DNA from: Crossaster papposus
Taxonomy: Eukaryota; Echinodermata; Asteroidea; Velatida; Solasteridae
DNA: 64,000 nucleotides
Assembly: GCA_037893245.1 (NCBI GenBank)
Contig: JBAIAA010000777.1
Coordinates: 1-64,000 of the forward strand
Direction: 5' to 3'
The notes below the pieces were generated by a model. The model saw only the letters and a list, made by a program, of their open reading frames with translations. It did not search any database and had not been told where the DNA came from. The position numbers were made by a program, and so were the translations under genes. Below are positions 1-64,000 of this stretch, piece after piece. Position 1 is the stretch's first letter, and the number at the start of each line of letters is the position of its first letter.

Positions 1-557
1 GATTATACTGTTCCCAAATCTATATTGCATAAGTCATACATTCATTGATAACAGCAACGTTTGGGGAACAGGGAGGAAATGGGTTTTTGGAGGGTTGTCG
101 TGTCTTAAATATGCCAGCATTTTATTGGGTGGCAGATTGCGGCGGTGCGTAGCACTAGCAGCAACCGTCCGTCGTGTGTACATCAGCCTGTCGGTAGCAG
201 GGCGAAGTCGAACGCGGCCCCAAGAGCACGCGCGTTGGCCGGTCACTCCATTGGGAGCTACTACTCCGGGTTGACACGGGGCCGGGTGCGCGGTGCTTGT
301 CCTGAGGGAAGGCGACGCCCGTTGCCGGTCCTTAAACTACGGAAAACATATTAACTACACTACCTGGCCTTGGACGTAGCGATCGCAGACCGCAGCGTAC
401 AAAGGGTGTCTTTAACAATACACATGTATTATGAAGAGTACGCTTCACGTTTTAGCTAACCTTTGTAGTGTAATTAGTGTAATTACCCTCGCCGAAATAA
501 AAATATGCCATGTGCGAGTAGAGCGACATTGGTTTCCTGTCCGTGCAGTTGGGGATG
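1..557. other. No gene recognised
   Basis: A GC-richer patch at about 130-345 gives short open frames on both strands, but none shows a recognisable motif, splice-site pairing or family resemblance. I see no RNA gene here. Confidence 0.4.
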
Positions 558-996
558 TTAAAGGTAGGATACACCATTGGTTATTGCTTGAATTATCATG
601 AATGGGTGGGATTGGGGGGTGGGGGGGGGGGGGGGGGGGTGGGGGGGCGGGGGGGGAGGGGTTGACAATGTTATAGTAAATATCGTTTACCTCACCTGTC
701 CAAAGTTTTACAATCATAGATGGCGAGAAAAGCATGAAAAACAGCGTTGTTGTCAACAAAAAAAACATAAGAATAATGCCCGACGCCGCGGCGTCGGGCA
801 ATTATTCCTTATGTTTTTTTGTTTTTTTCGAGATTTGATTTTATAAAATTTAATTTTTCTATAATTACAGGATATCTAGTGCAAAAAAATTGCTGGATGC
901 CTAGAATCATTATTTACTTTCAAATGAGTAAGATATTTCTTAATAATTTGGTAGTAAATATTTCCGATATCTGCCAATAGTGTATCCTACCTTTAA
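558..996. mobile_element. MITE of the GGTAGGATACACCATT family, copy 1
   Basis: Inverted ends TTAAAGGTAGGATACACCATT-like and AATAGTGTATCCTACCTTTAA-like bound about 440 bp with no coding capacity. The centre holds a GC palindrome (about 778-800, CCGACGCCGCGGCGTCGG core). The consensus GGATTTGGAGGGTT near the left end has grown here into a run of almost pure G (about 606-660). Other copies lie at 17675, 18591, 22413, 39028, 41453, 43217 and 63207. The family has no visible transposase, so it is presumably non-autonomous. Confidence 0.85.
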
Positions 997-1599
997 GGAA
1001 CATATTAACCACACTACGGGATTGGTAGCGGATGTGTCCGGTATTGGACCGATTACATGCGTGTTATGTTGTATAATTATTAATAATGAAAAATGGTTGG
1101 TCTTACCGTATCAATCAGAATGACCTACGCGGTTTCTGTATTGGGAAAATTTTTTAAAAAGAAAAATAAAAGGAGTGACAAGTGTGCTGTCAGGCACGTT
1201 TCTCCAGTTGGTTGACCATGAAGTTGGACCTTCCACTGACCCCGGCCGCTGTTGAAATTCCCTGACCCGCACATAAAACTGCCAGTGTGTAAACCACAAA
1301 GCCCCAATATGAAGAATAAGTTAAGACAGGATTAAGGTACCAACTTTTACGAGAGTGTGTTGGAAATGGTGGAGGACACAACGACAATTGAATAGATGTA
1401 TGAAAACTATCAATTTCATTTGTGTTCATGCTTAGAAAATTAATTTGTCAATTTTGTCCAAACGACGAGGCAGGTGGCAGGCTGGTAATTGTTTTTTTTG
1501 TTGTATAATTATCCCCAATTGAATACTGAATTATAAATAATAATGGTAGACTTTTATGTTTGGCCTTTTTATCGACACCCCCCCCCCCCCCCCCCACCC
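997..1599. other. No gene recognised
   Basis: AT-rich sequence ending in a poly-C run (about 1576-1596) that borders the dispersed repeat that follows. No supported exon. Confidence 0.4.
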
Positions 1600-2285
1600 T
1601 TCCCCTTGACATTATCTGTCAACTGACTGCACTTAAAGTTGTAGCATTTGTCAGTTGTAATTTGTATCGTTTAAAGCAGTAACAGTTCTCCAAATCGAAC
1701 TGACCTGACAAATGTTTAGCTCTGCGAATGCTGTATATATTCCAAGAAAATTACATTTAATAGGATTTCGACAGTGTAACCAACTACTTACGAAATTTTC
1801 CAAATATGCGACTCTCGGAGACGCATCTTGTGGACTTCTTTTGATTATTTCTTTAAAATGACAGCATATCGGAAGGAATAATTTCACAGGGGTCTTTAAT
1901 TCTTGACATCATGTAAGCTGATAAACAATAATTTGTGTTGGTTACTTTTGGGATAGTTGAAAACAGTATATACGTTCCCCTTATTAGATGCGACGATTGA
2001 TGGTTACGCGTAGGTGAACGAGTAACGAACACAAAGAAGCTCTTAAATCATTCATTCTCGGCCACTGTGCGCTTCAGTGAATAGAACAATTATGGAGCAG
2101 CAAATTTTGTCCATCCATTGCAAAAAAAACAAACCCAACAACAACCAATTGCAAACTTGAGGCAAATACAGGTATAGCTCGGTTTCTTGTATGTATTCCT
2201 AGAAATAATGATAATGTCGAAGCTATCCGCTGGTTTCCAATCGACTCTAATTGGAATAATGAATGGAAACCTGTTCATACCATTT
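1600..2285. repeat. Dispersed ~650-bp repeat R1, copy 1
   Basis: Shares long blocks with 10300-10925 and, in part, 39446-39745. Shared landmarks in order are a poly-C start, CTTGACATT, GCTGTATATATTCCAAGAAAA, CGGAGACGCATCTT, GGTTACGCGTAGGTGAACG and ATTCCTAGAAATA. Copies are clearly diverged. No terminal inverted repeats or ORFs are evident, so the class is unknown. Confidence 0.75.
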
Positions 2286-2846
2286 CAATCATAATAAGAA
2301 CCTGACAGTGTACTAACATTAATGAAATTCGGGTCAGTCCTTAAATAAGATGGGTCCCAAAGTGTGACATTTGTGTGTGTTGCGGTTATACCTGGCCGAT
2401 TGAATTTCTCCTCCAAGTGTCACTGAAATTAACCTCCAACTTTAACTTAATGAACTTGTTTTGCAGGTATACTTTGTTTTATGTAATCGCTCTAGGTGAT
2501 TTTACTATTAAAAGGCATCAAAGAATGTGCCCTGAATTCAGTGGCGGCACCAGACTCCGGGGAAATTTAGATTCTAGATGCCCTGTGGTTCAATCCGAGG
2601 CATTTCCTGGCCACTTTCCCCTGCCTTTTTGAGCTGAAAATGCATGGAAACGTTTTCGACGCTGCAACCACGCCGCTATGTTTTTGTTGTATACAAAGAT
2701 CCAACAACCATTATAATAAACAGTGGAGACGAAGATCACTTATTACCAAGATACTCGGCACGGGTGGACTATCAAACAAGAACTATCCAATCAGAGCACG
2801 AAGCTCATCAGCGTTTCCCAGCGCCGCGCCCAGCGCCTACCTAGCC
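2286..2846. other. Sequence upstream of the F5/8C gene
   Basis: No coding signal that I trust. Sequence becomes GC-richer near 2810-2840, just ahead of the proposed promoter. Confidence 0.35.
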
Positions 2847-2853
2847 TATATAG
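2847..2853 (+). promoter_or_regulatory. Putative TATA box of the F5/8C gene
   Basis: TATATAG lies about 105 bp upstream of the start codon at 2957, so transcription would start near 2875-2885 and leave a 5' UTR of about 75-80 bases. The spacing is plausible but there is no transcript evidence. Confidence 0.4.
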
Positions 2854-2956
2854 TCGATGGTCCGCTGTATGTAGCTCTTCAGAGGCGATTAGGCGTAATT
2901 TTTGAAGGCCGTATGATTATTTCATCAACGGATTTTCGATCGTGACATCGACGAGA

Positions 2957-5900
2957 ATGGCTGGAGTAGTAGTTTGGGTTGTGCTGCGGATATCGGCATT
3001 GGCAGGTGGCTTCAATTGTTCATAACGCACCAAATTCCGCTTTTAAATTATAGTGATTGAGTCAATTAATGTTTGTTCAGGAATTGAACGCTGTGTACGT
3101 TTTAAAATATACTGGACCTATTTTCATAACATACCAACACCGCCTCGGGTCATTAGTCCTGGCTCATGAGCCGTTTTTTGCATAAATTTTAGACTCTATA
3201 CAATACGGACCCTTTAGTATATATTGCGCATGCTTTATTAGTGATGATCATAATTTTAGGCAAGGAATGAACCCCTCGTTAAAAATATGTGATAGCATTG
3301 CAGCAATGGCAGTTTTTTAATTGTTATCATCGTTTTTATTTTGTTTAATGGCCAATAATGCTTGTTACCACCTAATTAATCCGGTAACAAACATATTGGC
3401 GGCCATTTTGAGAAAAACAACGACAACACCCCCAAATTAGTTACCACCGCTCATTCTGCAATGCTATCACACATTTTCCAGCTCTAGGTGTGCATACCTT
3501 GCCAAAAATCGTTATGAGAATTACTCTTCTCGGTCATTCGATAACGGTGGCATAATTGTTAATATAATTTTATAAATATATTTCTTTGCATTTTTACGCA
3601 AGTGCTGGCAACATGTCATCAAATATGTTTCATTGGTTCGGAGTACAACCCACAGTCTGGTACCCCACCCCGTTGGTTCCTACCGTACAAAGATCCGTGC
3701 GAATGCACCGCTGTGCGTCTGGGCGGGATGCGCATCCCTGCTTCGTTATACCAGCAAGAGGCGCCCTACTACCTGGACGAGCTTTTCCTCAGCGAGGACT
3801 CCGACGACATTCAAGCTTACTTCAACTGTACCCCTGCGACCACGGCAAGCCTGGCGACCACGGCAAGCCCGGCGACCACGGCAAGCCCGGCGACCCCGGC
3901 GACCAAGGCGAGCCCGGCGACCACGGCGAGCCCGGCGACCACGGCGATCCCGGCGACCACGGCGAGCCCGGCGACCACGGCGAGCCCGGCGACCACGGCG
4001 AGCCCGACAACCACGGCGAGCCCGGCGACCACGGCGAGCCCGGCGACCAAGGCGAGCCCGGCGACCACGGCGAGCCCGGCGACCACGGCGATCCCGGCGA
4101 CCACGGCGAGCCCGGCAAGCCCGGCGACCCCGGCGACCACGGCGAGCCCGGCGACCACGGCGAGCCCGGCGACCACGGCGAGCTCGGAGACCACGGCGAT
4201 CCCGGCGACCACGGCGAGTCAGGCGATCAGTAAGATGTTATCTAATACAATTTAATAAAAAAAAACTACTATTCTTTTGTTGGACAAACTACAACATTAT
4301 GACGTTTCAGGCTCGAGTACATGTTGTCATGATACTCACGCGTTCCGTTGCATGCGCAGATCTAGCTTTGAGCATGGGGTAGGGTAGGGTAGGGTGTGGT
4401 GGGGAGTAGGGTGGAGTGGGAGAGGGGGGAGGGGAGACGGGGTACCGAAGACACCCTCTATTAGGAGAGTTCTGGACATCCCCCGACAGTTTTGAAATCT
4501 GCAATGCTTTATCAGCCTATGGCACTTTGATAATATAACAATTTAGGAGCCAATTTTTAAGACCGTTGTGGTGAGGTGAGAGTGGGGTGGGGGGGGGGGG
4601 GGGGGACGAATTTACATTTATACACCGATATGGTTTTATTTTCTCTCTTGACAGCAGCAGCTGTGTGTCCGAGTCCAGAGGCTCTTGGAATGGAGAGTAA
4701 CGCAATCACCGACGATCAGATCAGTGCGTCCAGTAGTTCGAGCTGGGGTCTTGCCTGGAAGGGACGACTCAACCTTGGCGGTGTTTGGGCACCAAGCAGG
4801 TATGTATCAAAGGGAACTGTAGTTAACCGTCGCTTATTAACACCCATCACTAAACGGAGTCGCCAATGATGTACGCACACAATTCCGAGATTTTAGACCC
4901 CCGTACTGCCTAAGCATGGCAAACGCGTACACCCACATTTCTGTTTTACTTTTCAGACTACCCTATTTTAGTATTATTTTATTGATGTAGTATAGGTTGT
5001 CCCAGCTATTTATATAAAAAAAAAATCATTCAAATTTTCCATCTCTGGCACATTAAATTTCGTCTGAAAAAAAATAGCAAATGAAATTATTTTCTTTTTC
5101 ACGGAGGAAAGTTAAACTAGCACTGACAGTAAACCTAGAAAAACCAACTACCGGTAACATTAATATAAAGTGTATTGAAACTTGAAAAATCAAAAGTCTT
5201 GAAGAGGTTTTAGTAGTTTAATCGTTCTAATTTTTTCACAATTCCTCTCTTGATCAACGCGGTTTTTTGCGGAGCGTGTTTACGTCATTGTTCTTATCTC
5301 CCTTAACTCTTGATGCACAGTAACGAGAATTCCTGGATCCAGGTGAACCTGATAGAAAGTACAGTGGTGTCTGGTGTCATCACACAAGGCGCGTGGTACA
5401 ATGACTACCCTAGATGGGTAAAGAAGTACAAGGTGTCCTATCAGACAGATGCCACAACTGCACTTACACACGTGACTAATGCAAACGGAAACGTCGAGGT
5501 AACGTTCTTTTTATTTTGCTGCCTTGACCCGCAACATTTTGCCTTTTATTGTTATCAGAACAGTTCCCGCATTTATCAAGTTTTACCATTGGATAATAAA
5601 CTACCAAGAATATTACTTTAAATTTACTTTAAAGTAAACAAAAGAAATTGGCAAGGCGGGACTCGAACCTGCTGCGACGGAATACCGAACCGGCGCTCTA
5701 CCAACTTAGCTATTTTGCCCTATGTTTGCGGTCTCCCGAATTGTAAGTATCTTTGTTTGAGGTGCTAGTCGGAAGTCAGTAACACCAGAATGCCGTGCGT
5801 AGCACCTTCGAACCATTCGGGAGGCTGCCAACAAAATTCGTCTTATATCAATCAATTTCAAAATTTATGCTAACTAAATTAGTCTAGTGTGTGAGTGAGT

Positions 5901-6650
5901 CAAGCACACATCAGACTAATTCAGTTAACATTAAGTTTGAAATTGATTTGTTTCAAACAATTTGATCTCTGAATGCTGCCCTTCTGCAACAGCTTAGATA
6001 AATTCGATCTAGAATGACCAAAAATTGAAATTGAACTTTTGAATTTTATTCAAATTCACGAACTATCACATTCCATTTCGTCCAAGGACAAATTCAACAC
6101 GCTTTTAATTCACCAAATCCATTTAGTAATTTACCATTGAATTAGGTCACTCCAAAGTTAGGTCACTCCATCTAAAAAATGGCTTCAGATTATTGCTCAT
6201 TACAGATCAAATTTGTTTAAGCTGTTGCTTAGACGATTTTGATTTGTAATGACGAATATTTTCGGCATGGTGTCAACAAAGGGTGACCAAACGTTGACAT
6301 TGATTGATAAATGACTGCATTGGTTTTGTTAAAGCGTGTGATTTGTTTTTCTGGGACGAAATGTGAAATTTGGTGAATTTGAATCTAAAATGTTTTAAAA
6401 TAGCGGGGAAAACCTATAATTTTGGGGAATTACCTCCCCTCTTCCAAGATTGTCCCGATAATAAAAAAAATAATAAAACGTATAATCTTTGCTTTTGTTG
6501 CAGGAGTTCAATGGTAACACTGATGCCATCACTGCTGTCATTAACATGTTTGATGAAATCGTGCTCGCGACTGTAGTGCGTATTGAGCCTACTGATTGGC
6601 ATAATTATGTTCGTCTGCAATTCGAGTTGCTTGGATGTCGCCCTACTTAA
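2957..6650 (+). CDS. Secreted mucin-like protein with C-terminal F5/8 type C (discoidin) domain
   Basis: Exons: 2957-3005, 3603-4229, 4655-4799, 5321-5498, 6504-6650. Every junction is GT-AG, the phases agree, and the total of 1146 nt encodes 381 aa. Residues 1-20 form a hydrophobic signal peptide (MAGVVVWVVLRISALA, then VLATC). Residues ~20-95 hold a Cys-containing segment (CHQIC, DPCECTAVRLGG) and an acidic patch (DELFLSEDSDDIQ). Residues ~95-225 are Thr/Ala/Ser/Pro repeats, a likely O-glycosylated stalk. The rest is one F5/8C domain: VCPSPEALGMES and ITDDQISASS, then SWIQVNLIESTVVSGVITQG, FNGNTD, and LLGCRPT at the stop. The first and last Cys are the usual domain disulfide. Such domains bind carbohydrate or phospholipid outside the cell. 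An adhesive or recognition role is inferred. The exon-2 repeat also reads as collagen in another frame, but only the mucin frame fits the splice phases. Confidence 0.88.
3281..3479. mobile_element. Small MITE in intron 1 of the F5/8C gene
   Basis: Ends AAAATATGTGATAGCATTGC and the inverse of GCAATGCTATCACACATTTT flank about 150 bp of non-coding AT-rich sequence. Foldback geometry and size fit a MITE; target duplication is not clear. Confidence 0.65.
3836..4219 (+). repeat. Codon-periodic tandem repeat inside exon 2
   Basis: About 380 bp built from variants of the 9-bp unit GGCGACCAC and GGCGAGCCC. The unit length is a multiple of three and the array contains no stop in any of the six frames. 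In the gene's frame it reads ATTASPATTASP; in a second forward frame GDHGEPGDHGEP, a perfect Gly-X-Y; in the third it is Arg-rich. Its GC content is far above the flanks, which suggests recent expansion. Confidence 0.95.
4374..4440 (+). repeat. G-rich tract in intron 2
   Basis: GGGTAGGGTAGGGTAGGGTG followed by further GGG runs gives many four-run combinations compatible with G-quadruplex formation on the sense strand. A second pure G run sits at about 4589-4605 in the same intron, 50 bp before the exon-3 acceptor. Confidence 0.7.
5649..5720 (-). repeat. tRNA-derived repeat, copy 1 (degenerate)
   Basis: Read on the minus strand it begins GGGCAAAATAGCT, has GTTGGTAGAGCG (A-box region) and GGTTCGAGTCC (B box), and ends CTTGCCA. 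The anticodon arm is spoiled. The flank AAAGTAAACAAAGAAATTGG is shared with the copies at 26384 and 53160, so this is a repeat unit rather than an isolated tRNA gene. It lies in intron 4 of the F5/8C gene. Confidence 0.7.
5846..5948. repeat. Foldback repeat in intron 4 of the F5/8C gene
   Basis: Two imperfect arms of about 45 bp (CAATTTCAAAATTTATGCTA and its inverted partner) surround a short loop. Probably the end-to-end remnant of a MITE. Confidence 0.6.
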
Positions 6651-6773
6651 TTTGGCTAAATAGATGATATTCTGAAACTGAGTACTAATTGCACATTGCA
6701 TTCAGATGAGGTTTTTACTAAAATTCATTACCAAACTATCCAGAATAACCGCTATAGACTCTACGCGTTAGGA

Positions 6774-7145
6774 AGGAGCCGGAGGGCAATTTTGTATATC
6801 ACCTAGAAAAAGTTAACAAGGGTAAACATCCTGTGCGTTCATCGTGGCTAAAAAACAAAACAAAAAACACCTTTGAAATACACTTTTAAAAAGGTCCCGG
6901 GTTAGATTTGATCCGGATCAGGGTACCATATGGGCCTGACACTTTTCTCTGGTGAAATGACACTTTTCTGGGTCAAAATGACCCCTAAAAGGAGCCAACA
7001 AAGAGTCATTCTGACTCGGAAGAGTGTTAGTCCCCTGGTCCGGGTCAAATCTGACGGGAGACTTTTTGCTTTTCAGCCACGATAAACGCACAGGATGTTT
7101 ACCTTTGTTTGTCCAGGCGATACAAAACATTGCCTACTGGCTCCG
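6774..7145. mobile_element. Foldback MITE, ~370 bp
   Basis: Long inverted arms of about 120-150 bp. The left arm carries GGTAAACATCCTGTGCGTT and the right arm its inverse AACGCACAGGATGTTTACC; the outer ends are GGAGCC and GGCTCC. There is no ORF. It lies about 120 bp downstream of the F5/8C stop codon and may overlap the 3' UTR. Confidence 0.8.
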
Positions 7146-8232
7146 CCCTATAACGCGCAGATTTATTTCTGGCTAATTTGGTAATGGACTTGTAGGCCTC
7201 ATTTTAATGCAAATAGGCAAGCACTCAGTTTCAGAATAACATCGATTTTCCCTTCAAATTTTAATGCTGTTCGAGCGGATAATAATTTAGATAATTATTT
7301 TGTTGAAATTGCATGACGCAAGAGATTTGTTTGGTCGGAATTAGACGACAAAATCGAACAATAATTATGTAGACCAGCACTGAAGTTTGCGCGAAACCAA
7401 ACGATGCAGTTCTTAAGTATTAGACGCTTATTTGACGAAATTTAACAAATTGTGGCACTATGACTAAAACTAAAAAATACTATTTCGTGCGGTGAAAACT
7501 ATTGCCCTTAAACATGGTTTCGTTGTGTGCTCATAATTTATAGCTTGTGAGAAAATAAACATATTTATGTATTAATTTTGAAAACTTTAGTTTCCGTACA
7601 AGACGTTTAAACGATTATGAGCGTCGGTCTAGATCATTTGTGAGTAATGGTTACTTTAAAACCATTTTATTTTAAAATGTTATCGTCTTACTCAGTGGTT
7701 CAATATCATCCTTGTTTATTTAAATACATATTATGTAAAAACTTGCACCGCGTAAACAAATCATATTTATCTTGAACATTTTTTTCTGCACGTCTAGAAC
7801 AGTTCATCTTAAATTGATGCACAGATATTAATAGTTGTGGCACTTAATATGATTAAATTGAGCACGTTTTAGCACGTTCTAATTACAAGAGCAATGTACT
7901 CTAATTTAAAAAATTTGTTTGACAAAAACGTTAATTTTTGTAGAAGTCCAAATACTAAACGTGTTGAGTATGAGAACATATTTTTCGGAGTAACGGCTAC
8001 GCTTACCTTACTGTCCACAGCATAATTATAGCTCATTCTTTCGACAAATTAACTCACCATTAATTCGACAAATTAACTCACCATTAATTAAAGAAAACTG
8101 CCGAAAAAAGGCTAACAGAAAGTAATGAAGTTCATAACCTCATTTTTTAGATTGCCGTTGTTATGCACCGCGCGTAGAATAGTTACGAAAGAGAAGAAAA
8201 TGTTACAGTTTTATGAGACAACGTTCATTATG

Positions 8233-8535
8233 CAATGGACCTTATTCACGAGGAAGCCATTTTGGTTGTGTTCCCTGTGTGCGTTTTATGAATTGTGAAC
8301 TGTTGAATGGGATGGTGCCAGACTATTTTTGCATTTTAGCCTCACTTTCAATATTTTTTTAAAATATGGCATAAAACAAAAAGGTAAATGTTTAATACAA
8401 AACTAAATATTCATCTGAGAAGACTGGTATTTATTGGTAATTAACTTTAGGTCATTTATATCCCCAAGTTAGAAACAAGAAATTGTTGCCCTTACTTTAA
8501 ATTCAATATGGCCGACTCGTGAATAAAGCCCATAC
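8233..8535. mobile_element. MITE-like element with diverged inverted ends
   Basis: GGACCTTATTCACGAGGAAG at the left is matched in inverse by GACTCGTGAATAAAGCCC at the right, about 300 bp apart. No ORF. Confidence 0.5.
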
Positions 8536-9061
8536 TATAGACATTCAAAAAATCGAATATTTATGTCTTGCTCATTATTCATATAAAACATGTAGATAGA
8601 GATGACACTAATAATGTGTCTACATATTAGAAGTTAATAAAATTGGTTAGCAATGTGGAATACAAAGTCGTAAATTTGTGGAATTCCTGGCATTGAGAGT
8701 TGTAAGGAAGACTTTGTTTTAAAGGTGGTATATGCCACCTGATATTTCTATCAATGTACTTTTTTGCATGCCTGACTACGCATCCTTGGCAACAAACGTA
8801 GAGGAATTTTACGTCACTACTCCAACGCGAGTTGAAATAATAGTCTGAACAAATCGCATTCTGTTTGTCCCATACCCCGGGGAGTAAACGCACCCATAAG
8901 CACTTAATTGTTTTTAAGGAATACAGTGATCCAGTAAATGTCCGACACAATTCTGAAGCAACAGACAAGAAATGCTAGCCGTCAGCAACAGATTTGATGA
9001 TACAAGTATAAAATTGTGCACACCGTGATTCAGCTTATGTAATGAGAAAGATATTTGGATA

Positions 9062-9198
9062 TAGGGCCATCGCAGATTTGTCCTTCAAAAGAATATAGGT
9101 AGAATAACAAGGAATTTTTTAACTTTTAAAAAGTGGCTTGTTTTTCTACCTCATGAGACATTTCTTCAAAGAACAAATCTGCGATGGCCCTGTAGCTA
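9062..9198. mobile_element. Short MITE with ~26-bp inverted ends
   Basis: TAGGGCCATCGCAGATTTGT and its inverse ACAAATCTGCGATGGCCCTG bound about 137 bp. A half copy of the same end is present at about 23124-23152. Confidence 0.75.
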
Positions 9199-9487
9199 AA
9201 TATTTGTCTTATGTCGTACTCTGACGGTGCATGTGCCACATGTTATGCTTGTATCGTCAAAGGCGCAATCACATCACCTATCTGCCGTACTAAACAGGCG
9301 AGTTGGTCTCTCCAATATACCCTGGTTCTTTCCAAAATCTGGTCTCTCCAATAACCTTAACCCGTTCGCCGTTGTTGCGCGCAGCTAGCTCTGCCAAGAC
9401 GAGGTGATGTAGTGTTTTGTACCTGGGAACATACGCTCATTTTCCATCAAAGGATTTTCGATCATTGCAGCGCAGCCGGGAGCGAGA

Positions 9488-9533
9488 ATGAACGGAACAA
9501 TAACTTGGATTCTGATGACATCAGCAATGACGG
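9488..9533 (+). pseudogene. Orphan signal-peptide exon, paralogue of F5/8C gene exon 1
   Basis: ATG at 9488 opens MNGTITWILMTSAMT followed by a G|GTACGT donor in phase 1. Length, hydrophobicity, phase and donor position match exon 1 at 2957-3005 (MAGVVVWVVLRISALA, also phase 1), and the upstream bases are similar. I find no partner exons (no Cys domain, repeat or F5/8C exon) between here and the oppositely oriented hydrolase gene at 12935. It is probably the remnant of a tandem gene duplication. It could still be an active first exon of a gene whose other exons I fail to recognise. Confidence 0.55.
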
Positions 9534-10299
9534 GTACGTTTAAGTTTTCAACATTAAATGATTTTGGTGTAATTTTTGTTAATGGATTTGGGGGTTCTAA
9601 TTAGTATAAGTTACAGCAAATGTTGTTAGATTGAGTTGTTTTGGGTTCGTATTTTTTATTATATGCTGAAATAGTCAAGAAAACTAATCATATTCTTTGG
9701 GTCAGGTTCATGGCCCCACTTAATACGAAATTGAGAAATGTATATACGTTGGGGAATTGTAAGGTTAAATAATCAGTAATTTGTACCCCTTTACAAATTA
9801 CAGGCATATTATCAATTGCAAAAAAAAAATGCGGAATAACTAATCAATAAAAAGTAGAAGCAGTATTTGTAAAAAAAGGTGTTTTTTTCTCAACGCTGAC
9901 CGGAAGTCCAGCGCCGTTGGAAATTGATATAAAAATACCACTTAATTTGAAAATTTAAGCACACCGAAGCAATGATTTTACAGGATGCTTTAGACCGTCA
10001 TTGCTCAACAGTCCAGTAAAGTATTTTGTGATAATTTGGTAATTAATAATAATTATTAATTAATAATTTAGTAATGTTTGCAATTTACTAAATCCAAATC
10101 AGTATTAAACACACTGCATTGTGAATTGTCTTTCTGGGGAGAGATGATTTTTTTACCGTCACTATTATGTTGTGGGGCCAGTTTTATTTAACTCGCCCAT
10201 TGTCGCCAAGGTAAAAGTATGGGAGACCCCTTTCTTTCGTGCACTTTTTACCTCCAGGTTTTGTTTTGGGCCATCAAGCCTGTTTACCCCCTCCCCACC
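9534..10299. other. No gene recognised
   Basis: AT-rich, no supported exon. Ends in a poly-C run (about 10290-10311) bordering repeat R1. Confidence 0.4.
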
Positions 10300-10925
10300 C
10301 CCCCCCCCCCTTCCCCCCTCTTGACATTTATCCGCCAATGATAACACTTAAAGTAGTAGTATTTGTCAGTTGTGAATTTGTACTGTTTGAAGCAGCAACG
10401 ATTCTCAAAATGTAACTGACCTGACGAGGTTTTAGCTCTGCGAATGCTGTATATATTCCAAGAAAATAACATTATATAATAATATTTTGGTTTGTAACCA
10501 ACTACTTATGGAATTTTCCAAAAATGCATCTCGGAGACGCATCTTTGGAATTCTTTTGTTATTTCTTCAAAATGAAAGCATACAGAAGAAATAATTAAAA
10601 TCTTTACGTCCAGTAAGCTATGAATTTAGTTGGTTACTTTTTGAATAGTTGCACAAATTTAATATTTACGTTCCCTTTATACGATGCGATGATTGAGGGT
10701 TACGCGTAGGTGAACGTGTAACGAATACAAAGAGCTCTTAAATCATTCATTCTCGGCACTGCGCTTCAGCGAATATGACAATTATATGGAGCAGAAAAAT
10801 TGTTCCTTTCCATCCATTGCCAAAAAAACCCCCAACCAATTAGCAAACTGGAGGCAGACTAGTGAAGCAAGTATAGCTCTGTTCCTTTGTATTTATTCCT
10901 AGAAATACCGCATTATTATAAATCA
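10300..10925. repeat. Dispersed repeat R1, copy 2
   Basis: Same order of landmarks as 1600-2285, beginning at a poly-C run in the same position. It lies on the other side of the duplicated exon compared with copy 1, so it does not simply reflect a segmental duplication of the F5/8C locus. Confidence 0.75.
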
Positions 10926-11045
10926 TACCTGTCACGAGAGATCACGATCACTTCAACATGCTTCAACTATACCAAGGTTTTCCCCTCTTTGTTTGTAGTT
11001 TTGCATGTTTTCCCCCTTTGATTATCTCATTAATCACCCTCGACC

Positions 11046-11236
11046 AGGGATGTAGTCGAGTCCGTCACAAGTCCCTGCAAGTCAATCACAAGTCCTCCAG
11101 TTCAAATTCAAATCACAAGCTATTCAAATGAGCTTTGACAAAGGCATTCCTTTGTCATTGTTCATCTAGTTACTGGTGACTGCCCTAATGAAGGGACTTG
11201 TGAACGGACTTGCAGAGACTCGACTACAACCCTGCC
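11046..11236. mobile_element. Foldback MITE, ~190 bp
   Basis: CAGGGATGTAGTCGAGTCC at the left and the inverse GACTCGACTACAACCCTG at the right, with further internal GACTTG/CAAGTC symmetry. No ORF. Confidence 0.7.
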
Positions 11237-11619
11237 CTCGACTCTTTTGGTTTCCCTCCTTTTTCTCCTTACACCCTTTATTATATATGTAATACTGTTT
11301 TTTTTATATCAATTTTGAACTCGCTACAATTTTTGGACATATTGCAGTTATTTTAGTTTAAAAGATACACGTTTCTTTTGATGTTGAACTGTTGAAGCAA
11401 CATATATGAAGCAATATATGGGACGGAGAGAAGCACTACATAGGACGGAGAGAATACATTGTGGCATTCTATTTTTGTTTTGTTACTTAATTAGGTGTCC
11501 ATGGTTTAATACACAAGTTACATTTATCAATATATACATCAAAGTCTGCTACAAATATGTCCAATACTTTACATCATATTTATATTACAGCAGCTAAATG
11601 GCAAGCTGTCTATCAAAAC

Positions 11620-11980
11620 TCTTTCCAGCTAAGAATAGAACAATCCAGCTGTACACATGTGCTATAGAAAATGTTTGGGACGTACCACTGTCTGCAGGAA
11701 GGCCAGCATCAAAACTTCCCCCTGCCTCGAATGAAATGATCCAGCTGTATAATTGACCTGTAGGGAATGTTTGGGACGTGCCACAGTCTGCGGGAAGGCA
11801 AGCATCAAAACTCCCCTCCCCCTACTATAAGAATGAAACGATCCAGTGGTACACTTGTACTACAGAAATTGTTTGGGACATATCACTGTCTCCAGAAAGA
11901 CCAGCATCAAACCTCCCCCTGCAGAGAATGGAATAATCCAGTTGTGCAAGCGTACTAAAGGGAACTTTTCAGGGCTGATA
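11620..11980 (+). repeat. Tandem ~95-bp minisatellite, four units
   Basis: Each unit runs AATGAAACGATCCAGCTGTA, TTTGGGACGTACCACTG, AGGAAGGCCAGCATCAAAAC and a C-rich end. The same unit appears once at 12898-12986 and three times inverted at 14638-14912, inside and beside the alpha/beta hydrolase gene. Confidence 0.85.
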
Positions 11981-12085
11981 CGAATAAATCAGAAATTTAA
12001 ATATCAACCGAATATTCAAATAGCATTTTGTATTTTTGCCGTTTTGATTACAAGTGTTAAAATATATAAAAAAGCCAATTAAAAA

Positions 12086-12532
12086 ATGTGACCCGCTCCA
12101 TCGTAATCAGGAATAAGTCGCTGAGGCCGTTTTACGAAATCGGCCGTTAAAGTAAACGCATGGGTGAAATTCGTGACAAAGTCGATTTTCTGAACATTGT
12201 ATTTTTAGGAAGTGCAGTTATCACAGATTATTGTCATAAATGTCTTGTATGTAAAAACGATCAATAAAGATGAAAATAAAGAGGATTTGTGTGCGCTGTC
12301 CGTATGATTTTGGTAAATTTTGTTTTTTTCAAAGCTGATTTTCTCGGAATGTGGATTCGGCAAATAAATACACACCTGTCATCTTCATCAGACTATATCT
12401 CTTTAACCTAAACAGATACACACTTGTGATGATATCATTAGAAAGCTTATGAAATTTCCCTTTCTTACCATGTGCATATCTCAAAAAGTCATTTTGAGAC
12501 TTATTCCTGATTTCGATGGACGGGTCACAAAT
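12086..12532. mobile_element. MITE with ~30-bp inverted ends
   Basis: TGTGACCCGCTCCATCGTAA and GGAATAAGT at the left, the inverse ACTTATTCC and CGATGGACGGGTCACA at the right, about 445 bp apart. Interior is AT-rich with no ORF. AAAT flanks both sides and may be a target duplication. Confidence 0.8.
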
Positions 12533-12897
12533 GCCACGCTAATTCCTTTGTAATACTGTGTGACAAAGTTACCGTTGTATCCGGTAGTACACATCGCATA
12601 ATCCCTTGTACTTTTAGAGTATAAAGCTACTTTGTCATTAAAACAATGTTAATATATGACGTCTGTTCCTTCTTTGGTGTTAAGCCCGGGCAACCAGAGG
12701 TAGCGTAAACAATGTACGGCAACGTACAGCATCGCACAAAATGCAGCACAAGTTACCCACGTTATATCTGTTGTATAGCGCTCCAACAACTAACCATGAA
12801 CATTACAATTATCCGATTTAGTTGGTATACAAACAACTCTCTTCCCCAAAAAAAGAGTGCAAGATGCCACTCTTCCAATGGCATTGTTTGGTTATAA

Positions 12898-12986
12898 GTT
12901 GCTGAGAATGGAATAATCCAGCTGTACACATGCACTATAGGAAACTTTTGGGATGTACCACTGTTTGTAGGAAGGACAGCATCTCT
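12898..12986 (-). repeat. Single minisatellite unit overlapping the hydrolase stop codon
   Basis: One unit of the 95-bp repeat, read on the gene's strand as CCTTCCTACAAACAGTGG then CCCAAAAGTTTCCTATAG. It contains the last codons and the TAG stop of the hydrolase. The repeat may have been recruited into the exon, or the exon end may be the source of the repeat. Confidence 0.75.
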
Positions 12987-15900
12987 TTGACGACTTGCTC
13001 TGGGTAGACATAGTGGACCATGTGTGTCCCTTTCTCAAACTGTACAGCCCTCTTCAGAGTGCCGGCTAGGGGTCAAAATAAGAAAATAAAAGACAAATTT
13101 CAATACCATCAGATCAGAGTAACAATAAGCCAGTTCAGTATTTCAAACTGCGCATGTGCACGAAATAATCCGCAGCAGAATCCGTCAATGAGAACTGGCT
13201 CTCAATAGACTTGGACTTTTTTATGCACCGGTGTTGACAGCTGAATGCATCAAAGTGCACCAGACTTTTTAGCCTGTTGCACTGTACGTGCTGCGTCTGG
13301 CAGGGTTAGAATTAAGCAGGACTTGTACTTGCAGGTGTGGATCAAATTATTAAAACTTGTCTGACCTTTGAACTTCTCCATGGTAACACCCTCAGCGTCG
13401 TACTTGACGGTGTCTTCCCGACTCATCCCCAGACGCTGAATGGTATCTTCCAGGACGGGCATTTCCACAAACCTGTCGTTGTGGCTGAAGACGCAGAGCG
13501 CCGGGAGGTTCAACTTCACCAACTGCTCCACGTTGGTGGCAAACTGTACGTAATCAAGTAAAAAAAATTGCAACAGTCAATCACAAACATATTGAGTTAT
13601 ATACAAAACGTCAGCTTTCATTTGGTATATAATAGAGCTCCATAGCCCCATCCCGTTCTGGGGATATGAAAATTTTACATATTGATTACTTCCTTGGAGT
13701 TTACAATACACAAGTAAGAAAACAGGATTTGAAATTAGTTGGCTCTGTTGTAGAACAACAGAATGATGTACACAAAATGTTAGTTTTTTTGCACTTTATT
13801 CATCAAAATCAACATTTCTGTAAATGAAACCCGAAACTGCAGATATTAAAGATGTCATTCCTGACCCAAGAAAAATAAAATCACATTTCGATTTTTTTTT
13901 TTATCGTCTCTACAATCAGCGGGCTATTACATATTAATGCATGTGACTTAATGCCTTTTTTTTTGGAGTCGGTCACCAATAATCTATTAACCCTACTATT
14001 AATCCAAAAGAATCAATATAATTTTGCACACACCCTATGGAGTTTATACTCTGCGCGAAGGAGAACACAACCGATCAACAATAACGAAGCAAAATAATGA
14101 GAAGGTCTCCACAAGAAATTTAGTATTGTTTAGAACTGAGAATTTAGGTGACCTTGGGGATGACATTAAAAACCTCAAATCCATCTTTTTCTGGAAATTG
14201 CAGCAAACGCAAACGTCGTTTTTACTTTTAACCAGGCAGGCAGTTGGTCGGTCGGTCAGTGCGAGAGACAGGTGCAAAAGTTCAAGGCACTAGTCTGGCA
14301 CCCCGGGACCACACACCAAAACCCCTTACCTCTTTGAATTGAAGCTGGGAGCCTTCATACCAGGAGAGGACCTCAGCGTCTCTGGTCAGCCCCTTCAGAC
14401 CGGCCGCTGAGATGATGTGGGAGACAAGACGCTTGACCACTGAGCCGATGACCGGCAGCTTGATGGTGAAGTAGATCAACTGGCCAAAGATGAAGTACAG
14501 CCAGTATGGACTGAACAACCTGGAAATGTGTTCAAGATTCAGTCAATTTCTTGCCTCAAATCTACAAATATATTGTAATGAACCTGGTCAATTTCCCCAT
14601 TGTGGTATATTTGAAATGTTGTCAATACAAAGAGATGATGTCCTTCCTACAAACAGTGGTATGTTCCAAAATGTCCCTATAGTGCGCATGTACAGCTAGC
14701 TCATTCCATTCTCAGTAGGGGGTGTTTTGATGCTGGCCTTTCTACAGCTAGTGGTACGTCCCAAAAGTTCCCTATATTACACGTGTACAGCTGGCTCGTT
14801 CCATTCTCAGTTGGGGGTGTTTTGATGTTGGCCTTCCTACAAATAGTGGTACAATTACCCCAAAGTTCCCTATAGTACTAGTGTACAGCTGGATCATTCC
14901 ATTCTCAGTAAGGCTTTAAATCTGCATATACCCAGTATAAATAAACGACTACCCTTACTTGTGTGGACGGGAACCGGCTGATGACAGCAGACATATTGAC
15001 TTGATAGCGCCCTCTAGGGATGTGTGGGCTGCCAAAAAAAAAAGAAAATATATACATATAGTGGAAAGAGCATAACGCAAACAAGTTTTACAAAACGTAT
15101 TTCCATTGCAGTCTCAAAAATAAACAAAAAACAAAAACCTACAGAATTATTATTAAATGCCTTACTTGACTGAGTGAATAACAGTCTCAAGCATCTTGAG
15201 AAATCACAGCACTTTTGATGCAGTGGTTTTCAAGAAAGGTGACATTTTTTGTATGATTTTCCAACAATGGTCGGCTGACCATCATTGGGAAAACTCGACT
15301 ATTTTTAAATGCTGCCCTCCCCCCTCCAATGTATTACTTGTTTAAGTGCAAGCCAGATAGTCTGGTTCCTTGAGAACTATATTAGTTTTCATCTATAATG
15401 GAGTCAGGGAATCTCCGCACTCGTTTAAATCTGAACCACATTTTTTGTTTTTTGCCACAAGTCCAGTTTTGGTATTTTGATAATTTGTGAAGAAAAAAAA
15501 GTTAATAGAAAACAAACTTGGAACCCAACAGAAAAACAAACTGATTATTTTTCTTTTCTCCAGGGCGCATCAGGCTCACCTTTAAATACCGATCTTGGAC
15601 AGCAGCCCTCTGATGACCTCAGCTTTGTGTTCCGTCGTGTGGTTGTAAACACCATCGGGGTCCAGGGCTGTCAATAGGGACTTTTCGATTTGCACGTTTA
15701 CTAGTAGACTGCGACGTATGCGGTCACAAGTAGACTGCGACGTATGCGGCACGCTAAATGTTGTACCTTACCTTTTCGATTTCTACGACTACGACTACGC
15801 TCACTCAGTGACGTCATGCCTTATGTTTGGCGCGCGCTTTGCACACTACGTCGTCACAGTTTTCCAACGACGGCAAAACAAGGTTGAACGCGTTCGAGAA

Positions 15901-18265
15901 TTCTGCTACGAACGACGAGTTCGTCGATGCGCATGCGCACTGCTTCACAAATGACCGCATACGTCGCAGTCTACTAGTAAACGTGCAAATCGAAAAGTCC
16001 CTAATCCCATTCCTTGAAACACCAGAAAAACACAAAACGTCACAATCATGAATGAATATTGAACATATTATAGTTACGCACATCTTTTGATGACAGTTTT
16101 TAAACTTTTGTATTTCCATGACAGCCTCTGTTCAACTTTTTAACAATGTCTACAAATGTTTAACCAGTTCGCGCCATTTTTACATCACCGAGCCGAGGGG
16201 CGGGATTATTTTTAACGAAACTCGATCCCAAGCGGGTTCAGGCCGATAGTGCCGGGAAGCACACCCACGCATTTCTGGCCTTGCTCGCTGCTGACAGACA
16301 TATCCGAACTTGAACTTGGCGTGTTTATGCGTCATCCGTTTTGAATTTGGGGAAAACTTTGCGTTTATATACGTCATCTGGCGCGAACTGGTTAAACAAA
16401 TATAAAACAAATTAAAAAAACACAAAAAAGCTAGCAGTCATTGTATAACATTCAGAATGAAAAAAATAATGGTATCGTCATTTCGTCAGCAACTCAATTT
16501 GACTTGAGTCACAACGGAATTGACTCGACTTGACTAGCAGGCAAATGACTCGACTCAAATCCTTAATCAAGAAGACTCAGTCGAGTAATGGTTAAACACT
16601 CGAGTTTGAAGAAAACTTTGCAGAAAATATTTGCAATAACTTATAGTGCAAATTTTGTGAAATGTCTCAAGACCAAACGGTCGCACAGACCTAGGTAACC
16701 GAATGCGGCAGGATCTGGCATTGTTCAATGGGGACTATAGCTCACAACGCCACGTGTTTACATCTGTATTCAAATGTGCCCAGCAGTATGCGCACACATC
16801 GTGCTTTACATAAAATTTGCTTAAAGAGTGACGTCGCAGGTCAGATCATCTTTGTATTATGTGACCTCTGATGTCATCTCTTAACCAAATTTATGTAAAA
16901 CACGATGCATGCGCATACTGCCGGACACATTTGAATACAGATGTAAACAGAGGGCACATCGTCTATATACTTGGACTTTTTCTGCACTGGTGTTGACTGC
17001 TGAATGCATCAAATTGCACCAGACCACGGGTGTATATATAGCCCCATTCTGTGGCCGTACTCCTGGGGCCAATTTCACAGAGCTGCTAAGCACAAAAATT
17101 TGCTTAGCATGACAATTTGTCCTTGGCAAAAACAAGGTTACAGACCAAATTTTCACCTGATCTTTATTGTTCTGGATTGATAATCAGCTGTTTTTTTTGC
17201 TTAGCACGAAAAACACGTATAATTTTGGCTGGTAACCTGTTTTTAATGAGCAAGATTTTTTTGCTTAGCAGCTCTATGAAATTGGCCCCTGAGCACTGCG
17301 CTTCGTCTGGCAATTGAAACTGATTTCATGTTCAGCCCACCCACTTCCACAAACACCTTTGCGAATTCCAACTCGTAGCCAAGTAATTATTATGTCACGC
17401 GGTCCTAGTTTGGGACAGGTGTATAAATAATACCTGGCAAGTTGGGCAGGATAACTCTGTACCCCTGTGACGTCAGACCCTGTACAATGTGTCTGTATGC
17501 TTTGTGAGTGGCTGGCGCCCCGTGCACACAAAGGATAACTGGATCGGTTGGTGACCCCTCGTCGGCGTACACTACCTGAATGTTTGGAAATAAAGTAGAA
17601 CAAATATATGGGTTTACAGACCTAGGAATAATAACACTTGCCAACGTAATATATATTCTAAAACAGCAGACTTGTTTAAAGGTAGGATAAGTTTGCAGAT
17701 ATCAATTTTTTTTACTACCGAATGAGGTTAAGAAATATCTTACTTATTTGAAAGTAAATTATGATTATAGGCATCCAGCAAAATGATTGCGCTAGATATC
17801 CTGAAATAGTACAGAAAAATTTAATTGTATATACAAGAAATCGCGATCGCCGTCAAGAACAAGAACAACATAAGAACCACTGCCCGACACCGGTTGAAAA
17901 CGAACATCGTTTTTCTTGCTTTTTTTTGGCATCCATGATTGTAAAACTTCAAACAGGTCAGTTAATTAACGATATTCACTATACAATGCAACCCCCCAAG
18001 CAATTACCAATGGTGTATCCTAACTTTAAAACAAAAATCTACCAAGGTATTATTTTCCAGGATTTGGTCCAGTACCTATATAGGAGAGGCAGTACTATGA
18101 GTTAGGGTCAAGTCAAAAGGGTATTAACAATGAAATTGGTTTTATAAGTACATGTACCTTAAACGATGTGCCGAGTGCCTTAACGTCATCTTCTCGCACT
18201 GTGAAGTTGTAGGAAGGCTTTGCACTGGAGCCATCTCTGTTGGTGTCTGCAGTCTTCTCAGACAT
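12935..18265 (-). CDS. Alpha/beta hydrolase, DUF1057-like, seven exons; nucleophile exon not found
   Basis: Exons in gene order: 18265-18158, 17575-17434, 15667-15590, 15028-14959, 14519-14330, 13543-13366, 13065-12935. All junctions are GT-AG, phases agree, and 897 nt encode 298 aa. Residues ~45-80 carry the first strand and oxyanion motif (VILCVHGAPATHKAY, then YRVILPNLP). LLSSAGSRPHK follows, then a hydrophobic cap (SPYWLYFIFGQLIYF). LCVFSHNDRFVE holds the likely acid residue and KGTHMVHYVYPEQVV the likely catalytic His. The GxSxG nucleophile elbow expected between exons 3 and 4 is missing: SKIG joins AHTSLEG directly, and I see no GHSxG on this strand from 15590 to 15028. The family normally has that elbow and is about 40-50 residues longer. 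The gene is inactive, lost an exon, or has an exon I cannot see. The clean frames elsewhere argue against an old pseudogene. Substrate unknown. Confidence 0.8.
14638..14912 (-). repeat. Three inverted minisatellite units in a hydrolase intron
   Basis: Three ~95-bp units (TCCTTCCTACAAACAGTGG, GTACAGCTGGCTCATTCC, TAGGGGGTGTTTTGATG) lie between hydrolase exons 4 and 5, in the orientation opposite to 11620-11980. Confidence 0.85.
15675..16003. mobile_element. MITE with ~50-bp near-perfect inverted ends beside a splice acceptor
   Basis: GGGACTTTTCGATTTGCACG, then TTTACTAGTAGACTGCGACG, at the left are repeated in inverse at the right end. TA flanks both sides and fits a Tc1/mariner-type target duplication. 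A 20-bp word (AGTAGACTGCGACGTATGCG) is duplicated just inside the left arm. The element ends about 8 bp before the acceptor AG of hydrolase exon 3. Confidence 0.88.
16160..16395. mobile_element. piggyBac-type MITE with TTAA target duplications
   Basis: TTAA|CCAGTTCGCGCCA at the left and TGGCGCGAACTGG|TTAA at the right, 228 bp between the TTAA sites. TTAA duplication and a CC-start terminus are typical of piggyBac-derived MITEs. A half copy lies at 49690-49861. It sits in hydrolase intron 2. Confidence 0.85.
16748..16955. mobile_element. Foldback element with ~75-bp arms
   Basis: GTTTACATCTGTATTCAAATG at the left and CATTTGAATACAGATGTAAAC at the right; the arms continue inward past the TATGCGCACACATCG-like word. 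No ORF. In hydrolase intron 2. Confidence 0.8.
17065..17289. mobile_element. MITE with GGGGCCAATTTCA ends, copy 1
   Basis: GGGGCCAATTTCACAGAGCT and the inverse AGCTCTATGAAATTGGCCCC at the ends; interior repeats TGCTTAGCA/TGCTAAGC on both strands. A second copy is at 18940-19192 and a degenerate one at about 47870-47975. Confidence 0.85.
17675..18030. mobile_element. GGTAGGATACACCATT-family MITE in hydrolase intron 1
   Basis: TTTAAAGGTAGGATAAG at the left, AATGGTGTATCCTAACTTTAAA at the right, with the family's interior words GGCATCCAGCAAAATGATTG and CATGATTGTAAAACTTC. It is inverted relative to the copy at 558. Confidence 0.85.
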
Positions 18266-18350
18266 GACTAGTGATGCTGATGAGAGACCACTCAGCAAAC
18301 GACTGCCGCTGGAAGTGATGTGGGTAGAGGACTGGGGTGTTCTAACCTTG

Positions 18351-18508
18351 GAAGATCACTTGATACTAAACCCGTGTTTCCCAAGCGCCGTCCCAAGCTG
18401 TGGAATTCTCTAGATGTTTCTATAAAAAAGATATGGAATCTTCCATTATTTAAACAAAAATATCAGGCCAAACTACTTACTGAATACTGGGTATATAAAT
18501 TAGAATAA
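18351..18508 (+). pseudogene. CR1/L2-like LINE, C-terminal reverse-transcriptase fragment
   Basis: The open frame contains RRPKLWNSLDVSIKK then LPLFKQKYQAKLL. This P-x-L/W-N-S-L plus F-K-x-K pattern is the conserved C-terminal tail of CR1/L2/Jockey-type ORF2 proteins. The same tail occurs in the larger LINE here (near 35770-35870). The fragment is a 5'-truncated copy just upstream of the hydrolase start, on the opposite strand, so it probably overlaps that gene's promoter region. Confidence 0.6.
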
Positions 18509-18590
18509 GTTTTTTTGCTTACATGATTTAGTGGGTTAGGTTACAATAATAATAATGTACTTTTGGGTTTAGACTAGTGTTGTTTATTAT

Positions 18591-18895
18591 ACACCATTTG
18601 CAGATATCGAACAAATTTTCTGATCAAATTATTAAGAAATATATAACTTATTTTAAAGTAAACAACGATTCTAGGCATCCAAGAAAATTATTGCACTAGA
18701 TATCCTGTAATTTAATTGTTCCGAAGAATTGAATTTTATTTTTAAAACATAACGATCGCCGTATGCTAGTTGCAAAAAAAAATGTGAAACAATACCAAAC
18801 AAACGGTTAAACGATATTTGCTACGCTAGTAGTACAAACCCACCAAATCTATTCCTAGTCCTGATCCAGTGAATATATATCACGGTGTATCCTAG
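18591..18895. mobile_element. GGTAGGATACACCATT-family MITE, degraded
   Basis: Family words ACACCATTTGCAGATATCGA, GCATCCAAGAAAATTATTGC and GGTGTATCCTAG are present in order; the interior is shortened. Confidence 0.7.
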
Positions 18896-18939
18896 CCCCA
18901 TTCTAATTCAGTGGCCGTATACTGCTAATTACTGGCACT

Positions 18940-19192
18940 GGGGCCAGTTTCATAAAACCTGTAAGCACAAAAATGTGCTTAGCACGAAAAAAAAGTCTTG
19001 CTCAGTAAAAACAGGTTATCTGCCAAAACACAGCATGCTTTTCAATTTCATTCAAAGCAAAAAAACAGCTGAATACCATTCACAAACCATAAACTTCAAC
19101 TAAAATGTTGGTTTGGAATCCTGTTTTTTTCTAAGGTTGAATTTTCATGCTAAGCCAATTTTGGTCCTTACACGTTTTATGAAGCTGGCCCC
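18940..19192. mobile_element. MITE with GGGGCCAGTTTCA ends, copy 2
   Basis: GGGGCCAGTTTCATAAAACC and the inverse GTTTTATGAAGCTGGCCCC bound about 250 bp. Related to the copy at 17065. Confidence 0.8.
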
Positions 19193-22100
19193 TGGTGGAT
19201 GGATCCGTATACGGCCACGTATATCCGTGCCTGACAATGCGCCGTATTTCTGGCCGCATGAGGGCCCTTTTACTAGACGCCATTTTCTGGGTACCCAGCA
19301 CAGACAAAATCGCGTTTATTAAACTAAAGTAGTTTTAGTAACTTTACTTTATCTAAAAATTGAATATTAGAAAGAAAAACAATTTGGAGCTGTAAGAATA
19401 TTTAAACTGACGTGAATTATCTCCTAATCACTTTTAATTATACCCCCAAATACCGTGAGCACAGCGCCCTCAACGTTCAATAATACGGCCTAATCCCCTG
19501 TTGCTTTTTGTGTGACCCCATGCATCCAATCCGCCTAATTGTTTCCATTTCCTTACATAAGTTATATTGTCTAGAGACCAATTATGTGAAAAATAAAAAA
19601 CAAATGAAGGAATGAATGAATAAATAAATGAATGAAAAGGGCCTATAAAATTTAAAAAGGGACGAGGATTATATTGGAACTGGAACTAAAGTCGTTAATT
19701 TGCGAATGCGATTATAAATTTAGGCCCAGCAACTCCCTTTGATAAAATTAGCTTGTTAAAGTGCCAACGTACAATGCATAGGGGACCCCGCCTAATTGCA
19801 AATTGATTATGATGCCACTCTATCTAAACCTTGGACAAATTGGAGGATAAAATCCACTGAAGATATGCTACGTCAATCTCATCCAGTTTCCATGTGTAAT
19901 TTTCCTCGACAAAAGTCGAGGAACTCCGTCAGCACATTCAAAATGTATTATGTGGAGCGATCGACACATCAGAGCCAACATATCCCGCTTGCAAATTGAC
20001 CTGTAATTTCCAAATTCATTTCGATGCCACCCTGGGACTTTTACAACTACTAGATAAGGAACGGATTGTGGTGATAGCTTGACGAAGATGCACCCGACTT
20101 GAACCCCAACAATTCTTGGTCCGTCCCCGGCCCCGGCTCCGCGCCGTGAACCGGCCGGCCCATATGAAAAACTTGCGCGCATTTGCTCAACGGCACGCTG
20201 AACGAAGCCTTCAACACGCAAAACGTCAGACAAATCCAGGGGGGGGGGCGGAAGGGGTCCCAAAAAAGTGCGCCACCAACGTTGAAATGTATCTCATTCA
20301 TTCTTCCACGCTCACGAGTCGAACATCTCATACAGTAAACACGTATAGATCGCTACCTCGAAGCGCACCATTGAAACACGTACAGATTTGCTCCGCGCTC
20401 GCTCCCCGAATTCAGTGATTCATATAACGTCCGCAAAGCCAGATTCGTACAGTACAGGCATGGCGTAAACTTTCGCGATTGAGAATTGGCAGAAACCATT
20501 TTCAAAAACAAATTTAAAAAAAAAGGTCAAATATCCAGAGGATGTACCGAGGGATTTTTATTTAACTTTCAGGAATGAAAGATCTATTCCTAATTATTAC
20601 GTTAGTGGAAAAAAATCAGAGGATGAACGATAATTTTTTTTCACATTATGTCGATATTTGTAGCCATTTTAGGGGAGACGTTTTGTAACGAAATTCCCAC
20701 CTGGACCCATTCATACACGTTACTAGCTGCTGCAATAAACCAACGGAATATTGTCGGTAATATTTGTACGCATTTTTAAAACTAAGCACCTCAACAATTA
20801 AAAATACTCTTTCAATATAAACTATTATGTTTTCAGTGCTGTTAAAGAGAAAATGTTAACAGTATACATGGATTATTTATTTATGTTTAATGGTCATTAC
20901 CTTTTTTTTAAATGGAGTGTACCCAAACTGCGATTGCAAATTATTGCGCAACACCCCTTCCGCCCCCCCCCCTGGACAAATCCAGGCTGTTCCTCCAAAC
21001 TTTACGCTGTTCACGAAAAGTGGTGGGTGGTTTTAACCCACCTCGCCCGGCATTTTAAACTTGAAATAATTCCCTTTCAAGTAGTGATATTTGTCAAACC
21101 ATTTATATCCGAGCCGATAGGGCTCTTTTCGATTTTAAAATTGGTTCAAAGGCCAAAAAAGTGTCTTTCCTATGGAGGTCAACACAAATTTCCATTTTTT
21201 ACGCGGGTCGTCTCACTAAATCGAACAGCACAATCGTTTGAAGACCCCTGCGGTTTCACCTCGCACGCAAGATTAAGCCTTATAGTATGTTCTTTCATTT
21301 GATATAACAATAGTTTCTATTGGTCGAGAGGACATTAGGGCTCTTTTGAGTCCAATCATTGTATCTCTCTGTAAAAAGGCGGTGATGACCTCTATAATTT
21401 ATGCCGAGTGGCCCATAGTCTGGTAGCTGAATTTTCTCATAATATGGTTCTATGCGCGTGGCTGCAAACGGGAACTAGACTATACACGCACGCCACGTGG
21501 TCGTTGAAGAATCCTCGTCAGCTTGCTTCGGTTACATTGCCTCGATTTGTTCCATTTCTCTTTATTCTTACCTTAAGAAACCATTCTTGAGTATGCTGAT
21601 AGATAGTGAAGTTATATAGTCACTATTCAAGTTGTGTGTTTCTTTTCCTTTGAAGAGAAATTGGTCAAATTTTACGACAAACTAACAGAGTAATTGTTCG
21701 GATTACAACATTTGCTTTTAAGGGGTGTTCGTACGTCGTACGGCATGGTATCATTCCGGCCTGCGCATGTTTCAGCCAAATTTCTAAATGAAGTATCTTT
21801 GATATAGTTTAATATTCATATTGTATGTGTTGTTTTTCTCTATTTAACAATATGAAGAACATAAAGTAAATAAAACTTTGCTAATATTGAAATACAAAGT
21901 TAAGTGTATCAAGTGTGTGTACTGCCATTTCTATACATGTGTTTACCTCTACTGTTTCCTGTCTCCTATTGTGATAATGTTGTAGTCCACTGACATGGTT
22001 AGTTGTTTATGTGCACGGAGGTCAGTGCATTCCTCTGTGATTGCATCATTCACACACACACACACATGGGTCAAATCTTTTATGCTCAAAATCGGCTCAA

Positions 22101-22290
22101 CGTTTTCCATATGATAAAGTGTTTTAGGGTACCTAGACACTAAAAATGTCTCCCTAAGTGCCACTGTCTCCTTATTACCTAAAAACTTATGCTAAATTGT
22201 CTCCCCAAGTGCTTATTTGGAAGAATTACATATTGTGCTGTCAAACCATTGAAGGGTAATTAACTGACCTGTCTGAATTTGTTTTCATTT
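19193..22290. other. Gene-free stretch
   Basis: No supported gene. It contains a GAAT-rich simple repeat (about 19600-19640), a short CA run (about 22051-22066) and an inverted pair of C/G-rich words (CAAATCCAGGGGGGGGGCGG near 20230 and its inverse near 20955-20980). The pair may be the ends of a ~750-bp unclassified element. The 149-codon open frame at 20853 has no recognisable motif. Confidence 0.4.
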
Positions 22291-22293
22291 TGC

Positions 22294-22390
22294 TGGATGG
22301 TAGGATCATTATTAACTTTCAAAATAAGTAAGATATTTCTTGATAATTCGGTAGTAAAAAATGTCCGAAGTCCGCAAATGGTGTATACAA
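22294..22390. mobile_element. Partial GGTAGGATACACCATT-family MITE
   Basis: Right-hand third of the element only (AATAAGTAAGATATTTCTTG and GCAAATGGTGTAT), abutting the full copy that follows. Confidence 0.7.
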
Positions 22391-22412
22391 CCATAGAGAA
22401 AGGAACCAATAG

Positions 22413-22800
22413 TTTAACGGTAGGATATACCATTGGTAATTGCTTGAATTATCATGAATGAGTAGATTTGGAGGGTTGTATTTTATAGTAAATATCGTTT
22501 AACTGACCTGTCCGAAGTTTTGGCAATCATGGATGGCAAGAAAAGCAAGAAAAACAGCCTTTGTTTTCCACCGGCGTCGAGCAGTTTTTCTTATGTTATC
22601 TTTGTTTTTTCGCGCTCGCCGGACGGCGATCGCAAATTTTTCTTTATGAAATTCTAGTTTTTGGAATAATTACAGGATATCTATCATTTTGCTGAATGCC
22701 TAGAATCATTATTTACTTTCAAATGAGTAAGATATTTCCTAATAATTCGGTACTGTAGTAAATATTTTTGATATCTGCAAATGGTGTATCCTACCTTTAA
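22413..22800. mobile_element. GGTAGGATACACCATT-family MITE, near-complete
   Basis: TTTAACGGTAGGATATACCATT at the left and AATGGTGTATCCTACCTTTAA at the right; it carries the consensus GATTTGGAGGGTTGTATTTT that has expanded to poly-G in the copy at 558. One of the best copies for a consensus. Confidence 0.9.
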
Positions 22801-23228
22801 CCCATCATGCAGGCACATGCATTGACATGCAGTGACCCAATTATAACCAATAAGGAGCTAGGAGAGAAATGTAGGTCAATTTAGTGATCCTACACCTACA
22901 TGTACATAGTGTGTATACATGTGCCTACTGGATGCCTTGAACTTAGCTGAACTGGTACAACAGTACAAACTATACATGTGGCTGTATACACACTCTATTA
23001 TTTACATTCAATAGCCAGGCAGAATTGTGTAAATTTTTGTTCAATCATGATGGCAGCCATTTAGAAAATGTTGGAAATTACTTGTAGATTGTACCTACCG
23101 ATACATGTAGATACTTTTTTAAAGGACAAATCTGCGATGGCCCTGCAGCCAAAAATCTTTCTCCTCATGACGTGCTCGATCTGACTGGGTGCCAAATTTC
23201 TGGCTTTTGTCATTAACTCTATCAATAC

Positions 23229-23310
23229 CCAATGTCGAGTTTACTCGACAGCGCAACGCAGTGTGCTTCCGTACCAATGTCGAGTTTACTCGACAACAGA
23301 GTGCTTCTGT
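23229..23310. repeat. Short tandem duplication with a 16-bp palindrome
   Basis: CCAATGTCGAGTTTACTCGAC occurs twice about 47 bp apart, each with the palindrome GTCGAGTTTACTCGAC, followed by similar CAGAGTGCTTC words. Confidence 0.7.
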
Positions 23311-23434
23311 TTTCGAGAAGCTGCATTATTTTCGTTTGCTGCCCTCTGTTGTTGAATTTTATATAGTCAGGAAGTCAATATTGCGCGGTATTTTTGAACG
23401 CATGAGGGCGCTTCAAATTACTTCCGGGGGTATA

Positions 23435-23969
23435 CCCACAGACATATAAACCTATAGACCGCCAGTCGTGTGCACAAAACCGTGATTTGCAAAGTATGGG
23501 CAAAACGGCGTGTAGGCTGCACGGCATGCGCGTGTAGCTATAAAAAAGTCAAGCGCGTACAACTACGCGTCTATCATGCAACGCACTTTGCACGCGCGTT
23601 CATATAATTGTGTACACTATATTTCGTTCGACGGGCAACGCACCGCGCTTTTTTACGTTCTGTGCGCATACCGGGCAACGCGCTTGACACAAAAAAGGGC
23701 CTAAAACTTCTTTATTTTAGGGTATCAAGATTGACACTGGTTATGCTTAATCTACATGGTATATAGTATAGCCCTATGTAATTTTCTTTTAAATCGATAA
23801 ATGGCTTCATATAATTATTTGACTGGAACAGTTCGGGTGTGTACAAATTCCCTATACCGAGGGCTAAATTTGCCCATAGTTGGTATTTTAGTCGGGCGCC
23901 GCGAAATCACGAAATCATCCTGTAGTTTTGAATAGGACCTGGCGGTCTATGTGTTTATATGTCTGTGGG
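23435..23969 (+). mobile_element. CCCACAGACATATAAAC element, tandem copy 1
   Basis: Ends CCCACAGACATATAAACC and its inverse GTTTATATGTCTGTGGG, continued by TATAGACCGCCAG and CTGGCGGTCTAT. About 535 bp, no transposase. It is separated from the next copy by a TATA-like junction, suggesting insertion at TA sites or spread by tandem duplication. Confidence 0.92.
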
Positions 23970-23974
23970 TATAC

Positions 23975-24507
23975 CCCACAGACATATAAACCTATAGACC
24001 GCCAGTCGTGTGCACAAAACCGTGATTTGCAAAGTATGGGCAAAACGACGCGTAGGCTGCACGGCACGCGCGTGTAGCTATAAAAAGCCAAGCGCGTATA
24101 ATTACGCGCCTATCATGCAGCGCACTTTGCACGCGCGTTCATATAATTGTGTACACTATCTTTCGTTCGACGGGCAACGCACCGCGCGCTTTTTACGTTC
24201 TGTGCGCATACCGGGCAACGCGCTTGACACAAAAATGGGCCTAAACGTCTTTATTTGAGGGGATCAAGATTGACACTGGTTATGCTTAATCTACATGGTA
24301 TATGGTATAGCCCTATGTAATTTTTTTTTAAATCGATAAATGCTTTCATATAATTATTTCACTGGAACAGTTCGGGTGTGTACAAATTCCCTATACCGAG
24401 GGCTAAATTTGCCCATAGTTGGTATTTTAGTCGGGCGCCGCGAAATCACGAAATCATCCTGTAGTTTTGAATAGGACCTGGCGGTCTATGTGTTTATATG
24501 TCTGTGG
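23975..24507 (+). mobile_element. CCCACAGACATATAAAC element, tandem copy 2
   Basis: Same length and orientation as copy 1 with few substitutions. The open frame at 24010 (starting MHKTVICKVWAKRR) recurs in copy 3 but has no known motif and simply follows the repeat. Confidence 0.92.
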
Positions 24508-24511
24508 TATA

Positions 24512-25045
24512 CCCACAGACATATAAACCTATAGACCGCCAGTCGTGTGCACAAAACCGTGATTTGCAAAGTATGGGCAAAACGACGCGTAGGCTGGACG
24601 GCAAGCGCGTGTGGCTATAAAAAGTCAAGCGCGTACAATTACGCGTCTATCATGCAACGCACTTTGCACGCGCGTTCATATAATTGTGTACACTATATTT
24701 CGTTCGACGGGCAACGCACCGCGCTTTTTTACGTTCTGTGCGCATACCGGGCAACGCGCTTGACACAAAAATGGGCCTAAAACTTCTTTATTTTAGGGTA
24801 TCAAGATTGACACTGGTTATGCTTAATCTACATGGTATATAGTATAGCCCTATGTAATTTTCTTTTAAATCGATAAATGGCTTCATATAATTATTTGACT
24901 GGAACAGTTCGGGTGTGTACAAATTCCCTATACCGAGGGCTAAATTTGCCCATAGTTGGTATTTTAGTCGGGCGCCGCGAAATCACGAAATCATCCTGTA
25001 GTTTTGAATAGGACCTGGCGGTCTATGTGTTTATATGTCTGTGGG
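24512..25045 (+). mobile_element. CCCACAGACATATAAAC element, tandem copy 3
   Basis: Third head-to-tail copy. A 5'-truncated fourth copy lies at 36640-36993. Confidence 0.92.
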
Positions 25046-25049
25046 TATA

Positions 25050-26038
25050 CCACAGACATAAATAACCTATAGACCTATAGACCGACAGCGCCTATGGAAA
25101 TCAACCTCCAGGTCACTGACCTCTACACCTGGACGGACCATTGTCCATACTCTGCTGTGCTAACACTTGAAGTCGGCGCGAACTGGAAGTGCAACATGGC
25201 GGACCCGAGACGTCACTGCTGTGAGCCAATGAAATGTCCAGGTGTGGAGGTCAGCGGATTTATTCTGTACATTTTGTATTTTTTAACATTACGTAATACG
25301 TATCGTACCAACACCTGGACATTTCATTGGCTCACAGAGTCACGTCGTGGGTCCGCCATGTTGCACTTCTCCGCATGCCGACTTCAAAATGAAACAATGA
25401 TGATCTGTCCATGTATAGAGGTCAGTGCTCCAGGTACACTGACCTCTATACATGGACAGATCATCCATTGTTTCATTTTGAAGTCGGCATGCAGAGAAGT
25501 GCAACATGGCGGACCCACAAAAGTCACTCTGTGAGCCAATGAAATGTCCAGGTGTAGAGTTCAGTTGGTTGGTAAATCCACTGACCTCTACAACTGGACA
25601 TTTCATTGGCTCACAGCAGTGACGCCATGTTGCACTTCCAGTTCGCGCCGACTTCAAGTGTTAGCACAGCAGAATATGGACAATGATCCGTCCAGGTGTT
25701 GAGGTCAGTGTCCAGGTACCGTAATTTCGACGGCGCCTGACTAAGTATGAAATCGTGGGCGGAAGTGATTGACAAATGTGCACGAATCTATGGACTAACT
25801 TCGGGAGGACGGATACAAATTGGTAATTTCGGTTGAAAACGCAGCCGATGTCGACTAAAAATACTTTCAGCTGTTAACTATATAAATGCTGCATAGTTCT
25901 AAAAAAAAATAAAAAATTGTCAAAAATAATGAGTTCTTACAGAAAATAAACAATTTGCCCACGATTCGCGCGTGGCTTTCATGAAATTTCACTCTGGCGC
26001 CCCCTGCTGTCCGTCTATAGGTTATTTATGTCTGTGGG
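25050..26038. mobile_element. Related ~990-bp TIR element enclosing a nested foldback
   Basis: Ends CCACAGACATAAATAACC and the inverse GGTTATTTATGTCTGTGG are variants of the neighbouring elements' ends. The left end has a 10-bp duplication (CTATAGACCTATAGACC). The interior holds the four-arm foldback at 25107-25717 and then about 280 bp of unique AT-rich sequence. There is no transposase. Confidence 0.85.
25107..25717. repeat. Four-arm nested inverted repeat (cruciform)
   Basis: Four units of about 120-150 bp, at roughly 25115-25256, 25307-25427, 25437-25563 and 25579-25711. Each is bounded by CTGACCTCTACACCTGGAC-like ends and contains GTGCAACATGGCGGACC or its inverse. Units alternate in direction, so unit 1 pairs with unit 4 and unit 2 with unit 3. 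Paired arms share most bases, including CATTTCATTGGCTCACAG. Confidence 0.93.
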
Positions 26039-26043
26039 GTATA

Positions 26044-26096
26044 CCCACAGACATAAATAACCTATAGACGGACAGCAGGGGTTTATATGTCTGTGG
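26044..26096. mobile_element. 53-bp end-to-end deletion derivative of the same family
   Basis: CCCACAGACATAAATAACC followed almost at once by GTTTATATGTCTGTGG. Only the two termini remain. It also carries the GACGGACAGCAGGGG word seen at the right end of the preceding element. Confidence 0.8.
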
Positions 26097-27800
26097 CCGT
26101 AGACCACGCGCGCAACGACCACGCTTACTCACATCGGCCTAATAATCTCTCGAAAAATTCTAAACAGAATTGTGTCGAATTGCATGCGATTATGCGAGTT
26201 AGCCAAGACGACCTATTCGAAGGTCATGGCTAACCCCTTAAAATTAAAAAATGTTTCATATTGTTAATTTTGGCAAATTTTTTAAATAAAAATGCAAGGT
26301 CATAACCCCTTACAATCGTTTTTTTCTTTAAAAAAGTACATTTTTGGTCAATTTAAATAAAAAATTAAAGTAAACAAAGAAATTGGCAAGGCGGGACTCG
26401 AACCTGCGACCTCCAGAATTCTGGTCCGGCGCTCTACCAACTGCGGAGCTATCTTGCCCTATATTTGTGGTTTCCCAAATTGATATCTTTGTTCGAGGGC
26501 ATTAGTCAGAAGTCATAAATACCAGAATGCCGTGTAGCCAGGGATCACACCTAATTTTACGATACAACCTTGGAAGTGACATTGTGGGGATCACTCATTG
26601 AGGATACGACTTTTTATCTAATAATACACAACTAAACCATAAGGGAAACTGAATTTGCATATTTTTTAATATGCATATTTACATCGTTTCTCTTGTGGTT
26701 TATTTGTACATTGATTTTACTTTTTTTTCTTCTAGACGACAAGCCAGATGAAATAAACAAGGGGGGACTGGTACAATCTTTAATCCATGTAAGCTTTTTA
26801 TAAGGTCAAATAAAGAATATATCGTTTCTCATCCTCATGTGGATCAATTATTTGCTGCGACAAAGGTTTTTAAACAAATAAAAATTGTCAAAAATCTTCA
26901 CATCAGCACTTTTCTACTAATCCTACCAATTCGGAGGGGTGGGGTTAGGGGAGGGGCGGAGGTGTGGGGTTAGGGGAGGGGCGGAGGGTTGAGGAGAGAT
27001 GGGGGAGAGAGTTTTAGAGAGTTTTTTTGACGTGAGTCAGGACCTTGGAATAAGACGGGATTGACAGGGAACGAACACAAAATTTAGTTTGTTTCAGTTG
27101 GATGATCAGATCACAGACAATCTCTTTTGTGTCCTTATAATTGTACTCGGGCGTGTCTTTCCTCAGGTGATCTTATGTGTTCCCACTCGCCCGATTATCT
27201 GTCCAATGAATTCACTAATGCGTTTCACTATACATGTGTATATACATTACAGGCTACAGACGACAGTTCAGGTCTCACACTTTGGGCCGAGTGCCAAACG
27301 ATTAATGCAATGGTTCACGGAGACCATTCTACTTCAATTAACACAGATGCACTATTCGACAAGTTTAAAGAATATGTCGACAATAAGTTTAACAACAGTT
27401 CTAATCAAAAATCGGTCGAGTAAAGACTAAAAGAGATCAAAAACAAGCTTGCGGCCAAAGATTTAAACAGACTAGGAAACTCGGCACAGTACGAATTTTG
27501 TGGCCAACTTGAAATATATTTAGGCAAAATCAAAGTTTCTATGTTTCAGACAGGGAACACGGACAGCCATCGAGGCAATAAGACTCAATAAAAGACAGAA
27601 AACAAAAAATCCGCATCACAGACAACAACAAAGCCGGCTGGGGTACCGTCCAGCACATGGAAAAGGACGGTCTTGATGACCTATCGGCGGACCAAAGGAA
27701 AAGAGTCCAAGCAGCTGATGAGGAAGCAGCACCCTGAAGGATTTCGAGTCTAGGAAGAGGGCAAGGATTTCACAAAATGATGCTGTTTAGCGATTACTTC
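26096..27800 (+). repeat. Long dispersed repeat, copy A, with gene-like exons
   Basis: Collinear with 52898-54922. It contains a tRNA-like unit, a mini-exon near 26737-26789 flanked by CTTCTAG and GTAAGC, and G-rich 29-bp repeats (26930-27010). An open region at about 27150-27770 includes LFDKFKEYVDNKFNN, a TAA, RLKEIKNKLAAKDLN and, after a frame change, ITDNNKAGWGTVQ. The last motif reminds me of the acidic/basic linker found in proteins beside DIRS/Ngaro-type tyrosine-recombinase elements, but I see no recombinase or reverse transcriptase, so the class is unresolved. Both copies share the in-frame TAA after NQK.VE. Confidence 0.7.
26384..26459 (-). repeat. tRNA-derived repeat, copy 2 (foldable)
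   Basis: On the minus strand: GGGCAAG, a GCTC...GAGC D arm, CCGGA-CCAGAAT-TCTGG anticodon arm (loop would give anticodon AGA), GCAGG-TTCGAGT-CCCGC T arm, CTTGCCA. A box and B box are intact. AGA would call for a serine tRNA, which should have a long variable arm; this has five bases. The shared flanks in three loci mark it as repeat-borne. Confidence 0.75.
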
Positions 27801-28002
27801 CTGCTGACCGTAGTCTTTTTCGAGGTAAAGCATTTCTTTCAGACCTGTTCTTTGTCAATGTTCATTGTAGCCGCAATGTGACGGCCCCTTTTCCCATGCT
27901 TTTTCAATAAAACATCTGACATTCAAAAAAATTGTGTTTAATTTTCTTTCATTCTGTAAGTTTCATCCATTAGTAATAAACTGTTTTTATGCGACAAAAT
28001 CA

Positions 28003-28260
28003 TTTTGGCTAGGGGAATATTTTTTTAGATGGGATTATAAGGTAGATGAACCATCATGGTAGACGAATTGCTTGGTTAATAGGATAATTTTTATAAAGAA
28101 AAAGATGGAGGGGACGGACCATTTTGGCTAGGGGGATATTTCTTAGAGGGGATTATAAGGTAGATGAACCATCTTGGTAGACAAATCTTCTGGTTTAAGG
28201 GGATAATGTTTGAAAGGAAAAATAAAGAGAACAGGACATTTCGGTTAGGGGAATTTTTTA
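28003..28260 (+). repeat. Tandem ~120-bp repeat, about two units
   Basis: CATTTTGGCTAGGGG, GGGATTATAAGGTAGATGAA and CCATCTTGGTAGAC recur with a spacing near 120 bp; a third unit starts and breaks off. Confidence 0.8.
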
Positions 28261-29340
28261 GAAATAATTTATTAAAGAAATTTAATATGTACATGTACCG
28301 GTATCTTTTATATTAAAAAAAATGACAAAGGTCACTATAACAGTGTAAAACTTTAAAATTAAAAATGGGTGGTATTAATATACTATTTAGGATAACTGAT
28401 GATAAACAATAAAGTATACAGAAGTAATTAGTAATGGGATGCAATGAGTTATTTTTTGTGTGTCCTAAATAACGACTATCTATTACTTTTCTGCGTTTGG
28501 ATCGTAGTACTCTGATGAATGATTATGTACAAGTTAAATGTGTTCTCAACAATTAAATTTAAAGCTTTAACATATACGTGTCCATGTATGATCAATATCT
28601 TCTGTTGACTATTAATTAACATATAGCTTCAGCAGTCTGATGGATTTGTGTCTTTCAATTCTAGGGTTATTGTTTTATAGATTCTATTAAAATGAATAAA
28701 GTACATAAACATAGATACGGATATACAGAATACGAATATAGGATTTAAAACTGGTTAGTGTCCTTACAAATTGTTTAAAGGAAAAATATATATATATATA
28801 TTTTAATTAGTGGAATGCGGCTTAATGAGTGCAGATCTGTTTCTGGAGAAAGCAAAGATGTCAAATTGGAGTGGCGCCTATATCTAGAGGTATTATTATT
28901 AACACTGTTAGTCGTCGTAAAGTTCTAAAAGGAACAGAGAAACATTGACTATCATTGTATGAAGGCTAGCCCTCTTACAGTTTAAATGTTTTGCAAAAAG
29001 TCAAATGTTAGCCAATTAAAAACAAAAATGCAACACTAAACCCTTACAATGTTACCTCTATTTCCAATATACCGGACTTGTGCCAACCAGTAGTATTAGG
29101 TTTGTAAAAACCTCAATCACACTTAATAATAAAAAGATACACACAATAATTCAGTTTCATGAAAAGTTCTTTAATTGTCAAAATTTCTTGTGCATACAAT
29201 AATTTACAATCGAAACCAAATAAAAATAAAAAATCAGCTCAATGGCTGAATGCTTATCCATCGTACAGTGTTATATAAAGGTATACAATACAAATACATG
29301 TAAAACAAATATGACAAAATTGCACATCAGTTTGTAGTCT
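28261..29340. other. No gene recognised
   Basis: Very AT-rich sequence with a short TA run (about 28787-28802). No supported exon or RNA. Confidence 0.4.
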
Positions 29341-30149
29341 TAGTTGCAAGACGTCTAATCGCGGTATCGTAGGCTGACCTTCAAATAGGACGTCTTGGCT
29401 AACCAACAATCGCTCGGAGTGTTGTGGCCGAGCGGTTAAGAACCCGGTTTTCTGTTCCGCAGAGCGTGGGTTCGAATCTCGGTCTCGACACCTGTGTCCT
29501 TAAGCAAGGCACTGAAACCACTATTGCTTCGTCTTTCGGATGAGACGTAAAGCTGTAGGTCCCGTGTATTGTATAATAATAATCATTATAATGCACGTAA
29601 AAGAACCCAGTAACACTTATCGCTAAGAGAAGGGGTTCGCCCCGGTGTTCCTGGCTCAATTGGGAAAAATAAATAAAAATATATATAAAATCACTTTCTA
29701 TCTCAGGCTGTGCTCCGTAGTCATATATGAGTCGATGTGGCCGGCTGCCAGAGGCGCCTTATTACGTGCCAGCGGCTCGACTACGTTGTAGCCGCGTCCT
29801 TCGCAATTCAAATTGTATAACTGCTGGGCCCCTCTGAAAAACAGTGTTTCACTGAGAGGTTACCCCAGGGTAAATAATAAATAAATAAATAAAATTCTAA
29901 AAGCATAATTGTGTTGCATTTGCATGCGCGTGTGACGTTGCGTGCATAATTATGTGACGTAACAGAAACTTGACCATGTTAAGTCACGCGATTGTACACG
30001 CGACGTCACACGCGCATGCGAATTTTTCGAGCGATTATGTTAGTTAGCCAAGACGTTCTATTTGAAGGTCATGACGTGGCCACGTTAGACTTTAAAGGAC
30101 GCCAGTGGCCTACGGGCGCTGCATACCGCGATTTGGACGTCTTGCAACC
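29341..30149. mobile_element. TIR element with a SINE inserted in it
   Basis: GGTTGCAAGACGTC-like ends and the internal word TAGCCAAGACGTCCTATTTG occur in inverse at both sides (29341-29402 and 30042-30150). The left arm is shortened. The word TTAGCCAAGACGACCTATTT also occurs at 26201 and 53003, linking this family to the left ends of repeats A and B. Confidence 0.65.
29418..29895 (+). mobile_element. tRNA-derived SINE with A-rich tetranucleotide tail
   Basis: Head GTGGCCGAGCGGTTAAGAAC (A box) and GGTTCGAATCTCGG (B box) resembles a Leu/Ser-type tRNA. The body CAAGGCACTGAAACCACTAT, GTCTTTCGGATGAGACG and CACGTAAAAGAACCCAGT is a widely shared invertebrate SINE core. A second domain ends CTGAGAGGTTACCCCAGGG and the tail is AATAAATAAATAAATA. 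Confidence 0.9.
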
Positions 30150-32168
30150 AAGACGTCCAGTTTGCAATCTTTGGCTCTTAAAAAACAACAATGTAGGTGT
30201 AACGTACGCCTGAAAATGCGAAGCGAAACAAAAAAGTTCTCGGGCCGTTTGTCACCCTTCCCAGGGCAAATGTGCAACTCGGAAAGAAACAAGACAAGAC
30301 ACATCCAATTAGATTCTGAACAATTAATTTAATTATAAATTAAACAGTTATGATCAAATGTTTAAGACCCCTAACAAAACCAATTAATATATAAATACAC
30401 GAGTACAAAATGTACTGTCGATGCACACCAATTTCGATGTACACTAAGGTCTCGTCAGACCATTTCCATGCTTCGAAATCACACCCTTAAATCTGAGTGA
30501 CTTCAGATTTGTTTTCACTGAAGTGAAATGCTTCAATCAAAATCACAATTAGCACAAATCAGTGAATATTCTTAAAATCGTCTTAATTCCACAATTCACT
30601 AGTTAACACTAGTTACCCAAATCTTGGTTCCTAAACAAACCTTACGATTGAACCATTATGTCTGGATTTCATAATACAAATGCAATTACATAATTTAAGT
30701 GGGCCCACCATTGTTTGCGCATTGTTGCTACCGGTATGACAAGTGTCCTGACGCTGGGTCTTGGTCACTTGGTGGAGGTCCTGCCGTCTGTGATCGGCGC
30801 TCTCCGGCACACGTACTTGGGTCCCAAAGGCTCTCCAGAGATCCACTCGGGCATCGTCTTCATCAGCCGGCCATGAACCAACAGCTCCGGTCAACGGGCG
30901 TTTAGAGGCTGCTGGTCCGTACGACTAGCACACATGTGGTCACTCACTAACCCAACTGTCGTCTACGGCCAAAATCCTGGCCCACGAGCCATCTGAAATT
31001 GGTTACACAATACACCTCTAATGTCCCCAAATCGTCACTTCACAAGTTACAAGGAAAACAAACTATTTCAATAATTATATTGAAGTGAACAATAAAACCA
31101 GTACATGAATCGATTAATCAGCAACAATTTAGAATTATCAATGGCTTCCATTCCAAATTCAAATGTTGACGTTAACGGTCAAAATGTCACCCTTAAATCT
31201 TACGACATTTCATAAATATTAAAATTGTAAGATTTCTATGCAGTATAGGGCCTAACAAATATAAAGTATTCCATACAATAATTGTGTTAATACTCACGGT
31301 AAAAACAGAGGCAAACCGTGCCCTCAAAATACAATTTTCGCAGCAGCCGAAACCTGACGGTTGGTCTCGCAACCGCTCAAGCAGATTTGAAATATCTCCC
31401 GTTAAGCAACGCGCCCGTTTTACGATTTGCTATTCACAACCATTACGACACTCGTCCGTTCACTCACGCGTATACCATGGCTCAACAAACAACAAGGATA
31501 CGGTATGTGCGTATGGTTTATTCGAGCGTAAAACAATTACAAAGCACACTTCCTTCGGTCTAAAAAGCGGACCGAATATATACAAACTTACCAAATGACA
31601 TTTCATGAATAAATACAATGGGAATAAACAAATTATTTACAACGTGACATCAGGCCTGACAGTAGGTAATTTTCAACGATCAGTCATTTGAATGATCGTT
31701 GACAATTACCTATATTGGTTTTTCTTTTTTCTCCTAGACGACAAACCGGATCTTTAATATGTAAGCTTTTTATAAGGCCAAATCATGAATATATCGTTTC
31801 TCATCCTCGTGTGGATCAATTTTTGGCTCCAACAAAAGTTGTAAAATAAATAAAATCTGAGTCATATTCACATCGGCACTTTTCTACCAATCCTAATTCT
31901 TCTTCTTTTGTAGAGTTAGTGGAGTCTAATTATTATCATAATGACACGACCCTATAAACCAAAAATCATCTGGACTAGAAACTAGTTTTGTTTTTTATCT
32001 GGCCTAATCATTCGCTAGGTTATTTTTGAAATGAATGTAAATGTTCCTGTGTGCTTTAAACACCATTTGAGTACTTAACTCTTCTAGCTTATAAGTCCGG
32101 AGGATTTAGAGTTCTTGGGTGGGGGAGTGTTATTCCTAGCACCAGTGAGTGGTTAAGCATACTGCCCC
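30150..32168. other. No intact gene; copy C fragment of the long repeat
   Basis: A GC-richer block at about 30690-30905 has open frames on both strands and may be a decayed exon, but I cannot name it. A near-perfect hairpin (AGGTAATTTTCAACGATCA and inverse) lies at 31661-31711. At 31728-31900 is a third copy of the repeat A/B mini-exon region, with the exon reduced to ACGACAAACCGGATCTTTAA before GTAAGC. Confidence 0.45.
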
Positions 32169-32350
32169 AGTAAGGTGTAGCAGGGGGAGGGGGTGTACCT
32201 GCATCACCGGGCCCTTTCAATTCGTAAGGAAGGGTCCCATAGACTAACGAGTAGTCTGAAGTCGACCACCATTTATCTCGTCGCTTGGCGTGTAAAATAC
32301 AAGGCTGGGTCTACCTGCTGATTGAAACATCGTCGTAATATTCGTCAATA
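32169..32350 (+). repeat. 5' flank of the LINE insertion, duplicated at 63393
   Basis: GGGCCCTTTCAATTCGT, GAAGTCGACCACCATTTA and CATCGTCGTAATATTCGTCA match 63393-63559 with few changes. The match stops exactly where the LINE begins. Confidence 0.88.
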
Positions 32351-32505
32351 TTCGTCATTTTTTGTAGTACACAATGAGGTCGTAGCTGTCAGACGTGTCT
32401 TTCAGATCGCTCCCCCAATTTTTGTTTTACATTTATTCTGTCAGTGCTCGACGGTACTCGTTTATTTTTGTCTGCGATAATTAAGATAATTACTTCATCG
32501 ATAGA

Positions 32506-33363
32506 ATGGCAGAACCTACAGAGCCCAACAAGACAAGAGCGGCCGGAGAAATAAGGACTCGACAAACCAGACGAACTTGAGTGATTCAAACCAAGATGGT
32601 TGCCGTGCGTGTTCCTGTCGCGATTCTATCAGCGAGGTACACATTTAACTTGATAGAATCCTTGAGACCCTCGCTACCTTGGAATCAAGATTGTCTGGCC
32701 TGGAGACTAAACTCAGCACAGTGAGTAGTACCGTCTCAAATCATGGCCATGATATCGAGGATCTCAAGACCAGCCTAAATATGAGGGATGAGCGAGTGAG
32801 TTCATTGACTCCCCAGATCAACAACCAAGCAGCCTCGAATTGTAATCTCATCGGCAAACTTTAAAACCAAGTTGTTAAACGTTAATATACATGGAATTCC
32901 AGAGGGATCCGAAGGAACTCAAACCTGCGAGGAATTTCTTTCTAGCTTCTTCGTAGATCACATGAAGCTTGAAGGCGGAGACGAAATCGAGATAGAGCGG
33001 GCTCACCGCACTCCTGGTCGGCAAGCAGCCAACACCCCCGGCAGTGGCAACCCTCGGCCCCGTCCCATCCATTGCAAGTTATTACGGTCAGTTGATGGGC
33101 AGTTCATTCTGAAGCAAGCTTCAAGATCTCTTAAGAATCACCCATTCAAGGAATCAAACATATTTATTTCTGATGATGTGACGAGCTATATCAGAAATAA
33201 CCGTAAACAACTACGGAAAAAACATCTTCCAGGCATTAGACGCGACGAGCGAGTAAGCTACGCCTATATCCTGTGTACCACCCCTGCCTCGATCGCCTAC
33301 AAGCACCATAGCGGACCATTCAAGTCGTTTCGCCTGGGAGATGAAGCACCCAAATTCCGTTGA
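32506..33363 (+). pseudogene. LINE ORF1 protein (coiled coil and RRM-like), frameshifted
   Basis: The chain starts MAEPTEPNKTRAAGE and changes frame at about 32550. A second coding block (MESRLSGLETKLSTVSSTVS and VSSLTPQINN, heptad-like) follows a stop near 32648. A third frame holds LNVNIHGIPEGSEG, EIERAHRTPG, RPIHCKLLRSVD and FISDDVTSYIRNNRKQL. These match the RRM and C-terminal parts of L1-ORF1p-like nucleic-acid chaperones that package LINE RNA. At least three lesions make it non-functional. Confidence 0.8.
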
Positions 33364-33614
33364 TAAGGCCAAAAAGAAAAAAAAATGTTTAGCGTCATGC
33401 TTTTTTTTTTAAAGAAAGGAGGAGGCCCCTTTTCTTTTCTTTTTTTTTTCTTTCTTTTTTCAAAATGGCTGCCCGACACATTTTAATTCAAGTGATGTAG
33501 TGAACATGTCACGACCTCTCTTCCAATTTAAAATTAAAACATGGTTTACCCACGATTAAAAATCAAAATTCACGTGGGTCGATCATGTCGATCCTTCCTA
33601 TTAGAAAATTATAA

Positions 33615-35870
33615 TTGTTTACCAAAATGGTCAAATTTATCATTTGTTTCCAAAAAAAAAAGAAAAAAAAAAGAAAGGAGGCGGCCCCTTTTATTAAACA
33701 ACAGTTTAATACCGACTCCAATTTTAAACGTGACTTTTCTGACGATAACATTGAACAGTTTATTGTTGATCTTAATGAGACAGACTGGAGTCCCATAATA
33801 ACTTATGATGTTAACGTAATGTACGATGTATTTATTGATCATGTTACGAAACTGTTTAATCATCATTTTCCCCAAGTAGAAATCAATATTAATTTTAACA
33901 AACATAAATCTTCTTGGTTAACAAATGGTATTTATAACTCTATAAGAAAACATAATTATTTATACAAACAGTATTTGAAAACATTCTATACAAAATAAAA
34001 CCTGTTATACGAAATTTAGAAATAAACTCAATAGCTTGATTAAACTTGCTAAGAAAAACTATTTTAGTTATAGATTTCATCGAACATCAAAGGTATCTGG
34101 AAACTTAATAATTCCTTGCTAAACAAATCTCAATCTAAGCATAATCCATCTTGTTTTGTCTGTGATAATAATGAAGTCCACGGTGATAGAAATATAGCTG
34201 ATGCATTTAATAATTACTTTGTTAATATTGGTAATAATATTGCTAGTCAGCTTCCGACTCCTGATACAACTTTGGAGTTCTACCTTAATGATAGATGTTC
34301 GAATTGTTTTTTCTTTATTCCCGTTTTACAAGAAGAAATAGTAGATATTATTAGTAAAATGTCCAGCGGTAAGGCACCAGGATGGGACTGTATTAGTTCT
34401 ATTGTACTAAAAAAAAAGCTAAATATTTCTTTTCCAAGCCACTTGCCCTTATTGTTAACAAATCTATTACTTCAGGAATAATCCCGGATGGATTAAAGAT
34501 TGGCAAAGTCGTTGCCGGCTGTATACAACCAAATGAAATAAGAATGAAATTGGAAATTACAGACCCATTTCAATCTTGTCAATTTACAGTAAAGTGTTTG
34601 AGAAGAAGATTTGTAATCGTCTCATATCATTTGTGGACAACAATGGTATATTGTCTGATTCTCAATTTGGTTTTAGGAAAAATAGGTCCACCGAGATGAC
34701 TATAGTTCAGGTTGTTAATAAAATACTTGGTGCCATTGATAATAAGAAACTATCTATTGGAATTGTTTTGGACCTGTCAAAGGCTTTTGACACGGTTAAT
34801 CATGACATCCTCATTCGGAAATTAGACCAGTATGGTATACGTGGTATTGCTTTGGAATGGTTTAAAAGTTATCTTTGTAATAGAAAGCAATTTGTGTGTT
34901 ACAATTCTGCCATCTCCATGGATCAATATATTTCATGTGGGGTACCTCAAGGTTCTGTGTTGGGTCCATTATTATTTCTTATTTACATAAACGATATTTG
35001 TAATTCTTCGAAAATTATTTCATTTTGTTTATTTGCAGACGATACAAGTTTATTGTATGACCATAATGATATTAATACTGGTATTCAAAACTTAAATGTT
35101 GAACTTGTTAAGATTTCCTCTTGGTTGTTATCTAATAAATTATCTGTCAATCTCTTCAAAACAAATTATATTATTTTCAGTTCTGGTAATTGTAAATATT
35201 CTCAAACTGTTCCCTTGGTATTAAATGGTATCATTCTTCAACAAGTTTCCAATACCAACCTTTTAGGTATTAACATTGATAGTCATTTAAGTTGGTCTAA
35301 TCATATCAATACTTTGGCTATTAGTACTAAGGTCTCAAAAAAGTATTGGTGTTATGAATCGATTGAAGCCGATTCTTCCCAGTAATGTTTTATTAACATT
35401 GTATAATTCGTTCATACTTCCTTATTTAAATTATTCAGTTATTGTCTGGGGTGGCTCAATTTCTCAACATAATAAATTATTTCTCTTACAAAAAAAGAGC
35501 TGTACGTATTATTTCTAAAGCAGGTTATTTGGATCACACAACTCCTCTATTTGCCCATTTGAAACTGGTTAAGTTGACTAATATTTATTATTTTAATCTT
35601 GGCATATTTATGTTTAAACTAATGAATAATTTATTACCCATTGCTTTAATCATCTTTTCATTTTAACCTCAGATGTTCATTGTTATGTAACCAGAAGTAC
35701 ATCTCGAAAACTGTTGTATCAACATTTTAACCGTACATCTTTATTTAAAAAATAGTCCCCAACAACGTGGAATCAAATGTTGGAATAGTCTGACGGATGT
35801 CAAGCAGTCTTGTTCTCTTCATATTTTGAGAAAAAAAATCAAACTTAACTTGCTCAATGATGGTAATTAA
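33615..35870 (+). pseudogene. LINE ORF2 reverse transcriptase, broken, no endonuclease
   Basis: Reverse transcriptase motifs in order are SSGKAPGWDCISS, DSQFGFRKNRST, GIVLDLSKAFDTVNHDILI, GVPQGSVLGPLLFLIYIND, and the catalytic CLFADDTSLL. LSVNLFKTNYIIF and LLGINIDSHLSW follow, and a C-terminal CWNSLTDVKQ-like tail sits near 35780. The frame changes at about 34480, 35380 and 35640. No endonuclease motif precedes it. The FADD box and AFDTVNHDIL style place it in the Jockey/CR1/L2 group. Confidence 0.88.
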
Positions 35871-36138
35871 TTAATTTATTATTTGTTAATTGTTTATTGT
35901 AGTCCTTGTATGTTGTCCGTAGTTAATGTGTCTGGGTTGGGGTAAGGGTGGGGGATAGGGAAAGGAATAAAAGCTTCGGCTTCTTCTTTTCCCTCAATGT
36001 TGACATGTTCTTTTTTCTACACTTAGTTTAATTTTCACATTATCATTTTAACTGTTTGTATTTATATTGTGCTTACTTGTAATGATTGTTTTGTTGTTGC
36101 CAACATTGAAATACGTGTGTGAATAAACTTGAAACTTG

Positions 36139-36330
36139 AATAGGAAGCAAACTGCGAATCCTATTGGGCCTACTGCAAGGTCCATCTAGCAGTCATTGTG
36201 TTAGAGAACAACATAGTCTAGCGAAAGGGCTATCTAGCCCGGCTATCCAGCGCACCAGGGACAGCCACCCTCAGCTTAGAGTCCAGCGAAAGGGCTATCT
36301 AGCCCGGCTATCCAGCGCACCGGGGCCAAT
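36139..36330 (+). repeat. 3' flank of the LINE insertion with an internal duplication
   Basis: AGCAAACTGCGAATCC and GCAGTCATTGTGTTAGAGAA match 63560-63705. Here the block GTCCAGCGAAAGGGCTATCT (about 66 bp) is repeated in tandem, whereas the copy at 63.6 kb has it once. Confidence 0.85.
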
Positions 36331-36639
36331 CTGAAGCGAATGTTTTGAAAAAAATAATGTGTAGCGCCCTCAAAAGTCGAGGCGCGAATAGTTTTAGTAA
36401 TGGCGGCGCCCTTGGCCTGTTTATAGATTATGAAACAGTGTAACTAGGAACTTTTTCTTTCGGTGTTTTATTTGGAGTTAAAAAGGCAACGTCCAAGGTA
36501 AAAAAGGTGCCTGTTCAGTATAGAGAAAGTTTGTTTGATAAAAGACGCGTATCTTTCATGTATGTAGGCTAGTATAGGTCAAAGAAACATGTTTTGGACG
36601 GTGTGTACTAGAACCACAGACAACACATATATCTGCACA

Positions 36640-36993
36640 TAGACTATCTTTCGTTCGATGGGCAATTACCTACCAGTACCGCGCGCTTTTTACGTTCTGT
36701 GCACATACCGGGCAACGCGCTTAACACAAAATGGGCCTAAAAGTCTTTATTTGAGGGTATCACTATCAAGATTGGCACTGGATATGCTTAATCTACATGG
36801 CATAAGGTAAAATCTATGACATTTTCTTTCAAATCGATAAATGCTTTCATATTAATCCAGGAACAGTTCGGGTGTGTACTAAATTTGCCAATAGTTGGTA
36901 TTTTAGTCAGGCGTCGCGAAATCACGAAATCACGAAATCACCCTGTAGTTTTGAATAGGACCTGGCGGTCTATGTGTTTATATGTCTGTGAGT
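36640..36993 (+). mobile_element. 5'-truncated CCCACAGACATATAAAC element
   Basis: Matches the second half of the units at 23435-25045 from CTATCTTTCGTTCGA to CTGGCGGTCTATGTGTTTAT. The left end is missing. Confidence 0.85.
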
Positions 36994-38861
36994 ATAATCC
37001 ACTATGCACAGTGCACGAAACAGGTAACAGCTGTTGACTTTGCTCAACAATGACTACGTGCATTTGAATCGGCGAACATTGATCCACATTTTGAGGCCTG
37101 ATTTTCTCACTTTTTTGAAAGGTAAGAATACACTGATACTGTTAGTGCCTACTGGGGACAAGCAGCATTTTTGTAAGTGGCCGTTTTCCGTGACATTTTG
37201 GGGGATAAGTGTGGGAGGTCATGCCGGGATCGATGTGCAGACATTTTGTACAGCGATCCAATGGGCTCTTGCTTGGACCCTATATCACCCGACATGTCCA
37301 CATGTTAAAAAAGGTGATTTTAGGGTCCAAGTTACTCGGACTAATGTTTGCCCAAAGCAACATTCAATTTCACCCTCAAAACGGCCACAAAAGTACTCGA
37401 TAAGCCATCTGAGATGCAAGTACACATCGACGAATAAGATTGTGGTACTAAGGTTTACAGACAATTCGGATGAAAAGTGAAATTTTAAGGTTAATTCCCC
37501 AAGCTGCATCAGACACTTTGATTTTGAAAAATAGTGCATGCCGACCGTACCACTATATGTGGGGGTGCTCTGCGATGTCAGAGGTCATTTTACAAAATCG
37601 TTCTACCAAACATAGTTGATACTGATAGGCCTTACGGAAGATAAGAAATAAGGAACAAGTTACATTTCGTATTTCTATTGAAAAAAATCCTGTCAATACA
37701 GTTGACCAAGTATTAACAATAGGGCCTATCATAAAATAATAGTAGAGTTATTGTTAAATGAAATGACTTACAAATGAATACAAGTTTATTTCATCTAAGC
37801 TTTCTAGGTCAAGACGCTAGAATTATTGTGATTTGGAATAATACATGGAGGAGTGGTTTATGACCAATCAGGGTATTGCAAAGGACATTTTGTTATGAGG
37901 CGCCCAAACCGCTATTATAAAAGACGAGCCAAATCAGTGCTCGAAGTTCAGAGATTCAGATCGATGTTCAGGTTGTGACTGGTTCTAGCCCGGTAGACCT
38001 AGTACACGGAGCGCGTCTTACTCGACGTTGGATTGCAATACACATTGACGCTCCGTCTCATTGTTACACACATAGACATTTGGTTTATGTGCATTAGGCA
38101 TAGTGTGTACTTATTGGAAGCATCAGATAATAAACAGAAACATATTAAAACTGTTATTATTCTTTGAAGCCACAGCACGATCTCTCCAGTCTCTTTAGTC
38201 ATTTAGTACTCGTACCAGTATTTTCAGGCCCGTTACAATATACATAACAGTTTATAACACCTCACCCATGCCATGGAGGTTTCCTACCTCCATGCCTCAC
38301 CCAAAGATTCGGCTTGGTTTTAATATTTTATAATTATAATCTAAATACAGTTAAAATGAACTTTAATCCAGCTCCGTAGCGCTCGCTCTTTGGAACAATA
38401 CACGCTACGCTCAATGCTCTACGCTGTATGCGCACATCAGCATACATTTACACACAAATACCGCGCCATGGGTACTACTTTGGTTGCTAATGGTATAGCA
38501 CCATGGTTGCTACGGGTATACTACTTTTGGTCGTGCACAGAAAGATAATAGAAATAGAAAATACCATGTGACTAGCTCTCGGTCAATCAAGACACAGAAT
38601 CTGTGGGTAAACTCATGCATTTTCATGCAACCAAACAAATATATGATGGTTAAATAAATTGTATACAGGAACAAGAAACAAAAATGACCCTATGTACAGA
38701 ACACCCTGTACGTATCAACTGAATACTTTCCTTATCAGGACGACCTACGACTTTTTCGTTTACATTTTGTATTTACCTGACCTTTTCTGTTTGTGTTTTC
38801 TATTCATGTAATTTAGTGTCATACTACTAGCTATACGTGATAACCCCATCGTTTGTCAGTC
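36994..38861. other. No intact gene; possible solo LTR
   Basis: The 148-codon frame at 37034 shows no motif. At about 37893-38237 the sequence starts TGTTATGAGG and has TATTATAAAAGACGAG (TATA-like), an AATAAAC-like word 200 bp later and an end in CCCGTTACA. This is an LTR-like layout, but I find no target duplication or second LTR. Confidence 0.35.
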
Positions 38862-39027
38862 ATGTCTGCAACTGCAATTGAGGTATTTGACGTTTGTGTC
38901 GTCGGGGCAGGTTTGTGGGGCAGTGCAGCCGCCAAATATTGCTCAGAGTGGCCTGGTATCTCAGTTTGCCTTATCGGACCCAGCGAACCAGTCACGAAGA
39001 GGTATGATTTTTGTTTCCCATTCGAGA

Positions 39028-39386
39028 TTTAAAGGTAGGATACACCATTTGCGAAATCGCAACATTTTACTACCAAATTATTAGGAAATATTTTACTTAT
39101 TTGTAGGTAAATAATGATTGTAGGCATCCAGCAAATAGATTGTGCTAGATATCCTTTAATTGTTCTGAAAAATTGAATTATATATATTAAAAAAACAGGA
39201 ACAATATAAGAACTACTGCCTTGCGGCGGTTGAAAACGAGTATTGTTTTTCTTGCTTTTCTTAACATCGATGATTGTAAAACTCCGGACAAGTCAGTTAA
39301 ACAATGTTTACTATAAAATACAACCCCCAAAATGTACCCATTCTTGATAATTCAAGCAATTACTGATGGTGTATCCTACCTTTAAA
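39028..39386. mobile_element. GGTAGGATACACCATT-family MITE just after a splice donor
   Basis: TTTAAAGGTAGGATACACCATT to GGTGTATCCTACCTTTAAA. It begins 26 bp after the donor of oxidoreductase block 1. The same exon-donor-MITE arrangement is preserved in the inverted copy at 63207-63392. Confidence 0.9.
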
Positions 39387-39445
39387 ATCTTTTGAAGGGC
39401 ACAATACATTGTTCAAATATATCCAAGACATCAAAAATGTTTTAC

Positions 39446-39745
39446 TTATTGTCAGTTGTACATTTTTATTGTTTGAAAGCAGCAAAAGTTCTCAAAAATC
39501 TAAAGAAAAGTGCTTGACAACTAACCTGACGAAGGTTTAGTTCTGTGAATGATATTTATTCCAATAAAATAATATTCTTAGATTTTGATATGGAACCAAC
39601 TGCTTAATGGAAATTTCAAAAAAATGCATCTCTGGGACACATCTTTAGACTACTTCAAATTCTTTAAAATGACAGCATGCCAGAGAAATAATTTCACAGG
39701 GAGTTTATAGGGTCATTAATATGTTTACATAATTTGGTGCGAGTT
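39446..39745. repeat. Dispersed repeat R1, partial copy 3
   Basis: Words TTGTCAGTTGTACATTTTTA, AACCTGACGAAGGTTTAG, TTATTCCAATAAAATAATAT and AATGCATCTCTGGGACACATC follow the order of the copies at 1600 and 10300. Confidence 0.65.
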
Positions 39746-40321
39746 CTAGTACTACAACACTGGAAGAATAATTTCAATTATATTTTATTTATTTTTTTAA
39801 GAATTATGAAAGCCGGTAATCGGTGCCCATTATGATGAGGGACGAGTATTTAGTGGAATCAGCAGAAGTTTTGAATCGGGAGAACTTGGCAGAAGAGCAG
39901 CTCAAAGGTTCAGTGATATCGAACGAATGACAGGTAAGAGAGAAATGCACACACGTGTGAATGCATGTGCGGATATTTCACGCGTACTATGAACCTGTGA
40001 ACCATTGACGTCCACAGGATGCGGGAAGAGGTTACAGATTGTAGACTTGCGCACGCCCAAAGTCCGTTTTGCCATTTTTGCAAGATCTTTAGAGGAAAAA
40101 TGGGGTGAGCATTATCTTATTTTTTAAATGAAGAGGAACTCTTTGAGAAGCCCAGAATCAAAATTTGAGTTTAAAACAAGTTTCTCGAAGTGAGAAAAGT
40201 GAGTATTTGGACATTTTCCCAACTACACAGATACAAAGGCATAGGTAGGACTGTGTTGTTTTTTGTCGTCACTTTTTCTCAAAAATGTTGGTCATCTGAA
40301 AAATCATATCAGAGTTTTCAA

Positions 40322-40400
40322 TTGTGGAGTGGCCTCGTGGCCAGGAGCATTGAATTCGTTATCTGCTGGTAATTCTGCAGGTTGTGGGTTCAACTGCTGT
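40322..40400 (+). mobile_element. tRNA-derived SINE head fused to an exon start
   Basis: GTGGCCTCGTGGCCAGGAGC (A box) and CTGCAGGTTGTGGGTTCAA (B box) match the head of the SINE at 41881-42216. The likely acceptor AATTCTGCAG of the oxidoreductase block at 40381 is inside this head. Confidence 0.65.
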
Positions 40401-41452
40401 GGGAGACATACTACCCGCTGGGTTGCAACTTGATGTAACGGCAAAGTCTCAAGTCGTGGTGCTTCAGAAGATGACAGGGACAGGCTCCGTGGCATGCCTT
40501 CCTTACGCGACCATGAGGGAGAAACGGACTTAGGACAAGACTGCTACATTTTGCCACCGATTCAGTACCCAAACGGTAAATATTGCCATGTATATGTGAC
40601 TAATGAACGTAATCAATAAGAGAACAGGCCATTAGATAATCTAGCTGGATTTTGACACATCTTTATGAGTAGACACATGCACTCCTCCTATGTCTAGCCT
40701 AGTCTGGTTCCTAGACTTCATAATGGTGTCCAGTAACCTGCAGCGAATCTTGCGTACCTCAGGGGACATCCCTCCTGAGATATGCAAATGATATGCATGA
40801 CGTGTATATGTCTGAATCCCGCCTCGTAAATTCAAAATCACAACGGTAATGTTTGTGCGCAACCAACCTATAGATTGCAAAATGGAAATAGGCATGGAGC
40901 TATGAATGTGCAATTTTAGTAATATGAGCTTCGATTCTTACTAAATTTGAATTCTGAATTCTTACTGAATTCTTACTAAATTAATCTCTGGCAAATACCA
41001 ATAAATATTGCTCAGACTCGACCATTTGACTTACGACTCAGACTCGGACTCTACCTGTTTGATTCAGGACTCGCACTCAAGACTCGACAGTGGTGACTGG
41101 AACTCTAACTCCGAGTCTGACTCAATGTTTGGTGACTCAAACCCAAGTCTCCCCTAACTCACTTGCTGCAACCGAGCGAGAGGAGAACTTGTGCTTGGAG
41201 TCAGATGAACATTTGTTAGTCCCAATGAAAACACCATACTATTCATATTGAATACATGTAGCTCAATTTTGTTTCTTTCCCCATATGTTTTGGTAGGTAA
41301 GTGGTACCTGAAAATAGGTCACGATAAAGTGGGTGAGAAAGATTTGACAACTAAGGAGCAAATGAAGGCCTGGTCCTTTGGTCATGGTGATCAACCAACG
41401 TCAGATAGACTCCTGCAGTGCCTACAAGGCATAATTCCTGGTAGGTGATCCG

Positions 41453-41847
41453 TTTAAAGGTGGGATACACCATTGGTAATTGCTTGAATTATAATGAATG
41501 GGTGGATTTTTTTGGGGGGGTTGTATTTTATAGTAAATATCGTTTGACTGACCTGTTCGAAGTTTTACAATCATGGTTGCCAAGAAAAGTACAAAAAACA
41601 GTGTTTATTTTCAACCGGCGTCGGGCAGTTATTCTTATGTTATTTGTGTTTTTTTCGCCATCGCCGTCTGGCGATCGCGATTTTTTCTTTATAGAATTCT
41701 TTTTTTCAGAATAATTACAGAATATATAGCGCAATAATTTTGCTGGTTGCCTAGAATCATTATTTACTTTCAGATAAGTAAGATATTTCTTAATAATTCG
41801 GTAGTAAATTTGTTCGATATCTGCAAATGGTGTATTCTACCTTTATA
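41453..41847. mobile_element. GGTAGGATACACCATT-family MITE just after a splice donor
   Basis: TTTAAAGGTGGGATACACCATT to AATGGTGTATTCTACCTTTA. It begins 12 bp after the donor of the oxidoreductase exon ending at 41440. Confidence 0.9.
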
Positions 41848-41880
41848 ACTCCATCGATCTTATTACTGTGTAAAAACTAT

Positions 41881-42216
41881 AGATAACAATAATAATATTT
41901 ATAAAGCGCACATATCCAACAATACTGGCGCTTGTGTCGCAACAATATTATTACCCCTGCTCATTGGGCCCACGAAACATTCCAAATACCAACTCGGCTA
42001 CCTGGGGAGTATACAGCTCGAGGCAGCCATTTCACCGCAAGGCAGCAATAAATCAATCCCAGAAACCATCTCTGCCATCACAGGTACCCATTTTACTCCA
42101 GGGCGGAGAGAAGCAATGAGTGACAACAACCCCAGGCTGGACTCGAACCCACAACCTGCAGATTTACCCGCAGACCACAAATTCAATGCTCCAGACCACG
42201 AGGCCATAGCACCCCA
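41881..42216 (-). mobile_element. tRNA-derived SINE
   Basis: On the minus strand: GGTGCTATGGCCTCGTGG (A box), GGTTGTGGGTTCGAGTCC (B box), body TTGTTGTCACTCATTGCTTC, GATTGATTTATTGCTGCC, and a 3' end GTGCGCTTTATAAATATTAT. The end type is common in echinoderm and other invertebrate SINEs. Confidence 0.85.
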
Positions 42217-42869
42217 TTTAGGAAATCTAGATGTGACCAGCAATTAATTTTATGATGCATTGCGCGTCGTATCCCTACGATGCTTCGCAGCTGCGACACG
42301 TCCTGCAAGTTTTTTACAAAACACATTGACGTGTCATAGGTGTAATTTATAGCACACAACTGTATATATTGTATATAACGGTGAGATAAAACAAAAGTCA
42401 ATCACAAATTAGTACAAGTATATCCAGTGAAGTGGCAGACTATTGAAATGGAACGAAGCATCCATTCAAAAATGTTCGTCCTATGTTTTTGTCGCCCTTT
42501 CATCAAGTTGCCGTGATTGCCTCTGAATATTAAATTAAAAAAGATGCAACACTTGTTATTACCGTTGCAGGTCTGAAGCCACTTTCCATTCACACCGATA
42601 CTTGCGTGACTACCACCACACCTACGCGGCTATTCTACTGCGACATGGTCGGCCCTGGGCTTGGCGTGCTCGTTGGCGGTAACGGGGTCGGGGCCAAGTC
42701 CTCAGATGAGATCGGCCACATAGCAGCTAACGTGATACTGAAGGGAAAGTGGGACTATGACATGCCGAGAGAGACGTTTAGAGTGAAGTGCTTTATACTT
42801 GCAGTTAATTGCACAGCCGAATGGTTTATAACAATAGAGTCTATTATGTTAGCCCCGACCCAATCTTAA

Positions 42870-43216
42870 AAAAAATGGAGTAAGCACTGCAAATCTGAAG
42901 CATTTACTTCTTTTAATTCATACCAAATGGAGCAAATGCTAATATTCTACCTTAATTTGTTATTCATACAGATGCTATTAAATGCTTAAAAATTAGCAAT
43001 TGAAGCACAAAATTCAATTTTGTATTTATTCATCGACTCTAGCTGGGTTTGAACCTTGGACCTCGAGTTAAGCCACACTGAGCTTTAAAGTATATGAACA
43101 TTTTATTAAAAGTGAATATTGAAACGAGTATAAAATACGTTTGAAACAACATAAAATGGGTAAATATGTTTATTCAGTAACGATATGTTTAAATGCCAGT
43201 AGTAGTACAGCGGACA
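42870..43216. other. No gene recognised
   Basis: AT-rich 3' flank of the oxidoreductase fragment; nothing supported. Confidence 0.4.
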
Positions 43217-43560
43217 TTTAAAGGTAGGATGCATTGCTTAAATTATCATGAATGGGTGGATTTGGAGGGGTTGTATTTTATAGTAAATATCGTTTAACTG
43301 ACCTGTTCGAAGTTTTACAATCATGGATTGGATGCCGAGAAAAGCAAGAAAAACTGCATTCTTTTTCAACCGATGTCAGGCAGTTATTCTTATTTTTTTT
43401 TTCGCATTCGCCAGCGGGCGATTGTGAATTTGTTTGTACAAATTAAATTTTTTCGCAAACAATTACACGATATCTACCGTAATTATTTTTCTGGATGCCT
43501 AGAATCATTATTTTCTTTCAAATAAGTACGATATTTATTAGTACATCGATAGTACATTGT
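43217..43560. mobile_element. GGTAGGATACACCATT-family MITE, right end lost
   Basis: Left end TTTAAAGGTAGGATGCATTG and interior words (GATTTGGAGGGGTTGTATTT, GGATGCCTAGAATCATTATT) are present; the right inverted end is missing. Confidence 0.85.
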
Positions 43561-43843
43561 ACAACTAATTAACTGCATTAAATCGTATTGAAACAGTCTA
43601 GAATTAAACACCAAATGTACTTCAGTTATTGCGACAAAAATAGAGTGTGGAATAAAAAAAAACACGCAACTTAAAACAAGTTCTATAAAAATATTACTTT
43701 TGATTAATTGTTTTTCATGTAGTTTTTATGTCTGTTTGTAATGTGTTTTGAAACCCAATTGTAAGACGCTAAACAAATATTAATTATTATGACATTTTAT
43801 TATCCCTTTTTATACGACTACTGTTTCAGCAATTATTCATTAT

Positions 43844-44674
43844 TTATTCGGGGTAAAGGAGGAAGCCACTGAATGAGGTGTACTGGTAGGTGGAACCACT
43901 ATACGCCCTACCGTTCATGGTAAGCCCCACCGTGTCTCCTCGCTGCAGAACCAGCACCGCGCTCCCAGACACCTGCTCATAGTGACTTGCATCACTGCTA
44001 AAGCCAGTGACAACATAGTCGTCGTTCTTCCGGAGATGAACGAGCAGTTGGCTGCTGCGAGGATATTTGCACACAGAAAACGTAAACACGTAGGTGCCCG
44101 GCACAGTACACGTGAACGTGCCGGTCCCGAGATCAAAGCTGGTACCCGGCAGAAGCGTCTCGGTCTGCTGGAAGGGCAAACGGGTGTCGTGACTCGTAGA
44201 GGTATAAGAGTGGCTCGTCATCACCGCGGTGAATGCTACCCGCTGGTTGGAGTCGTCTGGTGTCTCCCCTGGCTCACCCTTCTGACCTTTGACACCAGTC
44301 TGACCAGGACTTCCGACTACACCCTGCAGACCTTTCGGACCTATCTTGCCGGGCTGGCCTATCCCACTGTCACCTTTAGGCCCAGCGTTCCCAAGTGCTC
44401 CCCGCTCACCCATTGGACCGATCGGCCCGATATCGCCATTTTGACCCGGCTGACCTGCGTCGCCCTTTGACCCCGGCTGGCCGTAGGGTCCGACCTGACC
44501 AGGTAAACCTGGTATACCATTTGTGGCAGAAGGTCCATGGCAGCACATCGGACACGCCTGAGACGCTGGAACATCACCGTCCGAGGCAACTGGCCCAGTG
44601 ACGGAACCTCGGAGCTTGACAGAGTTACCCAGAAGGAGGGCGATTGAAAGAACGGTTGTCACCAAGATCTTCAT
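43844..44674 (-). CDS. Secreted collagen-C1q domain protein
   Basis: A single coding exon of 276 aa. Residues 1-20 are a signal peptide (MKILVTTVLSIALLLGNSV). A short linker follows with CPMCC, whose clustered Cys probably make inter-chain disulfides. Residues ~52-140 are Gly-X-Y triplets (from GIPGLPGQVGPYGQPG to GQKGEPGE), with one break at GDSGIGQPG. Residues ~150-276 form a C1q globular head (RVAFTAVMTSHSYT, GTFTCTVPGTYVFTFSV, LVHLRKNDDYV, GSAVLVLQRGDTVGLTM, FSGFLLYPE at the C-terminus). Such proteins trimerise through the collagen stem and bind ligands with the C1q head; invertebrate members are lectin-like immune or matrix proteins. Length and domain order are typical. The start at 44674 is chosen because the hydrophobic leader begins there. 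The frame is open further upstream, but TTTGGTATTTAG|A just before it is a good acceptor for a 5' UTR intron. Confidence 0.93.
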   Translation of the reverse strand: MKILVTTVLSIALLLGNSVKLRGSVTGPVASDGDVPASQACPMCCHGPSATNGIPGLPGQVGPYGQPGSKGDAGQPGQNGDIGPIGPMGERGALGNAGPKGDSGIGQPGKIGPKGLQGVVGSPGQTGVKGQKGEPGETPDDSNQRVAFTAVMTSHSYTSTSHDTRLPFQQTETLLPGTSFDLGTGTFTCTVPGTYVFTFSVCKYPRSSQLLVHLRKNDDYVVTGFSSDASHYEQVSGSAVLVLQRGDTVGLTMNGRAYSGSTYQYTSFSGFLLYPE

Positions 44675-46286
44675 TCTAAATACCAAAAGTAGACAATATA
44701 AATCACAAAAGGGACTAATTTTATTAAACGAAAAAAAGAAGCAAAAAACATAAATAATGAATTGAAAGGTTCTCGGGTAGAGCGCATACAAAATCACTTC
44801 AGATGTTCGTTTTGGTCGGGGTTTTTTGAAGCGGAAAAACAAAATTTGACAGAACAACTTTTTTGAGGGAGAGTTTCGTACGGGTTTTGAATCAAGCTAT
44901 AAAGTAGGGCGAACCCCACCTCTTATTTTCTCCAGAAATTAATTGTAACTGCCCTTTAATTTCGTCCGCAAACATCGTCGAGCTCAATTCTTGATTCTCA
45001 ATTTCAAAAATTACAAACGGATTTTTATTAAAGTTGCAGTATAATTTTAATTAGAGCATTGCGATTCGTCATCAATTAATGTGTGGTTTTGGGTATTTTT
45101 TATTTTTTTTATTTTAATAGATTTAGACGCTCTTGTCATTGCATTTTATTCTGTTTAATATCAAACGTTATGGTTAATTGTTTCATTTAAATAACCAAGA
45201 GTGTTAAAACAAACAACAAAAAACACCCAAATTTGTTTTTTTTTAATTCAATTTCGAACGCCCCGTGAAGCGAATTTTACGATTTTAGGAGGAATCAGAA
45301 CGGTATACAATTGCAATAATACTTGATCTCAAATATAATTCATTGCTAACTATTTTTTTTAATTGAGAAATGTTCGGGGACCAAGAGTAAAGTGTCGTTA
45401 TAAGAATGTGTAAGGAAAGTGTTAAAATAACTGGAGAAGATATAATATCCTGAATGAAAAACTATGTAAATATGGTAATATTTCAGAATTTGTCTCCCTG
45501 ATTGTTCAGCTATAGCTTAACGTCAATGGTTTTGTGGCGATGTTCAAAAATATAACGTTACATGTATTTGTTTTTTTGTTTTTAATACAGTAAGGCCTAC
45601 CTTGAAGTAGTGTTCTTAGTCAGATCTCAACCGAAGTAGAAATCTTAGTGACTGAAGTTGAATGTCACCTAAAAATAATACAAAGAAAACAAATATCTTT
45701 GATCACAACACTTTAAGTCATTTGTTGTAACAAAGATGGTGACAAAATGGGGGGAAACAAGACGAGTCCGTGGATGCAAAGAAGGAATGTAGTACGTTCG
45801 ACTTTTGCCCCTACCGTTTTAAATAAGACTTAAGAGTTTGCATGGTGGAGAAATCAATAGGATGGGAGGTTTGCGGTAACACCATATGGGTTGTGGATGG
45901 TGCTGAGTTCAGTGGACCATTGAGGTATGCGATTCTGGATTAGGATACGCGGCAGATTTTGACAGGATGCTAACAGTAACAGATGCTTGGTATGATGCTG
46001 GGGTAGGCTGTGTGTGCTTATTAAAGGATATCAGAAGGATGGTGGAACTGCTTGAACATCAAGCACAGTACCAAGGGTATACATGTATGGGACCCTAAGT
46101 ACGTGAACAGCCTTTTACAACCATTTACGTGGACAGCGGAGCAGAGAGTTTAATATACTCTGACACAACCTACTCTATTCACGAGTTTTGTTTAAAACAT
46201 ACTTTTGTAAGAACCACTAATCAAGAAGGAATACAAACATTAATTTCACCTCAAGACTTGAAAAGCCATCTGTCATAGAACCTTAC
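44675..46286 (-). other. Probable 5' UTR intron of the C1q gene
   Basis: Runs from an acceptor TTTGGTATTTAG at 44675-44686 back to a strong CAAG|GTAAGG donor at 46287/46286. It contains no other coding signal. Confidence 0.55.
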
Positions 46287-46360
46287 CTTGTAAATCCCGT
46301 TCTTGCGTTCAGGTCTCTCTCTGGCTGTCCTGTCGAAGGCGAAGATAAGTTGCGGTCGTT
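46287..46360 (-). other. Putative non-coding first exon of the C1q gene
   Basis: Ends in CAAG|GTAAGG on the minus strand. The upstream limit is a guess from the promoter position. Transcript evidence is needed to fix it. Confidence 0.45.
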
Positions 46361-46386
46361 GTGAGGAATGAAGCGCGCGCTCCTGC

Positions 46387-46448
46387 CTTAAAACTTGCCA
46401 GTGATTTCCTAAGCAGTGACTGAGGAACGTTGCCCGGTTTCTGATTGG
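46387..46448 (-). promoter_or_regulatory. Putative core promoter of the C1q gene
   Basis: On the minus strand a CCAAT box (46448-46444) lies about 50 bp upstream of a weak TATA-like GTTTTAAG (46394-46387), which is about 30 bp upstream of a pyrimidine-rich CATTCCTCACAAC initiator candidate. Confidence 0.45.
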
Positions 46449-46900
46449 CCCCTAGTGCGCTGTCAATTACACACCACTGACTCGTTTGATACTCATGAAC
46501 GGGAGTTATGTTAATGTGGTTGCAGTCACCGACACTGTGAAATGAACACATCTTATTGGTGGACATTTTATAGACGTCGATGACACGTTCAATTGGCCCC
46601 TAGTGCGCTGTCAATCACGCACCACTGACTCGTTTAAAAGTTATGAACGAAAGTTATGTAAATGCAACTTTTAGTCACCGACACTGTGAATGAACACATC
46701 TTATTGGTAGACGTTTTATAGACGTCGATGACATGTTCAAACGCGTAGCCCCTAGTGCGCTGTCAATCACGCATCACTGACTCGTTTAATATTCATGGCG
46801 GGAGTTATGTGTTAATGTACTTGCAGTCACCGACACTGTGAAATGAACACATCTTATTGATGGACCTTTTATAGACGTTCATGACACGTTCAAACGCGTG
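46443..46900 (-). repeat. Three ~150-bp tandem units upstream of the C1q gene
   Basis: Units begin at about 46443, 46592 and 46746. Each carries CCCCTAGTGCGCTGTCAAT, CACTGACTCGTTT, GTCACCGACACTGTGAA, AACACATCTTATTG and TTTTATAGACGT. Units 1 and 2 contain ATTGG words that are CCAAT boxes in the gene's direction; unit 3 has lost one. Confidence 0.88.
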
Positions 46901-47141
46901 CTTTGTGATTGACACTCACAACTGACCAATGAAAGGAAGACAGATGAGATTCGAAGGTTTGCATGGCGAAAAGACAACAAAGGAACTTAGACCACGTGTA
47001 GGCCTACGTGTAGCGGTTCGCAATTTTTTTCTTCGGCAGCTGGGTAATGCGTAAACGTATATTCATGAAAAGAACAATGGCAACTGATCATCTATTATTA
47101 ACAAACTCTAATGAACCCCTGTCCTTAACTGACTCGCCAAT

Positions 47142-47206
47142 AGCCTAGTTGGTAGAGATATAGGCTATGGTTCGAAATGTCTGTGGTTCAGATCCGGCTG
47201 TTGTTG
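47142..47206 (+). other. tRNA-like relic
   Basis: AGCCTAGTTGGTAGAGATA (A-box-like) and GTGGTTCAGATCCGGC (altered B box with an extra base). Stems are incomplete, so probably a tRNA pseudogene or SINE head. Confidence 0.4.
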
Positions 47207-48035
47207 ACGTTTGTTTTTTTCGCCAATTTTCTTGCGGAATATCTTAACCAGAGAGCAAGGCTAAAGGAAAAACCGGGTTAGATAGATAAGTGCCTTGACA
47301 AATATTTTATTGTGACTTCCCCAATGAAAGACCACTCGAACCACTGACTTGTTGGGTGACTAACTATGATTGGTGGATATAAACATGACGTACACCGGTC
47401 GTGATTTGTTCAGTGTTCAGTTCGTGTTGTATGTAGAGCCCCCTTTATGAAACAAACACTAGCCACGATATTATTAAAGGGAACCTATTGTACCAAAACA
47501 TTATGAAAAAAAATTGTCGAGTTCCACATCTCTACGCTCTACATCAAGTTAAAAAATACAATTCTGCGAATGTTTTGAAATTTTGTTAAAATTAATTGTG
47601 ATGGTAACGCATTTATGGGGTTTATAATGCCAAAGCCGCTTGAACACTAAAGTTATCAGAATGTGTTTCTGCTTAATTGTAGCTCACTGTGGTTCTGTTT
47701 GGTTTAGTTTTGGGTTTTTTTAAGGGAGCGGGGTCTTCATTATTATTATTATTTTACTTACTTGATTTAGGACAATACATGCATACAATTATAAATTGTT
47801 TAGCCTCAGGTAGAATGTTTAACTGGTTTATTTTGGAAGCGCTCAGGAAAAAACATATGGAGTCTAAACTGGTAACTTATTTAACTGAGCAAGGCACTGT
47901 TGTGCTAACCCAATTTATTGTGCTTGGCAGCTCAAAATTTGTTGCGCTTAGCAGCTCAAGAAAGTTGGCCCCTAGAGCTTTGGAGGAAATACAGACCGGA
48001 AATGAACGTACCAGACAAAACAACATGAACTTGAT
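47207..48035. other. No supported gene; decayed MITE
   Basis: A 245-codon open frame starts at 47689 but runs through a decayed copy of the GGGGCCAATTTCA MITE (about 47870-47975) and the hairpin repeat that follows. I do not accept it as a gene. Confidence 0.45.
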
Positions 48036-48262
48036 GAACTCTGCGCATGCGGCCCCTGCACATCCGGGTCACTCCAATGGTGACTCTGACCGCTCTGACT
48101 GGTTCGTCTGGCGGTCTGTTCTTGACACGCGAAACTCGGTTCTCGCGCTCAAACGCGACCTAAGAACCTTACACTCGGAACAGGATCACACACCACCTAT
48201 TATTCAGGGTTTTGCACAATCGTGTTTCGCGAGTCAAGAACAGACCGCCCGAACCCAGCTTA
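48036..48262. repeat. Hairpin repeat unit 1
   Basis: GGTCTGTTCTTGACACGCGAAA and its inverse TTTCGCGAGTCAAGAACAGACC form arms about 85 bp apart, within a block starting CCCCTGCACATCCGGGTCAC that is repeated at 48524. Confidence 0.8.
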
Positions 48263-48523
48263 TACGTATTGACCATTCTATCGTTTCTAAATACGAGCCC
48301 CTATCCAATTTTTGTATGCACTGCCTTAAAGCCGTGGTTTGTTTTACAATCCGTATCTCTTTGTTACATAGGAACAATGCTTGCTTGGAAATAAATGTGT
48401 ATAAACAATGGTTTGTTATTTCATAGAAGAATTATTATTTTGTATTTTCATTATTTATTTATTTATTCGGGAAACCAATTTTTTTATATAAATGTTTTGT
48501 TTTGATTAAGCTGCAGCTTGTAG

Positions 48524-48755
48524 GCCCCTGCACATCCGGGTCACTTTAATGGTAACTCTGACTGCGGTTCGTCGCGTCGGGCGGTCTGTTCTGGACACGC
48601 GAAACTCGGTTGTCGCGCTTAAACGGGACCCAAGAACCTTGCATTCGGAACAGGATCACACATATATTATAAAATATTAGCGGTTTTGCACAATCGAGTT
48701 TCGCAAGTCAAGAACAGACCACCCGAACCCAGCCTATACGTATTGACCAATCTCA
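48524..48755. repeat. Hairpin repeat unit 2
   Basis: Second copy in the same direction, with ATATATTATAAAATATTAG inserted or expanded in the loop. Confidence 0.8.
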
Positions 48756-51519
48756 TCTCAGCCACGATAACCAACCATACATGTACATGACACTTGCAAC
48801 AACAGGCCCGTACGCAGGATTTGTTATGGGTGAGTGTGAATTTGTACTTGATGGGACCAACAATGGGATCAACAGTTTTTGTGTGCCAGTACCGTTATTT
48901 CTACATCAAAATATCATTATTTACCCCAGAAAATGTGGACCTTTTGGTATTTTTTTATTTTACTTTTTACAGCGTTTGCTGCTATCCCTAAATAAATTTC
49001 ATGAACATTTTGCATGATTGGGAATTTGAAAACGAAACGATCATGTATGAAAGCATTTTTATTTTACCGACCTTGAGACAGGCGAAAAACAGAGATCAAA
49101 ACCTGGGATTGATTTGGGTTCAGGAAAAAGATGCTCTGAACATTCCTGTCTGACTCCCGAAGGCGATCGAGCGCTTGAAAAAGCGAACAAGCTCCAAGAT
49201 CAAATAATAAATGATCCAAACTAAGTACTTCCAATGCTTAGTATTTCAATATATTTACAAAAAAAACATTAAAAGGGATACAATGAACGATGAATGTTTA
49301 TCTAAAAACCCATTCCGAAAAACAAACAAAAATAAATGAACTGTGCAGCGTGGTGACCGCGAATGACTAGCACACCTTAAAACATGCACCTTAAAGGACA
49401 TTTCTCAGCACCCTTCGTGGACCACTGCACACTAATCCCTGATTTGCATAAGACAAGCACCATTTCCAATAACGATCTCACACTTCCGATGAGATAATAA
49501 TTGTCTTTTATATCAGTGCCAAAGATAATTTATCTTTCCCCAATCTTGTTCAGCACCTTGGCGATCTTAATAGTGCTAATTTTTGAGAGTTTTATGTCCA
49601 GGAAGTTGATTATTTACAACAATCGTAGTTTGGGATTTTTATTTGTTTTTGTTAACACAAATTATTAACTTTTTTTCTTCCTAGATTAAAAACGGATGAC
49701 GCATAAACTCGCCACGAGCTAGACCAGAAATGTCTGTCAGCAGCGAGCAAGGGCGGAAATGTCATGGGTGTGCTTCCCGATACATTCGGCCGAACCTGCG
49801 TCGGGTCGAGCCTCGGCTCGGTGAATGTTACAATAATCCCGGCGCGAACTGGTTAAGTCATTGGAAACGTTTCCTTTTTTTAATTTGTGGTTTGGAGGAT
49901 TTTTTTGTTGCCCCTAAGGGAAAACAAAAACAACCAAACTTGCAACTCAATGTGCTTTAATGTGCGAAGCGGAACTGGGCACAGGGCATAGTGGAGACAA
50001 CTGCAAAATATTAGATAATGGGTGATTTATTTTGTTTCAGATTTATTGATATTTGTAATCTTTGCTATGCCTAATAACTATATTTCTGATACCCGACAAT
50101 TCTCATTTCAACCTCTGCCCAGTTCCGTCTTATTTTGCCAGAACCCCTCACTAATGAGCCCATGACAAATGTGTGGTATTATGGCATCCCAGCTGCTATG
50201 GACTGGGGGCGAGGGTGGGGTAGATACTTCTGCAGGGAATTGGTTATCATGATGTTGTCATGATTGATCATAACATCATGACTATCGATATGCACCCTCG
50301 CATCTATCTATCAGTAGATTTGTCACAGTATTAAGTACCTTTTATTAACATGCAATTTGACTAACAATTTCATTAATTGTTTTTTATTGTATCATTGTGA
50401 ACATTCATGTTGATATGTTTTTATTGCTTTTGAAGAATAATGGGAAACTGGGTAACAAAACAAATTGAAGGAGCGTTTTTTTGTGGTAACAGCCGATGTA
50501 TGCAGTAACACGTTAAGCTGCTCATCATACGAAAGAAGAAGAGGCATCGGTTAAATCTGAAGCATTCAAATTTACAAAAAGGTGAATAATAAATTTTGTA
50601 AAAGTCTATGTTTGCAGATGTTCAATCTGAAGTAGTCTGTGCCAGGAGAGTGCAGTCGGTATTACCCACTGTTGTCTCGACACCAGACTTCAGTACTTTA
50701 TTTGTACATCTTAGGAAACAATTCAAATTACTTTTGCTGTCATCACTGACGCCGCATGTGAATATTGCTCTAAAATGCAATTTTACCAGCAATTTTTTGT
50801 TTAACCTTTCAAATTACTTAATTCTAGAAAAAAATGAGACTGTCAAGGATGATGCCCGATTTAGTTTCTTTCAGATACACTCTTTGTTTTTCTTTCTGTT
50901 TTATATATTTTCCCTGTAGACCATTGTACAAAGTTTGTCCTTTTATGCTTGTTCGACACTAAATTTGATTAAGCTGTGGAAACTCTCGTCTTGTATTGTG
51001 TTATTTACTGATCCTAGTTTGCTGAATAAATTGTGCCGTAGTCAGGCGATGGAAAGATATAGATCCCCGCGAAATTAAAAAAAACACAGAGATTGTTAAT
51101 CGCGAGCGACACGACATTTTGGAGCTGCGTAAAGCTAAGTTTTGAGACCAGCAATGGTCGTGAGACATTGGGATCCAGGCTAACAGGACCCTATCTGACT
51201 GCAGGTATGGTCATTTGTGTGATATGCCAATGTTTTGATGAATTAAAGTTTATGGTGAATTTTCATTAATTACCTGGAATTAATTGAGGTATAGCCTGGT
51301 TATTACTTATTATTCGCTAAATTTAATTGCGGATAAGTAGATGAATTGTTTATGATAACGAGTCGTCGTTGTAATATAAGAAGTGAAGTTTCATGGTTTT
51401 GTCTTTCAAGAAATATGAAGTTCAATGAGAATGTACTCGTTCAGTAGCATAGTGTTCATAGAAATCGGAGAAGAGTTTGTGCTGGGGATTATTTTGTATT
51501 TTGTTAATAATTATCTGTT
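48756..51519. other. Gene-free stretch
   Basis: AT-rich with no supported exons apart from the half MITE at 49690. A small hairpin CATGATGTTGTCATGATTG and inverse lies near 50248-50283. Confidence 0.4.
49690..49861. mobile_element. Half copy of the piggyBac-type MITE
   Basis: Matches the element at 16160-16395 in inverse and direct blocks (GGATGACGCATAAAC, CAGCAGCGAGCAAGG) and keeps only the end GGCGCGAACTGGTTAA. Confidence 0.75.
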
Positions 51520-51777
51520 GTAGACGGCACATTTGCTTGGATACAGTCAAAAACAGTGACACCGGAACAGACGAGAAAACACAGGTCCGTGAGCCGGGTG
51601 TCAGGTGCCAGGAGCCAACAAGGTGCAAGAGGGTGTGGACAGCGATTGACCGCCGTTGCATTAAAGCAAGCAGAGCGTGACCGTCCATCACCAGTCACCG
51701 AGGGCGATAGCCGTCGAGAACAGAGATCACGAGAGCGCAGGACATTCGTCCGACAAACCGCGGTGGGCCCACAGTAA
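51520..51777 (+). other. Possible orphan exon, Arg-rich
   Basis: After a pyrimidine-poor but usable acceptor (CTGTTGTAG) a GC-rich frame runs VDGTFAWIQSKTVTPEQT, then an Arg/Ser/Gln-rich stretch (RREQRSRERRTFVRQ), to a TAA at 51775-51777. Base composition differs from the flanks. No family is recognised; it may be coding, or the edge of an LTR-type element. Confidence 0.3.
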
Positions 51778-51785
51778 TTTTAATA

Positions 51786-52122
51786 TACAGGGTGGTCCAA
51801 AAAAACACTATACCCAACTTTGGAGGCCATTTTCTCCTAGATGATAAAATATTTTAGTAATTTGGTTTGCATATTATTAAAGCATATATGTTTGAATACA
51901 TGTTGATGCATTGACAGCTCCCGTGGAAAAGCCATTTTTACACACACTCGCTAAAAATAGGAATATCTCCAAAAATATTAATGTAATATCTTCCCTATTT
52001 TCACCAATAATGCTCAACGATATATGCTTTAATAATATGCAAACCAAATTACTAAAATATTTTATCATCTAGGAGAAAATGGCCTCCAAAGTTGGGTATA
52101 GTTTTTTTTTAACCACCCTGTA
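51786..52122. mobile_element. mariner-type MITE
   Basis: TA|CAGGGTGGTCCAAAAA at the left and AACCACCCTG|TA at the right. Inverted arms run over 100 bp through CTTTGGAGGCCATTTTCTCC and ATTTTAGTAATTTGGTTTGC. The CAGGGTG start and TA duplication are typical of mariner-like elements. Confidence 0.9.
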
Positions 52123-52859
52123 TTCCGGAATATAGTAGTGTATAGTTAGCCACGTTTGGTTTTGGCTATTGTTCTTCCTTTGTGTTTTGTTATTGTTATT
52201 TATTAGTCAGAGTAATTATATATTTGGTTTACATATAAACAAACATAAATCTATCTAGAGCGGTATACATATATAGATTTAAGGCTAATAAGGTTAATAA
52301 CCAGGAGTTAGTTTCAGTTTTGTAACGACTTGTGATCATTGTAAATAAATTGATGTAAATGATTTTGTAAATATACAAGATTTTTAAGAGCTTCTCTTAT
52401 TGTCCTATGCGAGTGGTTTAGGGTTTGCAAACGGGGATCGCTTTAAATTTAATCAATATTTTCATCCGGTTGTGACAGGGACGTTTTAGGTATAAACTCT
52501 GGGGGAAAATGACCTTATTTGGTTTCATCTTGTGTTTTTCTGATAATAATACATTTCTCATTGATTTCAGATATCACATGCAGTCAATTGTTTCATTTGT
52601 AATTTATGACCATTTTGGTAAAATAAATAAAACATTTTTTTTCTAATTTAAAAAAAAAAATTAAAAAAAAAAAGTCAAAATGTTGTCAATTTTTATAAAA
52701 ATGAATATTATGTCTCACAAAATAGTTATATACATGGCTGCAAAGCCCACAGCTTTCAATTATATATAATAGAGCTCCATAGCCCCTCCGGTTCTGGAGA
52801 TTATGACATGTTTGCATATTGATTAATTCCTTACACAACTTAGAAAACGGCGCTGTATG
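52123..52859. other. No gene recognised
   Basis: AT-rich with an A run near 52650-52675. A ~80-bp word set (ATAATAGAGCTCCATAGCCCC, CATATTGATTA) is shared with 13627-13690. Confidence 0.4.
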
Positions 52860-53159
52860 CAGCGCGCGTAGGCCGCCAATGCGGGCGCCCTCTTATGTAC
52901 GCCGTAGACCACGCGCGCTATGACCACGCTAACTCACATCGGCCTAATAATCTCTCGAAAAATTCTAAACAGAATTGTGTCGAATTGCATGCGATTATGT
53001 GAGTTAGCCAAGACGACCTATTTGAAGGTCATGGCTAACCCCTTAAAATAAAAAAAATGTTCCATATTGTTAATTTTGGCCAATTTTTACAATTGTTTTT
53101 TTCTTTAAAAAAGTACATTTTTGGTCAATTTAAATAAAATTTAAAGTAAACAAAGAAAT

Positions 53160-53235
53160 TGGCAAGGCAGGACTCGAACCTGCGACCTCCAGAATTCTGG
53201 TCCGGCGCTCTACCAACTGCGGAGCTATCTTGCCC
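53160..53235 (-). repeat. tRNA-derived repeat, copy 3
   Basis: Identical in layout to 26384-26459 with one substitution in the T arm (CCTGC), which restores the pair that is mismatched in copy 2. Same flanking words. Confidence 0.75.
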
Positions 53236-54487
53236 TATACCTGTGGTTTCCCAAATACCAGAATGCCGTGTAGCCAGGGATCACACCTAATTTTACGATA
53301 CAACCTTGGAAGTGACATTGTGGGTATCACTCATTGAGGATACGACTTTTTATCTAATAATACACAACTAAACCATAAGGGAAACTGAATTTGCATATTT
53401 TTGAATATGCATATTTACATAGTCAGTTTCTCTTGTGGTTTATTTGTACATTGATTTGAATTTTTTTCTTCTAGACGACAAGCCAGATGAAATAAACAAG
53501 GGGGGAACCGGTACAATCTTTAATCCATGTAAGCTTTTTATAAGGTCAAATAAAGAATATATCGTTTCTCATCCTCCTGTGGATCAATTATTTGCTTGCA
53601 ACAAAGGTTTTTAAACAAATACAAATTGTCAAAAATCTTCACATCAGCACTTTTCTACTAATCCTACCAATTCGGAGGGGTGGGGTTAGGGGAGGGGCGG
53701 AGGGTTGAGGAGGGATGGGGGAGAGAGTTTTAGGGTGGCCACGTAACCAGAAATGTTTTCCTGTTTTGATTAACCCATTTTCACGGTCCCAATTTGGCTT
53801 CCATCAGTGTCCCAATTTTGCTTTTTAAATCTCCATCGCGTTGCAATCTACAACTGTGCACTCCCTGCTATAAAGTCACCGATATATGAATTGAGTAACA
53901 TGGCATACAATAGAAGACTGACGGGTTTCTGAAGACAGTATAACACCCATCTATAGGAAGTGATTTGTAAATAGCGTAGCCATGTAACTTAGATGTGATC
54001 TACAATTAGTTTCCTCCTATAAACACAGCCCAACCAAAGTACATCTGTGCTAGGTTGGCTTCTGAGGTAGCTTCTTGTAGCAGGTAATGGACGTGGCCCT
54101 CGATGGATAGAGGCAGCCCTCGCGTCTTGTTCTTGTTCTTCAGGATTCCCTGCATGCGTTGCTCGATGTTTTTGACGCGAGTCAGAACCTTGGAATAAGA
54201 CGGGATTGACAGGGAACGAACACAAAATTTAGTTTGTTTCAGTTGGATGATCAGATCACAGACAATCTCTTTTGTGTCCTTATAATTGTACTCGGGCGTG
54301 TCTTTCCTCAGGTGATCTTATGTGTTCCCACTCGCCCGATTACTTGTTCAATGAATTCACTAATGCGTTTCACTATACATGTACATGTATATACATTACA
54401 GGCTACAGACGACAGTTCAGGTATCACACTTTGGGCCGAGTGCCACAACGATTAATGCAATGGCTCACGGAGACCATTCTACTTCAA

Positions 54488-54656
54488 TAAGCCATTTGCG
54501 CGTGACCCCGAGTTAAATTTAAATAATATCTGGTACACTGACTTGTTCACACAGCTTGGCACAGTTTAACTTTAAATTCTCTGTGTGAGCTGTGTGAGCA
54601 AGTCAGTGTACCAGATGTTATTCAAATTTAACTCGGGGTCACGCGCAAATGGCTTA
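54488..54656. mobile_element. Foldback MITE with a proven empty site
   Basis: Arms of about 70 bp, TAAGCCATTTGCGCGTGACC and the inverse GGTCACGCGCAAATGGCTTA. In copy A the same place reads CTTCAATTAACACAG without it, so it inserted after the two copies separated. Confidence 0.93.
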
Positions 54657-55213
54657 TTAACACAGATGCACATATTCGACAAGTTTAAAGAATATGTCGA
54701 CAATAAGTTTAACAACAGTTCTAATCAAAAATTGGTCGAGTAAACCCTAAAAGAGATCAAAAACAAGCTTGCGGCCAAAGATTTAAACAGACTAGGAAAC
54801 TCGGCACAGTATGAATTTTGTGGCCAACTCGAAATATATTTAGGCAAAATTAAAGTTTCTATGTTTCATACAGGGAACACGGACACAGCCATCGAGGCAA
54901 TAAGACTCAATAAAAGATCGAACAATGACGCCGTAGATGAAGGACGTGCACCAACAGAGCTCCTCATACATTAAGCTATTGTACGCAATCGCTCAACCAT
55001 ATACTCCCTGTCCTCACGATCAGGCCATGCCACCGAAGAAACGAGGAGGGAAGACTAGGCCCGGTCGTGGGGCGGGCTCAGCCACCCTGCACCCAGCCTC
55101 GGAAGACAAGGGAAGTGACACCGCTGGTGAAAAAAAGCGACGTCCATTGTGGGGAGTTTGAGACCTTCGTTACCCTCTCCAAGCTAGTGGATGGCCAGCA
55201 GCAACTCGAGGTT

Positions 55214-58200
55214 AAGGCTGGCTCACACTATGACGAACAGGGGGGTACGGCAAGCTACGGTAAGCTGCGAATTTCAATTTTGAATTTGCCGCCACTCATC
55301 GTGTGTTGCCGTCAGTTGTCGCTGACAAATCCGCTAGCGACCGCAGACGACCGAAATAAGTCGCGTCCGTCGGCAAATTTTGAGCTTGTTGGAAATGTTG
55401 TGGCGGCAAAAAAATCGTTGTGATTCCGTTCAGATTTCGTTAGAGACCGCAACCCTCATTTCCTTGACGTTTCCATGCCGTGCGATTCCGTCTCTATTTC
55501 GTTGGTAGTCGGTTGGTAGGCAAAACAACGGCAAGTGACGTCACATCTCGAACCCTGACGACACATTGCGGCAAGTAACGAAATTGTAACGACCTTGGTG
55601 CGACGATGGATTGCGAATTTTGGCCGGAGGGTGACGGGTGATGACTGTTGGTGGCAGGTCGTTTGCGATTACCTGCGGCATTGCAACGGTGGCCTGCGAT
55701 GGGTTACGATTTTGCAACGATGGTCTACGATTTTAAACTTTTAGTGCGATTTTTCACGTTGTGTGACGCCAGAACGTTGTGAAGAGTGGGAACGCCAAAC
55801 TCGACTATTTATACGACCCGCACACACACACACGCACACAACCTCTTCCCGCATCGTGTGGACCTATATTGTTCGGAGGTCCACAGTGCGTATGCAAGAC
55901 TAACTCACACAGGCTTTGATATCGACCGCAACCCACCGTCAGCCACCGTTCCTTGCCGCCAGCCAATCCGCTGCTAGCCGTCTGACCTCGTTCTTTGTTG
56001 CCGGGCTCCGTCGAGACATCGTCACTCGCCGCCCAGACAACGTCCGAGTTTAGTCGCTAGCCTCCGTTCCCTGCCGCAGCCATTCGTCCCTTGTAGACCA
56101 TGGGACGAGTGCGATTATTGTGTTCGTTCGTGATCCCCATTTTGGTACAAAATGAAAACATCGAAGTTCATTCAAGTTGTTGTTGCTAAATACAAAACTG
56201 ACTGTTCATTTTTGCAAAAGTGGCACTTTTTGTGTTTTTTTGGCGAAAATATGGACCGATTTTTATTTTTATTTTAAACTTGCCGTTACTTGAACCTAGG
56301 CTTTGGCCCGTGTTTGGCTCCAGCGTTATTGCCAAAATGCATAACTGAAGCCAAAACTGAAACACAGTTTCATTTAACAAAACGGTACTCACGTGACTAA
56401 ACATAAATTGTGACCAATCGAAAATACTGTGTTATGAGTCTTCGTCGGCATCCAATCAGCGCTCTCGTTACGCACAGTTTCTGACCCGGTGTACAGCAAT
56501 CCAACATGGCGGCTTCTAAAGACGACGCCGAGCCTTTATTTACGTGCATTTTGCACTGTGATTCTGGAGCCAAAGGCAGGGTTTCACCTTTTTTCTATTC
56601 AAAGCTGGTCTCGCTTCCTCGAGTTTGCTGACAAATGGAAGAGTTTGAAGGGAAAAAATTGCAGAGAGTGGATGTGTTACATGTACTTAGCATCGGCAGG
56701 CGCACCACCGAAACATGTTGGATTTCATCGATCTTGCTACGCCCGGTTTACGGACATCAATAAGATAGAGCAAGTCACAGCGGTAACAGCTGTCCAAGAT
56801 AAACGACAAAGGGAAATATTTGAAGCCGGTAGGTGTTGCAGTAACGTTCAGGCCTATATTGTCTGTTCGACTGTTGTCGACGAAGTATAACACCTCAGTG
56901 TTTGTTTGTGGTTCCGAAAAAGATTATGATGCTCTTAAATGACATTTACGACAACAGGCCATATTCTCTTAACTATGATATTGACCTTATATACGGGGCC
57001 ACACATTCGAACACGCTTTATGTTATTATAGTTCTGTACCTCTTTCTTTTGTCATTTGTCAATGTATATGTTATGGGATGGATGTGTTGTCGGTGCTGTG
57101 CATGTTGTTGGGAGTCGTACTAATAACCGACAACACGCACAGCACCGACTTAAAACACGGCAATTTCAAATCGTAAAAATTCCGTTCAACTATAGAAAGT
57201 TGATTTCAATTTATTATTTTGTTGGGGGGGGGGGGGGGGGGGGGGAGCGTGTGCAACTTTAGCTCCGTATTTTTGTGTAGAACATTTTTTTTTTAAAGGA
57301 AAATAGGGACAAGTGACAAACTAAATTTCTTTTCTTGTAACAAGTCATTTCCAAATTCCATCATTGATTGTATTTTTACTTCTTTTTTCTCTCTAGATTT
57401 AACCTTATATGCAGTTGCTAATCAGGAGACGAGCAGTGATAATGACAGACCTCCAAAGAAGACTTGTGTTTACTCAGATCCAGTGACAGCCTACCATCTA
57501 AGCCCCAACGTTAGAAGCATGTCATACCGACGGTGATCATACCGACTATGTGCATTATCTGCCAACAATCGCATGGGTTGTGAATGTTGTAACATTAATG
57601 TGCTCACTTCAGTGATTTTGTGATTGTTATAATTCTTAATTTTAGAGGGGAAAGCTGAGAGAATTATGCTCGAACTGGTTTTTGTGTACTAAATGACTAA
57701 ATATTTAAGACAAGTCAGAAGCATTTTTCTGACACTTTTCATTCTTTTCACGCAGTTAACTTCCACTATCCCTGTTCCAATGAGGGCAACTATTTTCAAG
57801 GCTCTTTCTAATTACTGAAACATCCATGATGGAGTATGAATATCCCTCTTACTGAGAAAAGATGGTACTCAAATAGGCATTTACACAAATTTAAATGTAA
57901 TTATTATTTGCAAATGGTGCATACAATTCACCATTTCTGTAATTTTAAATGTTATTACAACATTGACGTTAATCACAAACAATTCAGCTTCCCAGTAATG
58001 TTACAGGTCCAGTGTAAAATAAAACTGTAGAGTTGGGGCAGGCACTATCACTCGTGGACCACAGCAACCAAAACGTGGGTACAGGGCCACAAATTGTGAA
58101 CATTTATTTGTTAATTCTCAATTTTCATGTGATTCTAATTATTTTAATGTCACTTTGCAATGTTATGTTCCATAAAAAAGAAGAAGTGAATACTGAAGTT

Positions 58201-58991
58201 TATGTACTAGTGCTGACAAGAATAAAATGACAAACAATAAATATTGTGTGGATCTTATCATTTGATGTATTTCATTATTATGTATTTCATTACAAGCTCG
58301 CCTTGCATGAAACCCATTAAACAAAACACTGAGCTGATTGACCCGCTTACCCCCAAAAATAGATAAACATTATTGCAGATTTAAATTGAATATAATTATA
58401 AGCCATTTTATTTATCAATCAATTATCTAATAACACACTTAAATGGACCCATCAACCCAAAGAGAGTGATTTACATTTAAACGGTGGCGTTATTGTTCAT
58501 GTTTGTCGCCAGCTACTTGTTCCTGTCATGTACATGCTCTATGAGGCGAGTTGGCTTGAGTCAATACAATATTAAGTGAACAAAAGTATGGGGCGAACTG
58601 GCTTTGGGGCGAAATTGTTATGAAAACAACGCGAGAAAAACCAACTCGCCCCATGTTATTTTCGCCCCATCAAATTGTTTACGTAAAATAACTCTCCAAA
58701 GTGCCACTTTTGCAAAAATGAACACCCCAAATATTGTTAGGTATGCCCTAAAGATCAATTTGTGAAAGTGTTATCATGTACCAAGTTGGGGATCACGAAA
58801 ATGTCTTTCTGAAAGGATTTTGTGACTTCGTCCCATTGTCTATTGCCGTCGTGTTGTCGCTGGAGGTCGTTCCCAACCGTCAGCGAATCTTGGTTTTCCC
58901 CTTTTGCCGTCGCTTTGCCGCCAACATTTTTTAATTTTTTACGTTCGTCGCCTTTCGTTGGGTCTTTGCCGCTACTATGTGAGCCAGCCTT
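55214..58991. mobile_element. 3.78-kb TIR element inserted in LINE ORF1, carrying a gene
   Basis: Perfect 14-bp inverted ends AAGGCTGGCTCACA and TGTGAGCCAGCCTT. Outside them GAGGTT and TAGGTT are a likely short target duplication. Both subterminal zones (55230-56100, 58840-58980) are full of short degenerate GCGACG, GCAACG and TGCCG words, like transposase-binding arrays. Between them is a two-exon gene (56506-57536) and AT-rich sequence with AATAAA words near 58018 and 58220. No known transposase is visible, so it may be non-autonomous with cargo, or a little-known superfamily. Confidence 0.78.
56506..57536 (+). pseudogene. Two-exon gene of unknown function inside the TIR element
   Basis: Exon 1 runs from ATG 56506 to 56828 and exon 2 from 57397 to 57536. 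The junction G|AT is in phase and both splice sites are good (G|GTAGGT, CTCTCTAG). The protein starts MAASKDDAEPLFTCILHC and the frame shifts by one base at a T6 run near 56590. It then reads FLEFADKWKSLKG, REWMCYMYLASAG, KHVGFHRSCYARFTDINKI and, in exon 2, RPPKKTCVYSDP to a TGA, about 155 residues. Spaced Cys and His (CILHC, C, GFHRSCY) suggest a small zinc-binding fold, and RPPKK a nuclear signal. I have a general memory of GFHRSCYxxFTD-type sequences in multi-copy invertebrate proteins but cannot name the family. The frameshift could be a decay event or a sequencing error in the homopolymer. Confidence 0.6.
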
Positions 58992-60019
58992 TAGGTTGGC
59001 TGCGTCAATAGAATTTAACAGCGAAAGAATCGTCAATTTAGAGAAGGCAAAAACGAGCCTTGAGAAGTCCTTTAGTTCCCTCGAAAAGGATCTGTCGGCC
59101 GTGAATATCCTACTGTCCAAGCAGGGTGAAGATATTAACAAGCAGGAGAGGCTCGCCAGACGAAACAACTTCCGCGTGGTGGGAGTGTCCAAATCGGAGA
59201 ACGAAAACTGTGTACAGAAGATTTCGAATATTTTCAGTTCCATGTTCGGCTGGGATTCAAGCCCCCCGCGTATTGAGCGTGCTCACAGGGACGGACGAGA
59301 CAAGAACGGAGGACCAGCCCATATCCTGGTCAAGCTTCAGTTCTACCCCGACAAAGTGAGAGTGATGAAGGAATGGCGTCGAGCCTTGGAGGGGTCGCAA
59401 CTTTTCATCATGGATGACCTCACTTTGCGGGATTGGCAAGAGAAGAAACGATGGAAAACTGAGGTAAAGGCATTATACGATAAAGGAACAAAGCTGAGGT
59501 TCTTTGCTGGAAAGTGGAGAGCGAACAACGGTGAGGCCTTTAACCTAGTTTCGAAATGAATAACTGAATTATGATTTCTAGTTTTGTGGGGTTTATCCCC
59601 GCAAAATACTGTATCCTCAATTAAACACGATTTTGTTATCCTGTATTTACGAGCGATTGCGATACTTCTTTTTTTCCTTTCTTTTTTTCTTTTCTCTTTG
59701 CGAGAAAAGGAGCTCATTGGTGCTGGAATATGTTTCCTCTCAACAATACTTTTTGTTTGCGGGTTATTTGTCGACCTATAAGATTTGTTTGTGGGGGGGT
59801 ATAAAATAGGGAGATTTTTTGGGGGGAAGTTTTCTAATTTGTTTGTTTTTTTTGCGGTATGCAACGGTATGTGGTTTTTGGGAAGGGTGGGTTCTATGCA
59901 AAAATCCGGGGTAGCCTAACCACCGAGTTTTTAATTCAAATTCGTGGCTCACTGTGTAATTTGATCCGTTCACTCTCTTATTGATATTACATTTGATTTT
60001 AGTAACATGAAACATGGAA

Positions 60020-62894
60020 AAGGTTATTAGAAGTTTAATAATTCGTTGCTGGTAGATAAAACATACTCCAAATTAGTTAAAGATACTATTTGGGAGTTGG
60101 TAGAAGAATACGCCTTTTTTCCTTATTTACCCTCCAACTTGAGAAATATGCATCCTCGAGATATTTACTTTGTTATAAATGACCAAGTTTTTTTTCGAAA
60201 TGTTATTAATGAAAATAAGATCGAAAACGATTTCTTTTTCTGTCTGGAAGAAGAAAGAAACCAGAAAAACAGAGTGCAAGCTTGAGAAAGAGATAAGTAT
60301 TTTGTCCAATAAAGTTTCACAAGGGGATCTTGAATCGGTTGATTGTTTAAATGCTATGCAGGCCGACCTTGTGGACCTCCGGAAAAGAGAAATGGAGGGT
60401 TTTTTAATTAGATCTAAGACTCGTTGGATGGAGAATGGGGAAAAACCTTCTAAGTACTTTTTAAACTTGGAAAAACGTAATTTTGTTAATAAATCGATTA
60501 AGTGTGTTATTAATTATGCTAATTGTAGATTTACAAGTTCCAAAGAAATCGTACAAGAGGCTCAGAGATTTTATCAGAATCTTTACTCCACCCGTAAAGT
60601 TGAATATAATATTGATTTGATTTTGATTTTCGCTACAGCTAATAAGAGTATCCTTTCTGATAATATGCGGGACCGTATTGAGGGTCCTTTATCCCATGAA
60701 GAACTTATACATGTGTTAAAAAAGGCGAAGAATGGAAAGTCCCCAGGTTCGGACGGTTTTAGTTTTGAATTTTATAATTGTTTTGCCTCAGATTTGTCAT
60801 GGTATCTCCTACGTTCACTAAACGGTGCATATGTTTCAGGCCAACTTTCGGTTACTCAGAGATACGGGATAATAACTCTCCTGCCAAAAGGGGATAAGCC
60901 TCGACAGTATTTAAAAAACTGGCGTCCTATATCGCTTCTAAATACCTCGTATAAAATTGCGTCTGCCTGTATTGCAGAGAGAGTTAAATCATGTCTCCCG
61001 CACATTATTCATGAAAGACAAAAGGGATTTATGGCAGATCGTTTTATTGGGGAAAATATTCGGTTGATGTGTGATTTATTGAACGTTACCGAGTCCAATA
61101 ACATCCCTGGTTTATTACTCTCCATCGACTTTGAAAAAGCCTTTGATTCTATTTCACATGATTTTATTTTTAAAGTTCTGGATAGTTTTAATTTTGGTCC
61201 CTCAGTTAAAAAATGGATCAGGGTACTTTATAACCAAGCCGCCTCCTCAGTATTAGTTAATGGATTTCTTTCAGAATCATTTCACATTGGGAGAGGGTGT
61301 AGACAGGGAGATGGTTTAAGCCCATATTTGTTCCTTTTGTGTGCAGAAGTTTTATCCATGATGGTATGCAATGATACAGATTTTAAGGGTATTAAGGTTG
61401 GCGGCAATGAATTTCGATTATCCCAGTATGCTGACGATACAGTTTTGTTTTTGAATGGTACTGACAAGTCAATGCAGGCAGCCTTTAACATTCTTGATTT
61501 ATACGCTAGTATGTCTGGATTAAAAGTTAACGTTGAGAAAACGTACGCTATTTGGATTGGTTCTAAGAAGGACAGTGAGGAGAAGCTTTGTGAAGGGATT
61601 AATGTGAATTGGGTTGAGGCTCAGCATACTTTTCAAATTCTTGGTATTGAGTTCTCTACTGACCTTAATTCTATGGTTTCGTTAAATTACAATAAGATTA
61701 TTTTGTCCTTACGTAGTCAAATTTTTAACTGGTCAAAGAGACATTTGACTGTTCTCGGTAGAATTGCTGTTGTTAAATCATTGCTTTTGTCCAAACTTAC
61801 TTATCTTGTGTTAACCATTCCTGACCCTCCATGTAACATGATCAAAGAATTAAATACTATGTTTTTTAAATTTATCTGGAAAGGACAAGACCGTGTCGCT
61901 AGAAATCAAATGCTCCAAGATTATGCTCATGGTGGTTTGCGAATGGTCGATGTACGGGCCTATATAGATGCGCTAAAAATTACCTGGTTACGTAGACTTT
62001 TGAAGGCACAATCCCCAGGATGGTTTATTTTGTGTAAACATATTTTTAATACTACCCGTTTGTCTTTATTGGAAGGGGGCTCCGCTAAATTTGTGGGTAT
62101 ACAGGGTTATACAAGTAACGTTTTTTGGTTAAACGTGTTTTCTTCGTGGTCCAATTTTACTCGGACCCACAACCAAAGCGGAGTTACTAAAGAGTTCTCT
62201 TTGGTTTAACGATAAAATTAGGGTTGGAGGGAAATGTATACATTATAAACATTGGGACAATGTAGGAGTTCAATTTGTATGTGATCTAACAGATGAGAAC
62301 GGTAACTTTCTTTCATTGGAAGATTTTAAAAATACGTTTAATGTTCATACGAATTTCTAAGAGTATGGCGGGGTGTTGAGAGCTATTACGTCGTCCTTTC
62401 AGGATGCTATGTTGCAACAACACACGTGTATTAATCGCCCTTTCATACCGTTCAACCTTGAAGTCCTTTTAAAGGACCAAAAGGGGTCGCAGAGAATATA
62501 TCAAGTTTTAGTCTCTTCTAAGTATGTAAATAGGAAATTTATCGACAAATGGAACGTCAAATTGAATATTTACCTCGACTTTTCGAAATAGTCTTTAATT
62601 TTTGACATCCCATATTCGTGCACTGTGGACACTAAATTAAGATGGTTTCAGTTTAGATTAATTCACCGGATCTTGGGTACCAATTCGTTTTTGTTTAAAA
62701 TTAATAAAACAGACACTAATTTGTGTACATTTTGTAAGAATGAAGAGGAGACATTAGTCATCTCTTTTGCTCCTGTACTTATACAATCTCCTTTTGGTCT
62801 TCGGTATTTTCATGGATTAAGGAGAAAACCAATTTTTCTATTGCAATGGACAATGAAGTATTTTTATTTGGTAATAAAAAAGTGGTTAATTTGA
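60020..62894 (+). pseudogene. Tx1/L1-like reverse transcriptase, broken, no endonuclease
   Basis: The N-terminal spacer (SKLVKDTIWELVEEYAFFPY) lies in another frame up to about 60285. The main frame then carries EGFLIRSKTRWMENGEKPSK, KKAKNGKSPGSDGFSFEFY, ITLLPKGDKPRQYLKNWRP, GLLLSIDFEKAFDSISHDFI, GRGCRQGDGLSPYLFLLCAE and the catalytic SQYADDTVLFLNG, ending at 62209. Three C-terminal pieces follow in shifted frames, including TKLRWFQFRLIHRILGTN and LCTFCKNEEETL, the Cys-rich tail. GSPGSDG and the QGD.LSP box fit the L1/Tx1 group. At least three lesions plus the missing endonuclease make it inactive. Confidence 0.9.
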
Positions 62895-63206
62895 TCTTAT
62901 TGATATGTAGATTTCATGTCTATAAAATGAAAATGAATGGAAAATGTCCATCACTTTTAGTGTTAAAAAAGATGTGAAGAATTACTACTCGATGGGAAAA
63001 TTAATGTTTTACAGTAATGGAGTCGGCTTCAAATTTTATCAGAAATGGGATTCTTTTTTGACGTTATGTCAAGGTTAATTTATTTTCAATATTAATGGAT
63101 TTGTAACTGGTACCTGTCACTTAATATTGTTTGTATGGTTATTGAAAAAAGAGACAGTGAGCAATAAATAAGATTCCCTGGGGAAAAAAAATTAAAAAAA
63201 ATAAAA

Positions 63207-63270
63207 GATATTTCCTAATAATTTGGTAGTAAAATGTTGCGATTTCGCAAATGGTTTATCCTACCTTTAA
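63207..63270 (-). mobile_element. Fragment of the GGTAGGATACACCATT MITE
   Basis: Left-end part of the copy found at 39028, in inverse orientation, still attached to the oxidoreductase exon copy. Confidence 0.85.
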
Positions 63271-63297
63271 ATCCCGAGTGGGAAACAAAAATCATAC

Positions 63298-63392
63298 CTC
63301 TTCGTGACTGGTTCGCTGGGTCCGTTAAAGCAAACCAAGATACCAGTCCACTCTGAGCAATATTTGGCGGCTGCATTGCCCCACAAACCAGC
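63298..63392 (-). pseudogene. Second copy of oxidoreductase exon 1, truncated
   Basis: On the minus strand it reads LWGNAAAKYCSEWTGI, then GPSEPVTKR, followed by G|GTATGATTTTTGTTTCCCA. This matches 38908-39001 and its intron with a handful of changes. The start of the exon (MSATAIEVFD) is missing: homology stops at 63392 and an unrelated duplicated segment begins. Confidence 0.85.
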
Positions 63393-63705
63393 CTGGTGTA
63401 GCAGGGGGGGTGTCACCGGGCCCTTTCAATTCGTGTGGAAGGATCCCATCGACTAAAGAGTAATCTGAAGTCGACCACCATTTACCTCGTCGCTTGGGGT
63501 GTAAAATACAAGGCTAGGTCTACCTGCTGATTAAAACATCGTCGTAATATTCGTCAATAGTAAGCAAACTGCGAATCCGAGTTGGGCCTACAGCAAGGTC
63601 CATCTAGCAGTCATTGTGTTAGAGAACAACAGAGTCCAGCGAAAGGGCTATCTAGCCTGGCTATCCGGCGCACCAGGGTCAGCCACCCTCAGCTAAAGCC
63701 ATGTT
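63393..63705 (+). repeat. Empty-site copy of the LINE target region
   Basis: Matches 32169-32350 up to TCGTCAATA at 63559, then 36139-36285 from AGCAAACTGCGAATCC. The 3.8-kb LINE is absent here. The nature of the underlying sequence is unknown; it is non-coding and not an RNA I recognise. Confidence 0.88.
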
Positions 63706-64000
63706 CCCATTGGACTTAATTTTGTTAGAGTACCGCGACTTTTCTTTAGAATGACAAAATTAAATCCAATGGGGACGCACGGTAAACTGACCTCCCTGTC
63801 AATTTACCGCGACCGTGATGTAAAATGAACAGGCCGAAAGAGGTCGCGGAAGCCTTCCGCGCAGCCACGGTAAATTATCAGGGCCGCAATGTGTGACATT
63901 CTGCCAGTCTCGAACAGCGAATGAACCGTTCCGTCGCGGAATATAAGTCCAGGTGGGAACGCGTGGTAGATTCACGCTAAGGAATGCCGCGGTAAGTTTC
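63706..64000. mobile_element. Possible TIR element cut by the window edge
   Basis: CCATTGGACTTAATTTTGT near 63712 and its inverse near 63752-63775 form a hairpin. The GC-rich remainder has repeated CCGCG and GGTAAATT/AATTTACC words, similar in style to the subterminal zones at 55.3 and 58.9 kb. Confidence 0.35.

Follow-up and report, generated by a model that had tools for sequence, protein, structure and literature searches.

The question raised by this locus is whether a tandem repeat that reads as a mucin-like stalk in one frame and as collagen in the neighboring frame encodes one protein, the other, or both. The repeat lies in the second exon of a gene at positions 2957-6650 of the window, the 64,000-nucleotide stretch of Crossaster papposus DNA that was analyzed. 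Very probably, this gene is a member of a large, recently duplicated family in which the stalk is read in the mucin frame and the collagen frame is a by-product. The sequence does carry both readings, but biologically this is nothing out of the ordinary.

To establish the frame of the gene, its five forward-strand exons (2957-3005, 3603-4229, 4655-4799, 5321-5498, and 6504-6650) were joined in silico, which gives 1146 bases and one open frame of 381 amino acids with a terminal stop. In the frame of the joined exons, exon 1 (2957-3005) encodes a hydrophobic start, MAGVVVWVVLRISALA, that is signal-peptide-like by eye, and it leaves one base (phase 1). Exon 1 ends G/GT, with the slash at the exon border, in 11 of the 12 copies of the gene in which it was located, and the exon 2 acceptor is AG/TG in 51 of 53 copies. 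Exon 2 opens with a cysteine-containing N-terminal domain (N-domain, 3603-3829, 75 codons from 3605), for which no Pfam family and no PDB entry was matched at E ≤ 1. It continues as a tandem 9/18-bp array found with TRF (3830-4229), translated as a TTASPA mucin-like stalk, and ends at a phase 1 donor with GT at 4230-4231. Exons 3 (4655-4799), 4 (5321-5498), and 5 (6504-6650) encode the start, middle, and end of an F5/8C (discoidin) domain. The most variable block of this domain lies in exon 4, and exon 5 also holds the stop codon, which is TAA in 12 of the 13 copies where this exon was located; no membrane segment follows in-frame. The 155-aa head matches Pfam PF00754 over residues 21-142 (63.7 bits, cut-off 28.2).

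Only the TTASPA reading yields the 381-aa open frame. Thus, as the earlier note had claimed, the exon phases place the array in the Thr/Ala/Ser/Pro frame, and it is this frame, not Gly-X-Y, that joins the other exons of the gene. The same note was also right that all three candidate acceptors of exon 3 (4655, 4658, and 4661) keep the phase. Rescue of the collagen frame by an alternative exon 3 acceptor is ruled out, as the three sites are 3 bases apart. The product predicted from this splicing is probably secreted, with a signal-like start, a conserved N-domain, a length-variable stalk, and a C-terminal F5/8C binding head. Over 50 copies, Ser, Thr, Pro, and Ala make up a median of 94% of stalk residues, and Ser and Thr together a median of 47%. 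The translated frame therefore carries the Ser/Thr/Pro-rich tandem repeats of a mucin-type stalk, and this Ser/Thr/Pro/Ala stalk would probably be O-glycosylated.

No further N-domain or F5/8C exon matches were found elsewhere in the 64-kb window, and a tRNA scan of positions 5000-6500 found none. A second exon-1-like start (MNGTITWILMTSAM...) is present at 9488, with upstream sequence that is similar by eye. Other repeats in the window include two arrays of ~95-bp units, at 11630-11949 and 14634-14910, that by eye resemble reverse-complement relatives of each other, and three 148-bp units in tandem at 46448-46899.

The array of exon 2 is delimited by TRF to 3832-4226, with a period of 18 bp (two 9-mers), 22.4 copies, and a GC content of 79%. 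Across 3603-4229, each of the three forward frames has 0 stops, and the reverse strand of 3830-4226 carries a single stop, in one of its three frames. The earlier description of the array exon as stop-free in every forward frame is therefore correct. It had further described an unbroken Gly-X-Y frame; such a frame does exist one base over, but it is not perfect, as Gly opens 42 of 43 triplets and the codon at 4006-4008 is Asp. Against the Pfam Collagen family, this frame scores 79.3 bits (cut-off 27.2, E = 1.8e-22), and a homology search would call it collagen, as was foreseen. A collagen call on exon 2 would be an annotation error, and the Gly-X-Y frame is an annotation trap. Both properties can be traced to the repeat unit. 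When the unit length is a multiple of three, a frame stays open unless the unit itself carries a stop in that frame, and a GG dinucleotide anywhere in a 9-bp unit places Gly at each third codon in one frame. In the array, GG stands at fixed places in the unit, and another frame therefore reads Gly-X-Y. Among simulated random 9-bp units at 78% GC, a fraction of 0.90 is open in all three forward frames, and 0.70 of those have a Gly-X-Y frame; at 50% GC, the corresponding fractions are 0.62 and 0.43. The open frames and the Gly-X-Y reading of the array are no more than chance for a GC-rich 9-bp unit.

To compare the window gene with its relatives, a 77-aa stretch of the N-domain was searched against the 1.02-Gb genome (1841 contigs). 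At least 150 matches were obtained (150 scored out of 448 candidates), all with E ≤ 2.5e-35, some of which may be alleles on separate contigs. In the same genome, stop-free COX1 matches were observed around positions 2872001 and 5208663 of contig C8 (>5 Mb), beside the mitochondrial COX1 on C1841; C8 may be a bacterial symbiont or a contaminant. The 401-base COX1 fragment of C1841 is best translated with the echinoderm and flatworm mitochondrial code, its four AAA codons being at positions where Asn is expected, and most likely comes from an echinoderm. From the N-domain matches, 58 distinct exon-2 copies were compared, no two of which are identical, although three pairs are identical over the first 400 bases. 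The mucin frame is kept in 50 of these copies, seven are frame-shifted (L019, L022, L030, L039, L051, L065, and L069), and one (L033) is truncated, ending before the array. A donor was located in 53 of these 58 copies. In the 47 unshifted ones, exon 2 is 474-2076 bases long and always 0 mod 3, and in the six shifted ones its length is 1 or 2 mod 3. Moreover, 43 of the 47 unshifted lengths are equal mod 9. Length changes of the array thus mostly involve whole 9-bp units, so that no help from selection is needed to keep the frame, and a minisatellite that grows and shrinks mostly in such steps would retain its frame largely automatically. The seven shifted copies of 58 imply either that frame loss is not rare or that the assembly contains errors.

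The three frames differ in how well they are maintained across the family. In the arrays of 50 copies, for three of which no donor marked the end of the array, which was instead placed manually or by means of the open frame, stops occur in 28 copies in the collagen frame (68 stops), in 23 copies in the third frame (100 stops), and in no copy in the mucin frame, where their absence is partly built in because the main codons (ACC, ACG, GCG, AGC, and CCG) are never one change from a stop. Gly occupies at least 90% of triplets in 26 of the 50 arrays (median 0.91), so Gly-X-Y is not maintained over the copies. In the N-domain (54 copies), the mucin frame has a pN/pS of 0.55 and 0 stops. In comparison, the collagen frame has a pN/pS of 1.70 and stops in 27 of the 54 copies, and the third frame has a pN/pS of 0.78 and stops in 19 of 54. 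Based on these sequence comparisons, the mucin frame is judged to be the coding frame of exon 2, and the collagen frame an arithmetic by-product that is not maintained.

Inside the array, an excess of changes at third positions is a weak test of frame, since 9-bp phase slips dominate, and a comparison of CpG changes was used instead. An 18-bp unit contains four CpG sites, and at all of them a G-to-A change is silent for the mucin peptide and alters the collagen frame, whereas C to T does the reverse. The array contains 137 distinct contexts with changes silent in the mucin frame versus 68 silent in the collagen frame. The two flanking introns have the opposite bias, with 14 CpA sites versus 20 TpG (Fisher P = 0.0065 for array versus introns, a rough value because the contexts are partly common by descent). 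In the N-domain, counted as sequences rather than events, CpA outnumbers TpG by 25 to 8 for C at the second codon position, and for C at the third position TpG outnumbers CpA by 31 to 20. The contrasts in the array and the N-domain both favor the mucin reading. Among distinct units of the array, mucin codon positions 1, 2, and 3 show 168, 277, and 182 deviations, with part of the excess arising from 9-bp phase slips. The most variable of these, position 2, corresponds to the third codon position of the collagen reading, and the position count alone would therefore not favor mucin. Purifying selection on the mucin peptide inside the array is weak. Synonymous constraint was considered as a further sign of dual coding. 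Among 12 copies, differences at 4-fold sites are 0.083 in exon 2 (N-domain) versus 0.090, 0.113, and 0.126 in exons 3-5, and overall pS is 0.091 versus 0.186, 0.151, and 0.174. Intron differences are larger, at 0.18 (36 copies) and 0.34 (30 copies). The silent sites of exon 2 are somewhat slower, for which gene conversion, poor intron alignment, and constraint are all candidate causes.

A weakly constrained array peptide, together with eight visibly broken copies among the 58, is what would be seen if the locus were one pseudogene among many, with neither frame translated. This is unlikely, as the reading frame of the window copy runs uninterrupted through five exons whose splice sites are conserved, and the N-domain pN/pS given above and a dN/dS of 0.62 in the F5/8C domain outside its variable blocks both argue against it.

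It is still less probable that the gene is dual coding, with leaky scanning to a second AUG producing a Gly-X-Y protein in addition to the mucin-like one. The candidate start, at 3613, lies 59 bases past the main AUG, has A at -3, and opens a 220-aa spliced ORF (3613-4229 on the forward strand, with further AUGs at 3625 and 3703) that runs through the whole array and ends in exon 3. Across the family, an AUG-led collagen-frame ORF spans at least 90% of the array in 17 of 47 copies; in contrast, 27 of the 47 have no such ORF into the array, and the arrangement is not conserved. The main AUG has a context of A at -3 and G at +4, and the collagen-frame pN/pS of the N-domain likewise stands against a second product. 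The prolines of collagen are hydroxylated in the ER, a compartment that a collagen made from the 220-aa ORF would miss, since by eye this ORF lacks an evident signal sequence. A published precedent is available in MUC1-ARF, which is reported to be an alternative-frame product of the human MUC1 repeat, detected by antibody and with a start of its own (PMC5074479). For the window gene, the 220-aa ORF is judged to be a by-product and not a gene.

The frame-shifted copies bear on the suggestion that a one-base shift would turn the stalk into a collagen stem. Such copies exist: L039 and L065 are shifted within the N-domain and carry the whole array in the Gly-X-Y frame. In L039, which has 98% DNA identity to the window exon, an extra base in the N-domain is followed by Gly-X-Y up to a stop at the donor. 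Of the others, L019, L022, and L069 pass from the mucin frame to an RPRRAR frame, L051 is wholly RPRRAR, and L030 is in the collagen and third frames after several shifts, with its donor not found. Such shifts into collagen, however, leave the F5/8C head out of frame. One could suppose that some of these copies were truly switched by single-base indels and work as variants with a mucin stalk, a collagen-like stem (L039 and L065), or an Arg-rich tail (L051), at least one switched form being secreted and functional. With seven of 58 copies switched, and with exons 1, 3, 4, and 5 of L039 and exons 3-5 of L048 (the L019 locus) still recognizable, this has some support, but it is highly improbable: in six of the seven switched copies (all but L030), exon 3 is entered in a frame other than that of F5/8C. 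Losing a single base within a GC-rich repeat is, moreover, a typical error of sequencing or assembly. The frame-shifted copies are therefore best regarded as presumptive broken genes or assembly errors. Finally, that the gene is a true collagen, with the array as its stem and the mucin reading accidental, can practically be dismissed despite the strong Pfam Collagen score, as the collagen frame connects to the frame of neither the N-domain nor the F5/8C domain, the exon phases are against it, and stops interrupt it in 28 of 50 arrays.

The preferred reading, a mucin-frame stalk with the collagen frame as by-product, leaves the origin of the stalk to be explained. Of 15 extra copies that were expected to have no long array, 14 are arrayless and one (L093) has a short, decayed array. 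Ten of the 14 arrayless exons continue with CTP and then AVQST, EVQST, or AVEST, and L084 and L090-L092 end otherwise. In eight of these ten (8 of the 14 arrayless), ACAGGTTAG comes next, a phase 1 donor by eye. In a tree of 70 N-domain sequences, 56 array and 14 arrayless copies are split by one branch with support of 99/99. Because the N-domain of the arrayless copies is likewise read in the mucin frame, growth of the stalk in that frame is most likely. Most simply, the array had a single origin, within an exon of already fixed frame. The stalk would then be a minisatellite that expanded within exon 2 of an arrayless ancestor; because the tree is rooted at its midpoint, gain of the array, rather than loss, is what we infer. 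An ancestral collagen is ruled out by the arrayless copies, with their N-domain in the mucin frame.

These results do not uphold the two proposals of the earlier note on how one reading could have come from the other. Alternative splicing that makes both proteins finds no support in the window copy: when its collagen frame is spliced to exon 3, a stop is reached once 15 codons lying at least partly in that exon have been read, so that no F5/8C head is encoded. The array stops give it no support either. An ancestral switch from collagen is opposed by these same stops in 28 of 50 arrays and by the arrayless copies, and mucin was most likely first.

In the F5/8C head, variability is higher than in the N-domain. 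The mean entropy is 0.35 bits in the N-domain (53 sequences) versus 0.92, 0.84, and 0.66 bits in head exons 3, 4, and 5 (26, 16, and 12 sequences; the head paralogues observed are L040-L058). This variability is concentrated in blocks around SWGLAWKG, GGV, QGAWYNDYPR, and HNYV, and the SWGLAWKG and QGAWYNDYPR blocks contain or adjoin length changes. Coagulation factor VIII and neuropilin are F5/8C (discoidin) proteins, and the head matches the factor VIII light chain with E = 6.7e-36. When the head is aligned to the second factor VIII domain, blocks 1 and 2 are at insertions of factor VIII and block 3 is opposite TQGVKSLLTSMY; the factor VIII segments that face the variable blocks are its membrane-binding spikes. 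Unlike factor VIII and neuropilin, the window protein has just one F5/8C domain, which follows a mucin-like stalk and an N-domain that is unmatched in Pfam and the PDB and has its at least 150 genomic matches. The dN/dS is 1.72 in the variable blocks, a value inflated to an unmeasured extent because the blocks were picked after their variability was seen, compared with 0.62 for the remainder of the head and 0.53 for the N-domain. For whole exons, in the 12 copies with all exons, it is 0.41 in exon 2 (N-domain) and 0.93, 1.14, and 0.84 in exons 3-5. Relative to the window protein, L039 is 96% identical in exon 3 and 98% in exon 5, and only 81% in exon 4, a mosaic pattern which suggests that its head has undergone gene conversion or recombination. 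Among comparable systems, F-type lectins and oyster bindin are diversified recognition lectins of marine invertebrates. The pattern of variability would suit a family of secreted recognition proteins, in which the variable head may have a recognition role, and relaxed constraint would also fit. Such a family may serve immunity or gamete recognition.

Several known systems share features with this gene. The head fold of galectin-3 differs from the F5/8C head of the window protein. The galectin-3/GALIG gene resembles the window gene in combining a lectin, a repeat stalk, and overlapping alternative frames, and differs in that the collagen-like repeats of galectin-3 lie in its own frame (PMC13362432). 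In human MUC1, too, exon 2 holds a coding VNTR with a second open frame. In contrast, its unit is 60 bp rather than 9/18 bp, the MUC1-ARF repeat as reported is wholly different in sequence, and MUC1-ARF has been seen as protein, whereas the window collagen frame is known from sequence alone and is not conserved over copies (PMC5074479). Frameshifts in or before the VNTR are reported to give the disease form MUC1-fs (PMC10267510). The antifreeze glycoprotein genes of codfish are reported to have imperfect 9-nt coding repeats that encode Thr-Ala/Pro-Ala tripeptides and undergo slippage, and some copies are pseudogenes with a frameshift upstream of the repeat (PMC8622921). The one-base switch of L039 resembles both MUC1-fs (PMC10267510) and these frame-shifted pseudogenes (PMC8622921). 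A difference is that the gadid antifreeze gene is described as derived from non-coding DNA, whereas the window repeat is a linker inside an existing gene (PMC8622921). In a literature search that covered mainly papers readable without subscription, no paper was found that joins a mucin tandem repeat with a collagen-like alternative frame, and an overlapping frame with a collagen-like repeat was matched only by galectin-3. Within the same scope, no title or abstract opening on echinoderm or invertebrate discoidin expansions describes the window family, which is not claimed to be unreported; the words "discoidin" and "mucin" are absent from PMC13228809.

The locus provides a worked case of how a coding repeat with a length that is a multiple of three passes for collagen in a profile search even though the real frame is a different one, with 58 exon copies against which to test it. 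The family deserves more attention than the frame coincidence, and the fast-changing binding head is its more interesting part. With its conserved base, length-variable stalk, and binding head that varies mainly in a few blocks, this large family looks as one would expect for recognition proteins that act in immunity or fertilization.
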